Both the position numbers and the translations under genes were made by a program. Below, piece after piece: positions 1 to 64,000 of a stretch of DNA of 64,000 nt. Source of the stretch: Planctomycetaceae bacterium. Its GTDB lineage: Bacteria > Planctomycetota > Planctomycetia > Pirellulales > Pirellulaceae. The stretch covers positions 1 to 64,000 of the forward strand of contig PBOG01000170.1 of the NCBI GenBank assembly GCA_002724245.1, in the 5' to 3' direction. How positions within the stretch are numbered: the stretch's first letter is position 1; each line of letters starts with the position of its first letter. Under the pieces are notes generated by a model, which saw only the letters and a program-made list of their open reading frames with translations, made no database searches and was not told where the DNA came from.

Positions 1-129
1 AGCGGCCGGTTTCTCTTCTGCTGGTGCGTCAGCGGCCGGTTTCTCTTCTGCTGGTGCGTCAGCGGCCGGTTTCTCTTCTGCCGGTGCGTCAGCGGCCGGT
101 TTCTCTTCTGCCGGTGCGTCAGCGGCCGG
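1..129. repeat. 30-bp tandem repeat inside a lipoprotein gene
   Basis: Four complete head-to-tail 30-bp units start at 1, 31, 61 and 91, and a partial unit follows at 121-129. The array probably continues past the window edge. Units differ only at one base (T or C), which on the minus strand is a silent CCA/CCG change in a Pro codon. Read in the minus-strand gene each unit encodes the decapeptide PAADAPAEEK. Because the unit is a multiple of three, copy-number change would alter length but not frame. Confidence 0.95.
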
Positions 130-264
130 ATCCGTTTTGGTCGTCACCGCGGGGCTGGCCGCGTCATCCTGGGCAGTTGGCTGACAACCTGAGATCAAAC
201 TGGTGACAACCATTCCCAATCCAAGCGCAGACAAGGTCAGAAAGATCGCATTCATCCGTTGCAT
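1..264 (-). CDS. Ala/Pro/Glu-repeat lipoprotein, C terminus outside the window
   Basis: The minus strand is open for 88 codons from an ATG at 264 to the window edge. The product begins with a hydrophobic signal ending in a lipobox (ISGC, Cys27), so it is probably a lipid-anchored exported protein. After the Cys comes a short spacer and then the repeated decapeptide PAADAPAEEK, which should form an extended acidic linker like those that hold a domain away from the membrane. An in-frame ATG at 282 would add six residues; 264 gives the more normal signal peptide. The gene lies 42-60 bases after the thioredoxin-like gene on the same strand and may be co-transcribed with it. The functional domain, if any, is beyond the edge, so no function is assigned. 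Confidence 0.75.
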   Translation of the reverse strand, partial: MQRMNAIFLTLSALGLGMVVTSLISGCQPTAQDDAASPAVTTKTDPAADAPAEEKPAADAPAEEKPAADAPAEEKPAADAPAEEKPAA

Positions 265-324
265 GTTAGGTTTATCCCCCATGATGACATTCGCAAATTT
301 GAATTCGGGTAAAACGAGTATCTC

Positions 325-936
325 TTACGGCTGAAGTGGCAAAACACCACTTGTGTATAGATGTGGCTCACGAACCTGCTTCAAGTTTGACTCCAATAAC
401 TCGACGAGTTGACGGTGCGGTTTCGCACGGCGGATCGTACGCGCCGGGTTCCCCTCCCATTTGACTTTGCCATCAGGTCCAATCAGATAACCAATTGGCC
501 AAGCCTTGATGCCATAATTTCGCGTATTTTGATTTGCTTTGTCCCACAACACAAACTGCGGCACTTGTTGCCGAATCACACTTTCTTTCTGTGTCTCTAA
601 CGTCTCTTGCCGTCCCTGGTTAATCTCGATGATCACCAAACCACGCGAAGCGTATTTCCGATGCCACCTGACCAGGTAGTCTCTCAAAGGAGTGCAATTT
701 TCTCAGAAATTGAACTGCAACCACACAACCTGACCCTTTAACTGACTGAGCGTGACTTTCCTGGCCGCATTGATCCAATGTGCATCACTAGACCGTAACT
801 CAGGAGGCCGTTTCCCCAACTGCGAATAATAGTACGGCCTCCTCTGCGCAGGTTCCGCCGCCAACCCATCCGTCAACAAGAAAGCGAGCCCCCAACAAAA
901 GACGACGCTGCGGAGGATTTGGTTCTTGTCTGCCAT
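325..936 (-). CDS. Thioredoxin-like (TlpA/ResA-type) exported protein, candidate selenoprotein with in-frame TGA as Sec78
   Basis: Two open stretches, 706-936 and 325-702, are in the same frame and separated only by TGA at 705-703. Joined, they give a 203-residue exported thioredoxin fold: signal peptide at about 1-29, strand VVWLQFNF, then TGA, then ENC, then a long helix, strand GLVIIEIN, and the cis-Pro region WPIGYLIGPDGKVKWEG. The TGA sits exactly where the first Cys of the CxxC redox motif belongs, giving UxxC. Family knowledge: UxxC is a recurrent redox motif of bacterial selenoproteins, and Sec insertion needs a hairpin just after the UGA; one is present (see 664-679). The start at 936 was chosen to place the signal peptide at the N terminus; ATG at 978 is an alternative. 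Alternatives are a pseudogene or a Cys-to-TGA sequence error. The thioredoxin assignment is firm; the Sec assignment is a strong inference. Confidence 0.72.
664..679 (-). promoter_or_regulatory. SECIS-like hairpin downstream of the in-frame UGA
   Basis: On the minus strand the RNA CUACCU-GGUC-AGGUGG (679 down to 664) forms a 6-bp stem with one U-G pair and a GGUC tetraloop. The loop begins 29 nucleotides after the UGA at 705-703. A GGUC apical loop is the one bound by SelB in the E. coli fdhF element, and bacterial elements lie inside the coding region shortly after the UGA. The fdhF stem also has a bulged U that is not obvious here. Stem and loop are seen directly; the function is inferred. 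Confidence 0.6.
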
Positions 937-1107
937 AGACCCAACCGCACCACGTTTCTTGTTGCTCTGAAGTTTCATTGCATTGAGGACTGAAAATGAA
1001 GCACCAAAAGTAGAAGTCACGATGTGAAATCAAACGCTCTCGGCTTGCACCAGCACGCTACACCGTCTCGCTTCATCGCCGCGAGTAGTGCCTCCTGAAA
1101 GCCGCAA

Positions 1108-3330
1108 CTAATTGTTCGCCGTTACTTTAATGTTGTCCAAAAACAGCTCCGCATCTTTGGCATTCCCGAACAACCCTGGACTGCCCGACAAATTAGGAGA
1201 TGCATCGAAAGCCTCGATGGTCCAGGCGTCGGGTTCGTCTTCATCGCGTGGCCAGACCTTGCCATACAAATGAGCCCGCTGCCCTCCCGAATCAAGTTTC
1301 TCGACGGTTGCCTTGAGCTTCATCGTGTACCATTGCCCAGGTTTCCAGGGAAACGGGATCGTTTTTGCCATACGTAACTGAGGCACCCAACTGCGAATCT
1401 GCAGGCTCTTGCTTTCGCCTTTAAGATCCATCGTGTAACCCTGGGCAATCAAGCCGATATCAGGCATCTTGTTTTTCGACAACGCACCTTTGATATCAGC
1501 CTGAATCGTATAATTCGATAGTTCTGGATGTCCAAACCAGCAACGGCTACGAGCCCCTTTGGGAATCGTCGAAATCTTCACCATCGCATTGCTGCCATCC
1601 ACCTCCCGAATCACGTGCCGATACCGCGCACCAACCCATGTCAAAGGTGGAAACTCCAGACCTTCAAAGTCAAAGTTCCATGGTAATGGCGGCACAACGC
1701 GAATTCGCGCCGAGCCACTCAATCCTGCTGCAGCGGCTTCAACGGTAGTCGCATAATGCCCCTCACCGCCGGCGGCAGTAAATACCCCATCCGAAGTCAT
1801 TTCACCGGGGCCCGTAATCTTGAACTCTGCGGCAGTCTCTTTGAGAAACTGGCCATGTCCATTGAATAAGCGGACTGTAAATTTCTGCGCATCGCCCGGT
1901 TTAAGCAGCAATTCAGCCGGAATCACTTGCAGGGTCGCCGGCTTCTCATCTTTGACCGGAGACTCTTGGGCGACCTCAGGTCTCGGCATGACACCCGGCT
2001 CCTTGGTTTTGTCCTGCAGGCAATAGAGCGCACTTGTCGTGGCGACGTAGATCTTGCCATGGGAACAAATAGGAGAAGCGTAGACCTCTTCTCCAGCAGG
2101 CAATCGTTTTCTCTTGACAACTTTTACACCACGTTTCGGGTCGGGGCGAAGGATACTCCAGCCACTTGTTCCAAAGGCGTAGATCTTGCCATCCGCGTAA
2201 AGCGGACTGGCACGCATCGTTGTCCCACCTACCGAATAAGGTCTCCGCATCACGGCCTTACCGGTCTTGATGTCAAGCACATGCAACTTGGCACGATCAT
2301 CGAAACAATAGAGCCTGTCTCCGATAGCAAGCGGGGCACATTTGCCCATCATTAACTCATCTTTGCGCCACAAGGCTCCACCTGACGTGAGATCGCCTTG
2401 GCCACTCCCATCGATCGCAACGACCGCCCCCATCGCGTTTCCAGAGATGTTCTCCTCGCTGTGCCCGGTGAAAACCAAATCACCAACCACGAGTGGCGAA
2501 ACATTCAAACCGCGCCGTGAAAAACGATATTGCCAAATCGGTTCTCCTGTTCTGGGCGCCAGCGCCCATACGGCACCATCTCCCGAACCAAAGACCAATG
2601 CGCGACGCCCCTTGAACACCGTCAAATTAGGGGCACTGTAAGTGGTATCAAAGGGGAGCAAACGGGTTCCTTTGAACCAGGCAACTTCACCAGTCCGCTT
2701 GTCGAACGCCAGAAACCGATGCGCGGGTTTGGCCATCTCGCCCCAGCCGATCACAATCGAACTGATGACAACTAAATCCTCGAAGACGATGGGAAAATTA
2801 GTACGTCCGCCATAAGTGCTGAGCAAACCAAACTTTTCGTGAAGTGGAAATCCCCAAAGTCGCTCACCGGTCTCCCCATTGAGACACTGAAAGTAACCGC
2901 AAACTCCCAGCATGTACACGTTGCCGGTTTCAGGATCTCCAACCACGGAAGACCAACCAACACGCGTATCGGGCACATCAGATAACCAAACGTTAAAACG
3001 GTTCTCCCAAATCGTCTTGCCTGTGACTGCGTCAAGGCAGACGATGCGTTCACCCTCGGTCGCAGTTTCCGGCTCTGCCCGCGCCATCACGTAAAGTCGA
3101 CCGTTCATCACGATCGGTGTGCTGCGCGTTCCCAGATCGTCACGTTTCCAACTGACATTCGTTCCGCGGCGAGGGTCCCAATCATCCGGCAGTCCCGTCT
3201 CGCGGGAAATCCCGTTGAACTCTGGACCCCTCCAATAGTTCCAATCTAACGCATCAGCAGCCGAGGCGGCAGGAAGCGTGGTGAGCAATGCAATACCGGT
3301 AAACAGCAGGTATCCAAGGTGGCGACTCAT
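1108..3330 (-). CDS. Secreted PQQ-like beta-propeller protein
   Basis: A 740-residue exported protein. The start at 3330 (MSRHLG) places a clean signal peptide ending near ASA at the N terminus; the frame is open upstream to 3504, but that extension adds an unrelated hydrophobic stretch. The first roughly 480 residues hold repeated beta-propeller blades of the PQQ-like/outer-membrane-assembly type, with recurring patterns such as CLDAVTGKTIWE, AFDKRTGEVAW and VLDIKTGKAV. A linker with an Ig-like strand pattern follows (VIPAELLLKPGDAQKF), then a C-terminal jelly-roll-like region (SNYTIQADIKG). Such proteins are common in planctomycetes; some are quinoproteins, but metal and PQQ ligands could not be confirmed, so the enzymatic role is open. 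No close operon partner: about 170 bases separate it from the thioredoxin-like gene. Confidence 0.8.
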   Translation of the reverse strand: MSRHLGYLLFTGIALLTTLPAASAADALDWNYWRGPEFNGISRETGLPDDWDPRRGTNVSWKRDDLGTRSTPIVMNGRLYVMARAEPETATEGERIVCLDAVTGKTIWENRFNVWLSDVPDTRVGWSSVVGDPETGNVYMLGVCGYFQCLNGETGERLWGFPLHEKFGLLSTYGGRTNFPIVFEDLVVISSIVIGWGEMAKPAHRFLAFDKRTGEVAWFKGTRLLPFDTTYSAPNLTVFKGRRALVFGSGDGAVWALAPRTGEPIWQYRFSRRGLNVSPLVVGDLVFTGHSEENISGNAMGAVVAIDGSGQGDLTSGGALWRKDELMMGKCAPLAIGDRLYCFDDRAKLHVLDIKTGKAVMRRPYSVGGTTMRASPLYADGKIYAFGTSGWSILRPDPKRGVKVVKRKRLPAGEEVYASPICSHGKIYVATTSALYCLQDKTKEPGVMPRPEVAQESPVKDEKPATLQVIPAELLLKPGDAQKFTVRLFNGHGQFLKETAAEFKITGPGEMTSDGVFTAAGGEGHYATTVEAAAAGLSGSARIRVVPPLPWNFDFEGLEFPPLTWVGARYRHVIREVDGSNAMVKISTIPKGARSRCWFGHPELSNYTIQADIKGALSKNKMPDIGLIAQGYTMDLKGESKSLQIRSWVPQLRMAKTIPFPWKPGQWYTMKLKATVEKLDSGGQRAHLYGKVWPRDEDEPDAWTIEAFDASPNLSGSPGLFGNAKDAELFLDNIKVTANN

Positions 3331-3525
3331 ATGTCTCATTCCGTCGGATTTGTGGCACAAGTCAACGTCGTAAGGATAAAAACCTTTCCACAGGGCCGCA
3401 AGGATCAAGGCAAGCAGCGTACCCAACCATCCCCTTCTTGCCCCTGTCGAAAACACTCTCCCAATAACCCGGCTCGCAGCGATTAGCAATAATCCCAATC
3501 GCACACGGTGCAGACAGAAAATCTC

Positions 3526-3912
3526 TCACGTCTGCGTGGAGTCAGGCGCATCAAACCATTCGTCATCTGGACAAAACTTAGGAAACACGACAATCAAAAC
3601 TCTCATTTTCCCAATGGCCCGGTGGCGTGTTCCTGGTCGAATCAAAACACACATTCCGGGCTGCACATCGATCAAGTCATCATCCAACTGCATCTGCGCA
3701 TCGGGTTCACAATCCAAAAAGAAATAGGTTTCAGTTAACCGCTTGTGATAATGTTCTCTCGCCGTCTCGGATATTTCAGTCACGTGGATCGTGCCCGGAA
3801 AATCCTCCGTATCGACAAAAGCGCGCCGAGCAGTTCCACACGGACAAGCGGTTCCAGGTAAGGAACCAAAATCCACAACTTCATAGCCGCGACTCAAAGC
3901 TGCGTCGGACAT
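3526..3912 (-). CDS. Small cupin-domain protein
   Basis: A 128-residue single-domain protein. It shows the two cupin motifs: the first around HYHKRLTETYFFL, with His and Glu positions suited to metal binding, and the second around PGMCVLIRPGTRHRAIG, with the PG turn and the final His. No signal peptide or membrane segment is seen, so it should be cytoplasmic. An N-terminal CPCGTARRAF segment has two close Cys residues. Cupins of this size bind small ligands or act as isomerases or oxygenases; the substrate cannot be told. It lies upstream of the beta-propeller gene on the same strand with a spacer of about 190 bases, so coupling is doubtful. Confidence 0.8.
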   Translation of the reverse strand: MSDAALSRGYEVVDFGSLPGTACPCGTARRAFVDTEDFPGTIHVTEISETAREHYHKRLTETYFFLDCEPDAQMQLDDDLIDVQPGMCVLIRPGTRHRAIGKMRVLIVVFPKFCPDDEWFDAPDSTQT

Positions 3913-4644
3913 GAATCATTGTCCATCATGGCGGATGTAAATGTCTGGTTAGTCGCCCCATCTTATCAGACCGCGCAGAGAGAGTCGACTTGCCCAACGG
4001 ACGATGCTCCAGGATCTGGAACGTCTCGCGGGAGCTCTAAACCGCACTCTTACGGTACAGCCAGGGCCAGCTTGCCTGACAGGCAGCCAATCAGGATTCC
4101 AGCATGCGTCGACGCTGACCTGCCAGCGTTGGCCAACCCCGCTCCTCGGTCAGGCAAAGCCGCTGCACCAGGGAACCCGATCAAGCTGCCACGCCCTGGC
4201 TCCGCGAGGTGTTTTCGCCCCTACAACCGATAAAGTTTTACTATCTTCGGCGTTCGGAAAATATTATCCATTTATCGCCGTAAACCACTTGGAAAAAAAT
4301 ACTTACGAAAACTAAAGGGGGCTCAAAAATCCGGTCGATGCTCAAATTGTCAATATGGTTACAAACGCTTCTCCCCGCACAGCCATCACGCTTTACTGGC
4401 CACACGCGGGCCCGCTGGAGCAACTTTTTGTTTCCATTACCCAAGAAACCAGACTCAGTCTGACCCAACCCACCTCACACTGCTCGAACTCCACCAATCT
4501 GTCCCGACCCCCCGAACTTTCAAACCGCCGTCCCGCCCCAGGGCGCGATCCCGCGGAAGAATCGGACTCGGAACGTGGCAGGGTGAATACCAGCGGTCGC
4601 GGGATAACTGGCGAGAGTATTTCACGCACAGGAGAAATAGGCCC
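3913..4644. other. Intergenic region without a supported gene
   Basis: About 730 bases between a leftward cupin gene and a rightward Lys-rich gene. Several open frames cross it, but their translations are low-complexity or composition-biased and none has a convincing start. The right end must carry the promoter of the gene at 4645, whose ribosome binding site AGGAG lies near 4629-4633. Confidence 0.5.
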
Positions 4645-5268
4645 ATGAAATGGACCACACTCATTGGATCTCTGGTCATCGGTATCGCACTTAGCTCATC
4701 AAGCCAAGGCGCTGGCCTGCTCGACCGAATCCTGCATAGTAAGAACTGTGGATGCGAAACCAAGCCCGTCCAGAAATCCAAACCAGAGCCCAAGTGTGGC
4801 GCTGAGAAAACAAAAACAAAACACAAGCCGAAATGCGGCACACCAAAACAGAAGCACACTGCGAAACCAAAATCAAAGGGCAAAGGCGGGAACCTGTTGC
4901 AGGACTTGGCGAATCACCTCAACCTCAACGGACATCTCAGTCTCGGTCACCGATCCAAATCGAAATCGACACCCAAAACAAAAGCCCCTTCTCCCAAACA
5001 GAAACACGTCGCAAAACCCAAACCCAAATGTGGTGCGAGCAAGCAAAAACACGTCGCAAAACCTAAATCGAAACCCAAGTGTGGCGTCGCCAAACACAAA
5101 CGTCTTGCTTTACCACGGTTAAAAAGCAACGGTCGTGCTGCTGACGCTCCCAGTCAACCCGCGGCAACCGGAGCTCGCATTAGCCCGATACCACCAGCAC
5201 CCATCGTTGATCCTTCCGCATTCCTGCATCGCAGTGGTCACGTTACGAAAGCCAGCTTTTCTGAATAA
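4645..5268 (+). CDS. Lys/Cys-rich repetitive secreted protein
   Basis: A 207-residue protein with a signal peptide (hydrophobic segment at about 5-20, cleavage near SQGA). The mature chain is extremely basic. It begins with LLDRIL and a CGC pair (Cys35, Cys37), then carries four PKCG modules set in Lys/His-rich repeats of the kind KQKHVAKPK. A short more regular segment (LLQDLANHLNLNGHL) separates two repeat blocks. The C terminus is Pro/Ala-rich. The six Cys residues could bind metal or form disulfides, and the Lys tract suggests binding to acidic polymers such as nucleic acid or surface polysaccharide; this is inference. No enzyme domain is visible. A good AGGAG site precedes the ATG, and a strong hairpin follows the stop, so it is probably monocistronic. 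Confidence 0.8.
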   Translation: MKWTTLIGSLVIGIALSSSSQGAGLLDRILHSKNCGCETKPVQKSKPEPKCGAEKTKTKHKPKCGTPKQKHTAKPKSKGKGGNLLQDLANHLNLNGHLSLGHRSKSKSTPKTKAPSPKQKHVAKPKPKCGASKQKHVAKPKSKPKCGVAKHKRLALPRLKSNGRAADAPSQPAATGARISPIPPAPIVDPSAFLHRSGHVTKASFSE

Positions 5269-5300
5269 CCTCCACGTTGTGGATGGCAACGCATTTCCTT

Positions 5301-5331
5301 CACCTGCCTGGATTTCCTCTCCAGGCAGGTG
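5301..5331 (+). terminator. Hairpin terminator after the Lys-rich gene
   Basis: A perfect 12-bp stem (5301-5312 with 5320-5331) encloses a 7-base loop, 32 bases past the stop codon at 5268. The downstream stretch TTGCTTTGC is only weakly T-rich, so termination may be partial or factor-aided. Confidence 0.6.
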
Positions 5332-5504
5332 TTGCTTTGCGCGTGCGTGAGCAACCTGGTGGCCGGTGGCTGGAAAATCGCGCGTCGCCGGAAGTCCTGC
5401 GGGAGCTTTCAGCCCCCGTAGCGATCTGTGACATGACAGTCTGCCCTGCCGGCAGCCTGCACGTTGTCCTAGAATAGGGGATCTCCGATCTCCAGGAGTC
5501 GGTT

Positions 5505-6863
5505 GTGAACACGTCCGACGACGCACGCCCGCCAAAACCCGAATCTGCGCCCCCCTCGCTTTACCAACAGGCAGCAGACAAGGTGCGCACCTTTCCACAA
5601 GTAGCTGGCGTCTACCTGATGAAAGACGCGGCCGGCCGTGTGATCTATGTCGGCAAAGCGAAAAACCTGCGTTCGCGGGCAAGTAGTTATTTTCTCAAAG
5701 CAGCGGCGGATGAGAGGCGCACCGCCAATTGGGTTCACGAAATCTGTGACGCCGATTATGTGGAATGTGAAAGTGAAGTCGACGCTTTACTGATGGAATC
5801 ACGTCTGATTAAAGACATCCAGCCCAAACACAACAAGGAACTCAAAGACGACAAGACTTTTCCCTATCTAATGGTCACGACCCACGAAGACTTCCCGCGC
5901 ATCGAAGTGACACGTGAACCGAGACAAAGCGGCGCAAAGCTATACGGCCCATTTGCCAATGCAGGAGCGTTGCGAGGTGCTGTGCAGATTCTCCAGAAGA
6001 TATTCAAGTTTCGCACCTGCAGCCTTGACATTGATGAACACGACGAACGTTGGAAGTGGTTTCGCCCCTGCCTGCTGGCCAGTATCCACCAATGCACCGC
6101 GCCGTGTAACTTTCAAATCAACAAGAAAGATTACCGGCGAGATATACGTCGACTGCAGATGTTTCTAGACGGCAAACGAACTTCCCTGCTGCGACAAATG
6201 CAACGTGAAATGCAGGACGCTTCCAAAGCATTGAACTACGAAAAGGCTGCACAGATTCGCGACGAAATCCACATGCTGGAAACTCTCAACGAACGCGGCA
6301 AACTCGACACACACGTTCAACCAGAAGTGTTCTACATCGATCCCAAGAAAGGCCTGACCGGACTGCGCAAGGTACTCCACCTGCCGGCCACACCTCGCAC
6401 GATCGAGGGTATTGACATCGCACACCTGGGTGGTGGCCAAACGGTAGCCAGCCTGGTCCAGTTTCTGGATGGACTACCTTTCAAACCTGGATACCGCCGG
6501 TACAAGATTCGATCCGTTCAAGGCGTCGACGACTACCGTAGTATTCACGAAGTTGTTTCGCGGCGCTTTCGACAAACCGAGGATGATGCTGTTTCATTAC
6601 CCGACGTACTGTTAATCGACGGTGGGCGCGGGCAATTACAAGCAGCCGCAGCCGCATTTCGGGACCAACAACGCACCCCACCGGCCTTACTTTCACTGGC
6701 CAAACGGAACGAAGAAGTATTCACGCCTGACAACGACCAGCCTCTGAGGTTGAGCCGGCACTCTTTTGCGCTGCGATTGCTGCAATACGTCCGCGACGAA
6801 GCGCATCGTTTTGCCCAGCATTACCACCACATTCTGCGCCGTAAGGCAACACTAGGCGACTGA
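5505..6863 (+). CDS. uvrC: Excinuclease ABC subunit C-like protein lacking the C-terminal HhH domain
   Basis: A 452-residue UvrC-like protein for nucleotide excision repair, making the dual incisions with UvrB. The GIY-YIG nuclease is at about 25-110 (GVYLMKD, IYVGKAKNLRSR), a Cys-rich stretch around CLLASIHQCTAPC follows, then the UvrB-binding UVR helix pair (ALNYEKAAQIRDEIHMLE), and the RNase H-like 3-prime nuclease half (GIDIAHLGGGQ, LLIDGGRGQL). The chain stops just after the motif YVRDEAHRFAQHYHHILRRK. Typical UvrC of about 600 residues continues with a tandem helix-hairpin-helix DNA-binding domain, absent here. The start is GTG 5505, supported by AGGAG at 5494-5498 with six bases spacing. 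Whether the short form is normal for the lineage or a truncation cannot be told from one sequence. Confidence 0.9.
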   Translation: MNTSDDARPPKPESAPPSLYQQAADKVRTFPQVAGVYLMKDAAGRVIYVGKAKNLRSRASSYFLKAAADERRTANWVHEICDADYVECESEVDALLMESRLIKDIQPKHNKELKDDKTFPYLMVTTHEDFPRIEVTREPRQSGAKLYGPFANAGALRGAVQILQKIFKFRTCSLDIDEHDERWKWFRPCLLASIHQCTAPCNFQINKKDYRRDIRRLQMFLDGKRTSLLRQMQREMQDASKALNYEKAAQIRDEIHMLETLNERGKLDTHVQPEVFYIDPKKGLTGLRKVLHLPATPRTIEGIDIAHLGGGQTVASLVQFLDGLPFKPGYRRYKIRSVQGVDDYRSIHEVVSRRFRQTEDDAVSLPDVLLIDGGRGQLQAAAAAFRDQQRTPPALLSLAKRNEEVFTPDNDQPLRLSRHSFALRLLQYVRDEAHRFAQHYHHILRRKATLGD

Positions 6864-7099
6864 CTGCTCGGCGTTTGCCAACCACTCTCCTGGCAAACGC
6901 ACACCACCGCGTCTGCTGCGCCACAGCGATCAGTGCAGAGGTGGGACCAAACCCGGGCACTGCCCACAGGTAGTCCGCGCGCCATCAACACCCGGTCACC
7001 ACGGTGCGACGTGGCAGCAAAAAGTCCGGCCAGCCCTCCAAATGTGTACATCCGTATAGCACTTGCCCAGACAGACGACAAACTTAGAATCCCATTTAT

Positions 7100-7158
7100 G
7101 TGGGTTTTTAACCCTTAAAAGCTTTTGACAATAATTATTTGTGGGTTTACAACCCACA
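7100..7158 (+). promoter_or_regulatory. Promoter with two palindromic operators upstream of the MraZ-like gene
   Basis: Two palindromes share the form GGGTT-N3-AACCC: 7102-7114, and 7140-7158 where the arms extend to TGTGGGTT/AACCCACA. Their centres are 41 bp apart, close to four helical turns. A sigma70-like promoter lies between and under them: TTGACA at 7125-7130, 17 bases, then TACAAC at 7148-7153, inside the second palindrome. Known MraZ proteins bind repeated GTGGG-type boxes upstream of their own gene, and both palindromes contain GTGGGTT, so autoregulation of the gene at 7222 is likely. Confidence 0.7.
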
Positions 7159-7221
7159 TTGCAATGGATTTACATTTCCTACAGCGGGAGGCTGTGATTC
7201 TGGGACTACGTGTAGCTAAAT

Positions 7222-7698
7222 ATGACCGACCTGCTGCTAGGCGAACATCGCAGAACCCTCGACACGCGTTATCGTCTGGCGCTCCCCAAAGACCTCTGTC
7301 GAACACTGGCACAACCAGGGGACAGCCTGATTCTCGCCAAAGAGCGCCCCGGCACGCTCAGCCTCTGGAACGGTCAAAAATGGCAGCGGCGCATCGATCA
7401 GGGCATTTCACTGGTTCAAGAAAAACTACAAGCAGGTCGCATGGCCGGACGACTGGAAGAAGTACAACGGCTCGGACGGTTACTCTCCACGCGCCATACC
7501 AGCGTCCAATTAACAGATCGCGAACGACTGCTCATCCCCGAAGGTTTTCGGCAATTTCTGGCAGTCGAGCCAGGAGAACAAGTCCTCATACTGGGGGCGG
7601 CACTCTGCGTCGAAATCTGGTGCCCCACCACGTGGATCAAGTACCTCGAGGATCATATGAGCCAGTTTTCAGAGCTATTTACCAACCTCTCGTCGTAA
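7222..7698 (+). CDS. mraZ: MraZ-like transcriptional regulator
   Basis: A 158-residue protein of normal MraZ length, with two SpoVT/AbrB-like halves: HRRTLDTRYRLALPKDLCR near 9-28 and LTDRERLLIPEGFRQFL near 93-109. Both keep the Asp and Arg frame of the family signature, but the Gly of DxxGR is replaced. MraZ forms oligomeric rings that bind GTGGG boxes and usually represses the division/cell-wall (dcw) cluster it heads. Here no mraW, ftsI or mur genes follow; the next gene is a 2-oxoacid dehydrogenase 415 bases away. So the target set in this organism must differ or be elsewhere. Palindromic GTGGGTT operators overlap its promoter. The leader also has a small hairpin with loop GGGAG (7181-7195) that could hold a weak ribosome binding site. 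Confidence 0.82.
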   Translation: MTDLLLGEHRRTLDTRYRLALPKDLCRTLAQPGDSLILAKERPGTLSLWNGQKWQRRIDQGISLVQEKLQAGRMAGRLEEVQRLGRLLSTRHTSVQLTDRERLLIPEGFRQFLAVEPGEQVLILGAALCVEIWCPTTWIKYLEDHMSQFSELFTNLSS

Positions 7699-8113
7699 AT
7701 CAAAGCAACCAACACACCCGTTTCTACCTATCTTACCCCCTCGCAGAACCTGTCAGGATGTAGACCACCCTTGTTCACCGCGCCGGCTCGTCTGCCGGAG
7801 CACTCCGTGACACGCAGGATCGGTCATTGCAAAAACACGATACGCCCGGCGGAATATAGGGCCCCCCAGGCTCCCAATGTGCGCTTTTGGTGGAAAAGCA
7901 AGTCACCCCACGGAATAGCACATCAGTGGCAGCCCAGGAAGCCTTCCCCGGGCGTATCATTTTTGCCTTCTCAAACCGCTGTCGAGCGTCTGCTGGCCAC
8001 ATGGCTTGAGTGCTCAAAAGCGTCCGTAATTTGCCACCAATTTGGCTTGTCCCACCCCCGCGTTTTGCGTACTCTGTGAGCGCTTTAGGGTCCAGGGACG
8101 GACCTCTACAGAC
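7699..8113. other. Intergenic region without a supported gene
   Basis: About 415 bases. Frames on both strands are open, but the translations are Arg/Ser/Pro-rich and lack domain features. The region presumably carries the promoter for the dehydrogenase genes; no clear -35/-10 pair stood out. Confidence 0.45.
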
Positions 8114-10126
8114 ATGCCTCTGAACGGAAGCGATCTCGACTTGTCTGCCAGTCAACCCCAGCTCACCACTTCGCGCAGTACACGACTGGGCCTCCTGAAA
8201 CTGATGTATCTCAGTCGCGAAGGAGATCGTCGCGAAGGGGTCTTGATGCGCCAGGGACGCGGCTGGTTCCAGGTCTCAGGCACTGGCCATGAAGCGCTGG
8301 GTGCCTTGTCGATGGCAATGGAACAAGGCGACTACCTGTTCAGTCACTACCGCGACCGGGCGTTACTACTGGCACGGGGAATGACGAACTATGAATTGGC
8401 GCTGGCCTACTTCGGAAAACGTAATTCCAGTAGCGCAGGGCGTCAGATGCCAGCCCACGCATCCTGCCCCAAACGCAAGATCTGGACCGCATTGACGCCC
8501 ACTGGAGCGTCAATGCTACCAGCATGCGGCGTGGCATGGGGAATGAAACTGGAACAAAAAGACTCGGTGGTAGTCGCCACAATCGGAGACGCTTCCACGC
8601 GCCAGGGCGAATTCTTTGAAGCCGTTGCTTTTGCGGTTGAACGGAAACTTCCTGTCGTCTTTGTCGTCGAAGACAATGGCTACGGAATTAGTACGCGTAC
8701 CGACCGCATGAACCCATTGCGTTTGAAATTGATTCATGAAGACGTAGGAATTACGACGCTCGACGCCAGAAATCCGGAGAACATCCTGGCTGCTGCCGGA
8801 CCTGCATTGGCGAAAGCACGCCAGGGGCATGGCCCCACGATCCTACATTGCGAATTGGATCGACTGTGCAGCCACACGAGTAGTGACGACCATCGCATTT
8901 ACCGCGTCGAAGAAGAACTGGCTGAAATTGAGCGCCGTGATCCAATTGACCTTGTCGCCGCAGAACTGATCGCGAACGGAGAGCTCACGCCCGAACAATG
9001 GCAAGAGCTTCGAGAAGAGATTGACCGCACCGTCGATGAAGAATATGCCCTGGCTGAGAGGGCGCCCGATCCCTCTCCCGAGGAAAATGCAGATCACCTC
9101 TTCGGCGCGCCAGCAAAAACAAACGCTCCATCCATGGAAGGCGACCAGAAGTGGCGAATGGTCGATGCCGTCAATCGCGTTTTCCAGGAAGGCCTTGAAA
9201 ACGATCGACGCTTCGTCTTTTTCGGCGAGGATATCGAAGACCCCAAAGGCGGTGTCTTCGGGATCACCAAAGGGCTCTCAACCGCATTCCCTGACCGTGT
9301 ATTCAACTCACCCCTGGCGGAAGCCACCATCGCAGGCGTGGCTGCTGGCCTGGCCTGCTACGGAATGAGGCCAGTTTTTGAGATCCAGTTTGTCGACTTT
9401 ATTGGCCCAGCGTGGAACCAAATTGCCCAGAACCTGTCGACAATTCGCTGGCGCAGCAAGGGCGAGTGGACTTGCCCTGCCGTAATTTACGCTCCGTACG
9501 GAGCATACCTGGCGGGCGGCGGAAATTGGCACAGCCAGGCGAATGAAGCCAATTTTGCACACGTGCCCGGTTTGCGTGTCGTTGTCCCCGGCACGCCAGA
9601 AGATGCTGCTGGTTTGCTGTGGACCGCAATGCACACTGACGACCCGACCATCGTTTTGCTACCCAAACACCGCTTGCGCCAACATACCCACGTCACATCG
9701 CCAGTCAAACCCGTACCATTTGGTCAGGCAGTAATCCGCCAGACGGGCAACCAGGTCACACTCGTGGCATGGGGAAATTGCCTCGAACCAGCGAGTGATG
9801 CCTCCGCAGAACTCGCTGGCGAGGTTTCTATCGAAATCATCGACTTGCGAACGATCGTACCCTGGGATCGCGAAACTGTTTGCCGCTCACTCGAAAAAAC
9901 GGGTCGGCTGGTAATCGTCCAGGAGGATGTACGAAGTTGCAGCGTCGGCCAAATGATCATCAGTGACCTGACCTCCTGTCCTGAAAGCTGGGACCACTTT
10001 CTATGTCCACCTCAATTGGTTTCACGTGAAGATGTGCCGATTGGATTCAACCCGATCTGCGAGTACTCTGCCATTCCTGACACGGAACGGGTTGTGGCAG
10101 CGTTGCGCAAAGTTCTTGAAGGTTAA
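8114..10126 (+). CDS. 2-oxoacid dehydrogenase E1, fused alpha and beta subunits
   Basis: A 670-residue thiamine-diphosphate enzyme with E1 alpha and E1 beta on one chain. It decarboxylates a 2-oxoacid (branched-chain, pyruvate or acetoin type) and passes the acyl group to the lipoyl arm of E2. The alpha half carries the ThDP-binding segment from GDASTRQGEFFEA to VVEDNGYGIST. A linker at about 320-350 leads into the beta half, with FFGEDIEDPKGGVFG, FNSPLAEATIAGVAAG and the region YGAYLAGGGNWHSQ. The start ATG 8114 (MPLNGS) was preferred over the TTG at 8042, since the extra 24 residues are unlike the family. E2 follows 47 bases on. No E3 is nearby, so a shared dihydrolipoamide dehydrogenase is probably used. 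Fused E1 with this order resembles branched-chain complexes; the substrate is not certain. Confidence 0.9.
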   Translation: MPLNGSDLDLSASQPQLTTSRSTRLGLLKLMYLSREGDRREGVLMRQGRGWFQVSGTGHEALGALSMAMEQGDYLFSHYRDRALLLARGMTNYELALAYFGKRNSSSAGRQMPAHASCPKRKIWTALTPTGASMLPACGVAWGMKLEQKDSVVVATIGDASTRQGEFFEAVAFAVERKLPVVFVVEDNGYGISTRTDRMNPLRLKLIHEDVGITTLDARNPENILAAAGPALAKARQGHGPTILHCELDRLCSHTSSDDHRIYRVEEELAEIERRDPIDLVAAELIANGELTPEQWQELREEIDRTVDEEYALAERAPDPSPEENADHLFGAPAKTNAPSMEGDQKWRMVDAVNRVFQEGLENDRRFVFFGEDIEDPKGGVFGITKGLSTAFPDRVFNSPLAEATIAGVAAGLACYGMRPVFEIQFVDFIGPAWNQIAQNLSTIRWRSKGEWTCPAVIYAPYGAYLAGGGNWHSQANEANFAHVPGLRVVVPGTPEDAAGLLWTAMHTDDPTIVLLPKHRLRQHTHVTSPVKPVPFGQAVIRQTGNQVTLVAWGNCLEPASDASAELAGEVSIEIIDLRTIVPWDRETVCRSLEKTGRLVIVQEDVRSCSVGQMIISDLTSCPESWDHFLCPPQLVSREDVPIGFNPICEYSAIPDTERVVAALRKVLEG

Positions 10127-10173
10127 GTACGTATCGTTTCTTCGATTTCGGCATACCAACACGAAACGAAACT

Positions 10174-11379
10174 ATGACGGCCGCTTCGATTGTTACGGTC
10201 TCTATTCCGCAGCTCGGTGAAGGGCTCCAAGAGGCCCTGCTGGTAAAACACCTGAAGCGGCCTGGGGAATTCGTACGGCGGGACGAACCGTTGTACCAAA
10301 TGGAAACCGACAAGGCAGTTTCCGATGTTGAAGCTCCTTGTGACGGTGTCGTACTGTCCTGGCTAGCAGACGAAGGAAGCGTCCTGTCGATTGGGGCCGA
10401 CATCGCACAACTCGAAGTTGCTGAAGACGAAGCAAACATCGAGCAACCGCTTCCGGAAACGCTCCTCTGCGCATCTGAAAATCAACCAACCGACCCTGGT
10501 AGTGCGCCAGGCCAGGACCTCGTAGAGTTGCGCAATCGACTGATGCCACCGCGTACTCGCGCCTACCTCAAAGAACTAGGATTACTCTCGGTAGCCCACC
10601 AGATACCACGGCGCGGAAAACGGTTGATGCCACATGACATCGACGCATTCCTGTCGAACCAATTATCCGGGCAAGCCACGCCACCTCTGACGGATCCAAC
10701 GCCACCTTATCTTGACGCTCCACTCCCTAAGGCACAGCAAACACTCAATTATCGTATGGCCCGAGCCATGCAAGGGGCAATCACCGCTTCCATCGTTGTC
10801 GATGTAGACTGGACGCAACTGAATATTGCCCGCCAACAATGGAAAGCCGTGGCGAGTGGTGGGGGGTCGGGTATGACCCTGATGCTGTATTGTGTTGTCA
10901 GCGCAATGCAAGACTTCCCCAGATTCCGCAGTGCGCTTCAATCAGATGGAACAACACTGCGCAGCTATCGTCACGTCAATCTGGGCATCGCCGTCGCGCT
11001 CCCAAACCATGACCTGGTAACTGCAGTCGTCTCCGATGCAGACCAGCTCGACTTTTTCGCATTTGCCGATCGTGTACAAGAACAGATCGAACGGGCACGT
11101 CAAGGACACGATCAAATCGACGCGACAACGACTCTGACCGTTTCGAACATTGGCTCCCTCGGAATGAAAATGGGTGTTCCAGTCATTGTGCCACCCGCAA
11201 TGGCTACCCTGGCACTGGGACAAACCTACTGGCTTCCCAAGCCTGTAGACCAGGGAATCCAATTCCAACTCTCGGCAACGCTCACCCTGGCGTTCGACCA
11301 TCGCATCGCCAATGGGTCTGCGGCTGCCGAGTTCCTGACCGAAGTCAAGCGGCGCATCGAATCCTTTGAACTTCCCTAG
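10174..11379 (+). CDS. 2-oxoacid dehydrogenase E2, dihydrolipoamide acyltransferase
   Basis: A 401-residue E2 core subunit. One lipoyl domain lies at about 5-80 with the modified lysine in METDKAVSDVEAP (Lys47). A peripheral-subunit-binding domain follows near 120-160 (RTRAYLKELGLLSVAHQIP), then a Pro-rich linker and the CoA-dependent acyltransferase domain to the end. The active-site motif, usually DHRxxDG, reads DHRIANG: the His is present but the Asp is Asn. The catalytic domain is somewhat short. It lies 47 bases after E1 on the same strand and surely acts with it, transferring the acyl group to CoA. The Asp-to-Asn change could lower activity or reflect a subfamily habit. Confidence 0.9.
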   Translation: MTAASIVTVSIPQLGEGLQEALLVKHLKRPGEFVRRDEPLYQMETDKAVSDVEAPCDGVVLSWLADEGSVLSIGADIAQLEVAEDEANIEQPLPETLLCASENQPTDPGSAPGQDLVELRNRLMPPRTRAYLKELGLLSVAHQIPRRGKRLMPHDIDAFLSNQLSGQATPPLTDPTPPYLDAPLPKAQQTLNYRMARAMQGAITASIVVDVDWTQLNIARQQWKAVASGGGSGMTLMLYCVVSAMQDFPRFRSALQSDGTTLRSYRHVNLGIAVALPNHDLVTAVVSDADQLDFFAFADRVQEQIERARQGHDQIDATTTLTVSNIGSLGMKMGVPVIVPPAMATLALGQTYWLPKPVDQGIQFQLSATLTLAFDHRIANGSAAAEFLTEVKRRIESFELP

Positions 11380-11554
11380 CGCTACGACACGCTTCAGTAC
11401 TTTGGAAGTTCTACTCGAGGAAAACGACTCCGGACGCTCATCAGCCACAGAAATCTAACGGCCCTCACTGTCTCTATTTTTCTAGCCGTGGAATGGCATT
11501 CTCTCGGTGACTCAATCTGGAACCACTACAACGCTCTGTAATACTTCTCTACAA

Positions 11555-11570
11555 ACGCTCTGCAGAGCGT
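11555..11570. promoter_or_regulatory. 16-bp perfect palindrome upstream of the cysteine desulfurase gene
   Basis: The sequence ACGCTCTGCAGAGCGT is a perfect palindrome ending 16 bases before the start at 11587. Its half ACGCTCTG also occurs at 11531-11538, exactly 24 bp upstream. This looks like a dimeric repressor site plus an extra half-site, and it would overlap the ribosome binding region. The regulator is unknown; iron-sulfur regulators such as IscR control similar genes, but no match to a known IscR box is claimed. Confidence 0.45.
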
Positions 11571-11586
11571 CGCAACAGGAATTTTC

Positions 11587-12723
11587 ATGCGACAGATCTA
11601 CCTCGACTACAACGCTACAACACCGATTGCTCCTTCAGTACGAGATGCATTGTTGCCCTTTTTGTCGGAGCACTTTGGCAATCCTTCCAGCAGCCACGCG
11701 TTAGGCCGTGCCTGTCACGAAGCTATTGAAGACGCCCGCGCCGAAACAGCAGCTGCACTCGATGCCGACAGTGATGAAATCTTCTTTACGAGCGGTGGAA
11801 CCGAAAGTAACAACCTTGCCCTCAAAGGCGTACTATTCCGAGAACCGATCGACAATGGCTCGCATCTGATCATCTCTGGCATTGAACACCCTGCGATCCT
11901 GCAACCGGCAGAGTTTCTACGACGACAGGGCTACGAACTCACTGTCGTTGGATGTGACTCACAAGGTACCGTATCGCCTGAGGCCATTCAGGACGCGTTA
12001 CGCCCCACAACGCGACTTGTCAGTATCATGCATGCGAACAACGAAATAGGTAGCGTTCAGCCAATTCGAGAGATCTCAGATTTATGCCACGCACAAGATG
12101 TCCTGGTCCACACCGACGCAGCACAAAGCGTGGGCAAGCTACCAGTAACCGTTAGTGAACTGGATGTCGATCTGCTGTCGGTTGCCGGCCATAAACTCTA
12201 CGCGCCGAAAGGTGTTGGAGCACTCTATGTAAGACGTGGCATCCCCTTGGAACCGGCTTTGCACGGTGCCGGACATGAGGGAGGAGTACGCCCAGGTACA
12301 GAAAACGTTCCGTATATCGTCGGACTGGGACGCGCGATGACACTCGCTACCGAAGATCTCAATAGCCGCCAGGAACGACTCGCCCAATTGCGAGATCGAT
12401 TGGAAGAACAACTACGCGATACCCTTGGTGATCGCATGTCGATTAATGGCCTGGGAGCCGAACGACTCCCCAATACTTCGAGTGTTAATTTTCCGAACGT
12501 CACTGGCCTCGATCTCTTGAAACGCATTCCAGAACTCTGCGCCTCGACAGGCTCTGCCTGCCACAGTGGAGTCACCACCCTTTCAGCGACCCTCAAAGGC
12601 ATTGATCTGGATCCCGAGACAGCACAGGGTACGGTTCGCCTCAGCCTGGGTTGGAACTCAACCGCTGACGAAATCGACCGCGCTGCCAGTCTGCTGCTGG
12701 GAGCCTGGGAAATGCTCCAATAG
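11587..12723 (+). CDS. Cysteine desulfurase, NifS/IscS family
   Basis: A 378-residue PLP enzyme that takes sulfur from cysteine and supplies it as persulfide for iron-sulfur clusters, tRNA thiolation or other uses. The N terminus IYLDYNATTPIAPSV is typical. The PLP lysine lies in SVAGHKLYAPKG (Lys203) and the persulfide Cys in STGSACHSG (Cys325). Length and motif order match the NifS/IscS group, not the SufS group. No iscU, iscR or thiI gene is adjacent, so the acceptor is unclear. If the gene at 325-936 is a selenoprotein, this enzyme is also a possible selenium deliverer, but that is speculation. ATG 11587 follows the leader palindrome. Confidence 0.93.
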   Translation: MRQIYLDYNATTPIAPSVRDALLPFLSEHFGNPSSSHALGRACHEAIEDARAETAAALDADSDEIFFTSGGTESNNLALKGVLFREPIDNGSHLIISGIEHPAILQPAEFLRRQGYELTVVGCDSQGTVSPEAIQDALRPTTRLVSIMHANNEIGSVQPIREISDLCHAQDVLVHTDAAQSVGKLPVTVSELDVDLLSVAGHKLYAPKGVGALYVRRGIPLEPALHGAGHEGGVRPGTENVPYIVGLGRAMTLATEDLNSRQERLAQLRDRLEEQLRDTLGDRMSINGLGAERLPNTSSVNFPNVTGLDLLKRIPELCASTGSACHSGVTTLSATLKGIDLDPETAQGTVRLSLGWNSTADEIDRAASLLLGAWEMLQ

Positions 12724-12851
12724 GCGTCTGGGGACCACAGCGTCTGGCGCCAGCCCATCGCGATCCCGTACTGCGCCCTCGTACCGCCACCAGACTGCCG
12801 GGCAGCGAACGAACGAGCCCGGTGGTAACGAGCCCGGTGGCAAACTGTTGG

Positions 12852-13076
12852 TCAATAGACCCTATAGTTAATCAGAATCGATGTACCTGGACCGTCGCTA
12901 TCCCAACGAATGCCATTCCGCTTGGTACTCCAGTCGATTACGCAAGCCCTGCGCACGTCGGCCTGCTGCATCTCCCACAAAACTGCGGATGATTTGGCAA
13001 TCTGTTGTGTCAAGCGCCCCAACAAAATACGATGGGGCGTAGTACACGCCTTTGCTCCGTTCCCGAGGTCCCGCAT
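12852..13076 (-). CDS. Possible small protein antisense to the MFS leader, doubtful
   Basis: An open frame of 74 codons on the minus strand, in the 350-base gap before the MFS gene. Its C-terminal half (KRNGIRWDSDGPGTSILINY) reads like a real beta-rich domain, which is why it is listed. The N-terminal half is less convincing and the start overlaps the MFS start by two bases, so an internal start is possible. No ribosome binding site supports it. The rest of the gap at 12724-12851 holds nothing visible. Confidence 0.25.
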   Translation of the reverse strand: MRDLGNGAKACTTPHRILLGRLTQQIAKSSAVLWEMQQADVRRACVIDWSTKRNGIRWDSDGPGTSILINYRVY

Positions 13077-14466
13077 GTCTCAAGCTTCTACATCTCTTGA
13101 CTCTGGCTCGGATTCAGCAACTCAATCGGGCAAGATGTACACCATACTCATCATTGCATTTCTGGGATGGATGTTCGCCGGATCACACATGGCGATCAAC
13201 GGCATCACCTATCATTCTGTCGCCACGTCACTATTGCCAGACGCAAGTGCCGTTCCCAAATGGATCGGATTTCTGGTTGTTGCATTCCTACTCGGCGCAG
13301 CGGCTGGCGGGTATGTCTTCGGTTGGGTGGGAGACCGATTTGGCCGCTCCAAGGCAATGGCACTCAGCATCGCTTTCTATAGCATTTTTTCATTCGTCTC
13401 GCTCTTGTCACCAAGGATTGAAATTTTCTGGCTATTACGGTTCCTTACCTGTATGGGAATTGGTGGAATGTGGCCAAATGGCATGGCACTCTTGCAAGAA
13501 GCGTGGCCCAATACCGCGAAACCTATCCTGGCAGGAATATTGGGAACCGCCGCCAACGTGGGCATCGCACTGTTTGCCTATATCTGCATCCACAAGGACG
13601 TCAATCCCGATGACTGGCAATGGACGTACATGGCTGGAAGCGCACCCATTTTGCTCGCAATTGCTTCCTGGTTCCTGGTTCCCGAATCACCAAAATGGCT
13701 CCAACAGCAGTCCGCATCAAATGAGGAAAACGGACCGCGCAAAGTAGGTATGGGTGAAGTATTTTCTCCCCCGCACCTGAAACTAACTTTGATCGGTATT
13801 ATTCTCGCATTCGTTCCCTTGTTCGGTGGTTGGGGAGTTGCCAACTGGGCGACTTACTGGGCAGCCGAAGCAGATGAAGAAGCCCGTCTGGCACAAGTCG
13901 CGAAAGAGCAGAACAGCGCGACGAAAGCGAAAGAAACACAAGCTGACGAGGCCAATACCGCTTCGAAGAAAACCGCAACCAACAAGAAAGCTCAAACCTC
14001 GTTCAATCGGGCATGGACCGGCTCAATCAGCAGTCTGCTGGGAGGTGCCTTGGCGATGTTTCTCGGCAGACGAATCTGTTACGCAATACTGTGCGTCTGT
14101 GCATTTACCTGTACGCAGATGCTCTATAGCTTGCCAGACCCGAATTCTGCTGGATTTCAAATGTGGGTCAGCGCGCTCGGATTCTTCAGTGGATTTTTCT
14201 TCGGTTGGCTACCACTCTGCCTGCCCGAGATGTTTCCGACACGTGTTCGGTCAACCGGTGGTGGGGTGAGTTTCAACTTCGGGCGAATTATCGTCGCCTC
14301 ACTGATTCTGCTGACAGCATTTGCCTTGAAAGAGCAGTTTGGGGGTCGTTACGACCTGGTAGGACGAGTCTGTGGCTTTATGTATTTGACTGGTATCGCC
14401 GCCGTACTACTGATGCCACGGTCTGATGAACGGAGCATGCTCTCCAAGCTGCTGCACTCAAAGTGA
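13075..14466 (+). CDS. MFS transporter with a long charged central loop
   Basis: A 463-residue major facilitator. The start ATG 13075 (MSQAST) follows from the membrane topology; the frame is open upstream, but that part is not membrane-like. Twelve hydrophobic segments can be counted. The family motif between TM2 and TM3 is GWVGDRFGRSKAMAL, and an acidic/aromatic motif follows TM6 (VPESPKWLQQ), as in the sugar/metabolite porter branch. The cytoplasmic loop between the two six-helix halves carries about 45 residues rich in Lys, Ala, Glu and Thr (around residues 262-308), which should be disordered or helical. Substrate unknown; organic acids or sugars are both possible. No operon partner. Confidence 0.85.
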   Translation: MSQASTSLDSGSDSATQSGKMYTILIIAFLGWMFAGSHMAINGITYHSVATSLLPDASAVPKWIGFLVVAFLLGAAAGGYVFGWVGDRFGRSKAMALSIAFYSIFSFVSLLSPRIEIFWLLRFLTCMGIGGMWPNGMALLQEAWPNTAKPILAGILGTAANVGIALFAYICIHKDVNPDDWQWTYMAGSAPILLAIASWFLVPESPKWLQQQSASNEENGPRKVGMGEVFSPPHLKLTLIGIILAFVPLFGGWGVANWATYWAAEADEEARLAQVAKEQNSATKAKETQADEANTASKKTATNKKAQTSFNRAWTGSISSLLGGALAMFLGRRICYAILCVCAFTCTQMLYSLPDPNSAGFQMWVSALGFFSGFFFGWLPLCLPEMFPTRVRSTGGGVSFNFGRIIVASLILLTAFALKEQFGGRYDLVGRVCGFMYLTGIAAVLLMPRSDERSMLSKLLHSK

Positions 14467-15089
14467 GTCAAGTATGATCACTCGAGTCAGCGCCGCCTGG
14501 CTGATGATATTCTGGGAATGCCGCCACAAGCTTGTCCAACAAGTCATGGGTTTCCCGCGAGAAAATCACGGACACGCATCGCCACGAATAAACGGCCAAG
14601 TGTACCGTGACACTGGTTCACAAGACCGGATTCGCAGAAAAGCGAGTTGCGAGCAATACGCAGGTAATTCCGCATAGTCGACGGCATCACAATGCGACGG
14701 CATCACAATCACTGTGCGCTGCTAGCATAAACAACACCAGCCACGGCACACTACTGGTAACCTGCACGACGTCCACCCACCGGGAACTGTAGTCCGTGGT
14801 TCTTTCCCTCCCTTGCGGAGTTCTTGTCACCGCTGTCTGAGGCCAATCGAGTTGGCATGGAAAGCGAAGAAACTCGCGTAACGGCACGCGGCACTGCACC
14901 TAAAATGTGTTCCGAACCACACTTCCCGATATCCTGCCACGCGATTCTTCCACGCGCGCGATTTGAGCGTTTTTTTTCTATTTTCCTGTACGAAAAGATT
15001 GCCTGGAGACCACACATACCATTACCGGCAACCAACCGGCTGGTTGCGCGCGGTCTCTTGCCTGTTTTCTTTTTGCCAGGACCTCACCC
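14467..15089. other. Intergenic region without a supported gene
   Basis: About 620 bases between two rightward genes. Short frames occur on both strands, but none has a believable composition or start. A run of eight T near 14970-14977 has no clear hairpin before it. The promoter of the gene at 15090 should lie in the right part. Confidence 0.45.
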
Positions 15090-17360
15090 ATGCGGCTTAC
15101 TTTACGAACGATGTTGGCCTATCTGGACGATATCCTGGAACCCGCAGATGCAGAGGAACTGGGCAAGAAAATCGAGTCGAGCGAGTTTGCCAACAACCTT
15201 GTGCACCACATTCGCGGTTGCACCCAGCATTTGCGTCTTGGCGCTCCTGAAATCGACGGGAAAGGCCTGGCCCTGGACTCCAATACGGTTGCCGAGTATC
15301 TCGACAACACACTCTCCCAGGAGCGAGTGCCTGATTTTGAAAAAGTCTGCCTTGAATCGGATATCCACCTGGCAGAAGTCGCCGCCTGCCATCAAATCCT
15401 GACGCTGGTTCTGGGTGAACCGGCCGATGTTTCTCCCGCAATCCGCAATCGCACGTACCAGCTCGCTGCCGCGTCCCACAGCGAGACGGAAGCCGATGTG
15501 CCACAATCAAACGAAGCGGCTGTCAACGGTTCACCGCTGGATCACGGTTCACCGCTGGATCACAGCGATCCAGTCACTACCGCAGCCCCGGTTACATCAA
15601 TCAATACGGACGTGCGACCCGATGTACCGGCAATCTGGCAAGAACGCAGCGGTCTTCGCCTCTGGCCGCTCGCTGTCACGTTGGGTGTCGCCTTCCTCGT
15701 CGCTTGCGCAGCGATCGCAATCTGGTCTGGCTGGGCAGGCGTTCCAAAACAACAACGCCAAACCGCAACAGCGCCGCAAACCGCAACGGAAACTCCACTC
15801 GCCAACAGCGACGCGTCCCCTGCCACCGCAGAACTTGAGGCCACAAACCAACCTGAATCACCCGACACGTCTGCTGACATGCCCAGTGAGACTACCGCAA
15901 AGCCCGTTGTCAACTCGAACACTGAAGCGGCGTTGCGTACCGATCCATCTCCACCAACTCCAGGAAATGAGGCGAGCACGGACGTGCTGCCAACAGAGGC
16001 TGACACCGAAAGTCCGTTGGTAACTTCACCTGAAGAGCCGGCTGTTGAAGTTACGCCAACAACGGAAGACAGTTCAGCTCCCGACGCTCCCGCCGATGCA
16101 GAGGCAACGCCTGCGGAGCCTGTGGCTGACGAACCTGTTGACGTCGGTCGTTATGTTTCCGACAAGCAAGTTCTGGCTCGCCTGGAAGGAGAAATCTACA
16201 AACGACTACCGTCCGAAGGCATCCTCTATTCCGGCGACCACCTGCTGGTACTGCCTGCATTTCGACCACGAATTCTGGTCGGCTCGGGAATTCTTATTTC
16301 TTTACTGGGGCCCACTGAAATAACTTTAGGCACGCCGACTCCCAGTGGAGTGTCCCGCGCAGCCGTCCACTTTGGCCGCCTGCAAATTTCTCGTGGCGGA
16401 ACACCCTCAAACATCGTGTTGCTCACGCTAGGTGACCAATCAGGACAAGTTACTCTACAAGATCCCCAGTCCCAATTGGCCATCGAAGTACGTCGGTATT
16501 TACCACCCGGGGTCAACCCTGAAGAAAACGAACCGAAACTGGTAATCCGACTTCAGTCGATTCGGGGCAATGCACAATGGTCAATTCCGCAACCGGATGG
16601 AGAACCTCTGACACTCGATATTCCCGAAGGAATGCAATGTGTCTTTCTAGACCAAAAGGCCGGCGAACTCAGCCCCGCCTCTGCACAGCACGCCAGTCCG
16701 CGACAACTCCTGGATGAGGACGCTGCGGAATTCCTCAGTGAAATGATCAACAATGCTGAGCGTGATGATGACCTTCCGATCAGCATCTCACTTCGTGAAC
16801 AACTCCACCATCGCCGCATTGAAGTTCGTGCCTTGGCGGCCCGCTGTCTCGCAGCATTGGATCAATTCGATGCATTACTGGACGCCTTGAGCGAACCGGA
16901 ATTCAAGAGCTTCTGGGAAAATCACATTCTGGCACTGCAACATGCCATCACCCGTGGCCCCGAAACATCGGTCCGGCTGCGTGGAGAATGGGAACGCAAA
17001 CGAGATGAAACAGAAGCAGCACAACGTTACCGCTTACTCTGGGGCTACAATCCGGAACAGCTGCAAGCCAACGGCGCCCAGCAGTTAGTTGGTTATCTTG
17101 AACACCCCAGCATGGATGTGCGTGTTCTTTCTTCTCAACTTCTGCAACAAATCACGGGGCGCACGAAGGGGTATCACGCATATCGCTCACCCCAAGTTTC
17201 CAAGGCTCAGGCATCCATTAATTCCTGGAAACGAGATCTCCAACAGGGACGCATCACCTACGAAACCCTACCGTCTCCCATGGCTGTTCCAGAAACGCGG
17301 GCCGCCACATCTGCAGCGAGTCGCAAACGGTCCAAACGCAACGGAAACAGATCGCGTTGA
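15090..17360 (+). CDS. Single-pass membrane protein with anti-sigma-like N terminus
   Basis: A 756-residue protein. The N-terminal 130 residues are helical and contain two similar short modules (LAYLDDILEPADAEELGKK and VAEYLDNTLSQERVPDF), the look of planctomycete proteins related to anti-sigma or FHA-linked regulators. One membrane helix lies at about 191-213 (LAVTLGVAFLVACAAIAIW). Between them is a small perfect repeat, GSPLDHGSPLDH (DNA direct repeat near 15530-15562). After the helix comes a long Thr/Pro/Glu/Ala linker to about residue 350, and then a folded C-terminal half, probably outside the cytoplasm, with beta-rich and helical parts. No enzyme motif is recognised. The likely role is envelope sensing or gene control, which is inference from architecture only. 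Confidence 0.7.
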   Translation: MRLTLRTMLAYLDDILEPADAEELGKKIESSEFANNLVHHIRGCTQHLRLGAPEIDGKGLALDSNTVAEYLDNTLSQERVPDFEKVCLESDIHLAEVAACHQILTLVLGEPADVSPAIRNRTYQLAAASHSETEADVPQSNEAAVNGSPLDHGSPLDHSDPVTTAAPVTSINTDVRPDVPAIWQERSGLRLWPLAVTLGVAFLVACAAIAIWSGWAGVPKQQRQTATAPQTATETPLANSDASPATAELEATNQPESPDTSADMPSETTAKPVVNSNTEAALRTDPSPPTPGNEASTDVLPTEADTESPLVTSPEEPAVEVTPTTEDSSAPDAPADAEATPAEPVADEPVDVGRYVSDKQVLARLEGEIYKRLPSEGILYSGDHLLVLPAFRPRILVGSGILISLLGPTEITLGTPTPSGVSRAAVHFGRLQISRGGTPSNIVLLTLGDQSGQVTLQDPQSQLAIEVRRYLPPGVNPEENEPKLVIRLQSIRGNAQWSIPQPDGEPLTLDIPEGMQCVFLDQKAGELSPASAQHASPRQLLDEDAAEFLSEMINNAERDDDLPISISLREQLHHRRIEVRALAARCLAALDQFDALLDALSEPEFKSFWENHILALQHAITRGPETSVRLRGEWERKRDETEAAQRYRLLWGYNPEQLQANGAQQLVGYLEHPSMDVRVLSSQLLQQITGRTKGYHAYRSPQVSKAQASINSWKRDLQQGRITYETLPSPMAVPETRAATSAASRKRSKRNGNRSR

Positions 17361-17696
17361 ACGCGCATCTGTCCTCTGACGAAATCACGCACTGCTGGAC
17401 GACAATGCCAGCCGTACATTAGATTATTGAACCGCTGGAAAACGGCCGCCACGATCAGGCGTCCAGCCTTCCGAGCCGATTCAATGATTCTTCCAGGACC
17501 TCTGAGGCAACCCATGGCCAGGCAGGCACGCGCCAGCTCAAGGCGTGCTGCTGAGAATTGCACCTCCGATCTGCGAATCCAAATCCTTGTCGCGGCAATG
17601 GCGTGCCAGCAGGCATGATCCCCTTTTCTTCAGATCATTGTTCACCGGACTTGACGACTAGCCCGCACATTCACCGCTAACTTGTGTCGTGCAATT
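17361..17696. other. Intergenic region without a supported gene
   Basis: About 335 bases. A minus-strand frame overlaps the end of the preceding gene and is judged a shadow. The right end carries the leader of the glutamine-synthetase-like operon; no strong ribosome binding site or operator was recognised. Confidence 0.45.
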
Positions 17697-19076
17697 ATGA
17701 ACGAACCCACTGGTATGCTCGACTTGGAATCACTTCGAAGCCTTGTCAGCACGGGCGCTATTTCCACCGTGATTACTGCGTTTCCCGATCTCTACGGTCG
17801 CCTGATGGGTAAACGTTTCGATGCAAACTTCTTCCTGGAATCGGTTGCCCAGGAAGGAACGCACGGATGCGATTACTTGTTGACCGTTGACATGGAAATG
17901 GAACCCGTTGCTGGTTATTCCTTCGCGAATTGGGAACAGGGCTACGGCGATTTCCACCTCGTCCCTGACGTGACAACACTACGTCACGCCCGCTGGCTTG
18001 ATGAAACAGCGATCGTGATCTGTGATTTACAGAACGACAAAGATCACAAAGAGGTGGACGTGGCTCCGCGTTCCATGTTGCGCAAGCAAATTCGTAAAGC
18101 TGCAGAACACGGATTGATCGCAAAAGCCGGCTCCGAACTCGAATACTACATCTTCCGCGACAGCTACCAAAAAGCAAACCGCAAACAATTCCAACAACTA
18201 CGCGCGAATGGCCAATACCTGGAAGACTACCACCTTCTCCAAGGCACTCGCAGCGAACCTCTTAACGCGGCTGCCCGCCGAGCGCTGCAAGAGTCTGGCA
18301 TCCCTGTCGAATGCACCAAGGGCGAATGGGGCCTGGGGCAGCATGAACTGAACCTGCGTTACACAGATGTACTGGGAATGGCCGATCGCCATACGCTCTA
18401 CAAACAGTGTCTCAAGGAGATCGCTGATTCACTCAATACCAGTGTGACCTTCATGGCCAAGTATGCGGCTGAGCAAGCTGGCTCAAGTTGTCACATCCAT
18501 CTGAGTCTCTGGCGGCAGGAGACCAACGCCTTTGCAGGCAACCAAACACTCGGTGAGGTTTCATGTAGCGATCTATTCCGTTGGTTCCTAGGTGGCTGGA
18601 TCCGCCATGCACGCGAATTGATGGTCTTCTTTGCCCCAACAATCAATTCTTACAAACGATTTCAGTCGGGCAGCTGGGCGCCCACGCGACTGGCATGGAG
18701 TTACGACAATCGTACCGCAGGATTCCGGGTCGTTGGCCGCGGCCAGAGCTTGCGTGTGGAATGCCGGATCCCAGGCGCTGATTGCAACCCCTACCTGGCC
18801 TACGCCGCCGCCATGGCAGCCGGACTCCGAGGAATCGAGAATCAAATCGAACCTCCCGACTGCCTGTCTGGAAATGTGTACAACGCGGAAAATGTTCCCC
18901 ATGTACCCAAGACCTTGAATGAGGCCATTGACGCTCTCGAAAATAGCACGCTGGCCCGCGAAACGCTCGGCGACGAAGTGGTCGAGCACTACCTGCATTT
19001 TTATCGAACGGAACAAGCAGCCTTCGACCAGGCCGTCACCGACTGGGAGCGAATCCGGTATTTCGAGCGCATATGA
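17697..19076 (+). CDS. Glutamine synthetase-family ligase, gamma-glutamylamine synthetase-like
   Basis: A 459-residue GlnA-fold ligase that joins glutamate to ammonia or an amine using ATP. The start is ATG 17697; the TTG at 17682 adds only five residues. Seen motifs include AGSELEYYIF (glutamate/metal site), GLGQHELNLRY, the nucleotide/metal motif GSSCHIHLSL and VECRIPGADCNPYLAYA near the C terminus. The substitution GQHELNLRY for the classical GQ-E motif, and the following gamma-glutamyl hydrolase gene, point to a PuuA-like enzyme acting on an amine and not to the central nitrogen-assimilating GlnA. The stop overlaps the next start by four bases (ATGA), so the two are translated together. 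Exact amine unknown. Confidence 0.88.
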   Translation: MNEPTGMLDLESLRSLVSTGAISTVITAFPDLYGRLMGKRFDANFFLESVAQEGTHGCDYLLTVDMEMEPVAGYSFANWEQGYGDFHLVPDVTTLRHARWLDETAIVICDLQNDKDHKEVDVAPRSMLRKQIRKAAEHGLIAKAGSELEYYIFRDSYQKANRKQFQQLRANGQYLEDYHLLQGTRSEPLNAAARRALQESGIPVECTKGEWGLGQHELNLRYTDVLGMADRHTLYKQCLKEIADSLNTSVTFMAKYAAEQAGSSCHIHLSLWRQETNAFAGNQTLGEVSCSDLFRWFLGGWIRHARELMVFFAPTINSYKRFQSGSWAPTRLAWSYDNRTAGFRVVGRGQSLRVECRIPGADCNPYLAYAAAMAAGLRGIENQIEPPDCLSGNVYNAENVPHVPKTLNEAIDALENSTLARETLGDEVVEHYLHFYRTEQAAFDQAVTDWERIRYFERI

Positions 19077-19813
19077 ATCTCCCGCCTGTCATCGGCATCA
19101 CAACGTATGCCCGCGATGAACACAATGAACTCAAATTACCCATCGAGTACGTCGAGGCTGTGCGCCGAGCTGGGGGCTTGCCTCTGCTCATTCCGCCTGG
19201 CGAATGTAATATCAATCACTTGCTTGACCAACTGGCTGGACTCATTCTGGCCGGTGGTGGTGATATCGATCCAACCCGTTACCAAGGATCGACTCATGCC
19301 GAAATCTACATGGTTGACCACGAACGCGACGAACTGGAAATTTCTCTGGCCCAGGCCGTGATCGAAAAGCCACTTCCTACTCTCGCGATCTGTCGTGGCA
19401 TCCAAATTATCAATACGGCATGTGGTGGATCACTCTACCCCCATCTTCCCGATGATATCGGCGAACAAATCCACCATCGCAGACCTCCACGAAACCCGAT
19501 TCCGCACGATGTTGTCGTTGCACACGACTCAAAACTGGCAACGATTCTCGGCACAACACAGTTATCCCCAATGTCATGGCATCATCAAGCCATTGATCGT
19601 GTCGCGTCGAACCTGCGTGTTGTAGCCCATGCGCCCGATGGCGTAGTGGAAGCCTGCGAGATGAAAGAACACCCATGGCTTGTCGGAGTCCAGTGGCATC
19701 CTGAATTGACTGCTGCTAACGAACAATCTCAACAGCGTCTATTCGACGAGCTTGTCAAACAGGCATATAAAGCCCAACCGCACGGAGAAGACAACAATGC
19801 GATTAAGCGATAG
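19073..19813 (+). CDS. Class I glutamine amidotransferase-like gamma-glutamyl hydrolase (PuuD-like)
   Basis: A 246-residue peptidase C26-type hydrolase. The nucleophile is Cys107 in LAICRGIQ, and the His-Glu pair is His209/Glu211 in VQWHPE. The N-terminal PPVIGITTYARDE and the segment LILAGGGDIDPTRY match the gamma-glutamyl-GABA hydrolase group. With the ligase just before it, the pair would attach glutamate to an amine and later release it, as in the Puu route of putrescine breakdown. The oxidase and aldehyde dehydrogenase of that route are not present here, so the pathway may differ. Four-base overlap upstream and 17-base overlap downstream make this a tightly coupled three-gene unit. Confidence 0.9.
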   Translation: MNLPPVIGITTYARDEHNELKLPIEYVEAVRRAGGLPLLIPPGECNINHLLDQLAGLILAGGGDIDPTRYQGSTHAEIYMVDHERDELEISLAQAVIEKPLPTLAICRGIQIINTACGGSLYPHLPDDIGEQIHHRRPPRNPIPHDVVVAHDSKLATILGTTQLSPMSWHHQAIDRVASNLRVVAHAPDGVVEACEMKEHPWLVGVQWHPELTAANEQSQQRLFDELVKQAYKAQPHGEDNNAIKR

Positions 19814-20585
19814 AGTCGCACTAATTACAGGTGCTGCCAGTGGCATCGGACGCGCTGCCGCACTACTGTTCGCTGAAAACGGCGCCGCGGTTATCGCCGT
19901 CGACGTCGATGACAATGGCGGCGAAGAAACCGTAGCGTTAATCCATCAACAAGGAGGTCAGGCGAGTTATTTTCATGCTGACGTAGCCTCCTCGGATGGC
20001 AGCCAACAGATGGTCGAACATGCCGAAAAGAAATTTGGCAAACTGCAGATCCTGTTCAATAACGCAGGCATCATGCTCGGCGAGGATGCCGACGCAATCA
20101 CCACCGAAGAAGCCATCTGGGACCGCACCATGGAAGTCAATTTGAAGGGTGTTTTTCTCGGATGCAAATACGGAATCCCCGCATTACAGCGGGCAGGTGG
20201 TGGCTCGGTGATCAACACCGCTTCCTTTGTTGCAATTCTGGGTGCGGCAACACCACAAATAGCCTACACGGCGTCCAAAGGAGGGGTCCTGGCGATGACG
20301 CGAGAATTGGCCATTATCCATGCGCGTCAGAATATTCGAGTCAACGCCCTTTGCCCTGGTCCTCTGAAAACCAAAATGTTGATGGACTACCTCGACACAG
20401 AAGAAAAGCGGCAACGGCGACTGGTACATGTTCCGATGGGTCGGTTTGGCGAAGCTCATGAAATGGCGCAGGCAGCGCTTTTTCTGGCTTCAGACGAATC
20501 CTCCTACATCACAGGCGCCGACTTTTCCGTCGACGGTGGATTAACAGCAGCCTATGTTACGCCTGATGAACCCACCGTACTCTGA
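19797..20585 (+). CDS. Short-chain dehydrogenase/reductase
   Basis: A 262-residue classical SDR. NAD(P) binding is shown by TGAASGIG (11-18) and by an acidic residue after the second strand (AVDVDD), favouring NAD. NNAG follows near the end of strand four. The catalytic Tyr157 and Lys161 are in AYTASKGG. The C terminus has the usual SYITGADFSVDGG. The start ATG 19797 overlaps the previous gene by 17 bases; an upstream in-frame start at 19752 would add 15 unlikely residues. Being coupled to the ligase/hydrolase pair, it probably oxidises or reduces an intermediate of the same amine pathway, in place of the usual aldehyde dehydrogenase. Substrate unknown. Confidence 0.88.
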   Translation: MRLSDRVALITGAASGIGRAAALLFAENGAAVIAVDVDDNGGEETVALIHQQGGQASYFHADVASSDGSQQMVEHAEKKFGKLQILFNNAGIMLGEDADAITTEEAIWDRTMEVNLKGVFLGCKYGIPALQRAGGGSVINTASFVAILGAATPQIAYTASKGGVLAMTRELAIIHARQNIRVNALCPGPLKTKMLMDYLDTEEKRQRRLVHVPMGRFGEAHEMAQAALFLASDESSYITGADFSVDGGLTAAYVTPDEPTVL

Positions 20586-20862
20586 AAACCGGATCCGGCT
20601 CGACAGATCATTGAAGACCACCGGTGTATGATGAGCTGGGAACACCTACTTATATTTCATCAACCGGTTGTCATTCTATTCCACTTATGCGGCGCCCAAC
20701 GTACAATTACTTCATAGAACGTAGCGCATCTAATTGAATAGGACGTACACGATCTCGCAACTGTCTGTGCCCTCGATTCGCAACCGACAAGCGGCGACAA
20801 TCGAATTTTCATGGACGGCGATTCGTTTGCACTTCCAGATGATTCTGACCAATCGTTGACCG

Positions 20863-22668
20863 ATGCCATTCGAGCAGCTCGGACCGTACCGCATAGAACG
20901 CACGATTGGCCGTGGCGGGATGGGCACGGTTTACTCCGGGGTCCATACCGAGACCGGTCAAAACGTTGCTGTCAAAGTACTCTCAGTACTACTGGGTGAA
21001 AACGAGCGTTTTCGAGAGCGATTTCAAATTGAAATCGAAACACTCGAAAAACTCGATCACAAGAATATCGTTCGCTTGATTGGTTTCGGCGAACATGACG
21101 ACCATCTATTTTACTCGATGGAACTCGTCGAAGGTCGGAACCTGCAACAAGAGCTAAGAACTGGCCGCAGGTTTCAGTGGCGCGACGCTGCCCGCATCGG
21201 AATGCAAATTTGCGATGCGTTAAAACATGCGCATGATCATGGAGTCATCCATCGCGACCTCAAACCATCCAACCTGCTGTACACGTCTGACGAGCACATC
21301 AAACTGACGGACTTTGGCATCGCCAAACTCTTCGGTGCGAGCCACATGACAGCGGATGGGAGCGCGCTGGGAACTGCTGACTACATGTCGCCGGAACAGG
21401 CCACCGGAAAACCCGTCTCAACGAAAACAGATCTTTACGGGCTGGGTGGAGTTCTCTTCGCGTTAATAAGTGGCCGCCCTCCCTATCTTGGCGCAAACGC
21501 TTCGGAAGTCCTGCATCGAATGCAATTCGACGAAGTTCCATCGATCCGAACACTCGTACCGGAAGTACCTGCGGAACTTGACGAGATCATTCGCGAGCTG
21601 CTCCATAAAGATCCCACCAAACGCATTGCAACACCACTACTGGTTGCCCGGCAACTACGCGCCATGGATTTGGCACTCTCAGAAGATGCTCAAGTCGCAG
21701 AACCCCTCAGACCCGAGGAACTGAATCAGGGAGTCAACCTCGAACATGTCGATTTTTCTGACTCGGAAATTGCCCTGCAGCCAACTCTGCCTATTGGCTA
21801 TAGCCACGCCACCAACGAACGCAACCAGGGACCTTCTGAGGCGCCCACCAAGAGTCAAAACATGCCCGGTAGCCAGTCGACACAACCGGGGGTTGCCCGT
21901 CGAAAACGCCGCGATTTCACCAGTGTCGAAGCAAAGCGATCAGGAACTTCGGCAACCTGGTCGCAAGCCACAGCAGCGCTTCCCTGGAACACTTTACTAC
22001 CTGCGATTGCCCTGATTACAGTCGTTGCAGGTATGATCTGGGCGGTTGTCAACACGCTCTCGCCCGAATCCGTCGAAGAGCAATTTGAACAGATTTCCGA
22101 TGCCCACGAGACTGGGGCTGGCGATCTGCGGTTGCAAGAGTCCAAGATGCGGTCTTTCTTGAAAACATCGCAGAACAACTCCCGTTCCAAGCTTGTCCAG
22201 GAGTGGCTCACCGAAATCGAAGCGATCAAACACGCACGGCGATTGGAACGTCAAACCAGACAACTCGGCGGCATCGCGTTCCTGCCCCCTGAAGAACAGG
22301 CATTCCTGCTCGCCTGGCGAACGCGTCAATCAAATCTGGACCTGGCTCGGAAACGCTTTCAGCAGCTCGTAGATGCTTTTGGTGCTTTACCAGAAAAGTC
22401 AAAACAGGTTGCGTTCGTCGTTCGCCTCGCGAGGCATGAATTGAAACAAATCGAATCTACGCCAGCCAACCGCAATAACGACCAGAGTCAACGATTAGAA
22501 GACTACGTCGATCAGCTTGACACCTCACTCTCTGGTGAGGAAAGGCAACGGGCTCTCACTGCAATTATCGACCTCTTTAAGGGGCATCTTTGGGCAGAAC
22601 ACATTGTAAGAGACTGCCAACGTCGACTCACACTTTCACAAAACCCTGCAGGAGATAATCATGATTAG
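20863..22668 (+). CDS. Membrane Ser/Thr protein kinase
   Basis: A 601-residue Hanks-type kinase. The kinase domain covers about 8-265: glycine loop GRGGMGTVYSG, ATP lysine Lys38 in VAVKVLS, catalytic HRDLKPSN with Asp132, and DFG Asp150. The activation segment ends with YMSPEQATGKP. A basic/polar juxtamembrane linker follows, then one membrane helix at about 378-398 (LPAIALITVVAGMIWAVVN). The outer or periplasmic part is mostly helical and charged, with no PASTA, WD40 or other known sensor domain. The gene overlaps the next one by eight bases, so the kinase and the secreted cyclase-like enzyme are translated together, an unusual pairing. A 277-base spacer separates it from the SDR gene. Confidence 0.9.
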   Translation: MPFEQLGPYRIERTIGRGGMGTVYSGVHTETGQNVAVKVLSVLLGENERFRERFQIEIETLEKLDHKNIVRLIGFGEHDDHLFYSMELVEGRNLQQELRTGRRFQWRDAARIGMQICDALKHAHDHGVIHRDLKPSNLLYTSDEHIKLTDFGIAKLFGASHMTADGSALGTADYMSPEQATGKPVSTKTDLYGLGGVLFALISGRPPYLGANASEVLHRMQFDEVPSIRTLVPEVPAELDEIIRELLHKDPTKRIATPLLVARQLRAMDLALSEDAQVAEPLRPEELNQGVNLEHVDFSDSEIALQPTLPIGYSHATNERNQGPSEAPTKSQNMPGSQSTQPGVARRKRRDFTSVEAKRSGTSATWSQATAALPWNTLLPAIALITVVAGMIWAVVNTLSPESVEEQFEQISDAHETGAGDLRLQESKMRSFLKTSQNNSRSKLVQEWLTEIEAIKHARRLERQTRQLGGIAFLPPEEQAFLLAWRTRQSNLDLARKRFQQLVDAFGALPEKSKQVAFVVRLARHELKQIESTPANRNNDQSQRLEDYVDQLDTSLSGEERQRALTAIIDLFKGHLWAEHIVRDCQRRLTLSQNPAGDNHD

Positions 22669-23716
22669 ATCACGAGATGTGTTGGTGGCAGCTCTGTCGG
22701 CAGCAATCGCTATCACCTGGCTATCCGCCCAACCCCATGCCGAGGGGAACAAACCCGCATCGGCCAAGATATCTGGTTGGAAACCGGGTGTGGGTTGGGG
22801 CTGGATCTGGGGGCCAAATGATGAAGTTGGCGCACTCAATGCCCTCAATGAACACACCACGAAAGCGGCGTTGCAACTCGCCGACAAGGGCAAGGTGTAT
22901 GACTTGGGAATCACTTACAGCCGCAATAGCTTCAAATGGCCTGGCCACTCTCCAGGCGAGATTATGACATTCAGGACGCCCGAGGGGACGTCACGACAGA
23001 AAGACCATGATTTCATTCGGCCAGAAGTCAATTCAAGCGGCACACGCTGGCACAGCTGCGCACTATTCATCAACGACAATGTGGCTACGCAGATCGATGG
23101 TCTGGCTCATGTGACCGTCGGCAAAGACCATCACTGGTACAACGGATACAAGGAAGCTGAATGGGGTGGTGACTTTGGCGTTCGAAAGTGTGACGCAACG
23201 ACAATTCCACCGGTAATCGGTCGTGGAGTCATGCTCGATATTGCAGAACTGCACAAAGTCCGAACGCTCCCACCACACTACGGCATCTCTCCCCAAGATG
23301 TAGATAACGCCATCAAGGCCCAAGGAGTTACTCTGCGTCCCGGTGATGTTGTTCTGTTTCGCACTGGAACTCTGAGCCTGTGGGGCAAAGACGGAGACGA
23401 TCATCCCGCCCTGACGGACGCAGACTCTGCGGGAATCACTCTGCCAACAGCCAAATACCTGGTCGAAAAATTTGGGGCGATTATGATCGGATCCGACACA
23501 AGTGGATTGGAGGTAAGTCCCGCGCCAGAAGGCTCCGACTCCTTTATCCCAGTCCACAAATATTTGCTCGTTGAACAAGGTGTCCACATCGCCGAGTTCC
23601 ACTATCTGGAAGATCTGGCGAAAGATAATGTTTACGAGTTCTGCTATGTCGGAATCACGAACAAGATCGCCGGATCCACCGCCGGGTTTACGATGCGACC
23701 ATTGGCTATTCGATGA
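22661..23716 (+). CDS. Secreted cyclase-family (kynurenine formamidase-like) metal hydrolase
   Basis: A 351-residue exported protein of the cyclase family, which includes kynurenine formamidase and other Zn or Mn hydrolases. The signal peptide (VLVAALSAAIAITWLSA) covers about 7-25. The chain carries the family's metal-binding pattern in a diverged form, around NVATQIDGLAHVTVG (the family HxGTHxDxPxH region), and then LRPGDVVLFRTG. Several family His residues are replaced, so the metal site is not certain. AGGAGA at about 22650-22655 precedes the ATG at 22661, which lies inside the end of the kinase gene. The substrate may be an amide, lactone or ester; none can be named. Confidence 0.82.
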   Translation: MIRSRDVLVAALSAAIAITWLSAQPHAEGNKPASAKISGWKPGVGWGWIWGPNDEVGALNALNEHTTKAALQLADKGKVYDLGITYSRNSFKWPGHSPGEIMTFRTPEGTSRQKDHDFIRPEVNSSGTRWHSCALFINDNVATQIDGLAHVTVGKDHHWYNGYKEAEWGGDFGVRKCDATTIPPVIGRGVMLDIAELHKVRTLPPHYGISPQDVDNAIKAQGVTLRPGDVVLFRTGTLSLWGKDGDDHPALTDADSAGITLPTAKYLVEKFGAIMIGSDTSGLEVSPAPEGSDSFIPVHKYLLVEQGVHIAEFHYLEDLAKDNVYEFCYVGITNKIAGSTAGFTMRPLAIR

Positions 23717-24003
23717 TGACGTGAAAATCACCCTGAACGGTCACTCGCACTCAGGAAAAAACCAACTTCTTGATTGCCATTACCTTAGAGAAAATCTGGA
23801 AAGTCGGCTGAAGAGTAGAGCAAGTTTGGCGGACGACCACACAGAAAATGAAAATCCGCCTTGCCATTTACCCCAATTGCGCCAATCATTAAATGATAAA
23901 GATCGCGCTGACGCGGCGCGATGGACTAGAGGCCCACCGAGTGGTCGCCTTCTATGGCTGCCGCGACCGGTGTGGGGTTACTTTAGTAGAAAGGAGGTGG
24001 TCT

Positions 24004-24048
24004 GTGGAATCTGCTTCGAGTAGTAGCCAACGAGGTGGCTGTTTCTAG
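24004..24048 (+). CDS. 14-residue ORF with perfect Shine-Dalgarno
   Basis: GTG at 24004 opens a 14-codon frame, stop TAG 24046-24048, product MESASSSSQRGGCF. It is preceded by AAGGAGGT at 23991-23998, full complement of the usual 16S anti-SD core, with five bases spacing; this is the best ribosome binding site in the window. The last four codons form the 5-prime arm of a long hairpin, so ribosomes reading the ORF would open the stem. The peptide is Ser-rich with a terminal Gly-Gly-Cys-Phe. It could be a real micropeptide, a control ORF, or a chance frame behind a decoy SD. Confidence 0.45.
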   Translation: MESASSSSQRGGCF

Positions 24049-24120
24049 TGACAGCTGGCGGGCTGTCAACAAACAGCCACCCACTCGACAAGATCACCTA
24101 TCGTTGATTTTGCGAGCACG

Positions 24121-24160
24121 CGAGGCCCGGTCTCCTGGTGAGGTCGGGCCTCGTATTTTT
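24121..24160 (+). terminator. Rho-independent terminator of the structured RNA
   Basis: CGAGGCCCG (24121-24129) pairs perfectly with CGGGCCTCG (24145-24153), giving 9 bp, followed at once by TATTTTT. The loop can pair further (CTC with GAG). The T run is only on the plus strand, so it ends rightward transcription before the leftward Nudix gene. Confidence 0.85.
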
Positions 24161-24187
24161 CCCCAAAGCGCATCACAGAAATACGAT

Positions 24188-24862
24188 TCAGTCCCTCTCG
24201 GCATGGTGCTTCTTGCTTTCCACCTTCGAACTAACTGGATCCTGGGCGTAGTTCTCTCGTAGCAGCTCGATCAACTCTCCCAGAATCAGCAATGTCGCAC
24301 CCCACACTTTCTGATGCTGCCAGGAAACTGCCGGGGCCGTCAAAGAGACTGATGGCCGCAATCTCCATAGCATCTTCTCTGGCACCCACTTGAGTAGAGC
24401 CGCAAGTGGCACCTCAATCACTTCAGCAACTTCGGATGCATCTCTCCGAAATACCGGGGATTCAGCCAGCATTCCTACAATAGGCTGGACGCTGAAATTA
24501 CTATTGAACACATAAATGGGTGACAATCGGCCAACCAATTCAACATGTTCCGTGGCAACTCCCAGCTCTTCATTCAATTCTCGCAGCGCCCCCTGCTCTG
24601 CAGACTCGCCTGCTTTTAACGCACCACCTGGAAAACTAACCTGCCCTGGATGATCCGGAAGATGGTCTGGCCTCAAGGTTAACACCAGAGTCCAACCCTG
24701 GTCGCGTGGGAAAAACAAGGCCAAGACAGCGGCTTCCCGCGCATCCGCCGACTGGGGACCTTGATGTCGGCCATAGGCGAGTTCTGGCGCATACTGGCGA
24801 TGGGCCCGGACACCAGGCAAGCAGCTGCCCAAAGCCTGACGCAACGCAGCAGGAAAATCCAC
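24188..24862 (-). CDS. Nudix hydrolase, CoA pyrophosphatase-like
   Basis: A 224-residue Nudix protein that cleaves nucleoside diphosphate derivatives. The box is complete: GGALKAGESAEQGALRELNE followed by ELGV, fitting Gx5Ex7REuxEExGu. Just before it stands GQVSFPGG, a segment typical of the NudL/Nudt7 CoA pyrophosphatase group (the LLTxR..HxGQVxFPGG region). No membrane segment or signal is seen, so it is cytosolic. The start is GTG 24862 by frame and family length. It is followed by nothing on its strand and preceded, 104 bases away, by the MFS gene. Confidence 0.88.
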   Translation of the reverse strand: MDFPAALRQALGSCLPGVRAHRQYAPELAYGRHQGPQSADAREAAVLALFFPRDQGWTLVLTLRPDHLPDHPGQVSFPGGALKAGESAEQGALRELNEELGVATEHVELVGRLSPIYVFNSNFSVQPIVGMLAESPVFRRDASEVAEVIEVPLAALLKWVPEKMLWRLRPSVSLTAPAVSWQHQKVWGATLLILGELIELLRENYAQDPVSSKVESKKHHAERD

Positions 24863-24966
24863 CGTTACGAATCCCCCTTTAAACGCACTTTTCGTGGCAA
24901 GAACAACGCTGACTCAACTCAACTGCACTAGACAATACTGTGGGAGTGTAGCAAGTCCAGCAGACG

Positions 24967-26241
24967 CTAGTTTTCACCTTCAAGTCGCCGAGATACGAAA
25001 TAGAAATTCAGGCGGACGAGCTCCAGTCCGACGAATGCGGCAAGGCCTGCGGTACATCCCAGTACCAAATAGGTAACCCGATCGCTAGTACTCGACCCAG
25101 CAAACAAGGCCCCCACACTACCCAGCCCTAGCCCTGCCGCAAAACTGAATCCATAACAGATACTGCGACGCGCGAGCGGTGTGTACTGTGCAATCAAGCT
25201 GTTGTATATCGGCTGGTGCATAAAATGAACGAGTGCAAAACCCGCTGCCGCCCACACGCGGAGCATCCCATCAGCAACACTCATCCATAACAAAAACGGA
25301 ATATTCAAAACAACAACTGCAACAAGCTGTTTTTCCAGCCATGCTGGGCGCGCCCAGCGTCCAGCAACAAACTGTCCGACGCAACCGCTCAACAACACAG
25401 GCATCGCCCACCACATGCCGGTTGATGTGTAACCTGATATTTCCTCATCACTAGAACGGTTCACTTGTTCTGCCTGCACCTGATTCAAAGATTCTACTTG
25501 GAGTGTCCAGTCCGGGACTTCGCTAAGATAGCGAGGTAAGAAACTAAACACCGCGGCATAAATGAATCCTTGCAGCATGGCAAAGACAGTCAACGTAAAA
25601 AACGACCGCCAACGAGGCACAACCGGATCTGAGTCCGAATGTGCCACATTGACATCTGCCGATGATCGATGGCGCCAGGAAATCCAGACAAAGGTAACTC
25701 CCAGAAAGACACCGGGCACGGAAAGCCAGCCATAAACGGCTCTCCAGCTCATGCCCGAATCAAGAATTAACGCAGCTGCGAAAGGTGCAAATCCAATCCC
25801 CAAAGACCCGAACACTCCGTGCATCCCCAATGCTCTGGAGCGTTCAGCAGCACTTGATGAATGTGAAATGAACGCCAATCCGGCAGGGTGGTAAATACTC
25901 GCAAACGCTCCCATTGCTAACATCACCACAAACAGCGACACCGTCGTCTGACACCAGACAACCGCTATACAGAGAGCACCACAACCAGTGAGATAGACTG
26001 CCAACATCTGTCGGCTACCGTAACGATCCACCAGCCATCCGGCTCCCAGTGCACCGAATCCCCATGTAAAACGCCAACTGTTCGACATCTGTCCCGTCAG
26101 GAGTTTTCCGCGTGCCGCATCGCCCCCGTAATACTCATCAGCAATCTGCTGCTCCACACTAGGCAACGACAACTCATAGATGTGGACTAACGCATGTGCG
26201 CAGCAAACCAACAAAATCAAATGGAACTGGGCGTTGCGCAT
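24967..26241 (-). CDS. MFS transporter
   Basis: A 424-residue major facilitator with about 12 hydrophobic segments. The start ATG 26241 (MRNAQFHLILLV) puts the first membrane helix at the N terminus; the frame is open upstream to 26322, but that part overlaps the gene before. The motif between TM2 and TM3 is GAGWLVDRYGSRQML. The loop between the halves contains a stretch with many acidic and polar residues (VESLNQVQAEQVNRSSDEE). Substrate unknown. It starts 25 bases after the VTT-protein gene ends on the same strand, so the two form an operon. Confidence 0.85.
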   Translation of the reverse strand: MRNAQFHLILLVCCAHALVHIYELSLPSVEQQIADEYYGGDAARGKLLTGQMSNSWRFTWGFGALGAGWLVDRYGSRQMLAVYLTGCGALCIAVVWCQTTVSLFVVMLAMGAFASIYHPAGLAFISHSSSAAERSRALGMHGVFGSLGIGFAPFAAALILDSGMSWRAVYGWLSVPGVFLGVTFVWISWRHRSSADVNVAHSDSDPVVPRWRSFFTLTVFAMLQGFIYAAVFSFLPRYLSEVPDWTLQVESLNQVQAEQVNRSSDEEISGYTSTGMWWAMPVLLSGCVGQFVAGRWARPAWLEKQLVAVVVLNIPFLLWMSVADGMLRVWAAAGFALVHFMHQPIYNSLIAQYTPLARRSICYGFSFAAGLGLGSVGALFAGSSTSDRVTYLVLGCTAGLAAFVGLELVRLNFYFVSRRLEGEN

Positions 26242-26266
26242 GGGCAATGACACTTTCGCTCTGTTG

Positions 26267-26923
26267 TTAGACAAGCCAGCGACGCACAACCAATCCAAGG
26301 ACGATCGGCAAACCAACCGCAATCGCGATACCCAGCGTCATTTCTTGTCGATGGCCCGCTATATTTCCAGCCGCCGCGTAGACGAGGGATATGACAAAGT
26401 TGCTCACCAAAACAGGTGGCAGAAAACGTTTCCACTGCAGATGATTTACGCCAACTAATAGCACACTGGCCTCAGCCAGTACCGGTACGCCCCGCATCAC
26501 AATCAAGAACAACGGTCCTAGTCGATCGCTCGTCGCCTTCATTCGCTTTAGCTCTTCTTCACCAACAAACCACCGCGTAAAACAGCGACCGCAGGACAGT
26601 GCCAGCGTAAACCCCAGAGCGGCACTCAACGTCATACCGACCCAGGAAGCCAACGTGCCCCAGATGGTCCCTAATTGCCAGCCCGCAAGTGTACTAACAC
26701 CGCTCGACGGAACGGGTAGTAGAATGTCCGTCGAGAGAATACCAATCACCACCAGGGCAGTAATATGTCGGGCAGGCGGAGCCGCACTCCACTCATCAAA
26801 CCACTGGTCCAGCTGCTTGCCAATCGCCAGGAACGGCAACAGCAGGACCACCAGCAATACACCGATCAATAACAACGGGCGTAATAATGATCGCACGGCC
26901 AGATCGCAGTTAGGTCCCAACAA
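26267..26923 (-). CDS. VTT (TVP38/TMEM64, DedA-like) membrane protein
   Basis: A membrane protein of up to 218 residues with about five hydrophobic segments. The family core lies between GILSTDILLPVPSSGVSTLAG and the segment RGVPVLAEASVLLVGVNHL, where the Pro-rich re-entrant loop and conserved Arg are found. VTT proteins act on phospholipid or polyprenyl carriers, some as flippases or scramblases. The first codons read TTG (26923) with no good ribosome binding site, so the true start may be a few codons later (GTG near 26896). It is the first gene of a pair with the MFS transporter. Confidence 0.85.
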   Translation of the reverse strand: MLGPNCDLAVRSLLRPLLLIGVLLVVLLLPFLAIGKQLDQWFDEWSAAPPARHITALVVIGILSTDILLPVPSSGVSTLAGWQLGTIWGTLASWVGMTLSAALGFTLALSCGRCFTRWFVGEEELKRMKATSDRLGPLFLIVMRGVPVLAEASVLLVGVNHLQWKRFLPPVLVSNFVISLVYAAAGNIAGHRQEMTLGIAIAVGLPIVLGLVVRRWLV

Positions 26924-27090
26924 CTCAGCAATAACTTATCGAACTTCTCATTTCCAACCAGCCGGGAAGACGCAGGAAAACACCTGAATCAGCCCGCGAT
27001 TGTTCCACCAACAGACTGAATCCGAACACGGCATCAAGATCGGTGTCAGACCGACACGCCTCGTGCTTGCACACTCTGACAAAGCGCCCT

Positions 27091-28107
27091 CTACGACAGT
27101 TCCTTGGCAGCCAACATAACTCCAAAGAGGTAAGGCGCCACCTCCAAGTGACTGTATCTGGGTTTGCCAAATCGATTGGCAACCAGCTGTTCCTGCAGCA
27201 CTGTTGGAGCACAAATTCCGAACTCCGGATGCGCAAGTGACAACTCCAGAGCTAATACATTGCGGGTCACGTCACCGGCATCCTGTCCCTCAAACACGTC
27301 GATCACGGCAATTTCACCACCGACTTTCAACAAAGCCCTGAGACGTTCCAATAACACCGCCCACGCACTCGGAGCTACAAGCTGCAAGTGATTTGCTAGC
27401 AACACCAGGTCAAACCGCTGCTCCGGCAAATTCACCTCTGAAAATTCCCCCGCCACACATGTCACACGGTCCGCAATGCCGATACTCTCGGCCATTCCCT
27501 TAACCGTCTCCATCGGTTCCGGCCAATCGACCATCGTCACGTTGGCCTGAACGTCGCGATGAGCCAACGTCAATCCCCAAATTCCCGTCCCGCAACCCCA
27601 ATCAAGAATTTGCAGGCCGCAACGCTGGGAGCCGATTCCCAGAACGCGGGCCAATTCGAGTGCTGACGGCGTCATGGTCCATTCCCGTTCAAACATACGG
27701 TTGCGAAACGATCGCCGTGTCTGTTCCGCGCTACCCTCGCGAGCAACATTCTCACCGTCCGCTGGCGCCACCAGCCGCTCCCATTGAGTCTGTCCAAAAT
27801 CGGGGTTCACATCACTCCGCAACCGCATCACTGCAGCGAGTGCGATGTCATCGCCATACTGTTCAACCACCTCTAAGTGGCACAGCAGATAAATCAGTGC
27901 ACGGGTTGTTTCCAGATCAACATCACAGGATTTGGCCAACGTCTCAACTGTGCACGGACCGCGTTCCAGCATGTCAAACACACCGGACGATCGCGCAAAA
28001 CGCAATACGTGATACAGCGCCTGGCGATTGGCCAGATCTGTGTACCTCGTCAGTGTCTTAATTTGTGCGTTATCAGGGTTCGATTGCTGCGAGTCGGCCG
28101 TCGTCAT
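27091..28107 (-). CDS. SAM-dependent O-methyltransferase-like protein
   Basis: A 338-residue protein in the form of small-molecule O-methyltransferases. A helical N-terminal dimerisation/winged-helix part (about 20-110, LARSSGVFDML-type helices, TVETLAKSCDVD) is followed by a Rossmann SAM domain with motif I ILDWGCGTGIWGL, motif II MVDWPEP and FDLVLLANHLQL. Start ATG 28107 (MTTADS) was chosen; the listed frame allows 28122. Such enzymes methylate secondary metabolites or quinones. It stands divergent from the acyl-CoA ligase gene, with a 198-base gap that must hold two promoters. A KAS III gene lies just beyond, which hints at a small acyl-product pathway. Confidence 0.85.
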   Translation of the reverse strand: MTTADSQQSNPDNAQIKTLTRYTDLANRQALYHVLRFARSSGVFDMLERGPCTVETLAKSCDVDLETTRALIYLLCHLEVVEQYGDDIALAAVMRLRSDVNPDFGQTQWERLVAPADGENVAREGSAEQTRRSFRNRMFEREWTMTPSALELARVLGIGSQRCGLQILDWGCGTGIWGLTLAHRDVQANVTMVDWPEPMETVKGMAESIGIADRVTCVAGEFSEVNLPEQRFDLVLLANHLQLVAPSAWAVLLERLRALLKVGGEIAVIDVFEGQDAGDVTRNVLALELSLAHPEFGICAPTVLQEQLVANRFGKPRYSHLEVAPYLFGVMLAAKELS

Positions 28108-28304
28108 ACCAGTTACTTTCACACTCCACTTGAGACCTGATTCCTGGATCCCCCACCTGACCTCGTATCACACTTGGTACATCGCCTCACTACCGACGTC
28201 GAGAGGCACGGGCGATATACTTCAGTACTTCACGCACATCGATGGTAACTTCTCCTGAAAACACCATAAACCCAGGCACTGCGAACTGAAGTGGATCGTT
28301 ACAC

Positions 28305-29861
28305 ATGACACTCAATCTCGGGGCGTTGTTGGCTCATTCATCCCGGAAACATCCTGACACAATCGCGTTGATCGAAAACTCTCGTCAGTTCCGCTACGCG
28401 GAAGTCGACATTCTTGCCCGTCGGATCGCTGGCGCATTGCACGAACTGAATATTGGGAATGGTGAGCACGTCGCGCTGCTGTCTCCGAATTGTTCGGCTT
28501 TTACGATTAGTTATTTCGGAATTCTTTATGCGGGTGCCGTAGTCGTCTCACTCAATACACTGCAATCTGCGGATGAGCTAACGTTTCAATTGACCAACAG
28601 TGAGGCGACGACGCTCATCGTGCATGGCGATTGCCAGGCAACCGGCCTGACCGCGTTCCACCGTGTACCAACCTGCAAACATTTGATCTCGATTGATTTT
28701 GGTAACAGTCTCGCCGCAAACTCCGACGCCATCCCCTTTGAAAAACTGGTCACAGAGGGGACAGAAGTTACAGTATTCCCTGCCATGCCGGATGACACGG
28801 CAGTGATCCAATATACAAGCGGCACCACAGGAACTCCGAAAGGGGCAGAGCTGTCTCACTTCAATCTCTACTCCAACGCACAATATATTTCAGAAAGGGG
28901 ATTCAGCCTTTGGCCTGATCAAATCAACATCCTGGGACCCGGTCATGTGGGGCTAGCCGCCTTGCCGCTGTACCACACGTTCGGACAAACCAACATCCAG
29001 AACGGAATGTTATTTGGTGGGGGAGCCATTACTTACCTGAAGCGATTCACTGCCACTGAAGCCATGCAAGTAATCGCACGTGACCGCGTGACGTTTTTCC
29101 CTGCGGTACCAACGATGTACTTTGCATTGTTAAACGACGATGGCAATGCAAAAGCCAACTTGTCCAGTCTGCAGTTCTGTGTGTCAGGTGGCGCACCCAT
29201 ACCGATTGAGATCAAACGTCAATTCGAAACTCGTTTCAACGTCGCGATACAGGAAGGATACGGACTCACTGAAACCTCCCCTCTGGCTGCAATGCAGAAA
29301 CTCGATGAAACAAACAAAGCAGGAACCATCGGAAAGCCCATAGATGGCGTCGAATTCCAGATCGTTGATGACGAAGGGTGCGCGGTACCTGATGGCATGC
29401 GAGGCGAGCTCCTGATCCGTGGCCCTAATGTCATGAAGGGCTATTTCAGGGAGCCACAAGCCACTGCCGAAGCCCTTACAGACGGCTGGTTTCACTCTGG
29501 CGACATCGCAACGATCGATTCTGAAGGCGATATTTTCATCGTCGACCGCAAGAAGGACATGATCTTAAGAGGCGGCTACAACGTTTACCCGCGGGAAATA
29601 GAAGAGGTGCTGTACACACACCCTGCGATCAAGGAAGCGGCTGTCATTGGAGTATCAGATGACCGTTACGGGGAAGAGGTCAAAGCGATTGTTTCGCTGA
29701 AAGCAGATCATCACGTAGCTCCTGATGAGTTAGTGGACTACTGCAAGCAACATGTCGCAGCCTACAAATACCCCAGGATCATTGAGATTCGAGATGAGCT
29801 CCCCAAGGGTCCAACCGGAAAATTACTGAAACGCGAGTTGCGTGCGTCTCACAAGCACTAA
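28305..29861 (+). CDS. Long-chain acyl-CoA ligase, AMP-forming
   Basis: A 518-residue ANL-superfamily enzyme. It adenylates a carboxylate and loads CoA. Motifs: P-loop-like YTSGTTGTPKGAELSH, GYGLTETSP, the hinge DRKKDMILRGGYNVYP, and the C-terminal catalytic Lys in PKGPTGKLLKREL. No signal or membrane segment, so cytosolic or peripheral. Length and motifs fit the medium/long-chain fatty acid group. It lies between a divergent methyltransferase and a convergent KAS III gene. A related set, FabH-like OleA with ligase-like OleC, makes long-chain olefins, but OleB and OleD are not seen here. Confidence 0.92.
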   Translation: MTLNLGALLAHSSRKHPDTIALIENSRQFRYAEVDILARRIAGALHELNIGNGEHVALLSPNCSAFTISYFGILYAGAVVVSLNTLQSADELTFQLTNSEATTLIVHGDCQATGLTAFHRVPTCKHLISIDFGNSLAANSDAIPFEKLVTEGTEVTVFPAMPDDTAVIQYTSGTTGTPKGAELSHFNLYSNAQYISERGFSLWPDQINILGPGHVGLAALPLYHTFGQTNIQNGMLFGGGAITYLKRFTATEAMQVIARDRVTFFPAVPTMYFALLNDDGNAKANLSSLQFCVSGGAPIPIEIKRQFETRFNVAIQEGYGLTETSPLAAMQKLDETNKAGTIGKPIDGVEFQIVDDEGCAVPDGMRGELLIRGPNVMKGYFREPQATAEALTDGWFHSGDIATIDSEGDIFIVDRKKDMILRGGYNVYPREIEEVLYTHPAIKEAAVIGVSDDRYGEEVKAIVSLKADHHVAPDELVDYCKQHVAAYKYPRIIEIRDELPKGPTGKLLKRELRASHKH

Positions 29862-29961
29862 CTGCAAACGCACCACTCAGGCAAGCCAAGGGCATCCCGT
29901 ACGACAGCCGTTGAGCTGCACCGTACAACACGGCTGATCACGAATCCGTTCCAAGCAACCG

Positions 29962-30957
29962 TCAGTCCACCTGCCAAACACAACCTGCCCACGACCATCC
30001 CACTCCGAAACCAATCAACAGATTCTTCATGCCTGCATTGAGTTTCCCTGCAGATCGTAGTTCGCTAAGGACAATCGGGATTGTCGAAGAAACCGTGTTC
30101 CCATAATCACGAAGTACGATCGGCATGTGAGCTTCATCCGTTTCCATGCAATTCCGCAATTGTTCCATCATCTTGCAGGTCGCCTGGTGCATGATAAAGA
30201 AGTCAACATCCGACCGCTGAAGATCTGCCGAAGCAAGTACATTATCGACAAGTTTGGGAATGGCCCCAACCGCAAATGAGATCAAGCTAGGACCATCCAT
30301 ATACAATCCACTTGGCCAGCGTTTACGGTGACGTGGTTGTATTGCATCCTCGACCGGCCGCGCTCCACCATCCGCTACCAGGAGCGTGTCCGCACCACTT
30401 CCATCAGTCCCAAACTGAAAAGCTGACAGTGAGGGCTTATCCCCAGCTTCAATCAAAGTAGCGGCAGCACCATCACCAAAAATAGTCCTTAAACTCCGAT
30501 CCGTCGGGTGAATATATTTGGAGTACGTCTCGGACGTAATCAGCAGGACGCGTTGCGCCGTACCGGCCCGAATAAAACCTTCTGCAAGTGACAACCCGTA
30601 CACAAACCCGGAACACCCCAGGTTGAAATCCAAAGCGCCAACCGTCGTCGGCAAGCCGAGCCGTTCCTGGAGCAGACAAGCCGTTGTCGGAAGCGGGTAA
30701 TCCGGAGTCTGCGTGCATAGCAACAAGAAATCAATCGACGCAGGATCGATCGAATTCTCCTCGAACAACTTCCTGGCGGCCTCAACTGCAAGATCAGAAG
30801 CACACTCATCCGGCGCCGCAATGTGCCGTCTGGCGATTCCTGTCTTGGAAAAGATCAGGTCCAGATCCCAAGACGGAAACTCCTCCTGCAATTGCTCATT
30901 GGTTTCCACCTTGCTTGGAAGGTGAATGGCGATCGGGCCAATCGATGCGTATTTCAC
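29962..30957 (-). CDS. 3-oxoacyl-ACP synthase III-like thiolase-fold enzyme
   Basis: A 331-residue KAS III. It condenses an acyl-CoA with a malonyl carrier. The active-site triad is visible: Cys115 in NLGCSGF, His near 257 in IMHQATCKM, and Asn in DYGNTVSS. The start GTG 30957 (MKYASIGP) gives normal family length; the frame runs up to 31074, but that part is not family-like. The enzyme could be housekeeping FabH, but no fab or acp genes are nearby. With an acyl-CoA ligase next door it may instead serve a specialised lipid or signalling product. The gap to the DUF1501 gene (281 bases) holds divergent promoters. Confidence 0.9.
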   Translation of the reverse strand: MKYASIGPIAIHLPSKVETNEQLQEEFPSWDLDLIFSKTGIARRHIAAPDECASDLAVEAARKLFEENSIDPASIDFLLLCTQTPDYPLPTTACLLQERLGLPTTVGALDFNLGCSGFVYGLSLAEGFIRAGTAQRVLLITSETYSKYIHPTDRSLRTIFGDGAAATLIEAGDKPSLSAFQFGTDGSGADTLLVADGGARPVEDAIQPRHRKRWPSGLYMDGPSLISFAVGAIPKLVDNVLASADLQRSDVDFFIMHQATCKMMEQLRNCMETDEAHMPIVLRDYGNTVSSTIPIVLSELRSAGKLNAGMKNLLIGFGVGWSWAGCVWQVD

Positions 30958-31238
30958 CAAACTGTGCCTGACTGGACCAGTGGAATGAACGAGAGCTTCA
31001 AGGCGTAGAAGCGGGTGCCAGTGCCGGCGAAATATCGAGGTTAGACAGCTGCTTCCCGGTAGCGAAGTGCACACAACTTAGCGGCGCCAGGGAAAGCGGT
31101 CAATTGCCGGGTAGCGAGTCACTACTCGACATTGCGAGAACACTGTGGCTCAGCGATAATATGAGTAGCAGGCGCCGGCTCGACCGAAAACCTTGGCTGG
31201 TAACAAGCGCACCAACACCCCGCAACGTTTTGGGATCA

Positions 31239-32657
31239 ATGCACATTTCTAGACAGAGCAGTATGCCGTACGACCGGCGGGATCTACTACGGGTCGGTGC
31301 GATGAGTGTGGGTGCCACCGCGCTCGCTGCATGTGGTGAAACATTGCCCGGTGCTCCACGTACACCGAGCGACGCCAAATCGGTGATCTACTTGTGGATG
31401 GGTGGAGGCGTCACCCATATCGACTCCTTCGACCCCAAACCGACGGCCCCAACAGAAATTCGCGGTACCCTGGAAGACATCGCAACATCACTTCCCGGCG
31501 TGCGGTTCAGCGAGACAATTCCCCGGCTGGCAGAAATGGCTGACCAGCTGGCAATTCTCCGCAGCTACTCACACGACAGTAACGACCATCTGCTCAGCCA
31601 GGTTTTTACTTTGTCTGGCAGGAAGGTCGATCGCGCCCACCTGTTCACTGAACCCAACATCGGCTCTGTGGTAGCACGGACGTTGGGAGCCCGTCGTGGC
31701 TTGCCAGCCTATATCGCAGTTCCCGGCATCACGCGTCCTGGTCCACCACCCCACAATTTTTTTCTCGGTGGTTGGCTGGGTAGTCAATACGCGCCCTATT
31801 GCCTTTGTGGAACTCCGGAACAACCCGACTTCACGGTCGGCGAAAAAGAGGAACATCCGTCTGCCTTGGTCGAGGAAAACTGGCAACCCAGCTCACTTAA
31901 CGTCACCACTCGTCAGTTGCGGCGTTTAGGAGGTCGGTCGCGGCTACGAGAACAACTCGATAACGCCTTGCGATCTCTTGAACAAAGTGATGAAACGATG
32001 CGCAGTGCGGAAACCAAGTTTCGAGATGCACTACGTCTCCTGCAAAACCCTGCGATTCGATCTGCATTTGCCATTAGTGAAGAACCGGCAACCATTCGCG
32101 AAGAGTACGGCCGGACCAAGATCGGTGGTCGCTGTCTCCTGGCACGGCGCCTCGTTGAAGCCGGTGCGCGATTCGTCATGGTCGATTACGGCTATGACCC
32201 TGACTACGGAAATGTCTGGGATAACCACAATGCCGCATCACAAAAACATCCGCCGATTCAGGAAATGACGAAACGGGGCTACCACCTGGCCGGTATGGAT
32301 CAAGCTTTCGCCGCACTGGTCCGTGACCTTGCGCGCCGCGGGCGACTGGCAGAAACGTTAGTCGTATTTCTCACTGAATTTGGCAGGACCCCTCGAATCA
32401 ACGCCCGCGGCGGGCGTGATCACTGGGGGGCTGCAGGCTCCCTGTTTTTCGCCGGTGGCGGTGTGAAGGGCGGACAAGTCATCGGTGCAACCGATGCGCA
32501 CGCGGCCGAACCGGTTTCCTCCGGGTATTCACCCGCTGATGTCGCAGCCACGATCTATTCTGCTGTTGGCATCCGATCTTCCTCGATGGTCAACGACTTT
32601 CAAGGACGTCCACGCCCCATCCTTGAACACGGCCGTTCCATTCCTGGTTTGCTGTGA
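31239..32657 (+). CDS. DUF1501 protein, TAT-exported sulfatase-like
   Basis: A 472-residue planctomycete DUF1501 protein, distantly like alkaline phosphatase/sulfatases. A TAT-type signal is seen (YDRRDLLRVGAMSVGA, ending near ALAACGE, which also resembles a lipobox Cys). Motifs include WMGGGVTHIDSFDPKP, a metal-site-like Asp region, LAILRSYSHDSNDH, and near the C terminus TEFGRTPRINARGGRDHWG. The start is ATG 31239 or 31263; 31239 has GGGA a few bases upstream. Family members usually follow DUF1549/DUF1553 genes and work with them outside the cytoplasm. Here it stands alone, with no such partner within 20 kb. The catalytic role of DUF1501 is not established. Confidence 0.9.
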   Translation: MHISRQSSMPYDRRDLLRVGAMSVGATALAACGETLPGAPRTPSDAKSVIYLWMGGGVTHIDSFDPKPTAPTEIRGTLEDIATSLPGVRFSETIPRLAEMADQLAILRSYSHDSNDHLLSQVFTLSGRKVDRAHLFTEPNIGSVVARTLGARRGLPAYIAVPGITRPGPPPHNFFLGGWLGSQYAPYCLCGTPEQPDFTVGEKEEHPSALVEENWQPSSLNVTTRQLRRLGGRSRLREQLDNALRSLEQSDETMRSAETKFRDALRLLQNPAIRSAFAISEEPATIREEYGRTKIGGRCLLARRLVEAGARFVMVDYGYDPDYGNVWDNHNAASQKHPPIQEMTKRGYHLAGMDQAFAALVRDLARRGRLAETLVVFLTEFGRTPRINARGGRDHWGAAGSLFFAGGGVKGGQVIGATDAHAAEPVSSGYSPADVAATIYSAVGIRSSSMVNDFQGRPRPILEHGRSIPGLL

Positions 32658-32850
32658 GATAGACGCGGCACCACAACAAATCAAACCTGCGTAATTGGTC
32701 TCGCCATGCACGCTTGCTGGTACTCGTGCGTTCTCTTCCCTCACGGAAAATACGTACTGGCCGCCATCAGCTGCAAGAAACAAGTAGGCACAGATTTCAG
32801 CAGCGGACCTCTCCGCGTCGCCTGCGCTATGCGGCAGCAGCAACGATCGG

Positions 32851-33126
32851 TCATGCAGCCCGAGCGATCGGCGAATTCTCCTGATCCGAAACCACCTGCA
32901 CACTGGTTTCGCGCGTCTGTCCATTCGCATCGACGAACACCAGCCGGCCGGCCGCCAGCTCCCAAACAACCACGAGCCCGTCGGCGCAGAATTTTCGGCC
33001 CCACAAGAAGCCATCGCGCAAGAGCAGGGATTCTTCCCAACGAACCGGTAATCCCGGAGCAACTTCCTGCTGCCACGCGTCCATCAGCTGCTGCACAGCG
33101 ACGATTGGATTTTTGGGCTGACTCAC
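32851..33126 (-). CDS. Small hypothetical protein
   Basis: A 91-residue protein with good coding composition. GTG at 33126 has GAGG seven bases upstream and is preferred over TTG 33138. It reads as a helical start (AVQQLMDAWQQEVAPGLPV) followed by alternating beta strands (GLVVVWELAAGRLVFVDANG) and a charged tail. No signal or membrane segment. No family is recognised; the fold could be a small mixed alpha/beta domain. It converges on the DUF1501 gene with a 193-base spacer. Confidence 0.6.
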   Translation of the reverse strand: MSQPKNPIVAVQQLMDAWQQEVAPGLPVRWEESLLLRDGFLWGRKFCADGLVVVWELAAGRLVFVDANGQTRETSVQVVSDQENSPIARAA

Positions 33127-33138
33127 AACTCGCCTCAA

Positions 33139-33566
33139 TATAGGTAGCCTGGTTCAGGTAGACAGAAATTTCCATGACCGTTACGGCACATCAGTCAGGT
33201 CTTGACACCATGCCGCATCGCACCGACCTTCCCAGTAATTCTGATCGGCATCTCGCCCCCCAACTAATGCGGCCCGACACAGACAACCGTCAATTTTCGC
33301 CCCATTTACCCAGCCCCCTTCTTCAGGCCAGAATGAAGGGTATGAGAAGCGGTCCTGCTAACAGATGTGGTTCACGGGAGCTGGCTGTGCACTACCAACC
33401 AGCTGCCTCGGCAATCGGGCAATGGTCGACAAACTCGAATGCGTTGGGCCTACGCCCACTCGCCTGCCGCAATTTCGCTTATCTGACAGCAAACGACGAG
33501 CACCGCAATTCCGATGGGATAACGGAAAAGAGAATCATCCGCAGCTCGAGCCTGCGACCTGGCAGC
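33139..33566. other. Intergenic region without a supported gene
   Basis: About 430 bases upstream of the small hypothetical gene and downstream of the tRNA terminator. A long plus-strand open frame crosses it, but it also runs through the tRNA gene, so it is not coding. Nothing else was recognised. Confidence 0.5.
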
Positions 33567-33604
33567 AAAAAAAACAGGCCGGCTGGAAATTTCCAGCCGG
33601 CCTG
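33567..33604 (-). terminator. Rho-independent terminator of tRNA-Ala
   Basis: The 30-base sequence at 33575-33604 is a perfect palindrome with GC-rich arms (CAGGCCGGCTGG and its complement) around AAATTT. Read on the minus strand it is followed by eight T (33574-33567). It begins four bases past the tRNA 3-prime end, a textbook short tRNA transcription unit. Confidence 0.93.
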
Positions 33605-33608
33605 TGGG

Positions 33609-33681
<73 letters not shown>

Positions 33682-34124
33682 AGCATCTGCGTACAACAAC
33701 ACACGTATTCCTGACAAGGAATAACCGCTCTCAGACGACGGGAACTCTGAACCGAAAACTCAACTCGATGGCGTCGTTTTCAGCAGGCACTATGTTGCGA
33801 AATAAGACTGCGCTGCTAAATAGCACTGCACCGCAGAACAACAAAGTATCCCAGAACAACGACGGTCCCGGAACACACAGGCGCCTGAGAATTCACACGT
33901 CAAACTCTGACAGGTTGGTGCAAGTTCTTGTCCACCAGTGGTCTCGATATTCTAGTACCCGCTCTACGCACTGTCCATAACCGCTCAGGAGTGGCCGAAA
34001 AACAAGCCGGCTGCAACTACCAAGTCCACCACCACGAACACCCCGACAGACAGTGTCCGCACAATACTTCGCGCTGACGCGCCAATACTGCCAGTCAGCC
34101 ATGCCGCGAGTCGGTGCGTCAAGA
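33682..34124. other. Intergenic region without a supported gene
   Basis: About 440 bases upstream of the tRNA and downstream of the leftward small helical gene. It should contain the tRNA promoter. No gene with convincing composition was found on either strand. Confidence 0.45.
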
Positions 34125-34472
34125 CTAATTGTCAACTTCCAGAAGCTCCGAAATCTCACCAACCGCCGCTGACAAAGACTGGGCAGCCATCAAAAAATTG
34201 GTGTGACTTGAAATCTCAGGTTGAATCTCCAGAAACAAATCAACCGTGCGACGCAGCTTGGACAACTTCTTCCTGGCCTGTTTCAGATACGCCTGCTCAT
34301 CCTTGGCCCGATAGGCTGCGCCTAGTGCCAGCATGTAATCATACAGTCCGCGATGCACCTCGCGCAACTCATCGTCTTCTTCCGCTTCTTCACTGTGCTT
34401 GAGGAAAGTGCGCACCATCCAAACATGGCTTAACAATCTGTCAATCTTTTGCATCAGGGATTCATTCGTCAT
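34125..34472 (-). CDS. Small helical hypothetical protein
   Basis: A 115-residue protein predicted almost all alpha-helical, with amphipathic heptad-like runs (MQKIDRLLSHVWMVRTFL, VDLFLEIQPEISSH). No Cys, no signal and no membrane helix, so cytosolic. The middle (DDELREVHRGLYDYMLALG) is acidic, then a basic run AYLKQARKKLSKLRRTV. It could be a helical bundle adaptor or dimer; no family recognised. It lies 108 bases after the internally duplicated membrane-protein gene on the same strand. Confidence 0.7.
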   Translation of the reverse strand: MTNESLMQKIDRLLSHVWMVRTFLKHSEEAEEDDELREVHRGLYDYMLALGAAYRAKDEQAYLKQARKKLSKLRRTVDLFLEIQPEISSHTNFLMAAQSLSAAVGEISELLEVDN

Positions 34473-34580
34473 GGTACGTCAAACCCGTTCAGGACGGCCA
34501 CCAGGTCAGTGGCCAGCTGCTTCCGTCAATAACGATACGGCCAGATCGCTATTCGCGTCCACACGCAGCTGAAACCAACT

Positions 34581-35606
34581 CTAATGCGACTGCGGTTTCG
34601 GCGCGAACACAAGTACGCCTACCGCCCCAACCACAACCATTATCAAACTTACATAGAACTGCGACGGCAATGGCACATCTCTGACGCCATTTAGCAACTC
34701 CATCGCCGTATTCACGACGGGAGCGACACCGAACACCAGCGGCATCACGAAGATTGGTTTACCGCCGAAATTAAAAGCCAGGATGATCCCCAGAGCACCA
34801 ATGGCCCCTGCCGCTCCACCAGCAAGAGACCAGACCGTCCCAGCCACCTGCCAACTACCCACCTCACCTGCAGTAATCAAGATCGGAGTCGGAACGATCA
34901 CAGCGATCACCAGGTAGGCCAGTCCGACACACAACAAGGGGCGCAAACGACTCCCCTCCATCTTCATCTGGCCTCGATGCAAAACCGGACCGTAAATTCC
35001 CCAGCACAATGCCGTTAGTAATATAGACAGCACGACCAACAGCAAGTCAAAGACGCTCAATTTGATGATGTTTCCGCCACCCTCTTTCGAGAAGAACATG
35101 ACTCCCGCCGCACCGACGGCAACCACAACGATCGCGGTGATAAAGATCTTACTGGTCTCGCGAAAAGATCTGGCCATGAACATCGTGGCCAGGGTGTTTA
35201 CGACGGGTGCAAGACCGAACACCAGCGGCATCACATAGACCGGCTTGCCACCGCTTTTGAACGCCATAATGATCCCTAAGGCGCCAATTGCTCCTGCGGC
35301 ACCCGCCGCCAGCGACCAGAAAGCACCACTGGAAGTCCATCTACCCTGCTCTCCATAAAACCGAAGTGCCAACAGCGGGACCAGCACTGCCACCAGAAAA
35401 TAGGCCAACCCCACACAGATCAACGGTCGCAAGCGGCTCATCTTGGGTGGACCTGCTGGCTTCCCATCCTGGAGGACCTCTGCTGGATCTTCACCTAACC
35501 CAACCTGCCCCTTATGCAGAACAGGACCGTAAATCCCCCAGCTAACAAACGTCAAAGCTACAAATGGAAGCACAAGCAAATATCGCATCGCTGGTCCATT
35601 CGCCAT
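34581..35606 (-). CDS. Polytopic membrane protein with strong internal duplication (DMT/EamA-like)
   Basis: A 341-residue membrane protein of about ten hydrophobic segments made of two alike halves, roughly 10-165 and 185-335. Both halves contain WGIYGPVLHxGQ, then RLRPLxCVGLAY, then WSLAxGAAGAIGALGII, then GGKPxxVMPLVFGxAPVVNT. The halves agree at about two-thirds of positions over these blocks. Such repeats resemble drug/metabolite or sugar (RhaT-like) permeases, where each half gives five helices. The first half has a Pro/Gly/Glu-rich insertion after the first helix. ATG 35606 or 35588 could be the start. The substrate is unknown. Confidence 0.8.
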   Translation of the reverse strand: MANGPAMRYLLVLPFVALTFVSWGIYGPVLHKGQVGLGEDPAEVLQDGKPAGPPKMSRLRPLICVGLAYFLVAVLVPLLALRFYGEQGRWTSSGAFWSLAAGAAGAIGALGIIMAFKSGGKPVYVMPLVFGLAPVVNTLATMFMARSFRETSKIFITAIVVVAVGAAGVMFFSKEGGGNIIKLSVFDLLLVVLSILLTALCWGIYGPVLHRGQMKMEGSRLRPLLCVGLAYLVIAVIVPTPILITAGEVGSWQVAGTVWSLAGGAAGAIGALGIILAFNFGGKPIFVMPLVFGVAPVVNTAMELLNGVRDVPLPSQFYVSLIMVVVGAVGVLVFAPKPQSH

Positions 35607-35814
35607 GAAGTTATCACCATCGGATCACATTCCCAGCTCCACACCGAACTGGAACCACAGCGTGCTACAGTGTACACATCAGGGGACCACGCCACACCCG
35701 CCACACTACTGTCGATATTCTCCGCAACATGTACTTGTCAGCTGTGCACGATTGCCCAAACTATTGAGAGACGGTTGTGGACGGGTACCCAAATAATGCT
35801 ACAAGGAAAAACAC

Positions 35815-36768
35815 ATGCGCCTGTGCCGAATCGAACATCAGGGAACCAGTGTCGCCGCGTTCTACAGTGAAGATTTTGTGACCCCCCTGACGGTTGCTGC
35901 CGCTGCCTATACAGAAGTTACCGGGACAAGCCTCGAACTGTCTGATAAAGATGACCTGCTTGCTTTTCTGCCCGGTGGCCCGCAGGTGGAAACCGCTACC
36001 ACATTAGCAAACTGGCTCTCCGAACAGCCCGAGTCGAACGCACCCAGCGGACTGGCTACGGCGGATGTAGAGCTACTGGTCCCGAACCCTGAACCGAACA
36101 AACTTTTTCTGCTAGCCGGCAACTACGCTGCACACATTGAAGAAGGCGGTGGAATCGCAGCAGAACGGGCCGAGACCTTTCCCTACGTCTTTATGAAACC
36201 GCCTACAACCACGTTGACGAATCCAGGAGCGCCGGTGCAAATACCCAGCGTTTCTCCCGATTCGATCGACTGGGAGCTAGAACTGGGTGTGATCATTGGC
36301 AAGGGCGGAAAACACATTACCGAGACGGATGCCTTGAACCACGTCGCCGGTTACACCGTAATCAACGACATATCCGACCGTAAATTTCGCCCCAATCCAA
36401 ATCGAAAAGAACGTAGCAAAGATAGTTTCTTCGACTGGCTACACGGAAAGTGGCACGATACCGGATGCCCCTGCGGCCCTTGTATTACTTCTGCAGCGGC
36501 CATTTCAGACCCCCAATCTCTAGAACTCCAATTAACGCTGAACGATGAAATCCGCCAGGACGCTTCGACAGCACAACAAATTTTTCCGGTGGCTGCGGTC
36601 ATCGAGTTCATTTCAAGCTTCGTAACGCTTGAACCGGGCGACATGATTTCAACAGGCACACCCTCCGGCGTGGGTTCAACAACGGGTACGTTCGTGAAAC
36701 CGGGAGATGTCCTGGAGGCGAGTATCAGTTCCATTGGAACGCTCCGTTCACCGCTGATCGCCGAGTAG
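35815..36768 (+). CDS. Fumarylacetoacetate hydrolase-family protein
   Basis: A 317-residue FAH-fold enzyme, a Mg/Mn-dependent hydrolase, decarboxylase or isomerase acting on acylpyruvate-like acids. The metal-site Glu pair is in DWELELGVIIG, and a later Asp in INDISDRKF. The typical C-terminal GDMISTGTPSGVGSTTG is present. The N-terminal 75 residues are an extra beta domain usual for this group. It is a good partner for the KDPG aldolase and other sugar-acid enzymes in the region, but they are several kilobases away. Cytosolic. Start ATG 35815 follows AAGGAA. Confidence 0.9.
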   Translation: MRLCRIEHQGTSVAAFYSEDFVTPLTVAAAAYTEVTGTSLELSDKDDLLAFLPGGPQVETATTLANWLSEQPESNAPSGLATADVELLVPNPEPNKLFLLAGNYAAHIEEGGGIAAERAETFPYVFMKPPTTTLTNPGAPVQIPSVSPDSIDWELELGVIIGKGGKHITETDALNHVAGYTVINDISDRKFRPNPNRKERSKDSFFDWLHGKWHDTGCPCGPCITSAAAISDPQSLELQLTLNDEIRQDASTAQQIFPVAAVIEFISSFVTLEPGDMISTGTPSGVGSTTGTFVKPGDVLEASISSIGTLRSPLIAE

Positions 36769-36926
36769 CTGGCGGAAACCCCTAATCTGGCGAGATTCCG
36801 GTTCTGCGATTGAACCCCCACCCCGGAATTTGGTTATAATCCGTCTCTATAGCGAGCGACGTATCAGACGGGTGCTCTGTATACAGGCGCGATCGTCTCA
36901 CTCAAACAGATAACTGGAATGTGAAC

Positions 36927-38765
36927 ATGGGTGGTTGGACGGGAAAACTTCTCCGAGCAAACTTGACCGAAGGCCGCTGTTCTGTGGAGGACATCCCTGC
37001 GGAATGGCAGGAAGAGTATATCGGTGGGCGAGGCTTGGCTGACCGTTACCTCTACGAAGAAATGGACCCAACGGTTGACCCCTTGTCACCCGAAAACGTA
37101 CTGATTTTTGCCACTGGTCCGCTGACCGGTACCTGCGCACCTTGCGGATCACGCTACATGGTCGTGACCAAAGGCGCACTGACTGATTGCATCACCACTT
37201 CGAATTCAGGTGGCTTCTGGGGACCTGAACTCAAGTTCGCTGGCTACGACATGCTGATTATCGAAGGCAAGTCGCCCAAGCCGTGCTACCTCTTTATCTA
37301 CGATGATATTGTTGAGATTCGCGACGCCGCACATTACTGGGGCAAGACGGTTACTGACACAGAAGATGGTTTGCGGAACGAATTGGGTATTCCACAATTG
37401 CGAACCTCGTGTATCGGACCGGCTGGCGAAAATCTCGTCAAATTTGCCTGCATCATGAATGATAAGCATCGCGCCGCTGGTCGCAGTGGCGTAGGTACCG
37501 TGATGGGATCGAAGAACTTGAAGGCAATTGCGGTTCGCGGCACGGGTGGTGTCGAGTTAAGCCAGCCAGATGAGTTCATGTCATCCCTGTGGTCGATGCG
37601 CAAAACAATGGAAGAAGACCCAGGCTACAAGCCTTTCGGCGAACTTGGCACAGCTGCTACGATCGACATGACGAATGCCGCGGGGGGGTTGCCCACTCGT
37701 AATTTCCAGGAGGGCCAATTTGAAGACGCCGAAGCCCTTAATGGGAATACAATCAAAGATACCCGGATGACCACTAACAAAGCGTGTTTTGCTTGCACAA
37801 TCGCCTGTGGTCGGGTCTGTGAACTGGGAGAACACTCCAATAAATACCTGGTGAACACCCATCCGAGGAACTGGAAAACCGCTGGTGAAGGCCCGGAGTA
37901 CGAAGCAGCGTGGGCACTTGGAGCCGACACTGGAGTAGGTGATCTCGATGCCGTGTTAAAAGCCAACTGGTTGTGCAATGACCTGGGTATGGATCCAATC
38001 TCAATGGGTTCCACACTGGCTTCAGCCATGGAACTGTATCAAAACGGGCAAGTCACCGATGAGATGGTTGAGATGCCACTCGATTTTGGTTCATCAGAAG
38101 CCCTGATCCGCATGACCGAAGCCACCGCATTCCGAGAGGGCTTTGGAGACGAACTGGCGGAAGGTGCAAAAAGAATGGGTGAGAAGTTCAAGGACCCGGG
38201 CGTGTTTATGGGAGTTAAGGGCCAGGAATTCCCCGCATACGACCCGCGTGGCTTCGTGGGCATGGGTATTGCCTACGCAACCTGCAACCGTGGCGCGTGT
38301 CACCTGAGGGCCTGGACTCCGGGATTTGAATTGAGTGAGGAAGGTGTCTCGCCCCATATTACCGATGGCAAAAGCGAATGGGTCGTTCACGAACAACATC
38401 GCTCAACCGCACACGATGCCACAGGACTTTGCCTGTTCACCGGTTTCGCTGGCGGCGCCCTGGAAACCTTTATCCCATTGGTATCCGCAGCAACCGGGGT
38501 CAATTATACGACGGACGATTTCGTAAAAATCGGCGAAAAAACCTGGAATCTGGAACGGCTGTGGAACCTCAAAGCCGGCTTGACGAAGGCCGACGATACA
38601 CTCCCCAAGAGACTTCTCGAAGAAGCCCATGACTCCGGCCCTTCGCAGGGTGTCACCGTCGATTTAGATGCCATGCTTCCAATCTATTACCGCGAACGAG
38701 GGTGGAACGAGGATGGCGTGCCGCGTCCCGAAAAGCTGGCTGAATTAGGCCTGCATTCGCTCTGA
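36927..38765 (+). CDS. Aldehyde:ferredoxin oxidoreductase family tungstoenzyme
   Basis: A 612-residue AOR-family protein, oxidising aldehydes with a tungsto-bispterin cofactor and a 4Fe-4S cluster. N terminus GGWTGKLLRANLTEG is typical. The pterin-binding IGGRGLADRYLY and IGPAGENLVKFACIM are present. Cluster Cys residues are CFACTIAC plus Cys in TCNRGACHLRAW, after the motif YDPRGFVGMGIAYA. The start ATG 36927 is preferred over the GTG 36921. AOR-family enzymes are best known from anaerobes and aromatic-degraders. No small ferredoxin-like subunit is adjacent, so the electron partner is unknown. Confidence 0.93.
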   Translation: MGGWTGKLLRANLTEGRCSVEDIPAEWQEEYIGGRGLADRYLYEEMDPTVDPLSPENVLIFATGPLTGTCAPCGSRYMVVTKGALTDCITTSNSGGFWGPELKFAGYDMLIIEGKSPKPCYLFIYDDIVEIRDAAHYWGKTVTDTEDGLRNELGIPQLRTSCIGPAGENLVKFACIMNDKHRAAGRSGVGTVMGSKNLKAIAVRGTGGVELSQPDEFMSSLWSMRKTMEEDPGYKPFGELGTAATIDMTNAAGGLPTRNFQEGQFEDAEALNGNTIKDTRMTTNKACFACTIACGRVCELGEHSNKYLVNTHPRNWKTAGEGPEYEAAWALGADTGVGDLDAVLKANWLCNDLGMDPISMGSTLASAMELYQNGQVTDEMVEMPLDFGSSEALIRMTEATAFREGFGDELAEGAKRMGEKFKDPGVFMGVKGQEFPAYDPRGFVGMGIAYATCNRGACHLRAWTPGFELSEEGVSPHITDGKSEWVVHEQHRSTAHDATGLCLFTGFAGGALETFIPLVSAATGVNYTTDDFVKIGEKTWNLERLWNLKAGLTKADDTLPKRLLEEAHDSGPSQGVTVDLDAMLPIYYRERGWNEDGVPRPEKLAELGLHSL

Positions 38766-38814
38766 TAGTCCCGTCCGGAAGCGAAAACGTTTCTATCTCC
38801 CTGCACTAAGTACA

Positions 38815-38875
38815 ACATCCGCGTTCCTTGCGAACGGGGATGTGAAATCGCGACGTCAGTGGGCAAGCCCACTGA
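38815..38875. terminator. Two hairpins between convergent genes
   Basis: The 133-base space between AOR and the nucleoside hydrolase holds two stem-loops. ACATCC at 38815-38820 pairs with GGATGT at 38838-38843, with inner CGTTC/GAACG. TCAGTGGG at 38856-38863 pairs with CCCACTGA at 38868-38875 around CAAG. No T run follows either, so a bidirectional terminator is likely but not certain. Confidence 0.5.
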
Positions 38876-38898
38876 TCTCGTGCCATGTCGGAATTCAT

Positions 38899-39843
38899 TC
38901 AGCTAGTCAGGCGCCCAGCGTGCGCCAAGCCGCGTACGATGCAGTTCGTGACGGCCATGACATCAACTTCGGTCACGACTTCCATATTAGGCGACGCGTG
39001 CGATTCTGATCGGCGGTCGAAGACGGTCATCCCCGAAGTTAATTGACCACGTGTTTCGACCTGCCCAAACATATCTGTAGATTGAAAGAGTTCAGGATTG
39101 ACAACCGCCACAAGCGCGACCGCATCATGCAGGTGAATACTCTCCTGGCCCATGTGCTGATGATAGGAGCGAAACACAAAATTTATCATCGGATGCAAAA
39201 GTTTTCCTGCCCGACTCGTCTCGAGTGGTAAATCGACTTTGAAATCCAAAGTAAATTTGATCTGAGTTGTAATATCGAGAGGCACCAACGTCTTCGTAGT
39301 CCGTGACTGGAATACTTGCTGGGCACTTATCGGATCGGCGTAAATGTTGAATTCTGCGGTGGGCGTAATATTGCCAATGCCGCATACACTCCCGCCCATA
39401 ATCACTAAATGATCGACCAGGTTAGGTAGTTCCGGGTCCCGTTGAAAAGCGCGTGCGACGTTGGTTAGAGGCCCAAGGCAAAGCAATGTCACTTCATGCG
39501 GTGCTGCGCGCACCTCATCGATGATTACCTTGTCAGCGGCATGGCGGTGATGATGTAGTGACACATCAAGTGCCTGGTTGCCTAAACCGTCATCACCATG
39601 AATGAATCGGGCGTCTACATGAGGCGTCACTTTCGGTGACGAAACAATTCCGATTCGAGGATAACGCAGAGGATCAAGGCGTTCGATCAACGCCTGTACA
39701 TTACGGCTCGCCTGATCACCTGGAACATTTCCACCAGTCGCTGTAACCGCCACAACATCTAACCGCGGGTCAAACAACGCCATACACAGTGCCACTGCGT
39801 CGTCGATGCCCGGGTCACAATCGACAATCAGCTTTCTAGCCAT
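38899..39843 (-). CDS. Inosine/uridine-preferring nucleoside hydrolase
   Basis: A 314-residue nucleoside N-ribohydrolase. The N-terminal Ca-binding motif DCDPGIDDAVAL is intact. The middle contains GPLTNVARAF and the segment IMGGSVCGIGNITPTAEFN, and a later DAVALVAVV has the final metal Asp. The enzyme splits nucleosides to base and ribose, for salvage. No signal peptide, so cytosolic. It stands about 270 bases downstream of the aldolase gene on the same strand, so an operon is possible but not shown. Confidence 0.93.
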   Translation of the reverse strand: MARKLIVDCDPGIDDAVALCMALFDPRLDVVAVTATGGNVPGDQASRNVQALIERLDPLRYPRIGIVSSPKVTPHVDARFIHGDDGLGNQALDVSLHHHRHAADKVIIDEVRAAPHEVTLLCLGPLTNVARAFQRDPELPNLVDHLVIMGGSVCGIGNITPTAEFNIYADPISAQQVFQSRTTKTLVPLDITTQIKFTLDFKVDLPLETSRAGKLLHPMINFVFRSYHQHMGQESIHLHDAVALVAVVNPELFQSTDMFGQVETRGQLTSGMTVFDRRSESHASPNMEVVTEVDVMAVTNCIVRGLAHAGRLTS

Positions 39844-40109
39844 CAGTCCACAATATCAAAGGTGAATAAGGTCCGATCCTGAGTGCGAGACGCCAGGGGT
39901 CGCGGATTGTAGCGCAGCGAATAAGCGGCAACAAGAGAGCTTGTCCATTCAAGCTCACGTTTCCGACTGGGCGGACAAGCAACAGTACCAACCAAGAACA
40001 AACGCGACCAGACAAATCCAATCCGGCAGTCGTAATGAAACACGATGCGTAACGCAAGACAACAAATGCCTGCTACTCGCGCGCCTCTCATTGGCACACA
40101 GCTCAATAA

Positions 40110-40763
40110 TCAACCAGTACTGTCGCGAAAGGTCTTGACAATATCAACGTAGCGCCGTGCCAATGACTCGATGCCTGCCATATCTCCATCAGCGACCGCC
40201 TGCGAGCTGACAAGCGCCCCTCCCACTCCCAAGGCACAGGCTCCGCAACGCAAGAACTCTGCTGCTGTATCCAGATTGACACCTCCGGTAGGCATTAGTC
40301 TGACTTGGGGTAAAGGTCCTCGTAGCGCCTTGAGGTATTGAGGTCCGACACAGTCAGACGGAAACACTTTCACGATATCGGCACCTGCCTGCCATGCCTG
40401 AACAACCTCCGTCGGAGTGAAAGCTCCGGGCAGTACGATCTTGTCATAGCGGCGGCAGAGCTGAATTACCTCCGGATCCGTGGAAGGAGAGACAATGAAC
40501 TGAGCACCTGCCAAGATCGCAATCCGCGCCGTTTCGGGATCCAAGACGGTTCCCGCTCCCAACAGTATCCGATCCCCCATACGGTTGGCGACCTCTTCTA
40601 GTACGTGTAGCGCGTTAGGAACTGTGAAAGTGACTTCCATCACGTTCACGCCCCCGGCCAACAGGGCTTCCGCCACATCGACAAGTTTTTCACCAGATTG
40701 CGCCCGCATAACGGCCACAATACCACCGTCAATGATCCGGCCTAAATCGTCTGACTTGCTCAT
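40110..40763 (-). CDS. 2-keto-3-deoxy-6-phosphogluconate aldolase family protein
   Basis: A 217-residue class I aldolase of the KDPG/KHG family, cleaving 2-keto-3-deoxy-sugar acid phosphates to pyruvate and an aldehyde. Motifs: GGVNVMEVTFTVP (catalytic Glu), LLGAGTVLDPE, ADIVKVFPSDCVGP with the Schiff-base Lys, and MPTGGVNLDTA phosphate loop. Start ATG 40763 (MSKSDD) is preferred over 40778. No kinase or dehydratase of the Entner-Doudoroff route is next to it. Cytosolic. Confidence 0.93.
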   Translation of the reverse strand: MSKSDDLGRIIDGGIVAVMRAQSGEKLVDVAEALLAGGVNVMEVTFTVPNALHVLEEVANRMGDRILLGAGTVLDPETARIAILAGAQFIVSPSTDPEVIQLCRRYDKIVLPGAFTPTEVVQAWQAGADIVKVFPSDCVGPQYLKALRGPLPQVRLMPTGGVNLDTAAEFLRCGACALGVGGALVSSQAVADGDMAGIESLARRYVDIVKTFRDSTG

Positions 40764-40956
40764 CGCTGTATTCCTCACGAATAACTTATCTGCAACTGCG
40801 TGATACGGACTGACCCAGGAATTTACAAGCCCCTGACAAGTTCAGTTATGCGGTTTACAGATTCTGGACTCGCTATAAGTGATATGCATAATATGCGAAG
40901 TAGGCGTGTCAACAAGACTACTTCGCCCAGCCCCCCCCCTCTTCTGGTGTCTTCCC

Positions 40957-41220
40957 ATGATGGAATTCCTGCTTCAACCAATACCGCAAGTGGTGATCTG
41001 GAGCACGGTTTTAGTGATTGTAATCCTTACCAGCATATACGTTGTGAAAAAGTTTCGCGATCAAATCGATGAAGACATGCCAGGCCCCATTGAACACATG
41101 TCATTTTTCAGAGAAATCTACGACGAGGGTGACATTACGGAAACAGAATTCCGAACAATTAAGACTGTGCTCAGTGAACAATTAGAAGGAGCGTTAAACG
41201 AACCCGATGAGACAGATTAG
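40957..41220 (+). CDS. Small membrane protein with SHOCT-like tail
   Basis: An 87-residue protein. One membrane helix lies at about 9-29 (IPQVVIWSTVLVIVILTSIYVV), then a basic stop (KKFRDQ), and an acidic cytosolic tail with the segment EIYDEGDITETEFRTIKTVL, similar to SHOCT oligomerisation domains. The start is ATG 40957, with a second ATG at 40960. A run of ten C at 40931-40940 lies before the start. It may form oligomers at the membrane; the partner is unknown. Confidence 0.7.
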   Translation: MMEFLLQPIPQVVIWSTVLVIVILTSIYVVKKFRDQIDEDMPGPIEHMSFFREIYDEGDITETEFRTIKTVLSEQLEGALNEPDETD

Positions 41221-41467
41221 CGTCATCAGGAGTGTCCTGTCACGCGACGCGATTGCGCTGGTCATACGGGTTGAGGCGATCCCTCAGATTGTTGCTGCAG
41301 CCTGGGAGGCTGTGGTCATCAGATTGAGTGTTGACAACGATTGCAAGCTCGAAATTGCGGCCAGGGAGGCACCGACGAGCCATCACGCTGGATGGTTAAT
41401 CGAGCGACACCTTTGATGAACCGGCGCCCGTTTCTACAAGAAACTGGCGTCTCTGGAAGGAGTGACC

Positions 41468-42754
41468 ATGGCCGACGGAAAAGAAGAGGGTCGCGAACGC
41501 CGCGGAACCAGTACGAGCAAGAAAAATGCATTCTGTTCGTTTTGTCGCAAGAGCTATCGTGATGTGGGACCACTCGTAGAAGGTCCTGGCGATGTCTACA
41601 TATGTGGTGAATGCATCGATCTGTGCCAATCGATCCTGGAACAAGAACAACGAAGACGCGGTTCCTCCAAAGAACTCTTCAAGGAGATCCTCACTCCGCG
41701 AGAGATTGTGGCAACCTTGGACGAATATGTGATCGGCCAGGCATACGCCAAGAAAGTCCTCGCTGTCGCGGTACACAATCACTACAAACGGCTTCACCTG
41801 GACTGGGAAGGTTCGGATGTGGAAATTGAAAAGTCCAACATCCTCTTGCTTGGCCCAACTGGCTCCGGCAAGACTCTATTGGCTCGCACATTAGCCCGCA
41901 TGCTCAATGTTCCATTCGCCATAGGTGATGCCACCACACTCACCGAAGCCGGATACGTTGGGGAAGACGTTGAGAACCTGCTTCTCAAGTTACTTCATGC
42001 GGCCGACTTTGACCTTGAAGCTGCTCAGCGCGGTGTCCTCTACATTGACGAAATCGATAAGATTGGAAAGACAAGCCAGAATGTCTCGATCACGCGAGAT
42101 GTATCTGGTGAAGGTGTCCAACAGTCACTCCTGAAGATGCTCGAAGGAACTGTCGCGAATGTGCCACCACAAGGTGGAAGGAAACATCCCGAACAGCAGT
42201 ACATCCAAATAGACACAACCAACATCTTGTTTATTTGTGGCGGTACGTTCGTCGGCATTGACGACATCATTCGCAAACGTCTGGGCAACCGCACAATCGG
42301 TTTTGGCCAAGAATGTGGTTACAAGGAAGAATCGGACGCAGCGGAATTATTGCCCAAAGTAACCACTGATGATGTCCTCGAGTTTGGCCTGATCCCGGAA
42401 CTTGTCGGCCGCTTGCCGATCTGCTGTTCGTTGACACCGCTCAATACGTCCGCTTTGATGCGTGTCTTGACGGAACCCAAGAATTCGCTGGTGCGGCAAT
42501 ACGAGAGCCTCTTCCAGATGGCAAACAGCGAATTGGCCTTTACCGACGACGCGTTACAAACGATCGCCAAGAGAGCACTCTCCAAGAGCACTGGGGCACG
42601 TGCTCTTCGCAGTGTCATCGAAGAAGTAATGATGGACATCATGTTCGAACTCCCTGATCAGGATCAGGGAAGTAAATACGTCGTCAATGCAGACGTTGTC
42701 GAAGGACGCAAGCAACTGTTTAACATGTCTCCTCCGAAAACGAAAAGCGCCTGA
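41468..42754 (+). CDS. clpX: ATP-dependent Clp protease ATP-binding subunit ClpX
   Basis: A 428-residue ClpX, the AAA+ unfoldase that feeds proteins to ClpP. A zinc-binding N domain comes first ([17 protein letters not shown]). The Walker A is [13 protein letters not shown] and Walker [12 protein letters not shown]. Pore loops are GYVGED and GRKHPE, and the ClpP-binding IGF loop is in TIGFGQ. Sensor 2 STGARALRS is present. The start ATG 41468 has AAGGAG at 41457-41462. No clpP lies next to it, unlike in many bacteria. A 12-bp hairpin follows at 42834. Confidence 0.97.
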
Positions 42755-42833
42755 ACTGCTTTCCGCCAGAGACCGGCTTTGCACTCACTTGATGCTATTG
42801 CCGGGACCGCCATTCCGAGCAAGCACCACTGTC

Positions 42834-42874
42834 CGGCAAGTCATGTCGCCTTTCCCAGGACTCATGACTTGCCG
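42834..42874. terminator. Hairpin between clpX and the convergent signal peptidase gene
   Basis: CGGCAAGTCATG (42834-42845) pairs over 12 bases with CATGACTTGCCG (42863-42874) around a 17-base loop. It lies 80 bases past the clpX stop and 88 bases past the lepB stop. No T run on either side, so termination is inferred. Confidence 0.5.
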
Positions 42875-42962
42875 CCAGTTGTGATTGCAAACTTCCCGCG
42901 GTCGCTTCAACGTTGCTCGCCAGTTCCAGTCTCCCCATACTGCTGCGACCGGAGAAGCCTGG

Positions 42963-44387
42963 CTACTTTCCTGAATACAGGCGTGTATCGCTCCAACGCA
43001 TTACTCGCCCAGTAATCAAAGTGCGCGCAATTCCCGCGGACGTCCAATGACGCGAATCCGTTGAAATCGCGGCATTGTCTCCGAGAAGCAAGAAATGGCC
43101 TGAGGACAAGCGACCCGGTGCTTCCCAATGCGTCCAGGGCGGGCCGGGTGCCAGGAAGTAAACATCGCGCACGACACGCAAGGAAGAAACTTCGACTGAC
43201 AGGCCAACTGCGCCAATACTCAAACGACTCGCAGGTGCATCGTCGGGGCCCCGAGACAACGGATTTACGTCGAGTTTGAGCAGGACTCGACCATTTACGG
43301 TTAGCAAAACCGTCCGATCGTACATACCGTACTCCACCAGAAACGGCACACCGCTTGACAGCTCCTGTGAAGCAACGGTTACCAGTACATTGCCATTCCG
43401 CCGTAAGCGCCATTTTCTCTCGGGCCAGTCCAATTCGACGATATACCACGCAGTACCATCCGCCACGCGCAGCGAGAATTTCCCTTCGCCACCAATCACG
43501 ATGTTACCGGACAACATCAAATCGGAAACCGCATTCAACTGCCCCCTGGGAGAATTTTGGTTGTAGCCCAGGCTGTCCAAGACACTTGTTTCTTCGGTTC
43601 TCTCTGTGCGAGGTACACCTTTGGAGAAACACAACCAATGTCGATACGTCAGCCAATCCTGGATCAATTGAGCGGTGTTATCGCCGACAGCAACCTTCGT
43701 GTGCTCCTCAAAACGGTAACCCTCTGCGGCAGGGACCCATGAAGTCGTGGCCTGCTCACCCCGCCATCTTCGCGGTAGCTTGGCGCTCATTGTTGGATAA
43801 AACCGATCATCGTGTACGAGGACCATCATGTCGCGAAACACCGAAAGCGGCTTGCGCAACAATCGACCATCGACAAACAGATCCCCGGATTGAATAGTCA
43901 CTTGTTCCCCAGGCATTCCAATAATCCGTTTCACAATCATTTCGCCAGAACTCTGGGGAGACCGTAACGCGACGAGATCCCACCGGGATGGCTGCTGCCA
44001 ACGGCCATACCACTGGTCAACAAGCACGCGATCTCCACGGAATACTCGGCCAGCCGGAGCGTTCTGGCCATAGCCACAATTGGGACACGTGGTTTCTCCA
44101 TGGTCACCACGAAAGCGACGGCCAGAAACATAATCGATCCGGCAATCCTCACACTCCACTCGCACATGCTGGCCTTGGAGTGTACCCGCCATCGAAGCGC
44201 CAGCGACGTATATGGGAGCGACAACTCCACGGACAAGTGCCATACGGGCAATGACTAATGCCGCAGCTGACAACAATAGTATCCATCTGACACGTGCCCC
44301 GCTGAGCAGTCGGGGTGGTTTTCTTGAACAGATCTCATGGTGAGACGTTGGATCGCGCTGGTCAACAATTGCATTGTCAAGACACAT
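42963..44387 (-). CDS. lepB: Signal peptidase I with zinc-ribbon and large beta insertions
   Basis: A 474-residue membrane protease that removes signal peptides, nearly twice the usual length. One membrane helix at about 34-52. Ser65 in GASMAGTL is the nucleophile and Lys153 in MIVKRIIGMPGE the general base. The C-terminal box is LLLGDNAAISTDSRHW. Between Ser and Lys stands CEDC (79-82) and CPNC (101-104), a zinc-ribbon-like insertion. A second insertion of about 200 residues (200-430) looks like a concanavalin-type beta domain. The gene starts one base after the ExbD-like stop, so the pair is coupled. Such large forms may fit planctomycete export; the insertions could bind substrates. Confidence 0.9.
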   Translation of the reverse strand: MCLDNAIVDQRDPTSHHEICSRKPPRLLSGARVRWILLLSAAALVIARMALVRGVVAPIYVAGASMAGTLQGQHVRVECEDCRIDYVSGRRFRGDHGETTCPNCGYGQNAPAGRVFRGDRVLVDQWYGRWQQPSRWDLVALRSPQSSGEMIVKRIIGMPGEQVTIQSGDLFVDGRLLRKPLSVFRDMMVLVHDDRFYPTMSAKLPRRWRGEQATTSWVPAAEGYRFEEHTKVAVGDNTAQLIQDWLTYRHWLCFSKGVPRTERTEETSVLDSLGYNQNSPRGQLNAVSDLMLSGNIVIGGEGKFSLRVADGTAWYIVELDWPERKWRLRRNGNVLVTVASQELSSGVPFLVEYGMYDRTVLLTVNGRVLLKLDVNPLSRGPDDAPASRLSIGAVGLSVEVSSLRVVRDVYFLAPGPPWTHWEAPGRLSSGHFLLLGDNAAISTDSRHWTSAGIARTLITGRVMRWSDTRLYSGK

Positions 44388-44810
44388 TCAACGCTCGTCT
44401 CCAGCCGTATTTAGAGTGTAACGGATACCAAATCGGTTACAGAGATCCATAGCGGCAACTGGAAACTGCAGCAATACACGCCGATCTGCGCGAATCAAGA
44501 CAGACTGATTGGCAGGATTGTCTGTCGCCAATTGCCGCAAGACTCCTTCCAATTCATCAATACTCAACACTTTACTGTTCACAAAATACAGCCCATCCTT
44601 GTCGATCCCAATCAATACTTCCTGCGGCTCTTCGGTGACTGGAACAGCGATACTTGCTGTCGGTAAATCAACTTCAATTTCCCGGTCTGCCTTGGCGAAC
44701 CTCGTTGTCACAAGAAAAAAGATCAACAACATGAAGAGCACATCGATTAACGGCATCAAGTTGATTGCAAGAATCGAAATCGCACTCGTTTTATTCAGTC
44801 GGACAGCCAT
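44388..44810 (-). CDS. TolR/ExbD-like biopolymer transport protein
   Basis: A 140-residue membrane protein. After a short N-terminal tail comes one helix (LMPLIDVLFMLLIFFLVTT) with the family Asp inside, then a periplasmic domain of about 100 residues. It forms, with the TolQ/ExbB-like protein, a proton-driven motor of the inner membrane. The start ATG 44810 (MAVRLNKT) is preferred over 44837. It lies 126 bases after the TolQ/ExbB-like gene and abuts lepB. Confidence 0.92.
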   Translation of the reverse strand: MAVRLNKTSAISILAINLMPLIDVLFMLLIFFLVTTRFAKADREIEVDLPTASIAVPVTEEPQEVLIGIDKDGLYFVNSKVLSIDELEGVLRQLATDNPANQSVLIRADRRVLLQFPVAAMDLCNRFGIRYTLNTAGDER

Positions 44811-44936
44811 TGATCCAATCACCCTCTCCGCCCACAAACCTGTTTGAGCTCTGACTCACAAGTCACACCTTGAGATCTCCCGCGACTCATTGACATTAAT
44901 GAGGTATTGTTTTCCCGGAACACAAGGACGTCTTTA

Positions 44937-45905
44937 TCATGAAGGTGTCTTTGTGGCGGCAGGTGCAACCGGAGGAGTAGCTCTGCCCTGCCCTTTCGCT
45001 GATTCACTACTTGCAGATTCACCGACAGCGCCAAACCGTACGCGACCTTCAAATCGCTCAATTTGAGGCATGAGGCTGAAAACCAGTTCATCAATTTGAT
45101 GGAACAGCGCCTGAATACGGCCTTCAAAATAGTGTGACAAAATGGCGGCCGGAATCGCAACAGCCAATCCACCCACCGTAGTGACCAGCGCAACATAAAT
45201 TCCCTTCCCCAGAAACTCGGCTTTATCCTGTCCGGGTAGCAACTGGGTCATGTCATGAAACGCTCGGATCATCCCCCAAACAGTGCCAAAGAGACCCAAG
45301 AGTGGCGTCACTGCTGCGGCCATCGTCAACCACCGTACATTCCCGTGCATCCGTTCTGCTTCACGCTGGCTCGCTTCGGTGACGGTATGCTCAACTTCAC
45401 TGTGGGGACGACCGACCTTCAATAACATCGTTCGCACGACCGATGCTGCAGCAGACGGATACTGCTGGCACAATCGATATGCCATGCGTGGATCAAACGC
45501 ACCTTGCGGTCCTCCCAATTTCCCTAGCTCAGCGACCAGCGTCTTCGGCAAAACTCGAGCCCGACGCATACCGATAAATCTCTCAATCGAAATAGTGATC
45601 ACCAGTGCGGACATCACTGCAATGGGCACCATGAGCCAACCACCCTGCAAGATCAACTGCAACAGATTGATACCAGTCTTTCGTTCGACCACCTCAGCTG
45701 CAGAGGCATCCGGTGCCGCAGAGCCAGCGGACTGATCAGCGTTCCCGGGCACGTCCGTCGTCGACGTTTGCTCCTCATCCTGGGCAGAGCCAACCGTGGC
45801 AGGCTCTTGGGCGACAATGTTCGTAAACGCGATCAGGGAGAAAGCAAGAAATGCAGCACAGCAGGAACATCGTATGCCAACCGAACTATCTTGCGCCAAG
45901 CTCAT
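44937..45905 (-). CDS. TolQ/ExbB/MotA-family proton channel protein
   Basis: A 322-residue membrane protein with an N-terminal signal-like helix (about 14-33) and an acidic Ala/Ser/Thr-rich stretch before the first core helix (LILQGGWLMVPIAVMSALVI). The family core follows, with LTMAAAVTPLLGLFGTVWGMIRAF and the segment VALVTTVGGLAVAIPAAILSHYF. It pairs with the TolR/ExbD-like gene. The N-terminal extension with a signal is common in ExbB-like proteins of this kind. The upstream TPR gene and this one are on the same strand with a 151-base gap. Confidence 0.92.
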   Translation of the reverse strand: MSLAQDSSVGIRCSCCAAFLAFSLIAFTNIVAQEPATVGSAQDEEQTSTTDVPGNADQSAGSAAPDASAAEVVERKTGINLLQLILQGGWLMVPIAVMSALVITISIERFIGMRRARVLPKTLVAELGKLGGPQGAFDPRMAYRLCQQYPSAAASVVRTMLLKVGRPHSEVEHTVTEASQREAERMHGNVRWLTMAAAVTPLLGLFGTVWGMIRAFHDMTQLLPGQDKAEFLGKGIYVALVTTVGGLAVAIPAAILSHYFEGRIQALFHQIDELVFSLMPQIERFEGRVRFGAVGESASSESAKGQGRATPPVAPAATKTPS

Positions 45906-46056
45906 GCACTCCCCTTTCGGATATGCGTACTCGCAGCCCCTGCCGACCGCTCGCCAATCGCCAGAAACCGCTGAACACCCACGGACCTTGCATCACTACG
46001 ACAATGCACAAACTGGCTGCTAAAGTGCCATGTCACCTACGATTCCATTCGGTGTA

Positions 46057-49000
46057 TTACAACTTCGCGAGAACCGCCAGTCGCTTCTCTGCCTCAGCCG
46101 CCCAGCGGCTGTCCGTATGCCCGGCCACGACATACTGGTACCACCGTTTCGCATCAGCGAGCAGTTTCGCTTTGCGAGCCGCGTTCTTCTCTCCCTTGAT
46201 TTGCACTTCAGCACAGCGTGCACATTCATATCCAGCTGTGGCCTGTACTTCCTTGATCTCTGGGGGGGCTTTTTCACCACCATAACCAAACATGACACGC
46301 TGATAATGCTTGATCGCCAATTCGTACTTTTTCATCTTGAATTGAATTTCACCCAGCCAAAACCGCGCCTGCGCACCGACGACGGACCGCGACTCACGCG
46401 TTGCCTGTTCAAAGTCAGCAATCGCCGCCGCCGTTTGCCCTAATTCATTGCGAGCCTTCCCACGCTCAAAGCGAGCTTCCGCAAGGTAAGGAGACTTCGG
46501 AAAACGTTCCAGTACGGGAGTCAGCAACTCAACGGCTCTGTCTGTTTGCTTTAATCGGATAGCCGTTTGCCCGGCATGCAGCCTGACCAAGACTTGAATA
46601 ACGTCCGAGATCTGATCCCGCCGGGCCTCAATCGCCTTTACAGCAGATTCAAACAAAGGAAGTGCCTGGTCGTATTGCTGCTGCTTGAAAAAGCATTCCG
46701 CTTCCATAAAACGCGCCTCCGCTACTAGTGGCGTGTCTCGCCCGGATTCAATCTGGGTGCGAAATTGCTGGCGCGCGCTCTCAAAGTCGTCGAGCTTGAA
46801 GTGGGACCAGCCGATCTTATAGGCCACTTGCTCAGCCAACTCTTCGTCAGCCTGGGATTTTTTTGCAGCCAGGTACGAGTCAATCGCCAGCTTATAGGAC
46901 TTCTTTTCGTAATTCGCTTCGGCAAGATGAAAATGAGATTCCGCGGCCATAGAACTTTGGGGGTATGCTTCCACCAATTTGCGAAAACTCGACAACGAGT
47001 CTTCGATCTTCTCCTGAGACTTCTGCGCCCAAGCCAATTCGTACAGTACCCTATCGGCGGCAGAATACTTGGGATCCAACTTCAACAGCTCACCAAAGGT
47101 CTGCTCAGCAACACCATGCTTCTTGAGTGCCACTTCAACCAGCCCCCTCTCATAGAGGGCGTTGACCCTCTGATCTGTTTGGGGCGCAAGTGTCAAGAAC
47201 TGATCCAAATCCCGCAGCGCGGACTCGTATTCCGTCTCCCGACGTAGCGCGATAGCCCTGGCCAAGAGCGAATCCGCCATCAACGAATGTTTCGGGTGCT
47301 GCTCCAACAGGTTTCCGAAACTCGCTACGGCAGCCTTGAAGTCACCTGCCTGCAATTGCGCCCAGCCACGACCATAAATTGCGAATGGCGTAAATTCCGA
47401 CTCTGGCCAGTTCTTGATTACATCCGTGTAGTTCTTGACTGCGGCACCAAAATCGCCCGCAGCATACTCAAATTCTCCCAGTCGGTAATGGGCCTGATCT
47501 CGTAAAGAACTCTCAGGAAAAGCCTTCAACATGCCATGTACCGTCTGGCGTGCCATGTCCAGGTTATCCATACGACGTTCGGTTCGAGCCAGAAACAACA
47601 GCGTCTCATCCGCGCGGCGCCAATTCGGAGACACCTCAACTGACGCTTTCAAAGAGCCTTGCGCTGCTGCAAACTGTTTCAGAAAAAACTGGCTGGCGCC
47701 AATCAGGAAATGCGATTCCGCCCGTTGTTCTTTTTTCGGCAGACTCGCTATTGAATCGGATAGACCAGCAATCACGGCTTCGTAATTTTCACGTCCGTAC
47801 TGGCAAACACCAAGCCGAACCATCCAATCCGCACGGTCCACGTGCTTCGCATACTTTCGCAACAGCATGCCAAACATAGTCTCGGCTGCGGCATATTCTT
47901 GTTGTTGCAACTGCGCCTCTGCTTCGACATAGAGGACATCAGGAAACAGGACATGTTCGGCATAGCGAGCACGAAATACCTTTACTAATTCAGCAAGTCG
48001 TTGATAATCCGCCAAGTCCAATGCAGCAAAAGCAGCGTTATAGTTGGCCTGCGGAGCACTTGCATCCTCCGGATGCGTTTCAACGATGGCCGCATACTGC
48101 TTCAGCGCTAAGACGCGGTGGTCCGCTTGCTCAAATAATGCATCCGCATAATCCATCTTCAAACGCACCAGGAACGCGCTTTCTCCGGCGGTTTTGATAG
48201 CATCACCAGCGAGCTTCGCAGCAGCAGCAAATTCACCTTGGCGAAGATGGATCTGACAAAGCCAATGCGCAGCTTCGGAGGCTTCCTGGTTACCCTGTTC
48301 CCACAACCGCTGGAACGCTTCGCGCGCCTGGTCCAATTGTTCTACACGGTAATAACAACGGCCGGCTCCTAACGTCGCCTGTGCTACGTACTGTGAATCT
48401 GGAAAGCCACCGACAATCTGCTCGTAAATTGTCGCCGCACGTGTCAAATCGTTGCGTTGAATGACACAAAAAGCCTGCCGGTACAATGCGTGGTCGGTCG
48501 AGGAAAACTCCTTGATCCTGGCGACCTTCTCGAACTCAGCTTCCGCACGTTTAAACAGTGAACCTGCCATCTCAGCATCACCACCCTGCTGCGCCAAGAC
48601 ACCCTGCTGTAACAACGTCTCTGCATGCCGCATCTGCACTTCGGAAAACAGTTCATGATCCGCATACTGCCCCATAAATTTCTGGTACGCGTCGCCCGCC
48701 TTGGCATAACGTCCAAGTTCTTCTTGTGTGACACCCAATGCGTACAAGGCGTCACGGGACAACGACGATTCACTGAACCCCTTCAGCAGTGTCGAGTAAG
48801 AGCGAACAGCCGCTTCTTTGTCGTTTAGTCCATACAGCGTTTCCGCCTGAAAAAACAAGGCCTGATCACACTTGGTCCCCTTGCCTGGCGGGTACAGCTT
48901 CAGCATGCGGGCAAATGTATCCTTTGCCTTCGCCAATTGGGCGGACTTCTTGTCGTTCGCCTGACCAAGTGTGTACTGGCACCATCCGAGATTGAGATAG

Positions 49001-49356
49001 GCTTCCTCTGTCAACTCAAACGCCGGGTACCCGTTTACTACCTTTTGAAACGCAGCAGCAGCAGCCTCAAATTTCTTCAATTTGAGGCTACAAATACCCA
49101 GATAGTGCTGCGCTTTCCCCGCCAACGGATCGTCAGGAAAGTTCTTCAAGAACTTGAGCCACTCCGTCTCAGCAATTTCAAATGCCCCGTTGTTCTGAAA
49201 ATTAGCCGCATCACCATAGACGGCAAGTGCTTCAGGCGTTGACTTGGGTTCTTGTTGAACGGCAACCTCTTGGCCACCTGCCGAATCATCTCCTCCCATA
49301 CCAAGGAAAAGAGCGCAGACTGCCAGCAATCCAACTCGCCAAATGTGTTCTTTCAT
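46057..49356 (-). CDS. Large exported TPR-repeat protein
   Basis: A 1099-residue protein of tandem tetratricopeptide repeats over nearly its full length. Signal peptide at the N terminus (MKEHIWRVGLLAVCALFLG); the start at 49356 has AGGTG nine bases upstream, while in-frame GTG 49368 and ATG 49365 are also possible. Repeats resemble YbgF/BamD-type periplasmic TPR, such as AQHYLGICSLKLKKFEAAA and AHYRLGEFEYAAGDFGAAV. The gene precedes TolQ/TolR-like genes, as CpoB/YbgF does in Tol-Pal systems, so it probably links the motor with outer-layer assembly. No catalytic domain is seen. By eye there are more than 20 repeat units, unusually many for YbgF. Confidence 0.88.
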   Translation of the reverse strand: MKEHIWRVGLLAVCALFLGMGGDDSAGGQEVAVQQEPKSTPEALAVYGDAANFQNNGAFEIAETEWLKFLKNFPDDPLAGKAQHYLGICSLKLKKFEAAAAAFQKVVNGYPAFELTEEAYLNLGWCQYTLGQANDKKSAQLAKAKDTFARMLKLYPPGKGTKCDQALFFQAETLYGLNDKEAAVRSYSTLLKGFSESSLSRDALYALGVTQEELGRYAKAGDAYQKFMGQYADHELFSEVQMRHAETLLQQGVLAQQGGDAEMAGSLFKRAEAEFEKVARIKEFSSTDHALYRQAFCVIQRNDLTRAATIYEQIVGGFPDSQYVAQATLGAGRCYYRVEQLDQAREAFQRLWEQGNQEASEAAHWLCQIHLRQGEFAAAAKLAGDAIKTAGESAFLVRLKMDYADALFEQADHRVLALKQYAAIVETHPEDASAPQANYNAAFAALDLADYQRLAELVKVFRARYAEHVLFPDVLYVEAEAQLQQQEYAAAETMFGMLLRKYAKHVDRADWMVRLGVCQYGRENYEAVIAGLSDSIASLPKKEQRAESHFLIGASQFFLKQFAAAQGSLKASVEVSPNWRRADETLLFLARTERRMDNLDMARQTVHGMLKAFPESSLRDQAHYRLGEFEYAAGDFGAAVKNYTDVIKNWPESEFTPFAIYGRGWAQLQAGDFKAAVASFGNLLEQHPKHSLMADSLLARAIALRRETEYESALRDLDQFLTLAPQTDQRVNALYERGLVEVALKKHGVAEQTFGELLKLDPKYSAADRVLYELAWAQKSQEKIEDSLSSFRKLVEAYPQSSMAAESHFHLAEANYEKKSYKLAIDSYLAAKKSQADEELAEQVAYKIGWSHFKLDDFESARQQFRTQIESGRDTPLVAEARFMEAECFFKQQQYDQALPLFESAVKAIEARRDQISDVIQVLVRLHAGQTAIRLKQTDRAVELLTPVLERFPKSPYLAEARFERGKARNELGQTAAAIADFEQATRESRSVVGAQARFWLGEIQFKMKKYELAIKHYQRVMFGYGGEKAPPEIKEVQATAGYECARCAEVQIKGEKNAARKAKLLADAKRWYQYVVAGHTDSRWAAEAEKRLAVLAKL

Positions 49357-49377
49357 CAGATTCATCACCTAAAGAAT

Positions 49378-49614
49378 TTACGATTCGGATACGAGAAATC
49401 TCACCTTGTCACACCACCAGAAGGGTGCCCAAAACTCTGGAGAAATCTCTCGATTCGTCTTCAATTCAAACACCAAATACCGTTTCATTATTGTCGTTTC
49501 GCGAACATTCAACCAGTCAACTTGGCCTGTATTCAGACGCGCAAGAACATGTCTGCAGGCATCACGAACAGAATCACTATTGTATTTCGCCGCGACGGGC
49601 GCAATATTCAACAT
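49378..49614 (-). CDS. Possible small protein upstream of the TPR gene, doubtful
   Basis: A 78-codon frame ending 21 bases before the TPR start. The translation has normal composition, including SVRDACRHVLARLNTGQ and a Trp-rich end (FWAPFWWCDKVRF). No clear ribosome binding site at ATG 49614, and the frame is open further upstream to 49737 with less likely sequence. It could be a true first gene of the TPR operon or chance. Confidence 0.3.
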   Translation of the reverse strand: MLNIAPVAAKYNSDSVRDACRHVLARLNTGQVDWLNVRETTIMKRYLVFELKTNREISPEFWAPFWWCDKVRFLVSES

Positions 49615-50072
49615 GCGAGGGCTGAAAAGTTCCGATATTCGGCAGGAAAGCAACGGGATAGACAGCGCAGCATACCTAATCAGACTGAGGCAGCATCTCC
49701 AGCCACACTCTCCCAGCTGTCTTCTGGCCACATACATTCAGACAATGCGGCCCCCAAAAATCCGTCAAAATCCAGCGAAGAGTAACGCCTCGCGCTATCC
49801 AGGTGATAACGCATCCCCCCAGGTCAACGAAACAAGGACATTCATTGCCGTTGCCGCGCGGCGGGTTGCCCGGTTGAGATGAGCTTGCCCTCATGCCATG
49901 GAACCCTAATACACACAGCCAGCTCCTTACCAAATCTACCAGGACCATCTACCTTGGCTTATCAGGTAGTGCCACCCGGGACGTATACGGGGGATCGTTG
50001 ATCATCTTCCAGAGGTCACCTACGATACGTTTTTGCAGGCCTCGCGATCCACTTCCCTTGTTCACCTGTTCA
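49615..50072. other. Divergent intergenic region
   Basis: About 460 bases between the leftward TPR operon and rightward xseA. It must hold two promoters. Plus-strand frames run into xseA, but the family N terminus starts only at 50073. Nothing else was recognised. Confidence 0.5.
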
Positions 50073-51317
50073 ATGACTGACACGCAAACTGGCAACACAG
50101 ATACATTCCTGAGCGTTTCCCAGTTAAACGAACAAATCAAGGAGACACTAAAGGACCGTTTCTCCCAAGTGCGCGTCGTGGGTGAAGTTTCAGACGTCAA
50201 ACGGCCTCCGTCAGGCCATGTCTATCTGACCTTAAAAGATCAGGACGCCAGGATCCGCGCCGTAATTTGGAGAGGGACCGCACAACGTTTCACTTTTGAT
50301 TTCCCTGAAGGCCAGGAAGTCCTTTGTACCGGTGCTGTCGACGTTTATCCGCCACGTGGCGACTACCAGTTGATCATTCGTCAAATGGAACCAATCGGTG
50401 CCGGAGTCCTGCAAATGCGACTTCGGCAGCTTCAGGAACAACTGGCCGCCGAGGGGCTCTTTGACGCAGAACGCAAAGTCAACCTGCCCGCGTTTCCTCG
50501 ACAAATCGCATTTGTAACCAGTCCCACGGGCGCTGCCATACGAGATTTTCTGGAAGTCGCGCAGCAGCGTTGGAAGGGCATTCACGTCACGGTGATCCCG
50601 TCCCGTGTTCAAGGCCAGGGAGCCGCAGAAGAAATTGCCGCTGGGATCGCAGCAGCCGAGCAACTTTGCCCCCTTCCCGATGCGTTAATCGTAGGGCGAG
50701 GTGGAGGCAGCCAGGAGGATCTCTGGTGTTTCAATGACGAACTGGTAGTACGCGCGATTGCGGCATGCAAGATTCCGGTGGTTTCCGCAGTCGGTCATGA
50801 AATCGATGTAACTCTCTCCGATCTAGCCGCTGATTTACGCGCGTTAACCCCAACTGCAGCTGGCGACATCGTCGCTTCATCGAAGCAACTAATGTCGGAC
50901 CTTGATGCACTCAAACACCGGCTCATCGGAGGGCTACGGACCACGACTGCAAACGCGCGCCGCGAACTGGGACGTTGTTCCGAAGCGAATATATTTCGCT
51001 ACCCATTCACGCAAGTCAAAGAACTTTCCCGATACCTCGATGACCTGGCGATGCGCGGCACCCACGCGCTCAGAAACTGCCATCGCCAATCCCAAGAACG
51101 CATTACTGGGATTGCAGGAAAACTGGAGAGCCTCAGTCCACTTGCAGTCCTGGCTCGCGGATACAGTGTCACACAAACAGAACACGGTCAAATCCTCACC
51201 AATCCAGAGCACCTGGAGATAGCGGACCGCATTCATACACGATTAGCGGACGGCACTCTGGTAAGCCGTGTCGAGAGTATTGAAACCCCTCCTTACACGG
51301 ATCCACATCAAACCTAG
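50073..51317 (+). CDS. xseA: Exodeoxyribonuclease VII large subunit
   Basis: A 414-residue XseA. The N-terminal OB-fold reads VSQLNEQIKETLKDRFSQV, VRVVGEVSDVKRPPSGHVYLTLKD. The catalytic part has SPTGAAIRDFLEVAQQRW and the segment GRGGGSQEDLWCFNDE, with VSAVGHEIDVTLSD. The C-terminal helical part is coiled-coil-like and binds XseB. The enzyme degrades single-stranded DNA. The start ATG 50073 (MTDTQTG) was chosen by homology of the N terminus. xseB follows 60 bases later. Confidence 0.96.
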   Translation: MTDTQTGNTDTFLSVSQLNEQIKETLKDRFSQVRVVGEVSDVKRPPSGHVYLTLKDQDARIRAVIWRGTAQRFTFDFPEGQEVLCTGAVDVYPPRGDYQLIIRQMEPIGAGVLQMRLRQLQEQLAAEGLFDAERKVNLPAFPRQIAFVTSPTGAAIRDFLEVAQQRWKGIHVTVIPSRVQGQGAAEEIAAGIAAAEQLCPLPDALIVGRGGGSQEDLWCFNDELVVRAIAACKIPVVSAVGHEIDVTLSDLAADLRALTPTAAGDIVASSKQLMSDLDALKHRLIGGLRTTTANARRELGRCSEANIFRYPFTQVKELSRYLDDLAMRGTHALRNCHRQSQERITGIAGKLESLSPLAVLARGYSVTQTEHGQILTNPEHLEIADRIHTRLADGTLVSRVESIETPPYTDPHQT

Positions 51318-51377
51318 CGGGTGCTAACCTGCGCAGATCAGTTGGTATGGATTCCGCCGAAAAGGATCTTCCCCAGA

Positions 51378-51737
51378 ATGGCAAAACCAAAAAAATCAAA
51401 AGCGACAACAACGTTCGAAGAAGCGTTGGAAGATCTGAGAACGATTGTCCACGAGCTCGAAACCGGGCAATTGGGCCTGAGTGAGTCTCTGGATCGTTAT
51501 GAATCAGGAATCAAAGGATTGAAACAATGTCACCAGATTCTGGAGGAAACCGAACGGAAAATCGAACTCCTCTCTGGATTCGACGCGGAGGGCAACCCTG
51601 TCAAACAACCATTCGATGAATCGGAGCAACCAACCGAAAAAGAGAAAAAAAAGAGATCTCCTCGCCGCAAGAACAAGAAACCTTCAACGCAATCTACAGA
51701 TGCAGACGAAGTAGACGACTCCGGCACACTCTTCTAA
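51378..51737 (+). CDS. xseB: Exodeoxyribonuclease VII small subunit
   Basis: A 119-residue XseB. The family core is at 11-70: FEEALEDLRTIVHELETGQL, LSESLDRYESGIKGLKQC. Several copies wrap the XseA coiled coil. It has a long Lys/Arg-rich and then acidic tail (about 80-119) beyond the usual length of near 80, which may be disordered. Start ATG 51378 (MAKPKK) is chosen over 51321. The gene lies between xseA and ispA, an order close to that of the E. coli xseB-ispA-dxs operon. Confidence 0.94.
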   Translation: MAKPKKSKATTTFEEALEDLRTIVHELETGQLGLSESLDRYESGIKGLKQCHQILEETERKIELLSGFDAEGNPVKQPFDESEQPTEKEKKKRSPRRKNKKPSTQSTDADEVDDSGTLF

Positions 51738-51806
51738 AATGGTGAAGCGATCTGTCTCGCTTTCAATCCTGACGTTGTGTTAAATCACTGTGTAATAAAC
51801 ACTTCC

Positions 51807-52703
51807 ATGCACGACATCGTCTCAGATGCCATCTCTCCGCAGCTCGAACAACTGCGCGCGGAAGTGGATGTATCGCTCGATCGATACACAGAATTCAGCG
51901 ATGACTGTCCTGAGAAACTGCGCTTGGCAATGCGCTATAGTTTGTTGGCACCAGGCAAACGTCTGCGACCATGCCTGGTGTTATTGGCCAGCGAAGCTTG
52001 CGGCCAACATCACGCACCCGCATTACCCGCCGCTTGCGCTGTTGAAATGGTTCACGCCTATTCATTAATCCATGACGACTTGCCCGCGATGGATGACGAT
52101 GACATCCGCCGTGGACAACCTACCTGTCACAAACAATTCGACGAAGCAACCGCGATACTGGCTGGCGACGCACTGCTGGCGTTAGCTTTTCAAGTAATCG
52201 CTCAAGACCTGCCCTCGCCAATTACCGCAGTTCGTTGCCTTCACGAACTGGCGTTGACGGCAGGAGCCTGTAGTTTGGTGGGTGGCCAGATGGCGGACTT
52301 GACAGCTGAATTCAGTAATTTGGACGCCGAAGACTTGGCGGCAATTCACCGCCGTAAAACAGGCGCCATGTTTCGTGTCTCTTTACGCCTCGGTGGGATA
52401 ATTGCCGAAGCACCAGCCGAACACATCGATGCACTAGATACGTATGGAGAAAAGCTGGGATTGGCGTTCCAGATCACTGATGATCTACTCGATGTTGATG
52501 GTGACGAAGCGGCTGTCGGCAAACGTGTCGGGAAAGATGCCGACCAGGGAAAACTAACTTACCCTGGTTTATTGGGAGTCGCAGAAAGTCGAAAGCGCGC
52601 CGCAACGCTAGTCGGAGAAGCATGCGACGTGATTGGCAACCTCGGCGAATCTGCTACGCCACTTAATCACCTAGCCCGTTTTGTATTGGCAAGGAATCAA
52701 TAG
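51807..52703 (+). CDS. ispA: Polyprenyl synthetase (farnesyl/geranylgeranyl diphosphate synthase)
   Basis: A 298-residue trans-prenyl transferase that joins isopentenyl diphosphate to allylic diphosphates. First Asp-rich motif DDLPAMDDDD, second DDLLDVDGD. Other family blocks are PGKRLRPCLVLLA, GGQMADLTAE and IHRRKTGAMF. Length and the region before the first motif fit an FPP/GGPP synthase; chain length is not certain. The start ATG 51807 (MHDIVSD) is preferred. dxs begins two bases after its stop codon, so the two isoprenoid genes are coupled. Confidence 0.93.
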   Translation: MHDIVSDAISPQLEQLRAEVDVSLDRYTEFSDDCPEKLRLAMRYSLLAPGKRLRPCLVLLASEACGQHHAPALPAACAVEMVHAYSLIHDDLPAMDDDDIRRGQPTCHKQFDEATAILAGDALLALAFQVIAQDLPSPITAVRCLHELALTAGACSLVGGQMADLTAEFSNLDAEDLAAIHRRKTGAMFRVSLRLGGIIAEAPAEHIDALDTYGEKLGLAFQITDDLLDVDGDEAAVGKRVGKDADQGKLTYPGLLGVAESRKRAATLVGEACDVIGNLGESATPLNHLARFVLARNQ

Positions 52704-52705
52704 CC

Positions 52706-54598
52706 ATGCATCCGCTCTTGTCAAAGATCGAAACATCGCACGATCTGCATGACATGACTGTCGATCAACTCGAACAAGTCGCGAGCGAAATACGCGACGT
52801 ACTGTGTAATCTTCTCAATACACGCACGGCCCATTTCGCTTCTAACCTTGGCGTTGTTGAACTTTGCCTGGCACTACACAGTGTCTATGATTTTCCGCGC
52901 GATCGGCTGATCTGGGATACCGGTCACCAAATCTATCCGCACAAACTTGTCACGGGAAGATACCACCAATTCAACTCGATGCGCACAAAGGGGGGGTTGA
53001 TGGGCTACCCCAATCCCCACGAAAGCGAATTCGATCTCTTCATGACAGGGCATGCTGGTTGTAGCGTCTCCACAATGCTTGGAATCAAGACGGGCGACGA
53101 CCTGCAGAATACAACCTCTGAGCAACGCGCCGTAGCTGTCATCGGCGATGGAGCTTTCCCGTCGGGCATTGTGTTTGAAGCAATGAACAATCTTGGGGGG
53201 CTCCAAAAAAACCTGCTGATGGTGCTGAACGATAACAAGATGTCGATCTGCCCACGAGTTGGAGGCCTCGCGAGTTATCTGGATCGCCTGCGCACCGCTC
53301 CTTTTTACACCGGGTTGAAGAGCGAGGCAGTCAAGATATTGAACCACGTACCATTGCTCGGTGACCCCGTTGAACGCCTGTTGTCACAAATCAAGGAAGG
53401 CATCAAGGCTGGCTTGCACGGCGGCATGCTCTTTGAGGAATTAGGCTTCCGTTACATCGGTCCCATCGATGGGCACAACATCCGACTTCTGCGCAAGTAC
53501 CTGCGAATGGTGCAAGATCTGGATGGGCCCATTTTGCTTCATGTCGTGACCGAAAAAGGGCATGGATTCGAACCGGCTCAACAAGACCCTGTTTTCTTCC
53601 ACACACCACCAGCCTTTCAAACCACGACGTCCCCTCCCAATAACGTTGTCACTTCCGCAGCTAAACCATTTACACATTACGCAGCCAGTGCCATCCACTC
53701 GATAATGGGCCAGGACAAACGAGTGACAGTGATTACGGCTGCCATGTGCCAGGGAAACAAGTTGGAACCAGTTCGTGACGACTTTCCTGACCGGTTCTTT
53801 GACACCGGAATCTGTGAGGCGCACGCGATCGCGTTTGCGGCCGGACAAGCGAAAACAGGGCTTCGGCCGATTGCAACCATTTACAGCACTTTCCTGCAGC
53901 GCGCTTACGATCAAATTTTCCAGGAAGTCGCGTTACAGAACCTCCCTGTAATCTTTATGCTGGATCGCGCTGGCCTAACAGCACCCGACGGCCCCACGCA
54001 CCACGGCTTGTACGACCTGGGATATCTGCGACTGTTTCCGAACATGGTAGTAATGGCACCTGGAGACGCCCAGGACGTCGCGCCTATGTTAGCTTTCGCG
54101 CTGCAACAAAACGCGCCTTGCGCAATCCGTTACCCCAAAACGACAGCACCTTCTATACAACGCGAAATCGCCCCAATCGAACTTGGGCGCAGTGAAGTCT
54201 TGCGCTGGGGTACTGATGGCATGTTGCTCTGCTGCGGCAATCCACTACCAGACTGCATTGCTGCTGCCGACGCACTTCAACAAGAGGGAATTGAAATTGG
54301 TGTGATCAATGCGCGTTTCGTGAAGCCCATCGACGTCGAAATGGTTAGACGTGTCTTCACTGAATGCGGTTTTGTGATAACCGTGGAAGAGGCTGCGCTC
54401 ATGGGCGGATTCGGCAGCGCTGTTCTAGAAACCGCGTCCAACGCAGGATTGGATACCCGCCATTTACAACGGCTGGGCATCCCAGACAAGTACATTGAAC
54501 ACGGCGACCGCGGGGAACTCCTGGCTGACCTTGATCTCGATCAAGAGGGAATCTCCCGCACCTGCCGTAAAATGCTCAGCCAAATGCGAGTTTCTTGA
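52706..54598 (+). CDS. dxs: 1-deoxy-D-xylulose-5-phosphate synthase
   Basis: A 630-residue ThDP enzyme, first step of the MEP isoprenoid pathway: pyruvate and glyceraldehyde 3-phosphate to DXP. Motifs: ASNLGVVELCLALH, WDTGHQIYPHK, TGHAGCSVSTMLG, the ThDP motif GDGAFPSG followed by VLNDNKMSI, and a transketolase C half with FDTGICEAHAIAFAAG and DRAGLTAPDGPTHHG. Classical DXS has GHxSTSIS where this has GHAGCSVST, a mild variation. It follows ispA by two bases. Cytosolic. Confidence 0.96.
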   Translation: MHPLLSKIETSHDLHDMTVDQLEQVASEIRDVLCNLLNTRTAHFASNLGVVELCLALHSVYDFPRDRLIWDTGHQIYPHKLVTGRYHQFNSMRTKGGLMGYPNPHESEFDLFMTGHAGCSVSTMLGIKTGDDLQNTTSEQRAVAVIGDGAFPSGIVFEAMNNLGGLQKNLLMVLNDNKMSICPRVGGLASYLDRLRTAPFYTGLKSEAVKILNHVPLLGDPVERLLSQIKEGIKAGLHGGMLFEELGFRYIGPIDGHNIRLLRKYLRMVQDLDGPILLHVVTEKGHGFEPAQQDPVFFHTPPAFQTTTSPPNNVVTSAAKPFTHYAASAIHSIMGQDKRVTVITAAMCQGNKLEPVRDDFPDRFFDTGICEAHAIAFAAGQAKTGLRPIATIYSTFLQRAYDQIFQEVALQNLPVIFMLDRAGLTAPDGPTHHGLYDLGYLRLFPNMVVMAPGDAQDVAPMLAFALQQNAPCAIRYPKTTAPSIQREIAPIELGRSEVLRWGTDGMLLCCGNPLPDCIAAADALQQEGIEIGVINARFVKPIDVEMVRRVFTECGFVITVEEAALMGGFGSAVLETASNAGLDTRHLQRLGIPDKYIEHGDRGELLADLDLDQEGISRTCRKMLSQMRVS

Positions 54599-54693
54599 GA
54601 CGTGTCGCAGCCAGAGCGCTGAAACCAGAGCAGGGCCAAATCTTGCGCACACCCGTTTAACAATGCGCCGCTTGGCAACACAACACTACCTGG

Positions 54694-57030
54694 CTAACGC
54701 AAATACATAAATTCATTAGCGCTCAGTAGGGTCTGGGAGTACTGTTCCCAGGGAGTCAGCCCCTTTTGGACTTGTGCTTGTGCCAGGAACGTTCGCCCAA
54801 TTTGAAGCTCGTCATCGGTCGGCAAGCGGGAATACAATAGCCGATATGCATACCGAATCCGCTCGTCATCCCTCATTGAAGCCGCCCCGATCCGGGCAGC
54901 AAACGCCTTGGCTCGGTCAATCATGAACGCACTGTTCATGAGAAATAAGTACTGCTGTGGCACAACACTGACAGCGCGTTTCGCGATGGTAGCACGGGGC
55001 ACCGGAAAGTCGAACAACCGCAGGAACTTGTCTGTTTCAAATCGATCACCATGACGACTGATGCTGAAGTACAGTGTGCGACGCCGGCTACCGCGTACCT
55101 GCTCATCCGGGCCGCCACCGATTTGTCCGCTGAGTTCTCCCGTCACATGCAATAACCCGTCACGCCAGGATTCAACATCCAATCGCCGCGGACTCATCCT
55201 CCAATAAAGTCGATTTCCGCCATCCACGGAGAAACTTTCACTGACAAATTGACTACCCATTTGATAAGTCGATGAACTTACGATTAAACGGTGCATCGCT
55301 TTGGTTGACCAATTGCCACGGACCAACCGCGCGGCCAACCACTCGAGCAGCCCGGGATGGGTCGGCAGGCTACCTAACCGCCCAAAGTTGCTGGGGCTAT
55401 CAACAAGCGCTGTGGAAAAATGGCCCTGCCAGAGCCGATTCACCCACACCCGAGCCGTCAAGCGGCGTCCCTCCCCGACCACCGCGTCCGCCAATTCGAC
55501 ACGCCCGCTACCTTTCTTGAATCTGGTTGGATCTTCACCGGCGAGTATTCGCAGAAACCGACGCGGCGCGATCTCTCCGGGCTTGCGAAGATTTCCACGC
55601 AACGCCACACGCATATCCGCATCTCCGCTATCCGCCAAAGAATGCGCAACGGGGTACTTCTTCGGCGCAGCCCGCTGTAACTCAGCCAATTCCGCCTTTA
55701 AACCGTTCAGCTTTTCTTTTTCCGTGTCACTAGCTTTTTCACCTTTCTGGCTAATTGCCTTCTCTAGCTTCTTGATCCCTTCTCCAACAACCTTGATTGC
55801 ATTCTGCGCCTGCTGATAGCGTTCGACTACCTCGTCGCTGGCAAGGGGAAATTCAGCCATCCTGGTATTGTTGAAAATGCCCGCCAGTGAGTAGTAATCC
55901 TGGGTGGGGATCGGGTCAAATTTGTGGTCATGACAGCGTGCACACGCAACGGTCAAACCTAGAAATGCCCGGGAAAAGGTGTCGATACGATCGTCAAGTG
56001 TTTCTGATTTCGCCTGTGCCACACTATCCGGATCGCCGCCATCAGAATGGTAAGTTGGCCCCACCGCAAAAAATCCCGCTGCGACTGGGCTATCGCCAAC
56101 ACCCAGTAAATCACCCGCAATCTGATAACGAACAAACTGATCGTACGGCAGGTCTTGATTTAATGCTTGCACCACCCAGTCACGATAACGCCACGCATGC
56201 GGTAATGCCTGATTGTCAAGGAACCCACCAAAGCCATCGCTATACCGCGCCACGTCCAGCCATTGGCGCCCCCACCGTTCTCCATAGCGCGACGAGGCAA
56301 GTAAGCGGTCAACCAGTCGGGCAACCGCATCCGGCTGCGCAGCCATCATAAATTCGTCAATCTCTGCAGGCGTTGGCGGCAATCCAACCAAATCGAGATA
56401 GAGTCGTCGGCTCAAAATACGTCGTTCTGCTGGCCGGGCGGCAGCCAACCCGGCCCGTTCACGTCGTGCCAAAACAAACCGATCCAACGGTGTTTGAGCC
56501 CAGCTAACGTCGGCGACGTCGGGAAGCTGAGGCTCGTGGATCGGTTTCCACGACCAGTGTCCTCTCTGCAATTCATCCCACTGCCACGCTCTAGACTTGC
56601 TGGCCGCACTGCCAATCGACTCCTGAGGCCACACAGCCCCACGCTCGATCCACCGCACCAAGGACTCAATCGACGCCTCGGGCAGCTTACCCTGTGGTGG
56701 CATCTCTACCGCCTGATAACGGATCGCCTTGACCAGCAGGCTCTCTTCCGCATTCCCAGGTACAATCGCTGCTCCCGAGTCACCGCCACGCAACAATCGC
56801 TCGCGGCCGTCAACTCGGAGGCCACCCTCAATCATCTTGGCGTCGCCACTATGGCAGGAATAACAATGTTCAATCAGCAGTGGCCGGATCTTTTTCTCAA
56901 AGAAGGCGAGATCCGCGGCATCAGCGGGGGCCGCCACCAGATCGGATTCGGACCAGCCATTCCACATCCCGGTCATAACCAGAACCAGTGGCAAAAACGG
57001 TCTTGTTACGGGGGCGCACCCAGATGCCAT
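54694..57030 (-). CDS. Planctomycete cytochrome c/DUF1549/DUF1553 protein
   Basis: A 778-residue exported protein. Signal-like N terminus (PFLPLVLVMTG). A cytochrome c-like domain binds heme through CYSCHSG (near 56-60). Next DUF1549 (TPLDRFVLARRER, LYLDLVGLPPTPAEIDEF, RWLDVARYSDGFGGF), then a coiled stretch, then DUF1553 to the end (LTARVWVNRLWQGHFSTALV, LNGEFMYLR-like end in ANEFMYLR). Function of this family is not known; it is a hallmark of Planctomycetes and related groups, thought to act outside the cytoplasm. It lies 209 bases after the WD40 gene. Confidence 0.93.
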   Translation of the reverse strand: MASGCAPVTRPFLPLVLVMTGMWNGWSESDLVAAPADAADLAFFEKKIRPLLIEHCYSCHSGDAKMIEGGLRVDGRERLLRGGDSGAAIVPGNAEESLLVKAIRYQAVEMPPQGKLPEASIESLVRWIERGAVWPQESIGSAASKSRAWQWDELQRGHWSWKPIHEPQLPDVADVSWAQTPLDRFVLARRERAGLAAARPAERRILSRRLYLDLVGLPPTPAEIDEFMMAAQPDAVARLVDRLLASSRYGERWGRQWLDVARYSDGFGGFLDNQALPHAWRYRDWVVQALNQDLPYDQFVRYQIAGDLLGVGDSPVAAGFFAVGPTYHSDGGDPDSVAQAKSETLDDRIDTFSRAFLGLTVACARCHDHKFDPIPTQDYYSLAGIFNNTRMAEFPLASDEVVERYQQAQNAIKVVGEGIKKLEKAISQKGEKASDTEKEKLNGLKAELAELQRAAPKKYPVAHSLADSGDADMRVALRGNLRKPGEIAPRRFLRILAGEDPTRFKKGSGRVELADAVVGEGRRLTARVWVNRLWQGHFSTALVDSPSNFGRLGSLPTHPGLLEWLAARLVRGNWSTKAMHRLIVSSSTYQMGSQFVSESFSVDGGNRLYWRMSPRRLDVESWRDGLLHVTGELSGQIGGGPDEQVRGSRRRTLYFSISRHGDRFETDKFLRLFDFPVPRATIAKRAVSVVPQQYLFLMNSAFMIDRAKAFAARIGAASMRDDERIRYAYRLLYSRLPTDDELQIGRTFLAQAQVQKGLTPWEQYSQTLLSANEFMYLR

Positions 57031-57239
57031 GGTGTTTCTCGATCAAGAAGAGACAGAACATCGGGTGAATGGGACGACATGCGACCACGACCGATATCCA
57101 GCGTGTTCCGCACCGCTCCAGTTGCCAATGATGTGGTAGCCACAGCCGATTGCTACCACCCCGGGGTTCGCGTGACATCCTCACAAGCCCCGCCACCACT
57201 GACCCGTGGGTCGGTCACTATGGCCGCATCGTTCCCGGC

Positions 57240-60200
57240 CTATTCACCGCCACTTTCCGCTTCCGGCTGAGCGACTTCTGGGGGACCAAATGCCGCCAGT
57301 GCTTGCCCTTGGTCATTCCAGATCCGCAGGACACTGTCCTGCCCACCACCGACAAACGTCTTGCCGTCACCACTAACAGCGGTCGAATACATGAAGTCTT
57401 TACCGCCACCGAGCGCCCGGATATTTCCACCGTTGTCAGCCCGTTTGACGTGCACGTTGTTATCGCCGCAGGAAGCTACCACGTTGGTTCCGATAGAAAC
57501 GAATTTGATCGATGTCAGCTCTTTCGAAAATCCGCCGATCGTCCGCTGCTGATCACCCGTTTTGAAGGTCCAGATCTTGATTACTTTATCCGCTCCACAG
57601 GTTGCCAGCGTACGCCCGTCGGCACTCCAACTGACACCCAATACGTGATGGGTATGGCCCTCGAAAGACCGCACAAATTCACCGTCAGCGACTTTGAATA
57701 CCTTCATAAACCGATCTGCACCGCAAGATGCGATATAGTCGTCTTCCGGCGAGAATTCGACCGCGAAGATCGTGTCACTATGCGGCTCTTTGATCTCGCG
57801 AACCAACTTGCCCGTCTCGACATCCCACAACTTCAGCTGGCCACTTCTAGACGGTTCACCACCCCCGGTCGCCAGCAACTTTCCGCTGCGGCTAAAGCCA
57901 ACCGCGGTGACTCGGTCAACGAGCGTCTGCGCATCATCCGGGTTTCCAATGGTCCGTACCAGTTCCCATTGTGGGCTGCCGTTCCAGAGAATCACGCTGT
58001 TATCTTTGGCCGCAGAAATCAGATCACCGTTCTTGGCAAAGCCAACGGCAGTAACCGCCGCTCCGTGGCCCTCATATGATTCAACCGGAGCTCCGGTCTC
58101 GCTTTCAAACGTATGTACCTGTTGATCGTCACCGGCCAGCGCGAAAGTTTTGCCGTCATGGGAAAACGCAACGGAATGCAACGGCTTTTCTGTAGCCGGA
58201 AGTGCCGCATTCGCCTTCTCATGAGCACCCTGGGCTTGCTTGTGCTTTCCCTGCTCGCCCTTATGTAGTTTGTCGGCTTCGGCAATACCCTGCTGGGCCT
58301 TCACTACAGCTTCCCCAGCACGCTTTTCAGTTTTCTGATTCGCTTCCAGGGTCCGCTGGGCCGCATTCTTTTCATTGGTGGCTTTCTGTGCGGCTTCCGT
58401 CGCCTTTTTCTGCGTCTCTTGCGCAGCTTTCAAATCCGCATTCGCCTTCGTCAGCGTTTCATCAGCCTTCTTCTTGGCATCGTCGGCCGCCTTTTTAGCA
58501 GCCTCCATGTCGGTGACTGCTTTTTGCGCCTTCGCCTTCTCGGATTCAACCTTTTTGCTTTGTTCCTGTGCCTGTTTGACCACGTTGGTCACTGACACGA
58601 CCAGTTCGGCCAACGACTTGTTTTTCGGCGCGGCCTTGGCAGCTGCTTGGACTGAAGCCAATGTTGTGGCAGCGACTTTCCCTGCGACACCGGCATCGAC
58701 GACCGCCTGCTCAGCCACCTTGAACGCTGCTTGTGACTTTTTGAGATCAGCTTCGGCCTTTTTCATATTCGCATCCGCGGTTTTCTGGTCCGCTTCTGCC
58801 TTCTTCTGAGCCGCCTGGCTATCGGTCAACACTTTATCCGCAGCAACCTTGTCTGCGGCAGGCTTCTTGGTCGCTTCCACCTTTTTGGCTAACTCTTCGG
58901 TCGCCTTTTTTGTGTTGTCTTGCGCTGTTTTCAGATTCTTGTCTTCAGCTTCTTTTCGTTTATTGGCCGCATCGAGGTCCCCCTTAGCTTTGTCCTCTCG
59001 GATTTTCGCCAGGTCAACCGTCCGTTTCAGCTCTTCTACCGTGAGCCTTGCACGGAAACTACCTTTGGAAACGGCGACTTCCTTGCCATCGGCCGCATTC
59101 CACAGTTTCGCAGTGTTGTTGGCACTTGCCGAGACAAACTTAGCAAAATCCGGTCGGACCGAGACCGCGACAACCGGCCCGCCATGGTTCATTGAACGTA
59201 GTTGTTTTCCATCCGCCACATTCCACAGCCGAACGGTTCCATCCTGGCTTCCCGATAGCAACTGGGAGCCGTTGGCCTGTACTGACACGAGACTGTGGAC
59301 GGGGCCACCGTGCCCCTTGATTTCGCGCTGGGGTTGGGCATTGTCAACGCCCTCGCCCGGCATATTCCAGACGCGAATCAAGTTATCGTCACCCGCGGTC
59401 GCGATCTGCTTTCCTTCGCTGACCAGTGCAACACCGTTGACTGGTGACGGAGTTGCCAATGCTGGACCATCCTGGGCAAACTTCTGCACGTTCCACACAA
59501 GTACCGTTTTATCGGCCGACCCTGAGACCAACTTGGAACCATCGGCCGAGAACGCCAATGCTTTCACGGCAGCCGTGTGGCCGGAAAGTGATACCGAAAC
59601 ACGGCCTGTTGCCAGGTCCGACAATCGCACCTTGCCGTTGTCCAAACCAAAAGCGACCCAACGACCGTCTGCACTTGTGGCAATGATATGCGCAGCGCTC
59701 TCTAATTTATCAAGCGCATGTCGCTGGACATTCCGCGGACGTCGAAAAATCTTGACCGTTCGGTACCCGCCTGCTGCCAGGTATTGCCCATCCGGGCTAA
59801 ATCCTAACGACTGGACAACATCAAAGAACGCGACGCCTGGCCGATCGTAAATTTCCGAATTCAATAACGTCGGATCCGTGAGACGCCCAACTTCTCGCTT
59901 GCTCGGTGCGTGGTAAATGAACACCTGATTCGCACGGCCGGCGGCGACATACTGTCCGTCGGGCGAAATGGTCACGCTGTAGATGGGGTTCACTCCAGCT
60001 GGGAGGGGTTGCCAGTCGGGTGCCCCGGAAATTCCTTTTACTTCACCCTTCGCACCCTGATCGATCCAGAGCTTGATTAGTCCAAGCTCCTGGGGACTGA
60101 GACTTTTAGCACCAACTGTGTTGTCGTCCGGGGGCATAAATGACTCTTGCTGCCGCGCTGCCAGCTTCAACAAAAGGCTATCAGCACCTTTGCCCGCGAC

Positions 60201-60467
60201 GACCGACGGCCCATCACTCCCCCCCTTGAGGATGCTGGCGGGCGTTTCCAGCACGAGGTCACTCTCCGCCTCTGTACTGTTGTGGCACGCCAGGCAATTC
60301 CGGCGGAAAATCGGCAGGATCTCCTTCTCAAAGTCGACAGCATCGGTCCGCTTGATCTCTTCGATGGCGGTCGGCTTTTCATCTTCAGCAAAAACGACCG
60401 TGTTCAGGACGAGCCCCAGGAATACGGATCCCAAGACTGAGCTGGAGAACATCGTATAACGACGCAT
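57240..60467 (-). CDS. Exported cytochrome c/WD40/coiled-coil fusion protein
   Basis: A 1075-residue protein. Signal peptide (VFLGLVLNTVVFA). A planctomycete cytochrome c-type domain with CLACH (about 58-62) and a Met-containing loop (SFMPPDD) follows to about 150. Seven or so WD40-like blades cover about 160-470 (LAFSADGSKLVSGSADKTVL type). Then a very long Lys/Ala/Glu coiled coil from about 475 to 755. A second WD40 block covers the rest. So the coiled coil splits the propeller in two, or links two propellers. It would form a long extracytoplasmic rod with heads. Its neighbour PPC protein carries a similar coiled coil. Confidence 0.9.
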   Translation of the reverse strand: MRRYTMFSSSVLGSVFLGLVLNTVVFAEDEKPTAIEEIKRTDAVDFEKEILPIFRRNCLACHNSTEAESDLVLETPASILKGGSDGPSVVAGKGADSLLLKLAARQQESFMPPDDNTVGAKSLSPQELGLIKLWIDQGAKGEVKGISGAPDWQPLPAGVNPIYSVTISPDGQYVAAGRANQVFIYHAPSKREVGRLTDPTLLNSEIYDRPGVAFFDVVQSLGFSPDGQYLAAGGYRTVKIFRRPRNVQRHALDKLESAAHIIATSADGRWVAFGLDNGKVRLSDLATGRVSVSLSGHTAAVKALAFSADGSKLVSGSADKTVLVWNVQKFAQDGPALATPSPVNGVALVSEGKQIATAGDDNLIRVWNMPGEGVDNAQPQREIKGHGGPVHSLVSVQANGSQLLSGSQDGTVRLWNVADGKQLRSMNHGGPVVAVSVRPDFAKFVSASANNTAKLWNAADGKEVAVSKGSFRARLTVEELKRTVDLAKIREDKAKGDLDAANKRKEAEDKNLKTAQDNTKKATEELAKKVEATKKPAADKVAADKVLTDSQAAQKKAEADQKTADANMKKAEADLKKSQAAFKVAEQAVVDAGVAGKVAATTLASVQAAAKAAPKNKSLAELVVSVTNVVKQAQEQSKKVESEKAKAQKAVTDMEAAKKAADDAKKKADETLTKANADLKAAQETQKKATEAAQKATNEKNAAQRTLEANQKTEKRAGEAVVKAQQGIAEADKLHKGEQGKHKQAQGAHEKANAALPATEKPLHSVAFSHDGKTFALAGDDQQVHTFESETGAPVESYEGHGAAVTAVGFAKNGDLISAAKDNSVILWNGSPQWELVRTIGNPDDAQTLVDRVTAVGFSRSGKLLATGGGEPSRSGQLKLWDVETGKLVREIKEPHSDTIFAVEFSPEDDYIASCGADRFMKVFKVADGEFVRSFEGHTHHVLGVSWSADGRTLATCGADKVIKIWTFKTGDQQRTIGGFSKELTSIKFVSIGTNVVASCGDNNVHVKRADNGGNIRALGGGKDFMYSTAVSGDGKTFVGGGQDSVLRIWNDQGQALAAFGPPEVAQPEAESGGE

Positions 60468-60593
60468 AACAATGGACCTTCTGGATGGGAGATCTGGATG
60501 GAGATATTGTTGATGATTGCTGTGGGTTCGATACGACCCCTAAACCCTGGAACAACGTCCAACGCAGGCAATCGATCGCATATTACCGTGGTA

Positions 60594-63431
60594 CTATTTC
60601 TCTGCAGCCGCTTCGACCTTAAGGACGATCTGCTGTGATGCCTGGACGTCGATGTTATTGAATTTGGCCTTGGCCCTGATCGTAATCGAATGGTCGCCAA
60701 CCGGTGCCTTGTCCGTCGCAGCGACTTGCAACTTGGCCTCTTTCTGATCTTTGGCAATCGAAAGCTTCTCAACAGCCAAACCCGTCACCCCCTTGGGAAA
60801 CTCGACGGTAATCTCCACGGCGTCCGCAAATCCATAGAGCCGTTCCAACGAAACGGGCACTTCGATTTTCGCCGCCGCCTTCACGACGGCATTGCTGGCC
60901 GCAATTTTCAGAGGTGTGTCGACAACTCGGAGTTGGATGGGCGTCGAGAAAATGGCAAAATTCAAGTCCTTGGGCTCGTTCGCCTTCTTGACATCGGCAA
61001 CCTTTTTGTCGGCGGCCGTCTTGGCTGCCTGGACACGTTTATTCTTCTCTTCGACTTCCTTGTGCTTGGCTTCGGCTTTCTTGCGAACCTCTTCCGCGTC
61101 AGCGGCTTTTTTCTTCGCCTCGTCCGCGCCGTCTTTAGCCAACTTGGCGGCTTCACCGGCCGTCTTGGCTGCTGCATCCAACTCCGCCTTCGCAGCTTTC
61201 AGCTCTTCCGCCACCTGCGCCACGGCGGCAACAATCAGTTTCTGATCCGCTTCAGCGCGGGCCACAGCATCCGCGTTGCGCGGGATTTTCACCTTGGTGT
61301 CCGACCGCAGGTAGAAGTTATACAGGCCGACCTTTGCCTTCGCATTCGTAATATGTACCGCTAAGGTTCCTTCACTCTTATCGCCATTGATCTCCAAGTC
61401 GCCGGGCTTTACTTCACCCGGGACGTTCTGGGCAATCAATTTGAACTTTTCTCCGAACCCTAACCGCCTTGCTACTTTGATCGGCACATCAATTTTGCCA
61501 CCTCGCGACGTCTCCAGTGGCTTCCCGTCACCAACTTGCACAAGCGCTGGATACGTCTCACGCGATGTCACAGAGAGCACAAGATCACGCATGACCCGAA
61601 AATAGGCGGGCTGCGTAGTACGGTTCCCTGTATTCCAAACAACTGAAATGATCCGCGCGTAACGAGCCACATCGCGGTCGCCGACCTTCGCTTTGCCGAC
61701 AATCCTAATCGGTCCCATCCAGTCCTTGACGTCTTCCTGCGCCTTGAAGACCAGCCAAACAGACGATGCGTTACTGGGAAGCGTCGCGCCAGCACACTCA
61801 ACACCCTCAGGAAGACCTTCGACGGCAATCTCAATTTCACCACCAAACCCATCCTGACGGACAGCCACCAACTCCATCAGCGCAGTACCGCCTTTTCGCA
61901 AAACAGGCGAGTAATAAGACACGGTATTGGCGTTGGCGACCTTCAACTGCCGCGCGTTGGCGATCAGACGAAAATCCGGAACCTCGCTACGAATCTGCAG
62001 CCTATAAATGTAGCGTCCGTCAGTCCGGGCGGTCCCTAAACTGTCACGAATCTTGATGCGATAGACTCCATCCTCCGGCACGGCAAATCGATACGAAGGG
62101 TCATTGGTTGAATAGTCAAAATCACCGCCAATCCTGCCATTTCGATTGTCGACGTCGTCCACGTATGTCACATCAGCAACCTGCTCCTCACCCTTATCGT
62201 TCTTGGTGACGCGCTGAACTAGCAGATCTGCGTCTGTCTCGAGACCCAACCGGTGCGAGATCAAATCAACCCGATAGACGGCGCCCTTTTTCGCCTCAAA
62301 TTCAACCCAGTCAATATCTCTCTGCGGATAGAAACGACCCGCGATTTCACAGGGAACTACCACTTTCTGCGCCTTGCCTGCAACGTCATTGGGCTCTTGC
62401 TCGATAGTGACAGGCGCCGCAGCAAATCCAATCCGAATCGGATTAAGCTGGGCATACCGATAGTCGTATCCGTTGAGCAAAATCCCTGCGGGAGCCAACG
62501 GCGATCCGGCCCCCAGGCTGTCTTCACTCTGCTGTTGCCCTGGCAACGGAATCTTGACTTTCAGTTGCTGTAGCGGCTGGCCGTCCGACGTCAAACCTTC
62601 GACAACCTCACCACCAGGCAGGTTACGACCGTAGAGCGTGTATTCCCCATTCGATCCTGGCAGGCCAGCGGGCGGAAAGACATAGTCCACGTGTGCGCCT
62701 GCATGGATAGACAAGCGATAGAACAGCTCAGCACCACCACCATAGATGTGGTCGTGCAAACCGACGGTAAAGGTACCGTCCGCTGGAGCGACAAAGTCGA
62801 TCAAGGGGTCCTTGCCGATGCTATCGCGGACACGAAGCAGCTCTTTGCCGGCCGAGTCGTACAGCACAAGCGTCCCATCCAGCTTGGAATCGACACGTTT
62901 GGCCAGGCAGTCGAATATGACTCGCTGCCCCGCCTTCAAGGCAACCTTGAAATAATTCACGACATTCGCGTCGGCGCGCCCAGTCACAGTCGTCCCTATG
63001 GCGACTTCCTTGGCGGTTTCCAGCGTCGCGTTCGATCCATCGTCCATCAGTTCCTCATACGAGCCAACGACAAACGACCGCGGATTTGACGCCCCGAATC
63101 TGCCGCGGACACGGGCATCATAGATTCCTGGTGGAACGTCAGCAGCTACCGTAACAGTAAACACGTTGTTAACGGGCACAGCGTCTTTATAGAACTCGGC
63201 CGGAGGGTTCGTCTTTTGCGTGGCTTTGATACCTGGGTGCGAAAATTCGAGTGCCGTGAGATCGTCTTGATTGCCACCGCCGACGGTCACTTCCAACGTG
63301 GCACCTGGCTTGGCACCCAGCGGATAGATGGTCGTCAATTCGGTAAGCGGAAGCTGGCCAGACGCCACCAGGGCTAACGCAGCCACCAGAGCCAGCGACC
63401 ACCATGATGCGCAATTTTGGATTTTCGTCAT
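60594..63431 (-). CDS. Exported PPC-domain protein with coiled coil
   Basis: A 945-residue protein with a signal peptide (WWSLALVAALALVASG). Several beta domains follow, including two bacterial pre-peptidase C-terminal (PPC)-type segments: VVNYFKVALKAGQRVIFDCL near 165-260 and DIDWVEFEAKKGAVYRVDL near 365-480. Near 715-830 lies an Ala/Lys/Glu-rich coiled coil (AAKTAGEAAKLAKDGADEA). A final beta domain ends the chain. No protease domain is present in spite of the PPC name. It precedes the WD40 gene by 126 bases on the same strand, so an operon is likely. Probable role in surface structure or carbohydrate binding. Confidence 0.88.
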   Translation of the reverse strand: MTKIQNCASWWSLALVAALALVASGQLPLTELTTIYPLGAKPGATLEVTVGGGNQDDLTALEFSHPGIKATQKTNPPAEFYKDAVPVNNVFTVTVAADVPPGIYDARVRGRFGASNPRSFVVGSYEELMDDGSNATLETAKEVAIGTTVTGRADANVVNYFKVALKAGQRVIFDCLAKRVDSKLDGTLVLYDSAGKELLRVRDSIGKDPLIDFVAPADGTFTVGLHDHIYGGGAELFYRLSIHAGAHVDYVFPPAGLPGSNGEYTLYGRNLPGGEVVEGLTSDGQPLQQLKVKIPLPGQQQSEDSLGAGSPLAPAGILLNGYDYRYAQLNPIRIGFAAAPVTIEQEPNDVAGKAQKVVVPCEIAGRFYPQRDIDWVEFEAKKGAVYRVDLISHRLGLETDADLLVQRVTKNDKGEEQVADVTYVDDVDNRNGRIGGDFDYSTNDPSYRFAVPEDGVYRIKIRDSLGTARTDGRYIYRLQIRSEVPDFRLIANARQLKVANANTVSYYSPVLRKGGTALMELVAVRQDGFGGEIEIAVEGLPEGVECAGATLPSNASSVWLVFKAQEDVKDWMGPIRIVGKAKVGDRDVARYARIISVVWNTGNRTTQPAYFRVMRDLVLSVTSRETYPALVQVGDGKPLETSRGGKIDVPIKVARRLGFGEKFKLIAQNVPGEVKPGDLEINGDKSEGTLAVHITNAKAKVGLYNFYLRSDTKVKIPRNADAVARAEADQKLIVAAVAQVAEELKAAKAELDAAAKTAGEAAKLAKDGADEAKKKAADAEEVRKKAEAKHKEVEEKNKRVQAAKTAADKKVADVKKANEPKDLNFAIFSTPIQLRVVDTPLKIAASNAVVKAAAKIEVPVSLERLYGFADAVEITVEFPKGVTGLAVEKLSIAKDQKEAKLQVAATDKAPVGDHSITIRAKAKFNNIDVQASQQIVLKVEAAAEK

Positions 63432-63738
63432 TCGAAATGATTCCTTCTATCGGAAACAAGCACAGTGTCCGCCCGGTCCTCCGGACGCCACTTCGCGTTG
63501 CCACTCACTCAACTACCATCCGACCCGGTAGAGCCCAAGGGGAACGCCACAATGATCCACACAGAGGAGGAACTGACAGCGGCACGCCCGACTCCTGTCC
63601 GGCTTACAACTCAATTGTAATCTAAGGACGCCAGTCACGTACCATTTCTGGCATCCGCATTACCACGAACATCCTGTCCATGCGCACGCCGAATACACCA
63701 CTGCACCCGGGCGTTACGCGAGGCACTCTCGATGACCA
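63432..63738. other. Intergenic region without a supported gene
   Basis: About 305 bases between the leftward partial DUF1553 gene and the PPC gene. It may hold a promoter for the PPC/WD40 pair. No gene or strong hairpin was recognised. Confidence 0.45.
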
Positions 63739-64000
63739 CTAGTGATTAAAGAGAAATTCCTTCGTGTTGATCAAAGCCCAGACAATGTCCTCGTAGGCAA
63801 CCTGAGGTTTTTCCTGGTGCTTCTCAATATGCTTTGTGGCGATTTCAGATTCCTCGGACGTTGGCTCGCGGGCGAAGGCCAGCAGATAGAGCTCGCGGAC
63901 CTTTGCCTGATGCCCACGGTCTGCGTCCTTAGCCATCTTGGCGGCTCGGCCATTGCCGTCAGTTAACTTGCCCTGAATTTCGCTCGAATTCAACAGGTGC
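63739..64000 (-). CDS. DUF1553 (PSD1)-family protein, C-terminal part only
   Basis: The minus strand is open from the window edge to a stop at 63739, giving 86 residues. They match the C terminus of DUF1549/DUF1553 proteins: HLLNSSEIQGKL at the edge, ELYLLAFAREPTSEESE, and the ending YEDIVWALINTKEFLFNH. So this is the end of a second such protein, upstream of the PPC/WD40 genes on the same strand. The N-terminal part lies outside. Confidence 0.88.
   Translation of the reverse strand, partial: HLLNSSEIQGKLTDGNGRAAKMAKDADRGHQAKVRELYLLAFAREPTSEESEIATKHIEKHQEKPQVAYEDIVWALINTKEFLFNH

Follow-up and report, generated by a model that had tools for sequence, protein, structure and literature searches.

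The window analysed here (the whole stretch of 64,000 nucleotides, positions 1 to 64,000 of contig PBOG01000170.1) begins with minus-strand genes, one of which has a frame that appears broken. The relevant features are as follows:

1..282, minus strand: start of the downstream gene, which runs off the contig; its N-terminus resembles that of a lipoprotein (TSLISGC), and it has Ala/Glu/Pro repeats
325..936, minus strand: candidate selenoprotein gene, thioredoxin-like (AhpC-TSA/TlpA/ResA-like), with ATG at 936, UGA-Sec as codon 78, and TAA stop at 327-325; 203 residues
664..679, minus strand: SECIS candidate hairpin CUACCU-GGUC-AGGUGG, with its loop GGUC at 673-670, starting 29 nt after the UGA
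694..696, minus strand: TGC codon of Cys81, putative resolving Cys of UxxC, from the frame translation and the alignment
703..705, minus strand: TGA within the frame, taken as the Sec codon and first residue of U-E-N-C
859..936, minus strand: putative Sec-type signal peptide (MADKNQILRSVVFCWGLAFLLTDGLA), from sequence inspection and helix 4-21 of the AlphaFold2 model
1108..3504, minus strand: upstream gene for a PQQ_2 (BamB-like) beta-propeller
3526..3912, minus strand: next gene upstream, with a Cupin_2 domain

The only internal stop of the 203-codon frame (936-328) is the TGA at codon 78, within AAT TTC TGA GAA AAT TGC (F-N-F-U-E-N-C). An earlier note on this DNA had proposed that both halves of a thioredoxin fold are kept in one frame and that the TGA falls on the first Cys of a CxxC site, which a random nonsense mutation would rarely hit. 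The frame is indeed interrupted only there, and in a 27-sequence alignment U78 occupies the column of the first Cys of CxxC in three homologues (L066, L072, and L073) and in TlpA-type relatives. Between the window gene and its counterpart in genome G002, dN/dS is 0.084 before the UGA and 0.072 after it: there is strong protein-level selection on both sides.

Excluding the window's own genome, the five best matches in 197 related genomes (83, 68, 58, 47, and 38% identity) have exactly one TGA within the frame, at the same codon; one of them also shows an ordinary TAG stop. When 392 sampled planctomycete genomes were searched with a profile built from these five matches, 10 more TGA-bearing members came up, and in addition 3 members with Cys and 1 with Ser at the Sec position. 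This makes 16 distinct TGA-bearing members, in each of which U lines up with the first Cys of CxxC. The same TGA is present in 15 other planctomycete genomes at identities of about 28-85%, the most distant being at about 28-35%, which bears out the claim that its placement is not due to chance. Across homologues, the position is UGA or Cys, with Ser in one case, and both halves are conserved, including the cis-Pro of the downstream half (P147, nearly invariant). The search of genome contigs for related loci matched only two congeneric genomes. The two closest genomes are public metagenome-assembled genomes labelled Planctomycetaceae bacterium (PAQH01000083.1 and PADE01000121.1), and both have the identical TGA codon.

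These results bear on two trivial explanations. If a nonsense mutation had split a thioredoxin-like gene, one would expect what is seen at first sight, i.e., one in-frame stop and two fragments from gene callers. We rejected such a pseudogene, which is extremely improbable given a TGA shared with 15 other genomes, purifying selection on both sides (dN/dS of 0.07 downstream), and the presence of Sec machinery. A Cys codon misread as TGA could be suspected in a draft genome of 287 contigs. Yet, independently assembled genomes, such as the two closest ones, carry the same TGA, which rules out a base-calling error, and the hairpin described below occurs only in TGA members; the probability that we give to an error of sequencing or assembly is negligible.

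The earlier note had suggested searching the genome (7.79 Mb, 98.8% complete) for the genes of Sec incorporation. All were found with scores over the curated cut-offs, the three protein genes in single copy:

C55:9999-11894: SelB, 366.8 bits, adjoining SelA
C55:12088-13440: SelA, 560.9 bits
C89 (L122:4190-5554, genome G000): SelD, 350.8 bits, with its own in-frame TGA
C139:90145-90240: tRNA-Sec, 70 bits, in agreement with ARAGORN

The tRNA-Sec gene lies about 26 kb beyond the window end on the same contig. With its TGA, SelD too is a selenoprotein candidate (SCAGUAGKL). SelB is over the cut-off in all six carrier genomes among the relatives (background 93/197; hypergeometric P 0.010) and in 9 of the 10 further carriers of the phylum sample (background 235/392; P 0.04), where the single carrier lacking it is a genome that is 77% complete. 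These P values are modest, as many genomes of the phylum use Sec: SelB is present in about half to 60% of the sampled Planctomycetota genomes. None of the outcomes that the earlier note had named as counting against a selenoprotein was seen.

The frame is open whichever residue the TGA is read as, and one might thus invoke a UGA reassigned (e.g., to Trp) or read through by an ordinary tRNA, with no Sec. However, the position aligns with Cys and not with Trp, and the genome has a dedicated tRNA-Sec and SelB. Furthermore, the same gene in G001 terminates at a TGA, so UGA is still a stop in the window genus. We therefore rejected reassignment, which is very unlikely.

In every one of the 16 TGA genes, the loop of the SECIS candidate hairpin starts 29 nt after the UGA, and it is GGUC in 14 of them; the other two, from sister genomes, have GGAC or GGAU, and the closing pair is lost there. 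Most TGA genes have CACCU-GGUC-AGGUG. Two genes of different genera have CACUU-GGUC-AAGUG, a compensatory change from C-G to U-A that couples a synonymous change of the Leu codon with a change from Arg to Lys. By pair counting, 93.8% of cells are paired, and this falls to 20.8-59.4% if the partner is slid; the caveats are that the covariation amounts to one pair and two changed rows and that shuffling columns does not give a true null. RNAalifold independently gives the same six pairs.

The bases of the hairpin also encode the peptide H-L-V-R-W, and a constraint on the protein had therefore to be excluded. In the same genes, AGG is used for the stem Arg in 12/14 cases and for 16/156 of the other Arg codons (P 2.8e-9), and the Val codon is GTC in 14/14, against 103/204 elsewhere (P 1.2e-4), both values being somewhat optimistic since the sequences are related. 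The Ser member writes the same HLVRW peptide as CAT CTC GTG CGA TGG, in which the hairpin motif is absent, as it is from the Cys members.

The published model of the bacterial SECIS (PMC13188914) has a stem of 4-16 bp, a loop of 3-9 nt with a G in its first two positions, and a distance of 16-37 nt from the UGA; the candidate fits this geometry, with a 6 bp stem, the loop GGUC, and 29 nt. The model also sets a minimum free energy of -7.5 kcal/mol or below. The window hairpin gives -9.4 over 51 nt, -7.1 over 42 nt, and -5.4 kcal/mol for the 16-nt hairpin alone, while the family member L030 folds at only -4.6 over 48 nt; the last two values are weaker than the threshold. Single-sequence folding of the UGA region showed a stability no better than that of shuffles (z about +0.4). 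The bare pattern TGA-N(18-34)-CYTGGTCARG is not specific genome-wide, with 31 matches against 20 in the reversed control, and the window gene is the only recognised one among the 31. Together, the sharp sequence signature of the family and the SECIS pattern could be used to find such genes.

In summary, the comparisons strongly support that the apparently broken gene is intact and encodes a thioredoxin-like protein, probably secreted, in which the UGA stands for selenocysteine. Standard annotation would split such a gene or label it a pseudogene; here it would be a functional selenoprotein gene, and one shared across Planctomycetota.

The phylogeny of the family requires three changes between Sec and Cys, with many weak forks. 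L066 (Cys) and L067 (Sec) fall together (97/80), as do L074 (Ser) and L075 (Sec) (99/98); in a tree whose root is not fixed, these groupings suggest that Sec was lost inside a Sec-using family. Cys or Ser takes the place of Sec even though SelB is still present in four genomes: G629 (L066 and L078), G456 (L074), G604 (L072/L079), and G642 (L073/L080). Cys and Sec paralogues are both present in each of G629, G604, and G642. The Sec, Cys, and Ser forms provide a natural test set for the decay of the SECIS after Sec loss.

The read-through protein matches the Pfam family AhpC-TSA (PF00578) with 37.1 bits (cut-off 26) over residues 58-160, which span the UGA; the portion after the UGA alone scores below the cut-off. 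AlphaFold2 predicts a confident thioredoxin fold (pLDDT 88.5), whose best PDB matches, in fold and in sequence, are oxidoreductases of the ResA, DipZ, and DsbE types, and the redox pair and cis-Pro loop are present. No NCBIfam model reaches its cut-off for the window protein. The ResA model scores 40 bits against a cut-off of 170, and the protein is thus ResA-like rather than ResA. The hydrophobic N-terminus, noted by inspection of the sequence, where the AlphaFold2 model has helix 4-21, suggests an export signal.

We infer an oxidoreductase function from these relatives. The gene product is very probably an exported TlpA/ResA-like thiol-disulfide oxidoreductase with selenocysteine as the catalytic nucleophile, the Sec reading resting on a UGA conserved at the first active-site Cys, a hairpin at a fixed distance, and a complete set of SelA, SelB, SelD, and tRNA-Sec. 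It could instead be a Sec peroxidase of the peroxiredoxin type: AhpC-TSA is the best Pfam match, Sec is common among peroxidases, and the fold search also picks up some peroxiredoxins of the Bcp type. We find this unlikely, because the motif is UxxC and not the TxxU of Sec peroxiredoxins (PMC13188914), and because the nearest solved structures are of the ResA, DipZ, and DsbE types. A TxxU peroxiredoxin proper was rejected: the site reads FNF-U-E-N-C, without the peroxidatic TxxU/TxxC motif.

As a thiol-disulfide oxidoreductase, the protein would be made when SelB with Sec-tRNA binds the GGUC-loop hairpin while the ribosome is at the UGA, leading to the insertion of Sec, and would be exported by its N-terminal signal. 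By homology, Sec78 would attack a disulfide, or some other oxidised thiol, in a partner protein of the envelope, Cys81 would resolve the mixed selenenylsulfide, and re-reduction by a donor would follow. The partner may be a PQQ-type beta-propeller protein encoded on either side.

The upstream propeller gene is also next to the selenoprotein gene in three other genomes (94, 85, and 62% identity), and the Cupin_2 gene is conserved in G002 and G036. At the corresponding downstream place, G036 encodes a second PQQ_2 propeller lipoprotein (L101:5576-7918), and the gene at the contig end of the window resembles it in its lipoprotein start and repeats. Outside the window genus and G036, this arrangement with PQQ propellers is not kept: in the more distant members, the gene has different neighbours. 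A dedicated propeller partner is therefore no more than a lead, if the best one to the substrate. Positions 1-125 of the window are a run of 30-bp repeats coding the Ala/Glu/Pro-rich linker of the lipoprotein-like gene, and these repeats probably broke the assembly. The plus-strand gene at 4645-5268 encodes a small exported Lys/Cys-rich protein that matches nothing in Pfam. It is conserved close to the selenoprotein operon in G001 and G002 and more weakly in G036, and in G066 a similar place is taken by an exported Cys-rich protein (L103:2303-3190). It is conceivable that the Lys/Cys-rich protein is a substrate.

We also observed a second planctomycete TlpA-like selenoprotein candidate, of about 370 aa (L117, L118, L119, and L120, in G036, G071, G122, and G006, respectively), with the motif F-A-[FY]-G-U-[IV]-N-C-[IV]-R-N-Y-P-W-Y. 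It has its own downstream hairpin (ACCCUUGGUACAAGGGU / ACCCCUGGUACAGGGGU, with a compensatory change), its Cys homologues are common (AFQCINC), and SelB is present in 4/4 of its genomes.

Several systems described before are close to this family. A 2016 study (PMC4807772) describes Sec machinery and candidate selenoproteins in planctomycetes: the Porphyra isolates P1 and P2, which share with the window genome the phylum and the full machinery, include in P1 six putative antioxidant selenoproteins, and the main text details FdhA and FmdB. Genomes and the Global Ocean Sampling set have yielded UxxC selenoproteins of PF00578/TlpA-type families (PMC1794560, PMC2398784; 2005-2008), which were tabulated in 2026 (PMC13188914). 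The hint of novelty in the earlier note, which knew of no planctomycete envelope redox proteins with Sec, is thus right only in part: planctomycete selenoproteins and UxxC Prx/TlpA-like selenoproteins had both been reported already. The TlpA/ResA/DsbE Cys forms share with the window protein the thioredoxin fold, the position of the CxxC site, the cis-Pro loop, and an apparent export signal, but the window protein has Sec for the first Cys, and directly before the active site its group is two residues shorter than most relatives (FNF-U vs FSFLH-U). The NCBIfam model NF041054 (ResA-like WAxxUGC_long) is also ResA-like and has Sec in the motif of its name. However, this motif is UGC and not UxxC, and only one of six window-family members matches the model, weakly (6.6e-5). 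The Prx-like thiol:disulfide oxidoreductase and Prx-like 1 selenoproteins share PF00578 over the gathering score, UxxC, and an origin in marine bacteria; relative to them, and comparing by description only, the window family is planctomycete-wide and has a constant FxxUxxC...HLVRW signature. A bolder proposal, tentative and somewhat doubtful as a whole, is that these proteins form a phylum-wide, so far unmodelled family of exported selenoproteins in planctomycetes (FxxUxxC...HLVRW); the same bases would make the protein motif and the SECIS hairpin, and one lineage would serve a dedicated envelope PQQ-propeller operon. Since UxxC selenoproteins are known and no NCBIfam family is over its cut-off, we file the window protein as a new member of a known bacterial selenoprotein type, probably a new subfamily of the UxxC selenoproteins.
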